Of a stretch of 31,879 bases of DNA, positions 1 to 31,879 are shown piece after piece. Within the stretch, counting starts at the first letter, position 1, and every line of letters starts with the position of its first letter. The translations under genes were made by a program, and so were the position numbers. The DNA is from a virus. The stretch covers positions 1 to 31,879 of IMG/VR virus record IMGVR_UViG_3300042261_000595; one strand, written 5' to 3'. The notes under the pieces are model-generated. The model did not search any database, had not been told where the DNA came from, and saw only the letters and a program-made list of their open reading frames with translations.

Positions 1-2
1 CT

Positions 3-1535
3 CAGGACAGCGGGCGGGTGCTGTACTACGAACGGCAGTACCAGGATGAACGGCTGGAGATGCACACCATCTACTACCGTGACTGGCAGGCAGCGGATGC
101 TGACCTCAAGCGCGCAGAGCTATCTAGCGGGGCAGTGATTGCCGACCGGGTGAATGACTTGCAGGTGGGAACGGACGTGGTCATGCTGCACTGTGGCTAT
201 CGCCTGATCGATGGACGCGGCTGGCCGTTGATGACTGCCGGGGCGCCATGGTCGCGAGCCTACCGCAACTTTCTGCAGGACCGGGCGGCGGTCGCCAGGC
301 AGGCAGCCATGTACAACGAGAAGATCAAGGTCAAGGGCGGGCAGCGAGTGATCGACGACATCAAGTCCAGACTGGAGAGCAGCCTGACAAGCCCCACATC
401 CTACGGCAGGGACACCAACCCGGCAGCCGTGGCCGGATCGACATGGCTGGAGAACGAAGGCGCTGAGCGCACGCGGATGCCCATGGGTACCGGCGCCAGC
501 GACGCCGAGAAGGATGGATCGCCCCTGCTGGCACAGGCAGGACTGGCGGGACGCCTGTTCCCGCATTACCTGGGACGGGGAGAAGCCTTCCGCCTGGCGA
601 CAGCCAGCGCCATGGAAACCCCCATCATGCGGGCATTCAACCGCTACCAGCAGTTCTGGGCGAGCGTATTCCGAGACATGGTCGAGATCGTGCTGACGAT
701 GATGGAAAAGCACGGGGGAGGCAAGTACAGCACCTACGCAGCCCATGTGAGCACGGACAGCGTGGTGAGCGTGAACATTGCCGACCTGTCCGAAGTGGGA
801 AACAGCCTGGTGGAGATGACCAACGCCGGATTGATCCCCACCGAGACCGCGGCGGGCATCTCCACCGAGATCATGCGTGTGGCGCTACAAACCGTAGGCG
901 TGGGAAATGTGGACGAGATCATCAATCCAGCAGGAGCGGCAGAAATGGCAGAGAGCGCAGATCAGTACGAGAGCTCGTTGAGGCCGGCGGTATACGGCTT
1001 ATGGTCGAGCAAGATCACCATCGAGGATTTCGCCTCCAGCATGCAGGCCAGCATCGACAGCTACCTTACTCAGGCGTGGAGGGAGGGCATGGCAGCCGCC
1101 GGTGTGGACTGGGCAGACCGCACCCAGGAGGAAATGACGGCGCTGGATGCGGCGATCCTGTCCGAGTATGCCTATATTCATGAGCTGGGGGCGTGGATCA
1201 TGGAGCATAACAAGGCCAGCGGCGGGCTTCTGCGAGACCTGTATCCCCGGCTGGGTTTGTGGGTGAACCGCTGGCGCGACATCCGCAACCGGGCGTTGAT
1301 GATGGCAGGGACAGATCTGCCCCTGACCTGGCATTTTGGCGGAACGGAAAAGCACTGCGAGGACTGCCAGTGGGCGAACGGCAAGACCTACCGGGCGAGT
1401 GTGTGGGAAAAGTGGGGCTGGAGACCGCAGTCACCTTCCCTGAGCTGCAAGGGTTTTCAATGCCAATGTGAATTGACCGCGGACGGCAACAAGCCGCTGC
1501 GGGGACATCCCAAGAGATTAGTGAACAAGGAGTAG
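3..1535 (+). CDS. Portal protein fused to MuF-like head morphogenesis domain (5' truncated)
   Basis: The reading frame is open to the left edge of the window, so the N-terminus is missing; the GTG at 18 is only the first start-like codon inside the window. The first ~300 visible residues resemble the C-terminal part of siphovirus portal proteins, the dodecameric DNA gate at the head vertex, with a stretch reading GSPLLAQAG followed by PHYLGRGEAF. The last ~190 residues look like a Mu gpF-like minor head domain: a long helical part (WVNRWRDIRNRAL), then a cysteine cluster (HCEDCQWANGKTY and, later, CKGFQCQCE), which is typical of that family. A portal-MuF fusion in one polypeptide is a recognised but less common arrangement. 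The large terminase would be expected just upstream. The family call rests on pattern recognition, not a search. Confidence 0.75.
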   Translation, partial: QDSGRVLYYERQYQDERLEMHTIYYRDWQAADADLKRAELSSGAVIADRVNDLQVGTDVVMLHCGYRLIDGRGWPLMTAGAPWSRAYRNFLQDRAAVARQAAMYNEKIKVKGGQRVIDDIKSRLESSLTSPTSYGRDTNPAAVAGSTWLENEGAERTRMPMGTGASDAEKDGSPLLAQAGLAGRLFPHYLGRGEAFRLATASAMETPIMRAFNRYQQFWASVFRDMVEIVLTMMEKHGGGKYSTYAAHVSTDSVVSVNIADLSEVGNSLVEMTNAGLIPTETAAGISTEIMRVALQTVGVGNVDEIINPAGAAEMAESADQYESSLRPAVYGLWSSKITIEDFASSMQASIDSYLTQAWREGMAAAGVDWADRTQEEMTALDAAILSEYAYIHELGAWIMEHNKASGGLLRDLYPRLGLWVNRWRDIRNRALMMAGTDLPLTWHFGGTEKHCEDCQWANGKTYRASVWEKWGWRPQSPSLSCKGFQCQCELTADGNKPLRGHPKRLVNKE

Positions 1536-1538
1536 AAC

Positions 1539-1946
1539 ATGACCATTCAATTTTCTGAAGGCGTACGAAACGCCAGACTGGACGCCATCGAAAGCAACAC
1601 CGGGACTGATGCGGTATTGAAACTGCGAACGGGTGCTCAACCTGCGAACTGTGCGGCGGCTGATAGCGGTACGGTGGTTGCTACGATGACTCTTCCGTCT
1701 GACTGGATGGCAGCAGCGGCAAGCGGGCAGAAGGCCAAGAGCGGCACCTGGCAGGATACCAGTGCGGATAATCCAGGGACAGTTGCTCACTTCCGACTGT
1801 ACAAGAGCGATGGAACAACATGCCAGCTGCAGGGGTCGGTGACTATCACCGGTGGTGGCGGTGACATGGAACTGGATAACAACGTGGTAGTGGCGGGGCA
1901 GCAGATCACGATCACCACCTTCACGCTGACGGACGGTAATGCCTGA
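1539..1946 (+). CDS. Conserved phage structural protein of unknown function
   Basis: A 135-residue protein whose ATG follows AAGGAG with good spacing. It begins MTIQFSEGVRNARLDAIES and contains TLPSDWMAAAASGQKAKSG. From memory this matches a small, beta-rich, conserved phage family usually annotated as hypothetical and found near virion genes. It is rich in Gly, Thr and Ser, and no membrane segment or catalytic motif is visible. It starts three bases after the portal-MuF stop, so it is probably cotranscribed and may be a virion surface or decoration protein. The role is inferred from position only. Confidence 0.6.
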   Translation: MTIQFSEGVRNARLDAIESNTGTDAVLKLRTGAQPANCAAADSGTVVATMTLPSDWMAAAASGQKAKSGTWQDTSADNPGTVAHFRLYKSDGTTCQLQGSVTITGGGGDMELDNNVVVAGQQITITTFTLTDGNA

Positions 1947-2283
1947 TTTTCGGATTTATTACGATGGAGGGAATACCTACGATGGCGACCCATTCTGTGC
2001 GCCCGCGTTTGGTATTCTCGTCATCGTGGAAAAAGACGAAGAACATGGACGTAGACTTGTCACGGCGAAGGACTATTATTGTTGGGACGAGAATAACAAT
2101 CGCTGGTGGTGCTTTGACTATATCGGCATGATTGATTATCTCGCTCAACCCGGAAGAAAGCGCGTGCTGTTCGGAAGAACGGTAAAAAATAGTATCTGGT
2201 ATTCAGCGATGAAGCGCGCCAATTATGACCCTGATTTTCCCCCGCGGACTGCTTGGGGTGCGTTAGAGGAGCATTGTGACTAA
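1939..2283 (+). CDS. Conserved phage protein of unknown function
   Basis: A 114-residue protein overlapping its upstream neighbour by 8 bases. It is rich in Tyr, Trp and Asp, with a start like DFRIYYDGGNTYDGDPF and a later segment GRRLVTAKDYYCWDE. Similar short proteins occur beside phage fibre-like genes, but no function is known to me. There is no signal peptide or membrane helix. The DNA here is more AT-rich than the portal gene before it, as in the first part of the next gene, which suggests the cassette was acquired as a unit. Confidence 0.55.
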   Translation: MPDFRIYYDGGNTYDGDPFCAPAFGILVIVEKDEEHGRRLVTAKDYYCWDENNNRWWCFDYIGMIDYLAQPGRKRVLFGRTVKNSIWYSAMKRANYDPDFPPRTAWGALEEHCD

Positions 2284-3757
2284 CCCATCATTTACTCAAG
2301 TCACTTTTCGAGGACGGCTTGATGATGGTAATGAGACAGGCGCGACTTGGATTGCCACGCAGGGTTCTGATTGGACGCAACTTGTCAATACGAATTTTCG
2401 CGTTCGGTTCAGGATAGATGAAACAAATTCACGCGCATGGACTAGTAAAACTTGGAATCTGTATTACTCAAAGAATGGTGGTGCTTATACTGCGATTGGT
2501 TCAGGTCAGGCAGTAAAGTATGCTACATCCTCTAACTTCGCGCAGGGCGATGATTGTACAAGCCAGTTAACAGGTGGTACAGGCACATTTGTTACTGATA
2601 ATAACGGCATGTGCGAAAGCGCAGGGGCAACCAATTCGGGCAGTGCTGGATATCTGTTCGAGGTTGAGTATTGTTTGCAGATTGATAAAACGTATGTCGC
2701 GCATGGTGACACAATCACCCTGCGCGTGTACGACAGCACTTCTGCAATCGCCACATACACCGACACGCCTTCCATTACAGTCCAGATTGATATAACGGGC
2801 ACACTGTCAAAAACTCTTGCCAATGTCACATTAGACTCGGATGGTATCAAAGAGATCTACGGCACGTTGTCCAAGACCCTGGACAACGTTACCCTGGATG
2901 CGGACGGGACGAAGGAGCTGTGGGGGTCGCTGAGCAAAACCCTGGCAGATGTGACCCTCTCCTCTGTGGGAATAGCCGAGATCCAGGGAAGCCTGAGCAA
3001 GACCCTGGCGGATGCAACTCTGGACAGCGATGCCCAAACAGAGATTCAAGGGAGCCTGACAAAAACCCTTGAGGATGCCACGCTGGAGAGCGACGGGACG
3101 GTGGGCACAGCCAGCATCACAGGAACGCTGAGCAAGACCCTGGACGATGTCACGCTGAGCGCCAGCGGGCAGGCGGAGATCTCCGGGAGCCTGAGCAAGA
3201 CGCTGGAAGATGCCAGTCTAATCGCAGCCAGTATCAGCGAGGTGCAGGGCAGCCTGGCGAAGACACTGGGAGACGTCACCCTGAGTGCGCTGGGAACAGT
3301 TGATATCACCGCAAGCATGACCAGGACGTTGGAGAATGCCGCGCTGGCCGCAGACGGGCGCGTGGACGTGAGCGCAAGCCTGGCCAGGACACTTGAGGAT
3401 GCCGCCCTGGAGGCAGACGCCAGGCTGGAGGTATTCGGAACGTTCCTAAAAACGCTGGAAGATGCCACCCTGGATGCGGACGGCACGGTGTCCACTGAGA
3501 TCATGGGGACGCTGAACGTGACGCTGGCGGATGCAACCTGCACAAGCTCGGGAACGGTGACAACGCCCATTGCGCCGGAGGCATACGAAGATGCGGCGGT
3601 GATCTTCCGCCAGGCGGAGGACACGGCTGGGATCACGCTGAGCGCAGAGGATGTGCTGCTGCGGATCACCGGTTACGAAGAGCGGGCAGTACTGAGATTG
3701 AGCACAGAGGATCTGATCTCGTTCATGACAGAGATCGAGGAGGAGGCCATACGATGA
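2276..3757 (+). CDS. Repeat-containing virion surface or fibre-like protein
   Basis: A 493-residue protein starting at a GTG preceded by GAGGAG and overlapping the previous gene by 8 bases. Residues ~1-170 form a beta-rich domain (FRGRLDDGNETGATWIA, then YLFEVEYCLQI) of a type seen in phage fibre-like or surface proteins. Residues ~175-430 hold about 12 tandem units of ~21 residues with consensus G-(T/S)-L-S-K-T-L-x-D-(V/A)-T-L-x-(S/A)-x-G. Such units are found in phage virion proteins and plausibly build an elongated beta structure. The last ~60 residues are acidic and helical (EEEAIR end). The 3' two thirds is GC-rich while the first third is AT-rich, hinting at a mosaic. The exact place on the virion is unknown. 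Confidence 0.6.
   Translation: MTNPSFTQVTFRGRLDDGNETGATWIATQGSDWTQLVNTNFRVRFRIDETNSRAWTSKTWNLYYSKNGGAYTAIGSGQAVKYATSSNFAQGDDCTSQLTGGTGTFVTDNNGMCESAGATNSGSAGYLFEVEYCLQIDKTYVAHGDTITLRVYDSTSAIATYTDTPSITVQIDITGTLSKTLANVTLDSDGIKEIYGTLSKTLDNVTLDADGTKELWGSLSKTLADVTLSSVGIAEIQGSLSKTLADATLDSDAQTEIQGSLTKTLEDATLESDGTVGTASITGTLSKTLDDVTLSASGQAEISGSLSKTLEDASLIAASISEVQGSLAKTLGDVTLSALGTVDITASMTRTLENAALAADGRVDVSASLARTLEDAALEADARLEVFGTFLKTLEDATLDADGTVSTEIMGTLNVTLADATCTSSGTVTTPIAPEAYEDAAVIFRQAEDTAGITLSAEDVLLRITGYEERAVLRLSTEDLISFMTEIEEEAIR
2798..3564 (+). repeat. About 12 tandem coding repeats of ~63 bp
   Basis: This lies within the preceding surface protein gene. The protein repeats GxLSKTLxDxTLxxxG about 12 times. 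Most units are exactly 21 codons; one unit carries three extra codons and one carries two. The DNA copies differ by many substitutions, so the array is old enough to have drifted although the protein pattern is kept. Unequal recombination could still change its length. Confidence 0.8.
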
Positions 3758-4062
3758 GCGGATATATTCACGAGGGTGACACGGGCACAGAGCTGAATGC
3801 GACGGTGGTGGACCAGTTTGGAACGCCTGTGAACGTGTCCACAGCCACGGTGCTGAACGTGTACTTCCAGAGACCCAATGGGACACGCTTCACCAGGACA
3901 GCAGTATTTGAGACGGGAGGGGCGGACGGGAGGATCCAGTATACGCTTCAGGCGGGCGACATCGACATGGACGGCACCTGGGTGCGGCAGTGGCATGTGG
4001 AGATGCCGGCAGGAAAGTGGACGTCGGATGAGATCAGCTTCTTCGTCAAGGCGGTGATATGA
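3754..4062 (+). CDS. BppU-like N-terminal or Ig-like small virion protein
   Basis: A 102-residue beta-rich protein. The start ATG overlaps the upstream stop (ATGA) and follows GAGGAGG. The layout, with YIHEGDTGTELNATVVDQFGTPVNVSTAT then FEFTGG-like and 'DGTWVRQWHVEMP' elements, resembles the N-terminal Ig-like domain of baseplate upper proteins or small phage proteins of that fold. It sits in the cassette between portal and protease, so it may be an accessory surface or fibre-attachment protein. The assignment is by overall pattern and uncertain. Confidence 0.5.
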   Translation: MSGYIHEGDTGTELNATVVDQFGTPVNVSTATVLNVYFQRPNGTRFTRTAVFETGGADGRIQYTLQAGDIDMDGTWVRQWHVEMPAGKWTSDEISFFVKAVI

Positions 4063-4253
4063 GCGATATCTACATCGACGCCATGGGCTTCATCTGGGTC
4101 GATGACTTTCGCCTGCCGCTGCGCATGGTGGAGGGTGAGATCGAGTTCTGCGACAAAGACCGCCGCAGGGCCTATGAGCGCGGCGACCGCTTTGTGCGGG
4201 TGGATGCCAGCGTATTGATTGAGGTATTGCAAAATGACAGAAATGTCCTATAA
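4059..4253 (+). CDS. Small phage protein of unknown function
   Basis: A 64-residue protein with an ATGA overlap to the gene before it, which implies translational coupling. It starts MSDIYIDAMGFIWVDDFRLPLRMVEG, is acidic and amphipathic, and has no cysteine pairs, signal or membrane helix. I do not recognise a family. The coupling, the GC-rich codon use like its neighbours and the clean stop support a real gene. A candidate promoter overlaps its last codons. Confidence 0.55.
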   Translation: MSDIYIDAMGFIWVDDFRLPLRMVEGEIEFCDKDRRRAYERGDRFVRVDASVLIEVLQNDRNVL

Positions 4254-4254
4254 T
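4227..4254 (+). promoter_or_regulatory. Candidate sigma70 promoter before the capsid genes
   Basis: TTGCAA at 4227-4232 and TATAAT at 4249-4254 are separated by 16 bases. This is a near-consensus pair overlapping the end of the 64-residue protein gene. The predicted start, near 4261, gives a ~90-base leader holding a long hairpin before the next gene. This is seen in sequence only; activity is inferred. Confidence 0.5.
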
Positions 4255-4287
4255 ATCTCTAACCGAATATTCCTTCACGTGAGCCAC

Positions 4288-4327
4288 TGCGCCGTTTTTC
4301 CAGAGTCGTGTCTGGAGGGACGGCGTA
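4288..4327 (+). other. Long perfect hairpin in a 5' leader
   Basis: The arms 4290-4304 and 4311-4325 pair over 15 positions with three G-U pairs and a six-base loop (GTCGTG). Two more pairs can form outside, giving 17. The 3' side continues TATTTTGCTTT, which is only a weak U tract, so it could be a partial terminator or attenuator, or a leader structure that stabilises mRNA from the promoter at 4227. It is the only structured gap between portal and protease. Confidence 0.65.
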
Positions 4328-4350
4328 TTTTGCTTTAAACCGAGGTGAGC

Positions 4351-4791
4351 ATGGAACATCCGATTTCAGGAACGTATTTAGACCAGCAGGTAGCCAAAAT
4401 TGCAGCAGCCCTGCCCGCAGCCGGGGCATGGGACACACCCATAGACCTGGCCTGCCCTGGGTTCAGCCGCGTGACGCTGTACCTCACCTACACCCGAGGC
4501 GGGGCGGCAGGCGCCTGCGATTTCAAGATCGAAGTCAGCCCGGAGAGCAGCGGGACGAACTGGCATCAGACCAGCCAGTATGCTCCGGCAGTTCTGGCAG
4601 CGGGTGCGGACAGCCAGAGCCGGGAACAGCGGGAGTACATCACCTACCAGGCCACGGCAGCCGGAGCGGAGCTGTTCGTTTTTGGGCCGGTGGAGCTGGA
4701 CGGGACGGTGGAACGGCTGCGCGTGACGTGCCGTGAAAGCGGAAACGTGGGCGCACCCGGCACGCTGGGCGTGAAGGCGAGGTTCGCATGA
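4351..4791 (+). CDS. Phage virion-associated protein of unknown function
   Basis: A 146-residue protein. A GTG at 4345 is in frame, but GAGG at 4342-4345 is spaced correctly only for the ATG at 4351, which is chosen. The sequence is beta-rich (RVTLYLTYTRGG, CDFKIEVSPES) and ends with a strand-like segment, LGVKARFA. Its form resembles small jelly-roll-like phage proteins, perhaps a decoration or fibre part, but the family is not identified. It is translationally coupled to the next gene by ATGA. Confidence 0.55.
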   Translation: MEHPISGTYLDQQVAKIAAALPAAGAWDTPIDLACPGFSRVTLYLTYTRGGAAGACDFKIEVSPESSGTNWHQTSQYAPAVLAAGADSQSREQREYITYQATAAGAELFVFGPVELDGTVERLRVTCRESGNVGAPGTLGVKARFA

Positions 4792-5336
4792 AACTGACCA
4801 ACCCAAGCATTGAGACCTCTTCGGTACTCTCCGATGTACTGGCAGAGACCGTGGAGATCGAACATCACCTCCACAACCGGGAGGAGTGGTTCGGCAAGAA
4901 AGCCGTGCAGACTGCAACCGATTGGGCGGATGCGGAAAGCCTTACACCGTTCAGGTCCATTTCCGGGGCGGGCGTGTACGGCGCAGACGCCAGCGATGAG
5001 GCACAGGTGCTGGGAACCGATGATACGCCTTACCGGGTGGGGATGGTCAAATTTGACATTCACCGCCTGTTCATGACCGCATTTTCGGTGGACACGCCTT
5101 ACATCCTGCGTATCGTGTATGGATCGGGAAACATGGCGGATGCTGTGGCTGCGGGGCAGTACAGCATTGTGCCAGTAGCTACCAATGTCACCCCGGCCAA
5201 CAAATCGACGGGGAACCCGATCGACGTGATCATGCCGAGAGTGGCGGCGGGTACCAAGGTCTGGATCCAGGCGAAGTGTGCCACCGACAATGCCACCGTG
5301 GATTTCCTGGTGGGGATCCATGAGTATGCCGCATAG
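4788..5336 (+). CDS. Phage protein of unknown function upstream of protease
   Basis: A 182-residue protein overlapping the preceding stop (ATGA). The N-terminal ~40 residues are helical and acidic (DVLAETVEIEHHLHNREEWFG); the rest is beta-rich, with a central segment PYILRIVYGSGNMADAVAAGQYS and a terminal segment VDFLVGIHEYAA. It resembles beta-sandwich structural proteins of tailed phages. The position just ahead of the prohead protease suggests a head-associated role, but no partner can be named from sequence alone. Confidence 0.5.
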   Translation: MKLTNPSIETSSVLSDVLAETVEIEHHLHNREEWFGKKAVQTATDWADAESLTPFRSISGAGVYGADASDEAQVLGTDDTPYRVGMVKFDIHRLFMTAFSVDTPYILRIVYGSGNMADAVAAGQYSIVPVATNVTPANKSTGNPIDVIMPRVAAGTKVWIQAKCATDNATVDFLVGIHEYAA

Positions 5337-5345
5337 GAGCCGGAC

Positions 5346-6701
5346 ATGCCATACAAATCACTGACCGACATCAATCCCGCTCTCAAGGGCATTCGCCCCA
5401 GGATCAGCCTGGAACAGGCCAACGAGATCGCCAAGGTTGCCGACGGGATCGGCGAGGACAAGAAAGGCTGGCCGATTGCCATTGCACAGTTCAAGAAGCA
5501 GCACACGGTGCGCAAGGGTAAGTGGGTGAAGCGCGAGCCGAAGGAAAAACAGGAGGAGACTATGACAGAACCAATCCCGGCAGAAGATCCCATCGAAGAG
5601 GGATACGTGCCGTACAACATCAAGACCTTCGCCGACCTGGAAGCCAGGCGTGAGGCGGACGAAGTAGCCCGGACGCTGTCCGAGACGGTGGATGACTTCA
5701 TCGGGCTGCTGAACAACATCACCTATGATGCCATGGTCACCGACAAGGTGAGCGCCATGCAGACGCTGTGGGGTGAGTTCATACGCGTGATGGAAACCAT
5801 GTTCAGCGAACCTGCGGAGAGTAACGGGCTGGTGGAAATGGCCGAATCGTTCGCCCAGGAAGCTATCGAAGTGACCGAAGCGGAAGCGGGGAAACCGGAT
5901 CTGTTGTACATGGACGTGCAGATCATCCGCCCTGGCTGGGGAAACACACGTGACAACAACTTTTACCCGCGGGAGATGCTGGCGAAGCATGCGGAGAAGT
6001 TCGTGGGGGCGAAGATGTATGAGAGCGACCACGGAGCGGACAAGACCACGCGCAACTGGGTGAGCACGATCCAGGAGATCAAAGGCTTCACTGGAGACGG
6101 TGCGCCGGTGGCACGCGTGGCGGTACATGATCCGGGATTTGCGCAGAGAGTGCGCAACCTCAAGGCTGCCGGGCTGTTGGAAAAGATGGAGTGCAGCATC
6201 CTGGCCAGCGGATCGGCCAAGCCGTTCGAAGCAGGAGGTCGCAAGGGGCGAACGGTGGAGAGCATCACCGAGGTCAGCTCGGTGGATTGGGTTACACGCG
6301 CCGGAGCCGGAGGCAAGGCGCTTAGTTTAGCCGAAAACGGAGGAAACATGGAACAAGAAAAGAATCAGGCTGGGGAAACCACAAAGACCCAGGAAAACGC
6401 ACCGGCTCCTGAACCGGTGAAGATCACCGAAGCTGCGCCTGCGGTATTGGCTGCGGCTGAGGCTGTGAAACTGCTGACAGAGGCCAATCTGCCCGAACCT
6501 GCAAGGGTGCGCCTGGAAGGGATGACCTGGAAAGACGCCAAGGAATTGCAGGAGGCTGTCGCCAAAGAACGTGAGTACATCAAGCAGCTCACGGGGAGCG
6601 GACGCCCGTTCGGAATGGCCGAAAGCGCACCCAAGCCGGAGAACACCGCCGAGCTGGTGGAGAAGCGCAAAGACGAAGTCATTTCCAAGTACATGAAATA
6701 G
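5346..6701 (+). CDS. Prohead protease with scaffold-like C-terminus
   Basis: A 451-residue protein preceded by AGGAG. Residues ~1-72 form a small basic domain ending in KGKWVKREPKEKQEE. Residues ~190-330 look like a capsid maturation protease of the phage serine protease type: DVQIIRPGWGNTRDNNFYP, a probable catalytic His in YESDHG, ECSIL with a candidate Ser, and VSSVDWVTRAGAGG. Residues ~335-451 are acidic, Ala/Glu-rich and helical, as expected for an internal scaffold. The order protease, decoration, major capsid fits. Two in-frame ATGs with strong ribosome sites (codons 73 and 335) suggest shorter products. The catalytic assignment is by motif, not alignment. Confidence 0.72.
   Translation: MPYKSLTDINPALKGIRPRISLEQANEIAKVADGIGEDKKGWPIAIAQFKKQHTVRKGKWVKREPKEKQEETMTEPIPAEDPIEEGYVPYNIKTFADLEARREADEVARTLSETVDDFIGLLNNITYDAMVTDKVSAMQTLWGEFIRVMETMFSEPAESNGLVEMAESFAQEAIEVTEAEAGKPDLLYMDVQIIRPGWGNTRDNNFYPREMLAKHAEKFVGAKMYESDHGADKTTRNWVSTIQEIKGFTGDGAPVARVAVHDPGFAQRVRNLKAAGLLEKMECSILASGSAKPFEAGGRKGRTVESITEVSSVDWVTRAGAGGKALSLAENGGNMEQEKNQAGETTKTQENAPAPEPVKITEAAPAVLAAAEAVKLLTEANLPEPARVRLEGMTWKDAKELQEAVAKEREYIKQLTGSGRPFGMAESAPKPENTAELVEKRKDEVISKYMK
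5551..5564 (+). promoter_or_regulatory. Internal ribosome site inside the protease gene
   Basis: AGGAGG at 5551-5556 stands five bases before an in-frame ATG at 5562 (codon 73, MTEPIPAED). The product would lack the basic N-terminal domain and start at the linker before the protease region. It may instead be the true start of a gene whose upstream 72 codons fused to it. Confidence 0.45.
6348..6701 (+). CDS. Probable nested scaffold protein from internal start
   Basis: The in-frame ATG at codon 335 of the protease gene follows GGAGGA at 6339-6344. The 117-residue product (MEQEKNQAGETTKTQ) is acidic and Ala/Pro-rich, then helical, ending with a KRKDEVISKYMK tail. This copies the arrangement of phage lambda C and Nu3, where the scaffold is made both as the C-terminus of the protease and alone from an internal start. 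The start site is visible; the use of it is inferred. Confidence 0.5.
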   Translation: MEQEKNQAGETTKTQENAPAPEPVKITEAAPAVLAAAEAVKLLTEANLPEPARVRLEGMTWKDAKELQEAVAKEREYIKQLTGSGRPFGMAESAPKPENTAELVEKRKDEVISKYMK

Positions 6702-6713
6702 GAGGTTTGCAAC

Positions 6714-7190
6714 ATGACCATCAATTCCAACTACGAAGTATCCAGTGAGGGCGCAGTCCGGCATTGGGAGATCCCATACGCCAGTCTGGTAAACGCCACG
6801 CCTACGGAAACCGAAGCGGCTGAAGTACTGGGAACTGCCGGATCGCAACTCAACGGCACAGTACTGACCATCGATGCGACAGATTCCATTGCCGTGATCG
6901 ATTTCACCCCCGGCATGGTATACCGCCACAATGTGCGCACCGTGCTGACCTATAACGGCGGCGTGGAAAACACATGGGGAACGCTCGACATTGGCGATGC
7001 GGTCTATTACGACGACAGTGCCACGATGCCCGCCGGATGTTATCTCTCGACCAGTCCCCTCAACAACCTGGGCACAGCCAACACCCTCTTTGGGTGGGTG
7101 GTGCCTGCCGACGAAAACGACACGTTTCCCAAGGCCGCCGGCGCTGCTGGCAATACCTGGGAACAGGCCGTCATGCAGCATGGAGCATAG
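6714..7190 (+). CDS. Capsid decoration-like protein (DUF2190-type pattern)
   Basis: A 158-residue protein with AGGAGG before its ATG, lying between protease/scaffold and major capsid gene, the usual place of head decoration or cement proteins. The central part (LDIGDAVYYDDSATMPAGCYLSTSP, later LFGWVVPADEND) follows the DUF2190/decoration pattern, in which a value is described as new in one strand and a 'GDAVYWDD' turn follows. A trimeric cement role outside the capsid is inferred from family and position. Confidence 0.6.
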   Translation: MTINSNYEVSSEGAVRHWEIPYASLVNATPTETEAAEVLGTAGSQLNGTVLTIDATDSIAVIDFTPGMVYRHNVRTVLTYNGGVENTWGTLDIGDAVYYDDSATMPAGCYLSTSPLNNLGTANTLFGWVVPADENDTFPKAAGAAGNTWEQAVMQHGA

Positions 7191-7202
7191 GAGGTAAATA
7201 CC

Positions 7203-8297
7203 ATGTCCATTTTCAAAATGCTCGAAGATTTGATCATCGCCGAACGTGCAGTGCTGGACGGCGCAGCCCCCGGCGAGACCGACCGGCGCGTATCCGCCCT
7301 GCGCGAACTGCGCCGGGCAGACCCGACCGACCCGGCGGGCCGCTTTGCCGAGGCCATGACCACGGCCCATTTTTCCACCTACTTCACCGACGCGTTGAGC
7401 CGCATGTTCTACAAGGCTTACAACATGAAGTCGGGGTCGTGGAGAGCCTACACCTATGCTGACGAAGCCCCCGATTTTCGGGACGTCAAACGTTTCCGCA
7501 TGAGCAACCCCGGCACCCTGCTGAGACGGCGGGAAAAAGCCGAAGCCAAAGCTACCTACGTAGCAGCCAGCAAGGTGGAATATGGCGTTGAAGAGTTTGG
7601 GCGGCAGTTCGATGTGAGCTGGCAGACCATCCTCAACGACGACCTGGGCGAGATCCAGGAGACCCCCATGCGCATGGCACAGGCTGCTCTGCGTTTCGAG
7701 GATAGCTTCGTTTCGGCGCTGTATGACAACGCCACCAGCCAGGCCGGATTGATCGCCCTGGGCGCAGCCTATGCCGGGACCGGACGCCTGACCGCAGCCA
7801 ACCTGGCGATCGGGATCAATGCCATGACCAACCGCACCGATGCGGCTGGCGAGCCGATCCAGATCAACCGCCTGCACCTGGTGATCCCGGCTGTTTTGCA
7901 AATCCAGGCTGCCACCGTGCTGGAGAGCATTCTCATGGCCGGTGTGGCGACCAACGATAAGAACGTGCTGCCCCGCTTCATCAACGGCGTGCACGTGGAT
8001 CCCTACATCGCCTTCGCCGGCGCCAACATTCCCTGGTACCTTTTCGCAGATCCCAGCGAGATCCCGGCAGTGACCGTGGCACGCCTGCGCGGCGTACCGG
8101 GTCCGTGGGTTTACAAGAAAGCCAGCGACGTGGAGATGATCTCCGGAAGCGCCCCTTCGCAGTTCACCATGGGCAGCTTCGCCACCGGCGACATCGAGTA
8201 CGGCGTGGGCGACATCATTGGCGGGTGGGATGACACCACCTACGTGGGGATCACAGATTTCCACGGCATCTACTACAGCTCGGGAACCACCCCCTAG
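7203..8297 (+). CDS. Major capsid protein
   Basis: A 364-residue protein following AGGAGGTAAATACC, one of the strongest ribosome sites in the window, as expected for the most abundant virion protein. The size, position after protease and decoration genes, and features such as RFEDSFVSALYDN, a central helix-rich region, LYLV-like strand 'RLHLVIPAVLQIQA' and VDPYIAFAGANIPWYLFADP fit an HK97-fold capsid protein of the group with Mu gpT-like relatives. The N-terminal ~75 residues are helical and charged and could be a delta domain cleaved by the protease. No alignment was run. Confidence 0.75.
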   Translation: MSIFKMLEDLIIAERAVLDGAAPGETDRRVSALRELRRADPTDPAGRFAEAMTTAHFSTYFTDALSRMFYKAYNMKSGSWRAYTYADEAPDFRDVKRFRMSNPGTLLRRREKAEAKATYVAASKVEYGVEEFGRQFDVSWQTILNDDLGEIQETPMRMAQAALRFEDSFVSALYDNATSQAGLIALGAAYAGTGRLTAANLAIGINAMTNRTDAAGEPIQINRLHLVIPAVLQIQAATVLESILMAGVATNDKNVLPRFINGVHVDPYIAFAGANIPWYLFADPSEIPAVTVARLRGVPGPWVYKKASDVEMISGSAPSQFTMGSFATGDIEYGVGDIIGGWDDTTYVGITDFHGIYYSSGTTP

Positions 8298-8331
8298 ACC
8301 TAAAACCATTTGAAAAACAGGAGCGCTAAAA

Positions 8332-8592
8332 ATGGCAGCAAAAGAAACCAAGAAATATGAACCACCCGTGATCAAGCCCGGAACTCCGGAGATGGAACAC
8401 CTGTTATCCGCCGGTTACGGCGGGATGACCGTAGCAGAGGCGAAAGAGATCGTGGAGGGCAGGGCCAAGAACCCGGCCATGTTCTCCTACGAGCAGCTCA
8501 AGCAGGCGCAGGCCTTCCTGGCCGCCTACAACACAGCGCCGGTCGCCATTTCCACCGACAAGGGCTGGAGACGGGATCGACCTCAAGAATGA
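8332..8592 (+). CDS. Small phage protein of unknown function
   Basis: An 86-residue hydrophilic protein following AACAGGAGCG. It starts with a Lys-rich region (MAAKETKKYEPPVIKPG) and has a helical middle (TVAEAKEIVEGRAKNP, YEQLKQAQAFLAAYN). It ends with a basic tail, DKGWRRDRPQE. No family is recognised. The gene sits between the capsid and beta-helix genes in the same operon and may be a head-associated accessory protein. Confidence 0.55.
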   Translation: MAAKETKKYEPPVIKPGTPEMEHLLSAGYGGMTVAEAKEIVEGRAKNPAMFSYEQLKQAQAFLAAYNTAPVAISTDKGWRRDRPQE

Positions 8593-8604
8593 GGAGGTAA
8601 CTAA

Positions 8605-9600
8605 ATGCTCGAACAACCTATTATCAAACATACACCCTTCTACCCCGGCCAGTGGGGGATCAAGGGGAGCGACAGCCCCCTGGGTATCCGTACCGTGCCG
8701 CGTGGGATCGTGTACTATGTGAACAGCTCGGACACTAACGCCAGCGATAACAACGACGGCACCGATCCGACCTATCCCCTCTCGACCGTGCTGGCGGCAT
8801 ACACCAAATGCACCGACGGGCAGAACGACGTGGTAGCGGTGATCGGACAGAACACCCAGTACCCCATCACGGCAGCTTTCACCTGGTCCAAGAGCTTCAC
8901 CCACCTGGTGGGCGTCTCGGCGGACATTCCAGGCGTAGGGCAGCGTGTGCGCCTGGTGGCGCCGGATACGGCTGACCTGGGCAACGTGATGACCATCAGC
9001 GGCAGCGGATGCGAGTTCAAGAACATCCAATGGTACAACGGCAGCGACGCCAACACCGACAGCGGGGCCGTGACCGTGAGCGGAAGCCGCAACTACTTTG
9101 AAAACTGCTTCTTCGCGGGCATGGCGCATGCCACACCCGCAGCCCGAGCGGGGAGCTACTCCCTGACCGTGACCGGCAGCGAAAACGTTTTCGTGCGCTG
9201 CTCCATCGGCTTGCAGACCATCATCCGCGCGGCAGCCAATGCCGAGCTGGTGATCAGCGGAGCAACCTGCTACCGCAACCGCTTCATCCAGTGCGAGTTC
9301 CTCTCGTGGTCGGTGACTGCCGGGAAATTCCTGGCGGCCTTCTCGGCTACTTCGGTGCCATGGGTGACGCAGTTCGAAGACTGCCTGTTCGATAACCTCA
9401 ACATGACCGCAGGCGGAGCAGCCGGGGCAGCCATCACCAATGCGTTTGCCGATGGCAGCGCTGCCTTTCACCAGGCGATCCTGAGAGGGAAGAATCAGTT
9501 CGTCGGCTGCACCGGGGTGGCCGATACCCTGACCCATATCTGGAGTGCTGAGCCGGTGCCCAATACCGGGTTCGGCATCTCCGTCAACCCGGCGACATAG
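8605..9600 (+). CDS. Right-handed beta-helix protein, possible head fibre
   Basis: A 331-residue protein following GAGGAGGTAAC. It shows the pectate-lyase-like parallel beta-helix pattern: a YYVNSSDTNASDNNDGTDPTYPLSTV start, a shape seen in polysaccharide-active or fibre beta-helices, then repeated short strands with Asn and Gly turns (GCEFKNIQWYNG, NYFENCFFAG, NVFVRCSIG, NRFIQCEFL, QFEDCLFDN, NQFVGCTG). The F-x-x-C step recurs about every 20-40 residues, so cysteines may stack inside the helix. The gene is directly after the capsid genes, so it may be a head fibre or decoration protein rather than a tail spike. Enzymatic activity is not shown. Confidence 0.65.
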   Translation: MLEQPIIKHTPFYPGQWGIKGSDSPLGIRTVPRGIVYYVNSSDTNASDNNDGTDPTYPLSTVLAAYTKCTDGQNDVVAVIGQNTQYPITAAFTWSKSFTHLVGVSADIPGVGQRVRLVAPDTADLGNVMTISGSGCEFKNIQWYNGSDANTDSGAVTVSGSRNYFENCFFAGMAHATPAARAGSYSLTVTGSENVFVRCSIGLQTIIRAAANAELVISGATCYRNRFIQCEFLSWSVTAGKFLAAFSATSVPWVTQFEDCLFDNLNMTAGGAAGAAITNAFADGSAAFHQAILRGKNQFVGCTGVADTLTHIWSAEPVPNTGFGISVNPAT

Positions 9601-9608
9601 TTTAATTT

Positions 9609-9640
9609 GGGCCGGTCCGCACATCCTGTGTGACCGGCCC
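9609..9640 (+). other. Stable hairpin before connector gene
   Basis: GGGCCGGT at 9609-9616 and ACCGGCCC at 9633-9640 form an eight-pair stem. CGCACA and TGTGTG extend it by six more pairs after one bulged C, with a TCC loop. There is no T run after it, so it is not a standard intrinsic terminator. The GGAG ribosome site of the next gene begins right after the stem. Confidence 0.6.
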
Positions 9641-9651
9641 GGAGAATAACC

Positions 9652-10095
9652 ATGGCATGCAGTGGAGCCTACGCAAGCGCAGCCGAATATGACGAAATGA
9701 TGTGCTCGGACATGGACCTGAGCGACCCGGACGTGGTGGCCAAGATCAACCTGTACCTGACCATAGCCGCCAGCGACGTGCATTCAGCGCTGGCCAGCGT
9801 GGGCGCATGCAGCTGCACCCTGGCATCGTGGGCAACCGCGTATCTCAAGAAGTTGAACATTATCGATGCTGCCGTACTGCAGAACTGCCCATGCGGGAAC
9901 AAACTCTCGCAGGAAGCACGGCAGATGTGGCTTGAATGGCTGAATAACCAGTACACCCTGATCCGGGAGGGAAAGATCGAACTGTGCAGCGGATACACGG
10001 GGTCGGAATACCCGGCCATCGGAAGTGTGGAACAATCGCTGACCGAATGGACCACGGCAGAGATCATCATCAACGCCAATCAGAGGACGCCGTAA
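9652..10095 (+). CDS. Head-tail connector-like protein
   Basis: A 147-residue, mostly helical protein following CGGAG. The first part (AAEYDEMMCSDMDLSDPDVVAKINLYLTIAASDVHSALAS) resembles the beginning of small head-tail adaptor proteins of the gp6 type, which start with a Pfam-like 'a.yat.el' helix followed by a helix that begins with Asp/Pro. It contains seven or more cysteines in the first two thirds (CSCTLASW, NCPCGN), which is unusual for an adaptor. The position between the capsid and tail completion genes supports connector function, but the family is not secure. Confidence 0.5.
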   Translation: MACSGAYASAAEYDEMMCSDMDLSDPDVVAKINLYLTIAASDVHSALASVGACSCTLASWATAYLKKLNIIDAAVLQNCPCGNKLSQEARQMWLEWLNNQYTLIREGKIELCSGYTGSEYPAIGSVEQSLTEWTTAEIIINANQRTP

Positions 10096-10096
10096 T

Positions 10097-10357
10097 GTGT
10101 GCCAGAAGACTCGTACATATCGCGGCAGTGCAGTTCAAAAACCCGAACAGGTACTGCTTGGAGAAGCGGAGCTGGTTCTGATGAGATACTCAGGGCTGGG
10201 GATGCTTTCAGAGACCGGTGTTTTCACCGGGACTGCGACCGGAGCCAGATACACATTTGGCATGGATAAACCACTCGGATATGTGGATATACGTGATGCG
10301 CCTGGTTTGCTGTCTACGTTTGAGGATGGACTTCCTGTGTTCAAGGTGATTTCATGA
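10097..10357 (+). CDS. Small conserved phage protein near connectors
   Basis: An 86-residue protein. GTG at 10097 has AGAGGA nine bases upstream and the stop of the previous gene (TAA) just before it; a shorter start, ATG 10181, has GGAG ahead of it and begins at the conserved-looking MRYSGLG. The segment TGARYTFGMDKPLGYVDIRDAPGLL is of a kind seen in small proteins encoded between connector and tail-completion genes of many phages, where it pairs with a head-closure role. Function is inferred by position. It overlaps the next gene by ATGA. Confidence 0.55.
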   Translation: MCQKTRTYRGSAVQKPEQVLLGEAELVLMRYSGLGMLSETGVFTGTATGARYTFGMDKPLGYVDIRDAPGLLSTFEDGLPVFKVIS

Positions 10358-10857
10358 TCGTGATCAAGCAGATCAAAGCAGCAAAACTTCGAAGTGCCGC
10401 CATGTGGTACGAGCTGCAAGCCGCCGTGGAAAAGGTCGGTAAGGAGATCCAGGCTGATTTCGAAAAGACCACAGCCACGTGGGAACACCAGCCGAAATTT
10501 GAAGTGGAAACTGACGTCAGCGAGAACCTGGCTGCGATGGTATCCACCGACGATAAGATCTTCGGGTATGTGGACGAAGGCACCAGGCCGCATGTGATCC
10601 GGGCGAAAAATGGAAAACGCCTGGCGTTCCAGTGGGCAGGCCCGGGCTCATACAGGGCTAAGACAAGCCCTGGGGTTATAGGATCCACTGCTGGTGGTCC
10701 ATCAGGAGAGATGGTGTACCCGGTGGAAGTTCATCACCCCGGGACAAAGGCACGCCATTTTGACAAGATGATCAGACAGAAATGGGAACCGAGATTCAAG
10801 CAGCGTATGGAATATGCCATGCGAAAGGCAGCAAAGGCATCCGGACACGGAGGATAA
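10354..10857 (+). CDS. HK97 gp10-like tail completion protein
   Basis: A 167-residue protein coupled to the gene before it by ATGA. It has an amphipathic N-terminal helix (AAVEKVGKEIQADFEKT), then strands with KIFGYVDEGTRPHVIRAKNGKRLAF, then VHHPGTKARHFDKMIRQKW and a basic C-terminus. The order 'Y-V-D-E-G-T-R-P-H' and 'H-P-G-T-K-A-R-x-F' is characteristic of the HK97 gp10 / tail-completion family, which joins the tail tube to the head connector. Length and genomic position fit well. Confidence 0.7.
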   Translation: MIVIKQIKAAKLRSAAMWYELQAAVEKVGKEIQADFEKTTATWEHQPKFEVETDVSENLAAMVSTDDKIFGYVDEGTRPHVIRAKNGKRLAFQWAGPGSYRAKTSPGVIGSTAGGPSGEMVYPVEVHHPGTKARHFDKMIRQKWEPRFKQRMEYAMRKAAKASGHGG

Positions 10858-11223
10858 ATGGACGAAAAAACAAAGGCAATTAAAGTTACCGTTATTGAGC
10901 AGAACCAGAAGACCGCCCTGGTGGAATGGAAAGCCAAGGCTGGCTTGCGGCGCGTCACCATCCCCGCGTCCGAGGTCAAATCCGGCAGCGTGGATGAGTT
11001 GGTACTGGAGGCCGGGATCGAATACGGCATTCCCTGGGAAAAACTGACGTCTATCAGCGTGACACCCTCCATGCTGGCGGAAGGACTGCGCACGGCAGGA
11101 CTGTGGACGGGAGAGGACCTGTACCGCAACCAGAAGAAAGCCATCGGCGTGATCAACGCCATGCTCTCGATTGAACTGAGCAAGCTGCTGCAAATTGCAG
11201 CCGATTATCAAGGAGGTAAATAA
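10858..11223 (+). CDS. Phage protein of unknown function, tail operon
   Basis: A 121-residue protein starting immediately after the previous stop (TAAATG) with GGAGGAT ahead. The first half is beta-rich and basic (KVTVIEQNQKTALVEWKAKAGLRRVTIP); the second half is helical (MLAEGLRTAGLWTGEDLYRNQKKAIGVINAMLS). In the usual phage order this place is held by the tail terminator, but the sequence does not clearly match that family, so the role is left open. Confidence 0.5.
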   Translation: MDEKTKAIKVTVIEQNQKTALVEWKAKAGLRRVTIPASEVKSGSVDELVLEAGIEYGIPWEKLTSISVTPSMLAEGLRTAGLWTGEDLYRNQKKAIGVINAMLSIELSKLLQIAADYQGGK

Positions 11224-12701
11224 TGGCAAATACCGTATTCACGGCAAAACATGGAGAAGTGTGGGTACAGCCGGACGGTCCGAACACCAATGTCTTTCCC
11301 CTGGGGCAATGCTCGGACATGGATGACCTGGCGGTGCCCGATTCAGCGGTGGAACCGATTCGCTGCAGGGACATCAACGGAGATTTCATCACCGTGGGAG
11401 AGAAGGTCAGTGCCCCGGACAAGGTGACCGCAAGTGTGACCGTGCTGAGCGAAAAGGTGCGCTCGTGGCTGGACCGGCTGGGCAACTGCCGCCTGGGGGT
11501 GTATGTGACCCAGAGCGTGTGCGGACGCAAGGGAGCCTTCGGCGCCTACGATGTGGCCACCATCCTGGGTGATGCCCGGCGTGAGGGACGCACCTACAGC
11601 AACCTGGCCAAGCGCGAGGCAGACGACGAAGCCACGCTGAAGGCCGATTTCTCGGCCTGGCGCAGCTCGTTCTTCCGGGTGACCCCCCTGACCCCCGACC
11701 GCATGCCGACCGCTTCAGCGGCGATCCTGTACGACGTGACCTTCAACACGGACACGCGCTGCGCAGGCGAGTGCGGAGAGACGATCAGCAAGGGCAAGAT
11801 CGGGGCGATTGCCTGCGATCATGTGGGCGCAGCCACGGCGGACGTGCTGTTCACCACCGACGGCGGACTGACCTGGGCGGCCGGCGCTGCGGATCCCTTT
11901 GCGGTATCGCAGGCAGTCATGGCCATCGTGCAGTTCCCCTACGGAAATTCCGGCGGGCGGCGTTGGCTGGCAGGCATGGAAGCACCGGCAGGCGCACAGG
12001 GCATGGTGGGCTATTCGGATAATGCCGGGACGAGCTGGACGACCGTCAACATCGGCGGGGCGGCAGCCGGACACGGTGTGACCAAGGGTGGCGGGCTGTT
12101 CGCCCTGGACGAGAAGCATATCTGGCTGGCAGGAGCTGCTGGGTATATCTACTTCTCGGCGGACGGCGGTGTGACCTGGACGGCGCAGGAGACCGGCGTG
12201 ATCACGGCGGGTGCCTATACCCAGGTGAAGTTCCTGGACGCCAATTATGGTATTGCAGTCGCAGCTGCCGGTGTGGTAGCTGTGACACGTGATGGTGGTG
12301 CCCACTGGGTAGCAGCCACGGCGATTGCCGCAGCACCGGCGCTGAACACCTGCGAGATCAACGCCCCCAACCGCTTATGGGTGGGCACGGCTACCGGTCT
12401 GCTGTACTACAGCAATGATTTCGGTGTGACCTGGACCCAGCGCAGCGGCTGGACCGGCTCGGGCGTGGGGCAGGTGAAAGACCTGCACTTCTTGGGCGAG
12501 TACGTGGGTTGGATGCTGGTGAACAGCGCAGCCCCGGTAGGAACCATCCTGCGCACCATCAACGGTGGGTACACCTGGGAAGCCCTGACCACACCCACCA
12601 ACAGCGGCATGAACGAGATCTGGGCGGTGCATGAGAACCTGGCGCTGGCCGTGGGTCTGGTGAACGCAGCCACGGGTACGATCATCATGGCGGCTGAATA
12701 A
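11223..12701 (+). CDS. Tail-tube-like protein fused to a six-bladed BNR/Asp-box propeller
   Basis: A 492-residue protein; its ATG overlaps the previous stop (TAATG) after AAGGAGG. Residues ~1-180 are beta-rich and in the position of the major tail protein, just before the tail chaperone genes. Residues ~195-490 contain six Asp-box motifs (S/T-x-D-x-G-x-T-W type) at about 211, 265, 312, 355, 397 and 445, for example FTTDGGLTW, YSDNAGTSW, FSADGGVTW and YSNDFGVTW. Six such boxes fit one complete sialidase/Ycf48-like propeller. Major tail proteins often carry a C-terminal Ig-like domain; a whole propeller in its place is unusual. Catalytic sialidase residues are not evident, so binding is more likely than hydrolysis. 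Confidence 0.65.
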   Translation: MANTVFTAKHGEVWVQPDGPNTNVFPLGQCSDMDDLAVPDSAVEPIRCRDINGDFITVGEKVSAPDKVTASVTVLSEKVRSWLDRLGNCRLGVYVTQSVCGRKGAFGAYDVATILGDARREGRTYSNLAKREADDEATLKADFSAWRSSFFRVTPLTPDRMPTASAAILYDVTFNTDTRCAGECGETISKGKIGAIACDHVGAATADVLFTTDGGLTWAAGAADPFAVSQAVMAIVQFPYGNSGGRRWLAGMEAPAGAQGMVGYSDNAGTSWTTVNIGGAAAGHGVTKGGGLFALDEKHIWLAGAAGYIYFSADGGVTWTAQETGVITAGAYTQVKFLDANYGIAVAAAGVVAVTRDGGAHWVAATAIAAAPALNTCEINAPNRLWVGTATGLLYYSNDFGVTWTQRSGWTGSGVGQVKDLHFLGEYVGWMLVNSAAPVGTILRTINGGYTWEALTTPTNSGMNEIWAVHENLALAVGLVNAATGTIIMAAE

Positions 12702-12710
12702 GTTTATTAA

Positions 12711-12791
12711 GGGAGCGCAGCACAATACTACTGGATCTGGTAATCCTCCCGGCCTGGGCGCTGCGCTCCCGTTTCAGGCGGGAGGATTACC
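12711..12791 (+). promoter_or_regulatory. Two interleaved RNA hairpins over the tail-chaperone ribosome site
   Basis: Stem A pairs 12711-12721 with 12760-12770 (11 perfect pairs, GGGAGCGCAGC). Stem B pairs 12739-12750 with 12780-12791 (12 perfect pairs) plus 12752-12756 with 12775-12779 after a bulge. The arms alternate A5', B5', A3', B3', so the stems compete or partly form a pseudoknot. B's 3' arm contains GGAGG at 12781-12785, the ribosome site for ATG 12795. No U tract follows A, so it is not a terminator. Confidence 0.7.
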
Positions 12792-12794
12792 CTT

Positions 12795-13268
12795 ATGGAG
12801 AGAGAGCGCATGAAAACACTGGAATATAAGACCACCACGGGAAAGGTACTGCGGCTGAGAGCCGTGCACCCGGCATTGATCAACCGCATCGGGGCGGGGA
12901 TCGCCTGGCCGGAACGACCGCATTATGACCGAGAAATTGCGGGGGGCGAGGTGGAACATATCTACCACGATGAGAGCAGCCTGCAAACGCCAGCGGAGCA
13001 CAAAGCCTGGGAGGAATACCAGGAGAAGCTGGAGGCGGCGGAAGCGGAGTATTTCCGGCGCAAGGTGCGCCTGTATGTCCGGCAGGGGGTGGAGGTAGAA
13101 ACACCGGATGGACGCGAGGCGGCGGAGTACATCGAGGAGAGCCTGGCGACGATGACCGACGTGCTGGCGGTATTGAGCGGTATCGACCGGTTAAGCCTGG
13201 TAGACACGGAGGCGCTGGTCGAAGCCGGAAAAATGTTTCGCGATCAATTGGAAGGGCGTACCACTTGA
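12795..13268 (+). CDS. Tail assembly chaperone, upstream frame
   Basis: A 157-residue protein between the tail tube and tape measure genes, which is the fixed position of the tail assembly chaperone (lambda G). ATG 12795 uses GGAGG at 12781-12785; ATG 12810 (MKTLEYKTTTGK) is a possible second start with GGAGAGAG ahead. The protein is a beta-rich N-terminus followed by a very acidic helical part (EEYQEKLEAAEAEYF) and a C-terminal region (ATMTDVLAVLSGIDRLSL), consistent with a chaperone that coats the tape measure protein. The frame stops at 13268 and a second chaperone-like frame continues, so a fraction is probably extended by frameshifting. Confidence 0.6.
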   Translation: MERERMKTLEYKTTTGKVLRLRAVHPALINRIGAGIAWPERPHYDREIAGGEVEHIYHDESSLQTPAEHKAWEEYQEKLEAAEAEYFRRKVRLYVRQGVEVETPDGREAAEYIEESLATMTDVLAVLSGIDRLSLVDTEALVEAGKMFRDQLEGRTT

Positions 13269-13455
13269 GAGCCTGCAAACGAAGGGATCTCCGTGGAGCC
13301 ACTCGCAGACCTTTGGGGATGTGCACACGGCGCATGAGTGGGGGCTGCTGCCGAGCGAATATTGGGCGGCCAGCGCCGAGGATCGGGCGCTGATGACGCA
13401 GTACGTGATCTCGCTGGGGAAGATGCGGGCCTGGGATGCGAAGGTAAAGGAGTAG
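13204..13455 (+). CDS. Tail assembly chaperone, downstream (frameshifted) frame
   Basis: The frame is open from 13204 to the stop at 13453-13455 and has no ATG near its start. It encodes SPWSHSQTFGDVHTAHEWGLLPSEYW and then RALMTQYVISLGKMRAWDAKVKE, a pattern like the lambda T part of GT chaperones (Trp-rich, 'LPSEYW', then helical). Relative to the upstream frame it is offset by +1 (or -2), not the common -1. A shift inside 13204-13268 would join both into one protein of about 220 residues. GTG 13321 could begin a separate product, but its ribosome site is poor. Candidate slip sites are TTT-C at 13236-13239 and ACT-TGA at 13263-13268. Confidence 0.5.
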   Translation, partial: TRRRWSKPEKCFAINWKGVPLESLQTKGSPWSHSQTFGDVHTAHEWGLLPSEYWAASAEDRALMTQYVISLGKMRAWDAKVKE

Positions 13456-13459
13456 GAAC

Positions 13460-15346
13460 ATGGGACTGGAAAAGATCGGCCTGCAGGCCGTGTTTGAGAC
13501 CAACGACTTTAAAAAAGGCGTTGAAACCTACATGAAAAAGCTGGGAATGTCCGAACAAGCTACGGCAAAATTTGCAGAAGCAGCGGTGAGGATTGGAACA
13601 GCCGCAGCTCCGTTTGCCATTGTTACTGCTGGTGTGATTGGGGCAGCGAAAGCATTTCAGGAATTAGAAAAAGCAGTGCAACCTACGGTGGATAGAGCGA
13701 AGGATGTGCGTGATCTGGCACGGGCGATTGGATCCACGGCGGAGGAAGCCAGTATGCTGATCGAAGCTGCTGATGACATGGGCATATCGTTTGAAAGCCT
13801 CCAAACGGCTATGCTAGGTGCAGTGAGGAAAGGTGTGGATCCCAGCATTGACAGCATTGCCAGGCTGAGCGATGAGTATCTGACGCTGGCCCCCGGGTTA
13901 GAAAGAACCAAGTTCCTGATGGATAACTTTGGCAGGAGCGGAGCCGAGATGGGTGCGTTGATGGAGCAAGGGGCGAAAAACATCCGTGAACTTGGGCTAT
14001 CTGCACGGCAAATGGGTATTACTTTCTCGACGCAGGGTGTGAAATCTGCCAGGGAGTACGAGATCGCCATCGATAATATGAATGACGCCATGATGGGTGT
14101 GAAACAGAGCATCCATATGGCACTACTACCCGCTATGACGGATGTAGCGAATGCTACGGCGCGCTTTTTTGCGCAGCAGGAGGTATACACCGAGCAGGTA
14201 AAGAATGGGGCAATGCCGGCATTGTCGGCAGGAGCGAATAATCTAAATATTGCTATGCAGGAGCTCGAGCAGGAGGCAGATGCCTTCAAAATGACCCAAT
14301 ATAACGAGCAGTTAGCCGCGGCGAAGGAAGCTACAGACCTGGCGTATGACAGCAACGAAGAGTACATACTTGGACTGGCTGGGATCGCAACAGATGCGGC
14401 GAATGCAGGCATAGCGCTGGAGGGGGTGGCGGTGGCGATTGGGCACCTATCGCAGGCCGAGATTGCCAAGCAAACCCTGGACGCGCTCAACCAGGCGCTG
14501 GCGGACGGAACAATCACCCAGGCAGATTATGAGGATGCACTGTACACGGTAGGAACGAGCATGATGGGGCTGAGCGATGCAGAGATCACGGCGGCGATCC
14601 GCGCAAAGGAACTCTCGATGGCCTTCGTCCAGGGGGGGATTAATGTGGACAATTTCACTTCCTCGATGCAGAGTCTTGGACAGGATGTAGAAACAACCAA
14701 CCGGCTGCAGGAGGCTTTAAAGAACTCACTGTCAGACTATAACGATGTGATGCGTGAAGCACCTCAATTTCAATATGAGGCGGCGCAGAGCATCGAGGCC
14801 GCACGGCAAGCGCTGGAGCTGCAAAACGAGACCATCTTGAACACCAGGCCGGAAATGCAGGAGTTCGGCGAGACCCTGATGGGGACGGGCGATGCAGCTG
14901 ACATGGCTGCCAGATCAATTGGTGGAACTACCAGTGCCATCGACAGCCTGTACAACAAGAGAGTAGACGTACGTGTACATTTCCGTGCTACCGGTGATGT
15001 GTGGTTGGCTGGAATGGGGTATACCCCATCAACATCGACCGGCGGAGCGGTGGGGCAAACCGAGCAATATGTACTGGAGAATTTTGCCCAGGGCGGAAAC
15101 GTGCAGGCAGGGGTGCCGAGCATCGTGGGGGACATGGGCAGGCCGGAAGTGTTCGTGCCGTCCAGCAACGGGTATATCTATCCTTCTCCGGAGAGCTTCG
15201 AAGGAGGTATAGCTAATGCGGTCGCATCTGCGATGCGGGGTGTAATGGCACAGATGAGTACAAAGAACTATAACCTGAGCGTGAATACTGTGCAGTCAAG
15301 TGGGGCTGTCGTTCAGGATTTCGAAATGATGAGGCTATTATCATGA
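13460..15346 (+). CDS. Tape measure protein
   Basis: A 628-residue, mostly alpha-helical and Ala/Glu-rich protein with AAGGAG ahead. It begins MGLEKIGLQAVFETNDFKKGVETYMKKL, has a hydrophobic stretch near residues 50-70 (AAPFAIVTAGVIGAAKAF), long heptad-like helices and a Gly-rich tail ending near 'GDMGRPEVFVPSSNGYIYP', a motif often seen at the C-terminus of siphovirus tape measure proteins. The length suggests a tail of roughly 90-100 nm by the usual rule of about 0.15 nm per residue. It sits between the chaperone and the Dit-like gene, as expected. No lysozyme or peptidase domain is visible. Confidence 0.75.
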   Translation: MGLEKIGLQAVFETNDFKKGVETYMKKLGMSEQATAKFAEAAVRIGTAAAPFAIVTAGVIGAAKAFQELEKAVQPTVDRAKDVRDLARAIGSTAEEASMLIEAADDMGISFESLQTAMLGAVRKGVDPSIDSIARLSDEYLTLAPGLERTKFLMDNFGRSGAEMGALMEQGAKNIRELGLSARQMGITFSTQGVKSAREYEIAIDNMNDAMMGVKQSIHMALLPAMTDVANATARFFAQQEVYTEQVKNGAMPALSAGANNLNIAMQELEQEADAFKMTQYNEQLAAAKEATDLAYDSNEEYILGLAGIATDAANAGIALEGVAVAIGHLSQAEIAKQTLDALNQALADGTITQADYEDALYTVGTSMMGLSDAEITAAIRAKELSMAFVQGGINVDNFTSSMQSLGQDVETTNRLQEALKNSLSDYNDVMREAPQFQYEAAQSIEAARQALELQNETILNTRPEMQEFGETLMGTGDAADMAARSIGGTTSAIDSLYNKRVDVRVHFRATGDVWLAGMGYTPSTSTGGAVGQTEQYVLENFAQGGNVQAGVPSIVGDMGRPEVFVPSSNGYIYPSPESFEGGIANAVASAMRGVMAQMSTKNYNLSVNTVQSSGAVVQDFEMMRLLS

Positions 15347-18141
15347 CCATCTACCAGAGCGAAGTTGACGTTATCAACGGAATTTATCTACCAGATATGT
15401 TTTCCGTGGTGATCCCGGAAGCAACAGAAAACATGGTGACCAATCCATCGTTTGAAATGAATGCAACAGGATATACAGCGGTCGGTGCTGGAGCTGCTAT
15501 AACCAGGGTGAATACTGATCAACGGAGAGGGTCGTATTCGTTACAGATCACGCCAGCAGCTGGCGTCGCTTCTGGCGCTTATTTTGGCACCGTTACGCTG
15601 GTCACCGGTCAATCCTACACGTTCAGCATTGATATTCATGGAGTGGCCGGCCACTGGTATGAACTTTATTTTGCCAGTGCTGCCGCGGTCAGGCTGGGAA
15701 GTCCATATCGGTTCCAGGCTAACGGATACTGGCAGCGAGTCAGTATCACCTATTTTGAAACCGCCGGGGCGGCTCGCAGGTTATACATTGTCCAGGACGC
15801 GAATGCTGATGTGAGACCGTTTTATGTGGATGGGTGGCAGTGTGAAAATAAGCCGTACCCAACCACATATTGTGATGGTGATCTGGAAGGTTTTGTCATT
15901 GGGGAGACTGCATATGGATGGAATGGAACATACCATGGAAGTACATCCTTCAGAACTGCGACAACTAGATCTGGTGGAAGGATTATAAATCTGAAAAATT
16001 ATAAATTCAATCTTTTAGGTTCAATGGGGTTAGGTCTTGCACCTGTTACGAATTACAGTTTGCCTTCAAACTTGGGCGGGGCATATTATCAAAACACAAT
16101 CAACAATGTGAGAAGTTTCACACTTATTGGGGACGTCATCGAAGAAACTAATTTGCTTTTGAGCGATGCAAGATACAAGCTGGAAACTGCATTCAGGCAT
16201 GACCTGACTCCGTATCGTCAACCATTATTACTTCATTTTCAAGAAAAAGATGGTTGCGGAAAAGTAATTGGGGATGAAGTTTTTATCAAGTGTCTTTATG
16301 ATGGTGGCCTGGAACGAACCTACGACAACCTCAACGGGGAAAAGCTCATACTGACGTTTACAGCGTTCGACAAGGATTCTATTTGGATTGATGGAGAATA
16401 TGCTAGAGCGTTACAATATAATCAATCCATTAATCATACTTTTATTTCAAGGATCTCTCCGGACGGAGAATGGTCGACATTTGGATCTGGGATAACGAAT
16501 AATGCCATCTATTGTATTGTCACCGACGAGAATGGAGATCTTTATGCAGGGGGTGCATTTACAACCATAGACGGAGTTGCAGCCAATAGAATAGCAAAAT
16601 TTACAAATGGCGCTTGGACGGCATTAGGTGTTGGAACAGATGGTACTGTTCAATGCATGGCTATTAAGAACGGAATATTGTATGTTGGGGGTTCTTTTGC
16701 GAATGCGGGTGGTGGGGCTGCTGCAAAAATAGCAAAATATAACACAATTACCTCTACATGGTCTGCTCTTGGCGCTGGATTGGCTGGCGGTGACTGTATG
16801 ACCATATTTGTTAATTCAGACAATTCGTATTTGTATGCAGGGGGCGCATTCACAACAGCGGGCGGGGCCGCTGCTACAAGAATTGCAAAATGGAATATCA
16901 GCACAGGAGCCTGGTCTACTCTTGCAATGGGAGCGAGTGAGGGGTGTAATCAAGTTGTCCTGGATATCACGTCAAATAATCTTACTGATATTTGGTGTTG
17001 TGGAAGTTTCACTACTGCAGGTGGTATATCAGTTAATTATATTGCCAGGTGGAATACCGCTGGAGCGTGGTACGCACTGGGGACAGGCCTGGCTGGTGGA
17101 ACCACAATCGCATACAAATTGCTGTTTACGAAAAACCAGGAACTACTTGTTGGAGGAACATTTACTACTGCTGGTGGAATAGCGTGCACCAATCTAGCAA
17201 TGTGGAATGGATCTGCGTGGAAGGGATTATTTAGTGATCTGAGGGGATACATCACGAATATGGTAATGGATGAGAAAAATCTTCTCCACATTGTAGGTCA
17301 ATATCAACTTTGGGATTCAATATCGCAGAAAGTTTTGATTTATCACGTTTTATCTCCGTATTCAAATGATGCAATAAACAAGTCACATGCATACAGGGCA
17401 TTTGGGCCTTATTCTCTCGCAATAGGTTATGATATTCTCATTGATGCAATTGGCGGGATAATAATGGTTGGAAATTATAATTACCTCCAGGTCCCGGTTA
17501 AAAATACATACAGCAACAAAAGTTCAATATTCCCAAAGTTTGACATCAATAATGCATCGGCAACAAGATCATCGAGACCGTTAACTTTAGAAATCGTGTA
17601 TGACGAAGAAGCGATTACGTTCTTCTCGCCGTTATTGGTATCAGAACGGTCTACGGTAGAAAAGTACCGTTGGAAATCGAATTATTCCAATCTGACACAA
17701 TACTTGTCAAAAGAAGGTTCGTATTTTTCATTAGATACTGGAAACCAAAACCTGTATGCAATTATGGATACGACATACTCAATAACTGGGGACGGCGGTA
17801 ACCAGATAGCAAACGGATTTTTGATAACAGGGCTAAGCCGATCTAATACAAACGCAGGAGTGTTGTACCTATCTGTGGTAGCAGATGGAGCGGGGTTCTA
17901 TCATATCAATATGTACAAAGCGGCGGCCAGGTTAGCTGGAGATCTTGTTGCTCATACAGCAAGCGTGAATGCTGTCACTACTCAAGTGGTGATTGCCGAT
18001 AACAGCTCTGGCTTGTCTGGATACATCACATTTACCCCGGTTGCTGCGGATGTTGATATTGAACTATCATTCAGTATTTTGGATATCACCATGAGATACA
18101 GAAATTATATTCGCAGCCTTTCAAATGCGAGGTTCCAGTGA
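15343..18141 (+). CDS. Large Dit-like tail tip protein with carbohydrate-binding and propeller-like repeats
   Basis: A 932-residue protein coupled to the tape measure by ATGA, at the position of the distal tail protein. Residues ~33-170 look like a carbohydrate-binding module (VTNPSFEMNATGYTAV, then GQSYTFSIDIHG). Residues ~395-620 contain five repeats of the type L-Y-A-G-G-A-F-T-T-A-G-G-x(4-6)-I-A-K-W, spaced about 50 residues, which suggests a beta-propeller of the Kelch/NHL-like kind. The flanking parts (~200-350, 690-930) have the Dit-like mixed strands of a tip protein. The DNA is markedly more AT-rich than the head genes. Host-surface binding at the tail tip is inferred; an enzyme is not shown. 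Confidence 0.6.
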   Translation: MTIYQSEVDVINGIYLPDMFSVVIPEATENMVTNPSFEMNATGYTAVGAGAAITRVNTDQRRGSYSLQITPAAGVASGAYFGTVTLVTGQSYTFSIDIHGVAGHWYELYFASAAAVRLGSPYRFQANGYWQRVSITYFETAGAARRLYIVQDANADVRPFYVDGWQCENKPYPTTYCDGDLEGFVIGETAYGWNGTYHGSTSFRTATTRSGGRIINLKNYKFNLLGSMGLGLAPVTNYSLPSNLGGAYYQNTINNVRSFTLIGDVIEETNLLLSDARYKLETAFRHDLTPYRQPLLLHFQEKDGCGKVIGDEVFIKCLYDGGLERTYDNLNGEKLILTFTAFDKDSIWIDGEYARALQYNQSINHTFISRISPDGEWSTFGSGITNNAIYCIVTDENGDLYAGGAFTTIDGVAANRIAKFTNGAWTALGVGTDGTVQCMAIKNGILYVGGSFANAGGGAAAKIAKYNTITSTWSALGAGLAGGDCMTIFVNSDNSYLYAGGAFTTAGGAAATRIAKWNISTGAWSTLAMGASEGCNQVVLDITSNNLTDIWCCGSFTTAGGISVNYIARWNTAGAWYALGTGLAGGTTIAYKLLFTKNQELLVGGTFTTAGGIACTNLAMWNGSAWKGLFSDLRGYITNMVMDEKNLLHIVGQYQLWDSISQKVLIYHVLSPYSNDAINKSHAYRAFGPYSLAIGYDILIDAIGGIIMVGNYNYLQVPVKNTYSNKSSIFPKFDINNASATRSSRPLTLEIVYDEEAITFFSPLLVSERSTVEKYRWKSNYSNLTQYLSKEGSYFSLDTGNQNLYAIMDTTYSITGDGGNQIANGFLITGLSRSNTNAGVLYLSVVADGAGFYHINMYKAAARLAGDLVAHTASVNAVTTQVVIADNSSGLSGYITFTPVAADVDIELSFSILDITMRYRNYIRSLSNARFQ

Positions 18142-19232
18142 GCGATTATTTATTAGTATATCGTTCTCCTTCTGGAGATTTCATTGATAATATTTACGAT
18201 TTTTCTCGCCTTGAATATGCAACGAAGGAGAATGAGATTGGCGTTCTACAAATGACGTTTCCGCAGGAACTCATGACCCCAATGCTGGATGGAAGATTAG
18301 AAATATATCGGCGAGTAGGAGCGGGTGGGTTCAATCTTGAATTTGAAACGCAATGGCTCGTGCGTGGTTGGTCAAATCAAAAATCCGGAAATATAACGTC
18401 CACAACAGTTAAAGCTTATTCCGCTATTGAATTGCTGAATCGCAGGATTATTGCATATCCAGCAGATACGCCGCAGTCGAGCAAAACATCACACTCTGAT
18501 AACATGATGAACGCAATCATGCGAGAGAATTTCGGTTCGAGTGCTATAGGTGCAAGAAATATCAGCACATATCTTGCAGTACGATCGGACGCAGCGCAAG
18601 CGCCAATTATCACGAAGGCATTTGCGTGGAAGAAAATATTTCCCGTCTTACAGGAGATCGCTGAAGCAAGCTTCAACCTGGGAACTTATCTTTGTTTTGA
18701 TGTAGTTAAACTTACTGATATGCAGCTCGAATTTCGAACGTATATCGGACAAAGGGGCATAAATAGGGGAAGCACCAGCAGCGATGCATTGCTGGTTTCG
18801 GAACAAAATGGAGCTTTATCGGATGCATCACTAACATATGATTTTGTTAATGAGGAGAATTATGTATATTGCGGGGGAAAAGGGGAGGGCATAGATAGGG
18901 TTTTAGCTGAGGTGGAAAATACCTTAAGAAGCTCCTCGACTGTTCTTAATCGAAAGGAGCTTTTCAGGGATGCCAGGAATACAGAGGAATATTCCAGAGT
19001 GCAGGATGAGGCAAAAAATGCCCTAAACGAAAACAGGCCAAAAGTGATCTTTGACGGAACCCTGGTTGACACCAATGGGATTGTATATGGAGTCAATTAC
19101 AACTATGGAGATATTATTATCGGTCAATATAATAATGTTTCTATGGATTGCCATGTGAATGCGGTCCATATTACCGTTGAATCAGGAAAAGAAACAATTG
19201 ATATAAAACTACGCGGAGAAACTTATGTCTGA
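18138..19232 (+). CDS. Tail hub protein, siphovirus ReqiPepy6 Gp37-like
   Basis: A 364-residue protein starting at GTG 18138, which overlaps the stop of the preceding gene. The pattern fits the Gp37-like phage tail family: an N-terminal LEYATKENEIGVLQMTFPQE, a WLVRGWSNQ strand, YSAIELLNRRIIAYPADT, then RDARNTEEYSRVQDEAKNALNENRP and VESGKETIDIKLRGE near the end. Such proteins lie after Dit and form the baseplate hub. It follows the Dit-like gene here and precedes the fibre gene, which supports the assignment. The gene shares the AT-rich base use of its neighbours. Confidence 0.65.
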   Translation: MSDYLLVYRSPSGDFIDNIYDFSRLEYATKENEIGVLQMTFPQELMTPMLDGRLEIYRRVGAGGFNLEFETQWLVRGWSNQKSGNITSTTVKAYSAIELLNRRIIAYPADTPQSSKTSHSDNMMNAIMRENFGSSAIGARNISTYLAVRSDAAQAPIITKAFAWKKIFPVLQEIAEASFNLGTYLCFDVVKLTDMQLEFRTYIGQRGINRGSTSSDALLVSEQNGALSDASLTYDFVNEENYVYCGGKGEGIDRVLAEVENTLRSSSTVLNRKELFRDARNTEEYSRVQDEAKNALNENRPKVIFDGTLVDTNGIVYGVNYNYGDIIIGQYNNVSMDCHVNAVHITVESGKETIDIKLRGETYV

Positions 19233-20727
19233 TATGGCTGCAGCGATTCGCAGTATTGAGAAGCAGTTAGATTCTGAACGCGCCGACATTGGGAAAGGAC
19301 TCCCTATGTTTGCAAGGGGAAGGTTGAATGGTGTTGGCGATGAAAACTCTATGTTTTCTCCCGGCGGTTCAATTTACGGGGATACAAATAGTTCAGCAGG
19401 GTTGACGCTTTCTCCAACGCTAGGACAGATAGGAATAAGTTGTGTCGGGCCAGCAATATCGCTAATGCCAACATTCAATGGCGTTACATATGATTGCTCA
19501 CATAGGAACTGGGAATGGATTTCTCCAAAAACTGATACGAGCGCGCGACGAAAGGGATGGGGAAGGGGATTTTTTGCTGGAAGGAATGGTTGCTTGGTTT
19601 ACAACGAAGAGTTAGGGGCTGAAGGAAGGATAAGATTTGTTGGTACTGGTTTCGTTCTTTATGCACAAGCTGCACCGACAAGGGGGAAAATTGCAATTTA
19701 TGTTGACGAAGTTTTAATAACAACGTTTAATACCTATAATGTCGGTTATGTTCAGGTTACATATACTGCCGTTGCGGGAACATTTACTAATTCTGAACAC
19801 ATTTTAAGATTGGTAAATGTGAGTGATGGTGCTGAAGCAGGAACAAACTTTCAAATTATGGTTACTGTGTTAGAAATACTCCCGACTGTCGGCCCAACAT
19901 ATACCAACGGCAATCCAGTTGTAACAAATATTAGCGACACTTCGCAACTTTGTGTAGGATGGAGTGTAACATCTGCTCGCGCTGGCGCGGCGAGGACAAT
20001 TGTGAGTATAGATTCAGACACACAAATTACAATGTCAGGAAATGCTACAAGTACAGGAGATGCCGCAACAACGTTCGCGCCTCCTGCGGATATAAATTAT
20101 GACATGTTTTTGGATGGTGATAATCTGCGCCCGTATGTATGGGCTACACATGCTGCTGGAACATCGACAAGACAGTTGTCCGGAGAACTGGCTTGGTATG
20201 GTGGTTATTTGTCGAGAATAAATTATCCATCGTGGAGATATGTAGGTACATTCAGAACTCATGCCGCTGGATATACGCGGTATTATTCTGCGAGTCGTCT
20301 GATTTGGAATATGTATAATCGTACACACGTGAACCTGAAATCATATATTGTTAATAGTCATACATATACGACACCTGCATATCGTATGTTTGCGGGGGTA
20401 TCTATTGTGGGTCAAACTATAATAGAGGTTTTGTGTGGATTACCTGCTTGGGGTTTGATTGGTGGCTATACTGCATCTTATGCAGTCGATGCTATTGGCG
20501 AATACTGTATTGTGGTGGAATCATTAAACGCTGTAGGCACATTAATTAACACCACGCGTGGTTTTGCCGCGGCGTTGAACGCAACTACTGCGATGTCAGG
20601 CCATATGGCATCAACGTGGGTTGTGGGTTGTCCCGTGGGTTATAACCAATTATTATCAGTTGAGTATGGCAATAATCCATCTGGTAATTATAATGAGTTT
20701 GAGAATAGCGCAACAATGGAGATGTAA
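19225..20727 (+). CDS. Tail fibre or receptor-binding-like protein
   Basis: A 500-residue protein overlapping the hub gene by 8 bases. It begins with a helical anchor (MAAAIRSIEKQLDSERADIGKGLPMFARG), as in many phage fibre proteins that attach to a baseplate, followed by beta-rich and Gly/Thr/Tyr-rich sequence such as GRIRFVGTGFVLYAQAAPTRGKIAIYVDE, a typical small beta-sandwich domain, and a C-terminal part with YRMFAGVSIVGQTIIEVLCGLPAWGLIGG. It is the last large tail gene and its composition is very AT-rich, as expected for a fast-exchanging host-recognition gene. The receptor is unknown. Confidence 0.55.
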   Translation: MSDMAAAIRSIEKQLDSERADIGKGLPMFARGRLNGVGDENSMFSPGGSIYGDTNSSAGLTLSPTLGQIGISCVGPAISLMPTFNGVTYDCSHRNWEWISPKTDTSARRKGWGRGFFAGRNGCLVYNEELGAEGRIRFVGTGFVLYAQAAPTRGKIAIYVDEVLITTFNTYNVGYVQVTYTAVAGTFTNSEHILRLVNVSDGAEAGTNFQIMVTVLEILPTVGPTYTNGNPVVTNISDTSQLCVGWSVTSARAGAARTIVSIDSDTQITMSGNATSTGDAATTFAPPADINYDMFLDGDNLRPYVWATHAAGTSTRQLSGELAWYGGYLSRINYPSWRYVGTFRTHAAGYTRYYSASRLIWNMYNRTHVNLKSYIVNSHTYTTPAYRMFAGVSIVGQTIIEVLCGLPAWGLIGGYTASYAVDAIGEYCIVVESLNAVGTLINTTRGFAAALNATTAMSGHMASTWVVGCPVGYNQLLSVEYGNNPSGNYNEFENSATMEM

Positions 20728-20728
20728 A

Positions 20729-20875
20729 ATGAATACGCCAATTAATAAACTTAAAAAACACTCTGGTGTATCCTCATCTGGTATCGTTTGGGGTATGGAC
20801 GGATTGACAGAAATTCAAGACCGTCCCGACGTGAAGACAGTTTTGAGGGACATAAAATTTATACAAAAATCATGA
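20729..20875 (+). CDS. Small protein at end of tail operon
   Basis: A 48-residue protein starting two bases after the fibre stop (TAAAATG). It reads MNTPINKLKKHSGVSSSGIVWGMDGL and ends with RDIKFIQKS. No ribosome site is obvious, so reinitiation after the fibre gene is likely. It is basic, hydrophilic and without a membrane segment; the family is unknown. It faces the integrase gene, and no terminator is visible in the 12 bases between them. Confidence 0.4.
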   Translation: MNTPINKLKKHSGVSSSGIVWGMDGLTEIQDRPDVKTVLRDIKFIQKS

Positions 20876-20887
20876 AACGATTATCTT

Positions 20888-21760
20888 TTACAGTCTCCAG
20901 TGATCTACCGGTGATGCCCGAGCGTGCGCCTTGCGGGCATCCGATTCGGCCAGGGTCAGGTAATGGCGTACCATTTCAAGCGTGGCATGTCCCAGTAACC
21001 TCTGCAGGGTAAATACGTCGCCATCGTTGCGCAGATATTCCACGGCGAAAGTATGGCGGAAGCGGTGCGGATGAACGTTGGCCACACCAGCCTTACGTGC
21101 GATCCTGACCAGGATGTGAGCAACCTCGGTGCGCGTGAGAACCTTGCCTCGCAGCGTGGTAAATACAGGATCCGTCTTCTCAGCAAAACGCCTGGTGGAG
21201 AGGTAGGACCATAACACCTGGCGTGTGGTCCTCCCCAGGTACACGGTCCTGGCCCTGGACTTCTTCCCCGACATGAACGGCCTTACGAACACCTCTCCCG
21301 ATTCCAGGTCCATATCTGCCAGCACCAGCCTGCACAGTTCACCGATGCGCAGGCCAGTGTCCATCAGGACCATGATCAGCGCCTTGGAGCGTTTGGAATC
21401 AGCTGCCCGGATCAGGCGCGTAACCTCATCCTGTGTGTACGGGGTGATCGCCTTTGTCTGGAACTTTGGTGCTTTGATGTTGAGATCCGGCCTGGGTATC
21501 TCCAGCGCCGCCTCCGCCCATTTGCAGAATGATCGTATTGCCCGCCACTGGACATGTATCGTGGATTCAGTTACTCCCTTATTCCGGCGGTAATTGAGGA
21601 AATCCAGGATATTCTTTTCCGTGATGTTTTCTATTTCAGGATCCCGTAGAAAATCTACTAACTTACGCAGGCATTCTGAATACATGCGGATGGTGGATGG
21701 GCTTAAACCTTCCGCATGCAGGGAAATGATATAGCCTTCGAGGGACTTTGAAAATTGCAT
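20888..21760 (-). CDS. int: Tyrosine recombinase (phage integrase)
   Basis: A 290-residue XerC/D-like integrase. The longer frame begins at 21802, but the ATG at 21760 has GGAG eight bases upstream and begins a normal SAM-like core-binding N-terminus (MQFSKSLEGYIISLHAEGLS). The catalytic domain shows the expected set: Arg in DTGLRIGEL, Lys in SGKKSRART, H-x-x-R in HPHRFRHTF, His in LLGHATLEM and the Tyr nucleophile in RHYLTLAE. It integrates or excises the phage at the adjacent att core. There is no obvious Xis gene beside it. A hairpin of TTTTTGCG/CGCAAAAA lies just before its ribosome site. Confidence 0.9.
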   Translation of the reverse strand: MQFSKSLEGYIISLHAEGLSPSTIRMYSECLRKLVDFLRDPEIENITEKNILDFLNYRRNKGVTESTIHVQWRAIRSFCKWAEAALEIPRPDLNIKAPKFQTKAITPYTQDEVTRLIRAADSKRSKALIMVLMDTGLRIGELCRLVLADMDLESGEVFVRPFMSGKKSRARTVYLGRTTRQVLWSYLSTRRFAEKTDPVFTTLRGKVLTRTEVAHILVRIARKAGVANVHPHRFRHTFAVEYLRNDGDVFTLQRLLGHATLEMVRHYLTLAESDARKAHARASPVDHWRL

Positions 21761-21772
21761 GAGATGTGCTCC

Positions 21773-21794
21773 TTTTTGCGAAATACCGCAAAAA
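21773..21794 (+). repeat. Inverted pair of candidate integrase arm sites
   Basis: TTTTTGCG (21773-21780) and its perfect reverse complement CGCAAAAA (21787-21794) are separated by six bases. A similar TTTTTGCGGAATG lies on the other side of the att core at 21943-21955. The arrangement fits arm-type sites flanking a core, or an int autoregulatory operator, because it abuts the int ribosome site. The eight-base core also occurs by chance in coding regions (for example near 14166 and 27560), so this is a candidate only. Confidence 0.4.
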
Positions 21795-21856
21795 ACAGGC
21801 ACATAACTATGTTATTAGGGGGAGAACGTGTCGTTTTGGGGATGAGTGAAAAAAGC

Positions 21857-21898
21857 TCTGTGTAAGAGATGTGCTCTAACCAACTGAGCTATCCGCCC
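21857..21898 (-). other. attP core: 5' half of tRNA-Val(UAC)
   Basis: Read on the minus strand, 42 bases match a canonical tRNA from its first base to within the anticodon stem: GGGCGGA acceptor, TA, an AGCTCAGTTGGTTAGAGC D-arm, and the loop CTTACAC with anticodon TAC. Pairing of the 3' stem side holds for positions 39-41 and then fails (GC instead of the expected TG), followed by a T6 run. No T-arm or 3' acceptor follows. It stands next to int, so it is the likely site of identity with the host attB; only the 5' half is carried. Confidence 0.7.
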
Positions 21899-21919
21899 GC
21901 ACAGGGACACAACTGTGCC

Positions 21920-21928
21920 ATTATAACA
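21920..21928 (-). promoter_or_regulatory. Extended -10 promoter reading into the tRNA-Val half
   Basis: On the minus strand, TGT-TATAAT (21928 down to 21920) is a TGnTATAAT extended -10 box. No good -35 is seen. The start would fall near 21913, about 14 bases before tRNA position 1. GCACAG and CTGTGC (21899-21904 and 21913-21918) could form a leader hairpin. It may drive the tRNA after integration and also read toward int. Confidence 0.55.
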
Positions 21929-21942
21929 TGAGAAAGTGACTA

Positions 21943-21955
21943 TTTTTGCGGAATG
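21943..21955 (+). repeat. Candidate distal integrase arm site
   Basis: TTTTTGCGGAATG resembles the two copies at 21773-21794 and lies on the opposite side of the att core, about 45 bases from it. This is weak evidence alone; it matters only as part of the set. Confidence 0.3.
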
Positions 21956-21997
21956 TTAAGAAATTGTGTTTTCGGCAGATGTGCCCTTTCTACTGGA

Positions 21998-22459
21998 TTA
22001 AATCTTTTCCAGTTGCACCAGTGTTCCGTTGACGATCACACCAATTCTATTCCCTGAAAATTCGGTGTAGTCGATATCAGCTCCTACAATAGCAGTGGCT
22101 TCCAAGTCATAAGCCACCTTTTTAAGTTTTTGAAAGGCGGTAGCTTTGGCTTGCTGCATTTTCTTCTCGAACTCCGTAGATCGCATACCGAAAGCGTCCT
22201 GCCATTCACCAGTAAATTCGCTCCAGAACCCTGTTCCAATCACAACTTCGACGCTCTCAACGCTAATATATTTTGTGATTCGAAACCCGTCAAAATTGGA
22301 GGTAGTTGTAACGGGGATAGCCATAATCTCGTTGTAGATCGGGATGGCGCAATCTGTGCAGTACATTTCCTTGCGGATCTCAAAGTATTCGATCCAGTAA
22401 CCCTTGTCGTCAGTCTTGTTTTGCCCGCATTTCACACAAGTAATTTTTGCTTTTCCCAT
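21998..22459 (-). CDS. Zinc-ribbon plus YbjQ-like protein, lysogeny-module moron
   Basis: A 153-residue protein starting at ATG 22459 with GGGAGG ahead. Residues ~6-37 form a zinc-ribbon-like CVKCG...CTDC; the rest resembles the YbjQ/UPF0145 (putative heavy-metal-binding) family: ITKYISVESVEVVIGTGF, then a helix with QQAKATAFQKLKKVAYDLEATAIVGADIDYTEF and a strand VIVNGTLVQLEK. The YbjQ role is unknown. It lies between int and repressor on the same strand, so it could be expressed during lysogeny, and it is not a normal part of the phage core. It may be a host-derived cargo gene. Confidence 0.65.
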   Translation of the reverse strand: MGKAKITCVKCGQNKTDDKGYWIEYFEIRKEMYCTDCAIPIYNEIMAIPVTTTSNFDGFRITKYISVESVEVVIGTGFWSEFTGEWQDAFGMRSTEFEKKMQQAKATAFQKLKKVAYDLEATAIVGADIDYTEFSGNRIGVIVNGTLVQLEKI

Positions 22460-22487
22460 ATATATCCTCCCTGCACTTAATTTTAGG

Positions 22488-22521
22488 GTTATAATAGAAC
22501 AGTTGTGCTATAATAGAACAG
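22488..22521 (+). repeat. Direct repeats TATAATAGAACAG, possible operators or promoter
   Basis: TATAATAGAACAG occurs at 22490-22502 and again at 22509-22521, 19 bases apart (nearly two helical turns). The second copy forms TGC-TATAAT, an extended -10 on the plus strand. Bases 22488-22507 are the reverse complement of 21908-21927 with 18 of 20 identical. It may be a repressor operator or an antisense promoter. Confidence 0.45.
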
Positions 22522-22545
22522 CATAATGAAAGGGGCTGGCATGCG

Positions 22546-22923
22546 TTATAAGTTGTCCAGGTGTTTGTCCAATTCCTCCCTGAAGATCTTCCTGGCTTCA
22601 GGGGAATCTGTGTCAATACCCATCTCGGAGATCCGCCGGTCTGCTGAGTATACGGCACTGGCCAGAGCGGAGCGCAGCGTAGGTGAAAGAGAGTCGAAGG
22701 GAGAAGAGGGCCCCGGCATTCCCAATACTTCGTACACTTCGGGGTAGCGCTCGGCAATCTTGTCTATGATCTCCTTTCTTTTGGGTTCACCTCGTGTCCC
22801 ATTTTTCCAGGAATTATAAGTCGCTGGATTGACACCTAAATACATAGCGAATTGATTTTCTGACTTCCTGCCATAGTCAGACCATTCGTTGTATTTTTGC
22901 ACAATCCAGTCACGGAAAATCAT
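22546..22923 (-). CDS. XRE-family phage repressor
   Basis: A 125-residue DNA-binding protein. Residues ~18-60 are a Cro/CI-type helix-turn-helix: ENQFAMYLGVNPATYNSWKNGTRG, then RKEIIDKIAERYPEVYEVLG. The C-terminal half is helical (LRSALASAVYSADRRISEMGI) and has no peptidase Ser-Lys motif, so it is a short repressor not expected to self-cleave. It faces the early operon across divergent promoters; its ATG at 22923 has no ribosome site and its TATAAT lies ten bases upstream, so its mRNA is probably leaderless, as for lambda cI made from PRM. It likely represses the early promoter and controls lysogeny. Confidence 0.8.
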   Translation of the reverse strand: MIFRDWIVQKYNEWSDYGRKSENQFAMYLGVNPATYNSWKNGTRGEPKRKEIIDKIAERYPEVYEVLGMPGPSSPFDSLSPTLRSALASAVYSADRRISEMGIDTDSPEARKIFREELDKHLDNL

Positions 22924-22932
22924 ACTTTACTC

Positions 22933-22960
22933 ATTATACATAATTCAAAAGTAATCTAAA
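22933..22960 (-). promoter_or_regulatory. Repressor promoter giving a leaderless mRNA
   Basis: On the minus strand, TATAAT at 22938-22933 has TTTAGA (4 of 6 matches to TTGACA) at 22960-22955, with a 16-base spacer. The start would lie only a few bases before the repressor ATG at 22923, and no ribosome site is present. Confidence 0.55.
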
Positions 22961-22966
22961 GCCCTC

Positions 22967-22995
22967 TTGACAATTCATAATCTACGCAGTATACT
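22967..22995 (+). promoter_or_regulatory. Main early promoter
   Basis: TTGACA at 22967-22972 and TATACT at 22990-22995 are separated by exactly 17 bases, a near-consensus sigma70 promoter firing into the RHH gene at 23038. It is the strongest promoter-like pair seen in the window and overlaps the dyad at 22981-23009. Confidence 0.75.
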
Positions 22996-23009
22996 ATTTA
23001 CAACGTAGA
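22981..23009 (+). promoter_or_regulatory. Candidate operator dyad over the early promoter
   Basis: TCTACG (22981-22986) and CGTAGA (23004-23009) are perfect inverted arms 17 bases apart, spanning the -10 and the start region of the early promoter. This is where a repressor would block initiation. Whether the XRE or the RHH protein binds is unknown. Confidence 0.5.
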
Positions 23010-23037
23010 CAATAACTGTAAATCAGGAGGCGCACCG

Positions 23038-23217
23038 ATGGCAGATATAAAAGTCGGATATCTCATTTCCCAGGAAGTTCAAGAAAAGATCGATCAAATT
23101 TGCAACCATCAGCGGTGGACAAAGTCCACGGCGATCGAGGTTGCGGTCGAACGGCTGTTTGCTCAATTGTTTCCCATGCCCCTCTCGGAGCCCGAGCAGA
23201 TCGAGAGGGCACGATGA
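23038..23217 (+). CDS. Ribbon-helix-helix regulator, possible Cro analogue
   Basis: A 59-residue protein with AGGAGG seven bases before its ATG. It shows a ribbon-helix-helix pattern: a short strand (IKVGYLIS), helix QEVQEKIDQICNHQ, then the turn RWTKSTAIEVAVERLFAQL, as in CopG/Arc. As the first gene after the early promoter, opposite the repressor, it is in the place of Cro and probably regulates the switch or the early operon. Its stop overlaps the next start (ATGA), implying coupled translation. Confidence 0.7.
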   Translation: MADIKVGYLISQEVQEKIDQICNHQRWTKSTAIEVAVERLFAQLFPMPLSEPEQIERAR

Positions 23218-23285
23218 CACCGATCGATTGGGCGCTGGGCATTGCCATCATGGTCATTCTGTTTATCAGCATGTTTGCGGGGTGA
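23214..23285 (+). CDS. 23-residue single-pass membrane micropeptide
   Basis: A 23-residue frame starting at the ATG that overlaps the RHH stop (ATGA). It reads MTPIDWALGIAIMVILF and ends ISMFAG: almost wholly hydrophobic, one membrane helix. It ends three bases before the next gene. The coupling and membrane nature make a random frame unlikely. Small membrane peptides of this form are often toxins, regulators of membrane complexes or holin-like proteins; none is proved here. Confidence 0.55.
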   Translation: MTPIDWALGIAIMVILFISMFAG

Positions 23286-23288
23286 GGC

Positions 23289-23777
23289 ATGGATTACACG
23301 CTGGATGATCTCAAGTCGTTGAAGCAGCAGTGGGTGATGGATAACGATGTCTTTGCACTGGAACTGGCGAAGGTATGCCTGACCGTAGGGGCGACACTTG
23401 AAATGTATCCCCGCACGTTTCACCTGGTGCGCATTGGGGAGTGGACGGCAGCCGCTATCACGCAGAACCAGGTGTTCGTACCCCTGCACAATGCGTTCCA
23501 GACGCTGACCACGCTGGTGGTCTATACGGGTGACTGGCTGCGCAATCCGCTCAATCAGCAGCAGTTGTGGGCGCGGCGCTGCTGGGTCAATTTTGGCGAG
23601 GCCCCAGCGTATGCGGATGACTTCTTTGTGCCGGGGGAGTGGATGGACGTTTTCAACCGTTATATCCATGCAGCCCATGAGGACCTGGCCCGGCGCCAGG
23701 AGAAGCAGTATGAACTGGAGCGCCAGGCGCTGCTGCTGCAACTGCATGTGCAGAGCAAGGCAGAGGTGCTGGCATGA
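23289..23777 (+). CDS. Early phage protein of unknown function
   Basis: A 162-residue protein starting three bases after the micropeptide stop. It is aromatic-rich and helical: LDDLKSLKQQWVMDNDVFALELAKV, then VGATLEMYPRTFHLVRI and a C-terminal amphipathic helix (QEKQYELERQALLLQLHVQ). No family is recognised and no catalytic motif is clear. Its start has a weak ribosome site (GGGGTGAGGC), so translation is probably coupled to the previous gene. Confidence 0.5.
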   Translation: MDYTLDDLKSLKQQWVMDNDVFALELAKVCLTVGATLEMYPRTFHLVRIGEWTAAAITQNQVFVPLHNAFQTLTTLVVYTGDWLRNPLNQQQLWARRCWVNFGEAPAYADDFFVPGEWMDVFNRYIHAAHEDLARRQEKQYELERQALLLQLHVQSKAEVLA

Positions 23778-23938
23778 GGGCGCTAGTCACGGTGACTGAC
23801 CCCTCGGGGCAATTCGAACCGGAGGAACGGGAAGTGTGCCTGCGCTGTGAGAAGCGCCCCTGCCATCCGGGTGAACTGTGCTGCCCAGGCTGTATCGAAA
23901 TAATCGAAGAAGAATTCCAAAATTTAGATCGTCCATAG
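23774..23938 (+). CDS. Small zinc-ribbon-like protein
   Basis: A 54-residue protein overlapping the previous stop by ATGA. It contains CLRCEKRPC and CCPGC, four to six cysteines that could bind one or two zinc ions, and an acidic C-terminal tail (EIIEEEFQNLDRP). Small zinc-finger proteins of this size are common in phage early regions as regulators or anti-host proteins. Exact role is unknown. Confidence 0.55.
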   Translation: MRALVTVTDPSGQFEPEEREVCLRCEKRPCHPGELCCPGCIEIIEEEFQNLDRP

Positions 23939-23960
23939 TTTCAGTATAAGGAGTTTTCCT

Positions 23961-24278
23961 GTGAACGAAGCATATCTCGTCGCACCGGTGGTTTCGACCG
24001 CTCTTCTGGTGGCGGAGCATTATTTTCCGTGGGGTAAGGTGCTGGGCCATGCTCTTCCCCGCCCGGCGGCATACGCCATGGGCACCCTGTCACTGGTTTT
24101 ACCGGTGACTTTTTATTTTCTTTCCTCCCCGGTGATCCAGGTGCTGTGGCTGACGATCCTAGCGGGGGGGATGGCGACCATCGGCTGTTATGTGCTGGAT
24201 GCGGCCATCGAAGCAAAACATCACAAAGAGCGCGCAGATCGGCTTGAGGAGCTGCACCGTGACGAGAATGAGCGCTGA
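23961..24278 (+). CDS. Small membrane protein
   Basis: A 105-residue protein starting at GTG 23961 with AAGGAG ahead. It has hydrophobic stretches at ~5-20 (APVVSTALLVAEHYF), ~38-56 (AYAMGTLSLVLPVTFYFLS) and ~58-78 (VIQVLWLTILAGGMATIGCYV), so two or three membrane helices, followed by a charged cytoplasmic tail (AKHHKERADRLEELHRDENER). It could be a superinfection-exclusion protein or a holin-like protein, but its early-operon location and lack of a lysin next to it make holin uncertain. Confidence 0.6.
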   Translation: MNEAYLVAPVVSTALLVAEHYFPWGKVLGHALPRPAAYAMGTLSLVLPVTFYFLSSPVIQVLWLTILAGGMATIGCYVLDAAIEAKHHKERADRLEELHRDENER

Positions 24279-24495
24279 CCAGGAATACGAGCGGATGGTG
24301 CTGGAGGATACGATGGCGCTGATCGTAGGCGCACGCAAGCGGCTGGAGCTGGTGGCGCTGCGAGCGGAACAGGCCAGCCGCAGCCAGCCGGAGCTGATGC
24401 GGCCAGCATGCGAGGATCTGAAGGTGGCAGCGAAGAAGCTGAACACGGCACAGAAGACGTTATCGCAGTTGTGGAACCAGGAGGTGTGGAAGTGA
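24268..24495 (+). CDS. Small helical early protein
   Basis: A 75-residue protein starting at ATG 24268, which overlaps the previous gene by 11 bases; GAGAATG is just before it. It is strongly charged and helical (MSADQEYERMVLEDTMALIVGARKR, later DLKVAAKKLNTAQKTLSQLW), probably coiled coil. No family known. A longer frame starts upstream at 24190 but would read through the tail of the previous gene, so the short form is preferred. Confidence 0.5.
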   Translation: MSADQEYERMVLEDTMALIVGARKRLELVALRAEQASRSQPELMRPACEDLKVAAKKLNTAQKTLSQLWNQEVWK

Positions 24496-24944
24496 GGACG
24501 CTGAGACGCTGGACGGTGGGCGAGATCGAATACATCCTGGCGAACCGGGGAAAGATGACCGATGAGCAGATCGGGCTGGCGCTGAGCCGGTCCCGCAAGA
24601 GTGTGAAGCAGAAGATGCAGCATGGCGGTCTATGGCGCACGGCGGAAGAGCGCAGCAATATCAGCAGGATGCGCTGGACGGGCGAGGGCAATCCCCGCTG
24701 GAAGAACGGGATCTCGAAAACGCCGGAGTACCAGGCGATCAAGAAAGAACGCTATTTATTCGAGATCAAGGCACGCGGCAAGGTGCACGATGCGGTGAAG
24801 GCGGGGAAGATCGAAAAGCAGCCGTGTGAAGTGTGCGGCAGTACCGTGGTGGAAGCGCACCACGAGGATTATGACAAACCACTGGAGGTGCGCTGGTTAT
24901 GCAGAGCACATCACGTGGAAGTTCACAAGCAAAAGGAGAAATAA
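24492..24944 (+). CDS. HNH endonuclease with N-terminal helix-turn-helix
   Basis: A 150-residue protein starting at GTG 24492 with AGGAGG before it and overlapping the previous stop. The N-terminal ~45 residues (RRWTVGEIEYILANRGKMTDEQI then LALSRSRKSVKQKMQ) look like a DNA-binding helix-turn-helix. The C-terminus carries CEVCG, EAHHEDYDKP and LCRAHHVEVHKQ, i.e. two zinc-binding cysteines and the His pairs of an HNH-type nuclease. Such proteins can act in packaging, recombination or as homing nucleases. It lies in the early operon away from terminase, so a homing or processing role is possible. Confidence 0.65.
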   Translation: MRTLRRWTVGEIEYILANRGKMTDEQIGLALSRSRKSVKQKMQHGGLWRTAEERSNISRMRWTGEGNPRWKNGISKTPEYQAIKKERYLFEIKARGKVHDAVKAGKIEKQPCEVCGSTVVEAHHEDYDKPLEVRWLCRAHHVEVHKQKEK

Positions 24945-24946
24945 TT

Positions 24947-25195
24947 ATGCCAGTTGTCAAAACCGTGTCTGTAACGTATGGTCGGAAGTTCAACCTGGGC
25001 GATTATAACAGCGCCACGGTGGACTGTACGATCTGGGCAGATGTGGCTCCGGACGAGGACCTGAACCAGGCCATGCAGGATCTGTGGTCGATGGCGAAGG
25101 AGAACGTCAAGAGCCAGTCCATGCCGATTGTGAGCAAGGCGAATGCCAATGTGCAGGAGGCGTTCCTGGGACTGCCGGTAAGGAGTGAGGCATGA
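24947..25195 (+). CDS. Small conserved phage protein
   Basis: An 82-residue protein with AAAGGAG before ATG 24947. It reads VVKTVSVTYGRKFNLGDYN, then ATVDCTIWADVAPDEDLNQAM, then a helix with LWSMAKENVKSQ. The pattern 'VTYGRKFNLGDYNSATVDCTIWAD' recurs in phage proteins annotated as hypothetical near recombination or replication genes. It overlaps the next start (ATGA), so the two are probably made together. Confidence 0.6.
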   Translation: MPVVKTVSVTYGRKFNLGDYNSATVDCTIWADVAPDEDLNQAMQDLWSMAKENVKSQSMPIVSKANANVQEAFLGLPVRSEA

Positions 25196-26379
25196 TCAAA
25201 GGATTGACGGATGAAGTTAAGGCGCAGTTTCCCAACCTTGGCAAGCTGCGCAAGGGTTCGGAGAAGGTGGGCGACAAGATGGGCCGCGAGCTTCCGTACT
25301 GGAGGTTCACTTCGGAGCGAGCGGAGATCGTGGAGGCATTCACAGCGGCTTATGGGTCTCAACCCACGCTGATCAACTGCTACATGGCGTACAGCACGCC
25401 AGATGAGGCTTTCAGCACCTGGTGCGAGATCTGGGGAGCGACCGGACTGGTACACCGCTGTGACGGTGAGACCATGAGCATCTGGCAGGAAGCGGGTAAG
25501 TACGTCCGGGGGTCCAAGCCCTGCGCAGGCGGGCACGATAAGAACGACCCCCTGAACGATGCCGTGGGCAGGCTGGCGATCATCATCCCGGAACTGGTAT
25601 ATGCGGGGTATGTGGGGCTGGTGACGGTCGAGACCCACGGCAAGCACGACATCCTCAGCATCAGCCGGGCGCTGCAGGCAGTGTACGAGAGCCGGGGCGG
25701 TAACGGGCAGGGGCTGCACGGGATCCCTTTCAACCTGCGCAGGGTCCCCGAGCAGGTGAGCACGCCAGGCTTTGGCAACCGCACAGGTCAGCGCAGCATG
25801 GTCGAGAAGTGGAACGTGAAACTGGAACCGGCGGCGGATTGGGTACGGCTGCAGCTGGACATGGCGCATGCCACACAGATGGCGGGGGCACTGCCGGAGG
25901 CAAAGCCCGCACCGCAGCTGCTGGAGCCGAAGCCGGAGAATAAGCCGGCGGCAAAAGCGGCGCTGCCAGCACAGACGGCCAGCATGGAAGAACTGAACGA
26001 ATTGGGATGGATGCTGTGGCCGGGTGTATGGGAGACGGTGAAGGAAACGATCCTCAAGAGCAAGAACATCAAGGGCGACATCGTCAAGGCAGTGGAGTTC
26101 TGCGAGAAGCGCCGCGATACGCTTCCTGAGAAGTGGGGGGATCATGTGAAGTCTGCGTACCCGGATTTTGCCCCCCTGCTACCCGAGATCGCCAAGGTGA
26201 TGGGCGGGGACGGCTATGACAAGCTGCTGGCGTTGAAGGGCATGGCCAAGGCCATCGAGGTGCGTAAGGTAAAAAACAGCACGGCCAGCGATCTGGTAGA
26301 TGTGATCATCAGCTTTTTACCCATTGATATGCAGGAACCCGTGATGGAGGAAGGACCCTATGAACCCCCGAATTTCTAA
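25192..26379 (+). CDS. Possible recombination directionality factor-like protein
   Basis: A 395-residue protein. Residues ~35-240 have a pattern I associate with the phiC31 gp3-like recombination directionality factor family: WRFTSERAEIVEAFTAAYG, TWCEIWGATGLVHRCDGE, then SKPCAGGHDKND, LAIIIPELVYAGYVGLVTVETHGKHD, and a C-terminal EKWNVKLEP strand. Residues ~245-285 form an Ala/Pro/Lys linker and ~290-395 a helical domain not typical of that family. In phages, those factors work with serine integrases, whereas this phage carries a tyrosine one, so the name marks similarity rather than function. It could be a replication or recombination protein. Confidence 0.45.
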   Translation: MIKGLTDEVKAQFPNLGKLRKGSEKVGDKMGRELPYWRFTSERAEIVEAFTAAYGSQPTLINCYMAYSTPDEAFSTWCEIWGATGLVHRCDGETMSIWQEAGKYVRGSKPCAGGHDKNDPLNDAVGRLAIIIPELVYAGYVGLVTVETHGKHDILSISRALQAVYESRGGNGQGLHGIPFNLRRVPEQVSTPGFGNRTGQRSMVEKWNVKLEPAADWVRLQLDMAHATQMAGALPEAKPAPQLLEPKPENKPAAKAALPAQTASMEELNELGWMLWPGVWETVKETILKSKNIKGDIVKAVEFCEKRRDTLPEKWGDHVKSAYPDFAPLLPEIAKVMGGDGYDKLLALKGMAKAIEVRKVKNSTASDLVDVIISFLPIDMQEPVMEEGPYEPPNF

Positions 26380-26770
26380 CATTCCAGAAAACCTGAAACC
26401 CTTGCGCCAGGCGCTGGCGGAGGCGAAGATCCGCCTGGCACATGCGGAACGTGACCTGGAAGGGCGCAAGGTATATCTGATCCCGGCGGACGGCTGGCCG
26501 GGATCCAATGACGGGCAGCGCAAGGCGGCTGCGGAGAAGACCTACCTGGCGGATGAGGTGCTGATCACGCTGCGCAACCAGATCGAGGATGCCACGGTGG
26601 ACATGCTGCGCTGCCAGGCGCTGATCGATGGACTGGAGGACGAGCGCAGGGCTGCCGAGTGGATGATCCGCGAGCGCATGGTGGAAGGCCTGCTGGAGCA
26701 GGGAATACCCCAGGAATATACGGAGCCGGTCGACGATTTGCAGACCGTGCTCGATGACGTGCCGTTCTAG
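26360..26770 (+). CDS. Coiled-coil early protein
   Basis: A 136-residue protein overlapping the previous gene by 20 bases, with GGAGGAAGG upstream. It is almost all helix, with heptad-like charged repeats (LAEAKIRLAHAERDLEGRK, LRNQIEDATVDMLRCQALIDGLEDERRAAEWMI). It resembles a coiled-coil accessory protein. No partner is known; an intrinsic terminator begins about ten bases after its stop, so it ends this transcription unit. Confidence 0.5.
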   Translation: MNPRISNIPENLKPLRQALAEAKIRLAHAERDLEGRKVYLIPADGWPGSNDGQRKAAAEKTYLADEVLITLRNQIEDATVDMLRCQALIDGLEDERRAAEWMIRERMVEGLLEQGIPQEYTEPVDDLQTVLDDVPF

Positions 26771-26780
26771 GGCCGGGCAT

Positions 26781-26804
26781 GCCGCCCTGGCAGCGGCTTT
26801 TTTT
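26781..26804 (+). terminator. Intrinsic terminator
   Basis: GCCGC (26781-26785) pairs with GCGGC (26793-26797) around a seven-base loop and is followed at once by seven T residues (26798-26804). This is the clearest Rho-independent terminator in the window and divides the early region in two. Confidence 0.75.
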
Positions 26805-26817
26805 CTCCTTTCTGAAT

Positions 26818-26846
26818 GCCCCGGAGGACTGACCATCTTCCGGGGC
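26818..26846 (+). other. Perfect eight-pair hairpin before next gene
   Basis: GCCCCGGA (26818-26825) and TCCGGGGC (26839-26846) form an 8-pair GC-rich stem with a 13-base loop. No T run follows; an AAAGGA-like ribosome site for ATG 26861 begins within three bases of the stem. It may stabilise the 5' end of mRNA or act as an antitermination or regulatory structure downstream of the terminator. Confidence 0.55.
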
Positions 26847-26860
26847 GAAAGGAAAAATCC

Positions 26861-27043
26861 ATGGAAGTTCTAAATTGCAGTTTTCACAGCCTGCCAAAGA
26901 TGGACTATGTCTTTTACCAGGACATCAGCCCGGAAGAGGCAGCGGCGAAGTTTGAAAAGCGCTACGGCGAGAAGCCGCAGCAGATCTACAAGGTCGGGAA
27001 GTACGTGTACATCCCGGCAATCAGACAGGAGCGATTGATATGA
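26861..27043 (+). CDS. Small early protein of unknown function
   Basis: A 60-residue protein starting at ATG 26861 after AAAGGAAA. It reads MEVLNCSFHSLPKMDYVFYQD, then ISPEEAAAKFEKRYGEKP and QQIYKVGKYVYIP, a mix of two short strands and one helix. It is the first gene after the terminator and overlaps the next start by ATGA. No family is recognised. Confidence 0.5.
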   Translation: MEVLNCSFHSLPKMDYVFYQDISPEEAAAKFEKRYGEKPQQIYKVGKYVYIPAIRQERLI

Positions 27044-27516
27044 ATAAGTTATGGGGCATTTTGATGCTTTTGGGACTGGTAGTTTTGCCCTTCGGGGCGG
27101 CGGCGGTGGGGATCCACAGCACAGCATCCGGCATCCGGCATGCGGTGATCGACGCGGGCTGTGACACGTTTATCATGCAGGGCAAGGATCTTATTATCTT
27201 TGCCTGGAGCCGCGGGTCTGGATACGCCTTTGCGGTATTTCAAGAAAATGGACAGGTTTTACGAGATCTGAGCCAATTTCGCAACGCAACCAGCACAAAT
27301 GTGCGCGAAATGGCATCGTTTGCGCGCTATTTGGAACAGAACGGGTACAGCTACATCACCCCGGACAAACTGCCGGCATGGATCTATGAGGCTATCACAG
27401 GAACCGAAATGTACCTGCTGGCGACAGGCGCAAGCATCCCGATGGTGAGCCTGATGATGCTGCCGGTGACGGTGGTTTCTCATCCCACATGGCTTCCCGT
27501 GGAGGTGGCGCAATGA
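27040..27516 (+). CDS. Exported or membrane protein of unknown function
   Basis: A 158-residue protein coupled by ATGA to the gene before it. It begins with a signal-like or anchor segment (MNKLWGILMLLGLVVLPFGAAAVG), continues with a soluble segment that begins IHSTASGIRHAVIDAGCDTF, and has a second hydrophobic stretch near 125-145 (YLLATGASIPMVSLMMLPVTVV). It may sit in the membrane with its middle outside or cross it twice. An anti-superinfection role would be in keeping, but is not shown. Confidence 0.5.
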   Translation: MNKLWGILMLLGLVVLPFGAAAVGIHSTASGIRHAVIDAGCDTFIMQGKDLIIFAWSRGSGYAFAVFQENGQVLRDLSQFRNATSTNVREMASFARYLEQNGYSYITPDKLPAWIYEAITGTEMYLLATGASIPMVSLMMLPVTVVSHPTWLPVEVAQ

Positions 27517-27668
27517 GGACTAACTTATCCATCAACGAGCTGCTATTTTGTATTTTGTTGGTTTTTGCGGCGGTGGTGTTGTGCAGTGCGATTGGGATGG
27601 TGCTCGGATATATGTCGTGGGACTGGCTGCATGCTTATCAGCCGATGTTCCGGGCGGTGCTGGCATGA
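27513..27668 (+). CDS. 51-residue single-pass membrane protein
   Basis: A 51-residue frame starting at the ATG overlapping the previous stop, after GGAGGTGG. It begins MRTNLSINELLFCILLVFAA and contains a run of about 25 hydrophobic residues (LLFCILLVFAAVVLCSAIGM), followed by a short aromatic tail (YMSWDWLHAYQPMFRAVLA). Its stop overlaps the next gene's start (ATGA). The two-sided coupling supports it being real. Unknown function. Confidence 0.55.
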   Translation: MRTNLSINELLFCILLVFAAVVLCSAIGMVLGYMSWDWLHAYQPMFRAVLA

Positions 27669-28498
27669 AAATCGATGTGACCAAAATCAAACCAAACCCG
27701 CAGCAGCCGAGGAGCGAGATCGACCCCACACAGCTTGAAGCGCTGGCGGAGAGCATACGCCAGGTGGGTGTGATCAATGCGATTGCGGTGGAGGAAGCCA
27801 GTGACGGTTATATCCTGGTGGATGGTGAGAGGCGCTGGAGAGCGGCGATGCTGGCGGGGTTGAGCGAGATCGAGGCCACGGTCTCTCCGGGCCTGAACGG
27901 GCAGGGGGAAATGGACCGCCTGACGCGGGCGACGGCGGCCAACCTGGTGAGAGAGGACATGAACCCGGTGGACAGGGCCAAGGCATTCAGGAAGATGACT
28001 GAGCTGGGAATGAACGGGAAAGAGATTGCCAGTGCGTGCGGATGTGCGCCTGCAACTGTTTCAGACAGCCTATTCATGCTGGAATTTTCCGAGGACATCA
28101 AGCAATATTTCCAGGAGCGCAAGCTGCCTTTCAGCGGGCTGATGATCCGGGCCATCCGAGACATTGGCGACGTGGATATGCAGCGGAAGGTGGTTGGGAT
28201 TGCGGTGGGACACGAGATGTCAGGGTCTGCCATTATCCGCATGATCAAACGCATGCAGTTCCGCAAGAGCCAGCAGCGGGGGATCCTGGCAGCGGGGAAA
28301 GAGAGCCGGATGAGAAGCAGGGAACACTGGAACATGCTGATGCAGGCTGGGGTGGAGACGCTGGAGGAGCGCATCGAGAAAGCGGCGGTGGAAGTGTGCA
28401 TGGACTGTGTGCTGTACGACGAGGCCAGCCATACTGTGTGTCGGGAGTGCCCCGGGGTGATGCTGCTGAAAAAACTGGAGGAAGCCCATGCTGAGTAA
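27665..28498 (+). CDS. ParB-like protein with C-terminal cysteine pairs
   Basis: A 277-residue protein starting at the ATG overlapping the previous stop. It has the ParB N-terminal motif (IKPNPQQPR, residues ~8-16), box II GERRWRAAM (~54-62) and a helix-turn-helix (~117-140: NGKEIASACGCAPATVSDS). The C-terminus has CMDC and CREC, which may bind zinc. No ParA is present nearby. Phage ParB-like proteins act in plasmid-like segregation, gene control or as nucleases; here, beside helicases, it may help replication or transcription. Length is close to typical ParB. Confidence 0.75.
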   Translation: MKIDVTKIKPNPQQPRSEIDPTQLEALAESIRQVGVINAIAVEEASDGYILVDGERRWRAAMLAGLSEIEATVSPGLNGQGEMDRLTRATAANLVREDMNPVDRAKAFRKMTELGMNGKEIASACGCAPATVSDSLFMLEFSEDIKQYFQERKLPFSGLMIRAIRDIGDVDMQRKVVGIAVGHEMSGSAIIRMIKRMQFRKSQQRGILAAGKESRMRSREHWNMLMQAGVETLEERIEKAAVEVCMDCVLYDEASHTVCRECPGVMLLKKLEEAHAE

Positions 28499-28739
28499 TT
28501 TGAGGTATTCCAACGTTTGGATCCTGATCCTGGCGCGGCTGCTGATCAAAAAACCCGAGATGGACAACCGGGACATCTCACAGTGCAAGGTGGGGCTGAA
28601 ACTGATCCGGGAATGCGTGAAGGAACCCACGTCGTGGTGGGAACGGCTGGTACATGGGACGTTGATGCAGCTGATCAAGCGGGAGCTGCTAGACCTGTAC
28701 CTGCTGGAATCGTGTTCTTACGCTGAGAACGTAGAGTGA
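28488..28739 (+). CDS. Small early protein of unknown function
   Basis: An 83-residue protein overlapping ParB by 11 bases. It starts MLSNLRYSNVWILILARLLIKKPEMD and has a second helical part (LIRECVKEPTSWWERLVHGTLMQ), then RELLDLYLLESCSYAENVE. The N-terminal hydrophobic run is short and could be an amphipathic helix rather than a membrane anchor. No family recognised; its position between ParB and helicase suggests a link to replication. Confidence 0.45.
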   Translation: MLSNLRYSNVWILILARLLIKKPEMDNRDISQCKVGLKLIRECVKEPTSWWERLVHGTLMQLIKRELLDLYLLESCSYAENVE

Positions 28740-28740
28740 T

Positions 28741-30711
28741 GTGGAAAATTCAAATCCACTGGTATCGTTTGTGGAACGGCTGCGCCTCCGGGAGGCAGAC
28801 CTGGACTGGAAGCCGGCTGTGGAGGCGCCTCCCCTGGCGTATGAGCGCAAGCTGCGCACGGTGGCGGCGCCCAGCCTGGCTTTGCCGGTGCATGGGCTGG
28901 ACGAGGCACGCGCGCTTATCCGCCAGTCGATCCTGGAGTACCTGGAGGATCCATGCCCTGGGGAGGCGCTCTTGATCAAGACGCTTCCGGGCACAGGTAA
29001 GACCACGCTGGCGGTGGAGGCAGTGGATGTGCTGGCCAGGAAGGGCAAGCGCATCGGGTATGCCGGGCCGCGGCATGATCTGTATGCGGATGTGATCGCC
29101 AAGAGCGATTATCCGGGCTCGTGGTACGAATGGCTGCCCAGGCAGAGCGAGGACCCGGAGAAACATAAGCCGCAGACCTGCAACTACACGGAGCAGATCA
29201 ATACCTGGATGCAGCGGGGGTTCAAGGGCATTGATTTCTGCGAGGGGGTGTGCGGCTGGGATTATATCAACGATCGCTGCCCATACCATCGGCAGAAGGG
29301 ACGCACGGAGCAGGTGCTGTATATCCAACATCAGCATGTGACGCTGGGACATCCGGCGACGTTCGACGTGCTGTTCGGGGATGAGAGTCCCATTCCAGCG
29401 TTCCTGTTCGAATGGGTGATCCCGGCGCAGTGGATCATCCCCCCGGAGATGGATTACCAGGATCCGTTCAGCGAGGTGCTGGCCAACCTGATGAGTGTAG
29501 CGCAGGTGACGACGCGCCCGGTGCAGGGTCCGGAGCTGCTGGATCTGCTGGGCGGGGCGCAGGATGTGCTGGACGCGGCCATGGGGGTGAATATCCCGGA
29601 GGGCGATATTCAGAGCATGTGCAAGATCCGCAACCCGGACGAGGCAGCGAAGAAGCCGTATTTTCACATTTTCGAGACGGCGGTGATGCTGCGCAGAGAG
29701 GCAGAGGCGGCGGTGTCGGGGCAGAAATACCCCTACCGGGTGATCGTAAGCCCAGGAAAGATGACGCTGCTGATGCGCAGAGAGGTGAGCGGGTCGATCC
29801 CCAATCATGTGATCTGGCTGGACGCCACGGGGAGGGCGGAGATCTACGAGACGCTGTTCCAGAGGCCAGTACGGGTGGTGGATGCCAGCCCGCATATTCA
29901 CGGGAATATTTACCAGGTGGTGGATCGGGCGAACGGGAAACATGCCATCCTGGGCGAGAACAAAAGCCGCACGCTGAAGGCACATCAGGCCGAAGACCTG
30001 GTGCGGAGAATCGTGGAGAAATACGAGTACCTGCGCCCGGTGGTGATCAGTTTTAAGGACTTCGTGGAGAATACGGATCTCACGATTGACCGGGCGCATT
30101 TCTACGCGGCAAGGGGCACGAACGCCTACGAGGATGCGGATGCGGTGATGGTGCTTGGCGCGCCGCAGCCGGATATTTTCTCGGTGGTGAAGATGGCGAA
30201 GATGATCTGGTGGGAACGGATGACGCCCTTTGACGTGACCTGGTGCACGCAGGACGTGGTTTACCAGTTTGCCGACGAGGACGGGTTGGGACGATCGTAC
30301 CCGGTGAGCGGTTTCCACCACGACCGCAATTTGCAGACGCTGGTGGAGGTGATGCGGGAGGACGAGATCATCCAGGCGGCACACCGGGGACGGCCTGTCA
30401 ATCATCCGGTGGACATCTGGCTGCTGACCAATATCCCGATCCGAGCGCTGCCGCCAGACAAGCTGCTGACGATGCGTGACGTGATGGACGCACCGATGGG
30501 CGTGGACGTGTTCAAGTGGGGGCTGGTGCAGAAGCTGATGGCGGACTGCGAAACCATCAAGATCAGCGACCTGGTGGAGTTGGGAATCAACAGGGAAACT
30601 GCAACAAAGTATCTTGAAATTATCTCAAAATTTCCTGGGTGGGAGGTGTCTGTGAGCAAGACATCAGGGCGTGGAAGGCCATCTCGTGAGGTATCAAAAT
30701 GCCGGGATTAA
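28741..30711 (+). CDS. SF2-type helicase with four-cysteine cluster (XPD/DinG-like layout)
   Basis: A 656-residue protein starting at GTG 28741. Walker A is LPGTGKTT (~82-89). Four cysteines at ~147, 167, 171 and 180 lie between Walker A and the Walker B-like LFGDES (~211-216). This order matches Fe-S superfamily 2 helicases such as DinG/XPD, in which four cysteines bind a 4Fe-4S cluster in that same place. A motif VI-like QAAHRGRP occurs near 545. The C-terminus has a helix-turn-helix (DLVELGINRETATKYLEI). It probably unwinds DNA in phage replication. The Asp-Glu-Ser in place of DEAH is unusual, and helicase activity is inferred. Confidence 0.65.
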   Translation: MENSNPLVSFVERLRLREADLDWKPAVEAPPLAYERKLRTVAAPSLALPVHGLDEARALIRQSILEYLEDPCPGEALLIKTLPGTGKTTLAVEAVDVLARKGKRIGYAGPRHDLYADVIAKSDYPGSWYEWLPRQSEDPEKHKPQTCNYTEQINTWMQRGFKGIDFCEGVCGWDYINDRCPYHRQKGRTEQVLYIQHQHVTLGHPATFDVLFGDESPIPAFLFEWVIPAQWIIPPEMDYQDPFSEVLANLMSVAQVTTRPVQGPELLDLLGGAQDVLDAAMGVNIPEGDIQSMCKIRNPDEAAKKPYFHIFETAVMLRREAEAAVSGQKYPYRVIVSPGKMTLLMRREVSGSIPNHVIWLDATGRAEIYETLFQRPVRVVDASPHIHGNIYQVVDRANGKHAILGENKSRTLKAHQAEDLVRRIVEKYEYLRPVVISFKDFVENTDLTIDRAHFYAARGTNAYEDADAVMVLGAPQPDIFSVVKMAKMIWWERMTPFDVTWCTQDVVYQFADEDGLGRSYPVSGFHHDRNLQTLVEVMREDEIIQAAHRGRPVNHPVDIWLLTNIPIRALPPDKLLTMRDVMDAPMGVDVFKWGLVQKLMADCETIKISDLVELGINRETATKYLEIISKFPGWEVSVSKTSGRGRPSREVSKCRD

Positions 30712-30803
30712 TGCTGGATGACATATTAAAGAGTTAATTAATTAATACGGAATCCAGCAAAAATAAAAAGCGATTAATGCTGGAAAGAGCATTAAAGGGT
30801 TGA
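30706..30803 (+). repeat. AT-rich direct and inverted repeats, possible replication origin
   Basis: A 32-base unit at 30706-30737 is repeated at 30772-30803 with 24 of 32 identical bases. TGCTGGA occurs in both (30712-30718 and 30778-30784) and inverted as TCCAGCA at 30753-30759. Between them lies a TTAATTAATTAA-rich tract. Such iteron-like repeats with an easily melted segment, beside a helicase gene, fit a phage origin or an operator. Function unproved. Confidence 0.4.
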
Positions 30804-30805
30804 AA

Positions 30806-31429
30806 ATGAAAAAATACTACAGAAAATTTCAGGAAAATCGGGAGTACAAAAAGACCCACCCATGGAGTCGGGGGAATGACAGCCTGGTTGCGGTGAATCC
30901 GGAACGGATCACAACCCTGATCAAACTGGCTATCGAACACTATGGCGAGAAGTGTGCAAAGTGCGGAGCGAAGAAGGCGCTGGTGGTACATCACCGCCAC
31001 TATCGCACGATAGGATTTGAAAAAACCGTAGATGACATCGTGCTGTTATGCCACACCTGCCATGATGATCTGCACGCACGTTTGAAGGCAGCATTGTGCA
31101 CCAGGGATGATGCCATGTTCCTGGATCCGGAGTGGAAGAATTTGCCGTCCGCCCAGATGGTCGAGAACAGAATACAGGCCGAAAAAAACTACCAGGCGAG
31201 GATGGAAGAATTAAAAACATTTTCTGAATGGGTTGGATATTTCAAATCACAGGCTGGCATTGACCTGTTTGATTTTGGACTTTACAAGGACACGGAAGAA
31301 GCAGAACGAAATTTTAAAGCGGAAGCCAGTTATCTGAACCTGGTGTATGTATCCTTCGAACCCAGGACCGAAAAAACCGATGCGGAACTAAAGAGCAGCG
31401 GGCGCAAACGGGTACAGAAGTGGGGTTGA
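30806..31429 (+). CDS. HNH-type nuclease-like protein
   Basis: A 207-residue protein. ATG 30806 follows AAAGGG with a six-base spacer; a TTG at 30800 is also in frame but its spacing is poor. Residues ~48-90 contain CAKCG, LVVHHRHYR and LLCHTCHDDLH, a four-cysteine zinc site plus the His pairs of an HNH nuclease. The rest is charged and helical (NRIQAEKNYQARMEELKTFSEW). It is distinct from the first HNH protein at 24492 in both size and layout. It may process replicated DNA or be selfish; target unknown. Confidence 0.65.
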   Translation: MKKYYRKFQENREYKKTHPWSRGNDSLVAVNPERITTLIKLAIEHYGEKCAKCGAKKALVVHHRHYRTIGFEKTVDDIVLLCHTCHDDLHARLKAALCTRDDAMFLDPEWKNLPSAQMVENRIQAEKNYQARMEELKTFSEWVGYFKSQAGIDLFDFGLYKDTEEAERNFKAEASYLNLVYVSFEPRTEKTDAELKSSGRKRVQKWG

Positions 31430-31430
31430 A

Positions 31431-31879
31431 ATGATCCAGCTTAGATCTTATCAATCCGAGGCCATTGAGGCTGTAAAACAGGACTGGCTGAGCGGTTACA
31501 CGGATGTACTGGGGACCATGGCGACGGGTGGGGGCAAGACGGCCGTGTTCCTGTCGCTGCTGAATGATGTGCTGCAGGACGGCAAGCGTGGCCTGATCCT
31601 GGCACACCGAAAGGAGCTCATCGACCAGCCCATTGCCCGTCTGTACTCGTATTACCCGGAGTGGCAGGGACGTGCCGGGATCGTGATGGCGGAGCAGGAT
31701 GAGCACGATCGGCAGTTGATCGTGGCCACGGTCCAGACACTGGCGAGCGCGTCCCGGCTGGAGCGCATTGGGAAGATCGATTACATGATCACCGATGAGG
31801 CCCATCATCACACGGATAAGAACACGTACATGACCGTGACCCAGGCGTTGAAAGAACGCAACCCGAAGATGCTGCACCT
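31431..31879 (+). CDS. SF2 DEAD/DEAH-box helicase (3' truncated)
   Basis: The frame starts at ATG 31431, two bases after the HNH stop, and runs off the window. The first 149 residues show the ordered motifs of a type I/III restriction- or UvrB-like helicase: LRSYQSEAIEAV (Q-motif-like), MATGGGKTAVF (Walker A), ILAHRKELIDQ (motif Ia) and TDEAHHH (DEAH box, motif II). Many phages use such helicases in replication or recombination with a partner SSAP or nuclease. The C-terminal half is absent, so the exact class cannot be settled. Confidence 0.8.
   Translation, partial: MIQLRSYQSEAIEAVKQDWLSGYTDVLGTMATGGGKTAVFLSLLNDVLQDGKRGLILAHRKELIDQPIARLYSYYPEWQGRAGIVMAEQDEHDRQLIVATVQTLASASRLERIGKIDYMITDEAHHHTDKNTYMTVTQALKERNPKMLH

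Follow-up and report, generated by a model that had tools for sequence, protein, structure and literature searches.

The window analysed here is the whole 31,879-nt stretch of IMGVR_UViG_3300042261_000595, a fragment of an incomplete virus genome. A tyrosine integrase gene (int; 290 aa) lies at 20888..21760 on the minus strand (Pfam PF00589, E=1.9e-37; PHROG 1, integrase). Its reading frame starts at 21760 and runs away from a half tRNA gene at 21857; the two lie on one strand, 97 bp apart, with the tRNA half upstream of an uncut int. Portal, capsid, and tape measure genes are found to the left of this site, and ParB-like, Gp3-like, and other genes to the right. As phage-type genes flank both sides, the site represents an attP rather than a host junction.

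The virion region includes a protein with many 'SLSKTLxDVTLxSDG' unit repeats (2276-3757, +). A YbjQ-type putative heavy-metal-binding protein (PF01906; 21998-22459, −) is encoded between the attP and a candidate regulator gene, which is an odd position for cargo. The candidate regulator (22546..22923, −) is small and HTH repressor-like, judged from its sequence only; Pfam gave no match. A Gp3-like recombination-directionality-factor domain (PF18897, E=4.5e-22) was found at 25192-26379 (+). This family is associated with serine-integrase phages, and the integrase here is a tyrosine recombinase. A viral-contig search with the protein at 25192-26379 confirmed no relative.

The attP carries the 5′ half of tRNA-Val

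Read on the minus strand, the site consists of TTTCTCATGTTATAATGGCACAGTTGTGTCCCTGTGC, then GGGCGGATAGCTCAGTTGGTTAGAGCACATCTCTTACACAGA (21898-21857), then GCTTTTTTCACTC, followed by the integrase gene. The central segment (21857..21898, −) corresponds to nt 1-42 of tRNA-Val(UAC) and is the part common to attP and attB, matching a host locus (L002, 6501-6542) at 42/42 positions; BLAST gave 43/43 with one extra 5′ base. The match opens precisely on tRNA nt 1 and gives out within the 3′ strand of the anticodon stem; beyond this point, the phage reads GCTTTTTTC and the host TGGGGTCG. A sequence-only reading of this DNA had noticed that the 42 bases next to int match the 5′ part of tRNA-Val(UAC) and then diverge, and the comparison with L002 bears this out.

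ARAGORN called no complete tRNA in the 31.9-kb window, which is itself part of an incomplete genome, and a search throughout the window for the tRNA 3′ half found none (best ungapped match, 23/39). Neither a longer identity nor a tRNA 3′ end, which the sequence-only reading had named as arguments against itself, was found in the window. A half-tRNA scan with loose rules had scored the window as 'INTACT', and this score was overruled by ARAGORN and the 3′-half search. The T6 run that had been noticed on the int side is real and lies directly after the tRNA half (21849..21854, −). It was rejected as an intrinsic terminator, as no terminator was called and its folding was ordinary.

With the 5′ half present, the 3′ half absent, and a promoter box and repeats placed around the core, the window site was confirmed, at the level of sequence, as an attP with a tRNA 5′ half. 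It thus resembles 5′-tDNA-fragment sites in that the tRNA 5′ end is present from nt 1 and the 3′ end is not. It also resembles an integration module, as the tyrosine integrase adjoins the attP and the common tRNA segment ends at the anticodon arm.

Repeats around the core

Repeat counting gave three copies of the octamer GCACATCT, which includes the anticodon stem's 5′ arm, in the 31.9 kb; all are on the minus strand and fall within 223 bp. One copy, a putative Int half-site, forms the left arm of the core within the tRNA anticodon stem (21867..21874). Of the other two, one immediately precedes the int ATG, between int and the core (21762..21769), and one is in the attP arm on the far side (21977..21984); each is 105-110 bp from the core. 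The core is also flanked by arm-type direct repeats (ATTYCGCAAAAA) of family D16, namely ATTTCGCAAAAA on the int side (21773..21784, −) and ATTCCGCAAAAA on the far side (21943..21954, −). The GCACATCT and ATTTCGCAAAAA/ATTCCGCAAAAA repeats look like Int binding sites. Anticodon-arm octamers are repeated in the flanks of several integrase relatives (L007, L008, L015, L096, and L166), though not all, and we therefore restrict this argument to the present phage.

The anticodon loop CTTACAC (21860..21866, −) lies in attB between the two arms of the anticodon-stem dyad, CATCT/AGATG. From this dyad and from the repeat borders of integrated relatives, we infer that the loop is the 7-bp overlap. The crossover most likely takes place there, and an exchange anywhere in the common 42 bp would give the same outcome.

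A consensus extended -10 box precedes the tRNA half

The box TGTTATAAT (21920..21928, −) is a perfect extended -10 element (6/6 plus TG) with a poor -35 region. It ends 21 bp before tRNA nt 1, giving a leader of ~14 nt if transcription starts 7 nt past the -10, in agreement with the extended -10 box and ~14-base leader first read from the sequence. The window contains four copies of TGNTATAAT, against 0.57 ± 0.82 in shuffled sequences, and the chance that one would fall on the right strand in the 40 nt upstream is roughly 0.003. In 43 of 55 intact tRNA-Val(UAC) loci (a redundant set), a perfect TATAAT was found no more than 75 nt away; thus, the phage box resembles a tRNA promoter in both sequence and position. 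Through the half tRNA, TGTTATAAT also faces int, which lies 160 bp downstream; no terminator was predicted in the intervening DNA.

The -10 and a CACAGTTGTG palindrome together make up a stretch (21908..21927, −) that may be an operator shared with the immunity region. These 20 bases, GTTATAATGGCACAGTTGTG, have an 18/20 copy at 22488-22507 (+), near the HTH-repressor-like gene; none of 100 whole-window and 500 local shuffles yielded a copy of at least 17. The 18/20 copy suggests a regulator site common to the attP promoter and the putative immunity region. In the repeat search, it formed part of a second promoter/operator-like motif with tandem TATAATAGAACAG (22488..22521, +). The two TATAATAGAACAG units lie 19 bp apart between the YbjQ-like and HTH-like genes, like paired promoter/operator sites, and the plus-strand reading of 22488-22521 would run antisense to the HTH-like gene. 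The strict palindrome AGNACANNTGTGCT was rejected as a repeated operator because its copy number was within chance, and only the single 18/20 copy was retained.

Host locus and search for lysogens

We searched the genome contigs of 84,980 GTDB species genomes for the host tRNA-Val(UAC) predicted from the phage. GGGCGGATAGCTCAGTTGGTTAGAGCACATCTCTTACACAGA had one exact match, within a complete tRNA-Val(UAC) of a MAG from an uncultured Longilinea (L002, 6501-6575). This locus is uninterrupted, with a ribosome-hibernation-type gene upstream and a CrtC-domain gene downstream of the tRNA; CrtC lies beside the same tRNA in a second genome. Judged from the tRNA alone, the host would be an Anaerolineales bacterium. 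A single match to the tRNA-Val(UAC) 5′ half was found in 107 of 147 genomes of the host family.

No integrated copy (attL/attR) of this phage was detected in these 147 genomes, in which integrase relatives do have attL/attR, and no relative of its capsid protein was detected there either. Apart from the window, no viral contig contained the 42-mer, and none encoded a close relative of the integrase. Capsid relatives were present in 12 IMG/VR contigs, mostly fragments, at 57-69%; none of the 12 had the integrase of the window. No CRISPR link to a host was found, the two strongest short hits (94% and 91% over 32 nt) falling outside repeat arrays.

Integrase relatives carry either half of the tRNA

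The best relatives of the integrase (47-49% identity) are tRNA-linked integrases of Anaerolineales. In the 147 family genomes, relatives at E<1e-20 were present in 74. Most commonly, int had an intact tRNA on its own strand, 150-300 bp upstream; the far ends that could be recovered mostly had just a 3′ tRNA fragment, and the repeat borders of integrated relatives sit around the anticodon arm. Four relatives are conventional carriers of the 3′ half: G034 (15.6 kb; far fragment Val nt 30-71), G071 (Gly nt 30-75), G107 (Val nt 28-74), and G038 (far 3′ fragment). They resemble the window phage in having a related integrase, an adjacent tRNA in a similar int-proximal position, and anticodon-arm borders. 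Unlike in the window phage, the tRNA keeps its host promoter and 5′ half.

The opposite layout, in which int adjoins a 5′ fragment and the intact tRNA occupies the far end, was observed in three complete cases. In L096 (G130), a TATAAT promoter, tRNA-Val nt 1-48, and int lie 3.1 kb from an intact tRNA-Val that sits behind element DNA. L166 (G126) has tRNA-Gly(CCC) nt 1-51 beside int and the intact tRNA 14.8 kb away, and L113 (G008) has tRNA-Leu(UAG) nt 1-44 beside int, with the intact tRNA at a distance of 7.3 kb. A perfect TATAAT accompanies the int-side fragment in each case. Near the rebuilt tRNAs of this set, the -10 scored 4/6 in one, 5/6 at 57 nt in another, and none was found in the third, with no near-consensus box close by. 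In these elements as well, therefore, the usual promoter of the rebuilt tRNA has been lost, and the design does not depend on a promoter close by.

Among elements recovered at the int side only, 5′ fragments behind a -10-like box were also found there in L128, L135, and L147 (tRNA-Gly GCC, nt 1-37) and in L123 (tRNA-Gln UUG). L129 resembles a 5′-type attP that has not integrated.

Other arrangements were noted among the relatives. In G008 (L037/L047), an element of ~31 kb lies between two full tRNA-Val copies, and G013 has a relative of it (L036/L100); the far-end copy in both spans nt 2-74, lacking nt 1 only, so these are possible whole-tRNA attP elements. G110 has an intact tRNA-Val and a decayed whole copy ~1.1 kb off (L097, 328-374 and 1426-1499), possibly the scar of a shrunken element. 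A tRNA-Met 3′ half (about nt 26-31 to 73) precedes the integrase in L019, L024, L029-L033, and L035, with no complete tRNA called; these are possibly unintegrated attP sites. A third arrangement, in which the integrase relative lies beside an intact tRNA (Met, Lys, or Arg) on the opposite strand, was seen in L117, L118, L137, and L160.

Switching of polarity on the integrase tree

A maximum-likelihood tree was built from 54 integrases, nine of which were of the 5′ type; the other 45 had int next to an intact tRNA. The polarity label required five changes on this tree, and well-supported branches forced four of them. The window integrase grouped with intact-type Val and Pro integrases; G034, which carries the 3′ half of the same tRNA, was about 48-49% identical to it. 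The closest contrast was between L113 (5′ type) and L111 (intact tRNA at int), which are 81% identical and both at tRNA-Leu(UAG). This indicates that the half carried is not a fixed property of the integrase. Given the near-symmetric anticodon-arm core, the enzyme may not need to care which half is carried. Whole-tRNA elements are a possible intermediate between the two polarities.

Discussion

We consider it likely that this attP belongs to a temperate Anaerolineales phage whose integrase would recombine with the single tRNA-Val(UAC), the tRNA being rebuilt behind the phage promoter. Before integration, the TGTTATAAT promoter faces int through attP and would probably transcribe it. Recombination of attP with tRNA-Val(UAC), most likely across the 7-bp anticodon loop, would yield two products. 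On the int side, the host promoter would be followed by a dead 5′ tRNA fragment, GCTTTTTT, and int; at the far end, phage DNA with TGTTATAAT would precede an intact tRNA-Val made of the phage 5′ half and the host 3′ half. Integration would thus cut the TGTTATAAT promoter off from int and hand it to the tRNA, and the host tRNA promoter would face int instead. This rebuilding had been proposed in the sequence-only reading. That reading is supported in part: its geometry is borne out by the 5′ half and promoter in attP and by the layout of L096, L166, and L113, and the 147 family genomes yielded no lysogen of this phage. That result, together with the missing capsid relatives in the same genomes and the 12 IMG/VR capsid relatives without this integrase, weighs against our interpretation, as do the poor -35, a host deduced from the tRNA alone, and the rebuilt tRNAs of 5′-half relatives that have no near-consensus -10.

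There is about an even chance that TGTTATAAT is just the free phage's promoter for int, with tRNA expression in the lysogen an incidental by-product and free of phage regulation. Its orientation toward int with no predicted terminator between them favors this explanation, and pTN3-like elements are described as expressing their rebuilt tRNA from the integrase promoter (PMC8371274). However, an integrase promoter is compatible with the rebuilding of tRNA-Val behind phage DNA, and a box 21 bp before nt 1 resembles host tRNA promoters, as the redundant set of 55 loci showed.

Somewhat less probably, the 5′ type may be a still functional decay product of an attP that once held a whole tRNA, as in G008 and G013, and then lost the 3′ half. 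The full tRNA-Val copies at the far ends of those two elements, the decayed far copy in G110, and the difference in polarity between close relatives agree with this, whereas the 3′ half has left no trace in the window. It is much harder to regard the tRNA half as a relic of imprecise excision or host-DNA capture that is no longer used in integration. Although no lysogen was found in the family genomes, one boundary coincides with tRNA nt 1 and the other falls in the anticodon stem, the sequence is undecayed and beside int, its half-sites are reiterated, and the same layout is integrated in relatives. Disruption of tRNA-Val with complementation by a complete phage tRNA, as in the tRNA-dependent lysogeny of actinobacteriophages (PMC10865867), is scarcely credible here, because the 31.9-kb fragment contains no tRNA and the 42-bp core, rather than ~10 bp, suffices for rebuilding.

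Carriage of a 5′ fragment is rare yet already known. Of 3919 islands in Islander (PMC4383910), 3760 had 3′ and 159 had 5′ tRNA fragments, which also upholds the sequence-only statement that most elements carry the 3′ end. Bacterial islands with 5′ tDNA fragments are attributed to Zhao & Williams (2002, J Bacteriol 184:859) where that work is cited in PMC6563490. As in the Islander 5′ islands, the phage carries the 5′ part of the target tRNA, and the rebuilt tRNA would lie beyond the element with the 5′ fragment displaced. Unlike those islands, the present case involves a free-phage attP with a consensus extended -10 and repeated switching of polarity in one integrase clade; these are the points that it adds. 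Archaeal elements of the pTN3/TKV4 type have 41 bp in common with the 5′ half of tRNA-Leu, and their rebuilt tRNA is parted from its original promoter (PMC5495485). In pTN3/SSV-type elements, attP lies inside int, which is split on integration, whereas the attP in the window lies 97 bp upstream of an uncut int. The actinobacteriophages described by Guerrero-Bustamante & Hatfull (2024) are likewise temperate, with a tyrosine integrase and a tRNA-gene target; in their case, a phage tRNA takes the place of the host tRNA, which is not restored. Their attP and attB have ~10 bp in common, unlike the 42 bp of the window, which has no phage tRNA.

Prophage control of the host tRNA-Val is a reasonable reading of this arrangement. 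We regard it as doubtful, though worth stating, that a phage regulator acting through the CACAGTTGTG-type site controls the attP promoter, which would place the usually single tRNA-Val(UAC) of the lysogen under prophage control and, more broadly, that this integrase clade freely swaps the tRNA half and the ownership of the promoter, perhaps via whole-tRNA intermediates. The contrast between L113 and L111 makes the way in which target polarity switches directly testable. When an element enters a tRNA gene, the host promoter nearly always remains in control; the present element would take over that role, and, as 107 of the 147 family genomes have one match, the prophage would supply the promoter of a tRNA gene that is usually single copy.
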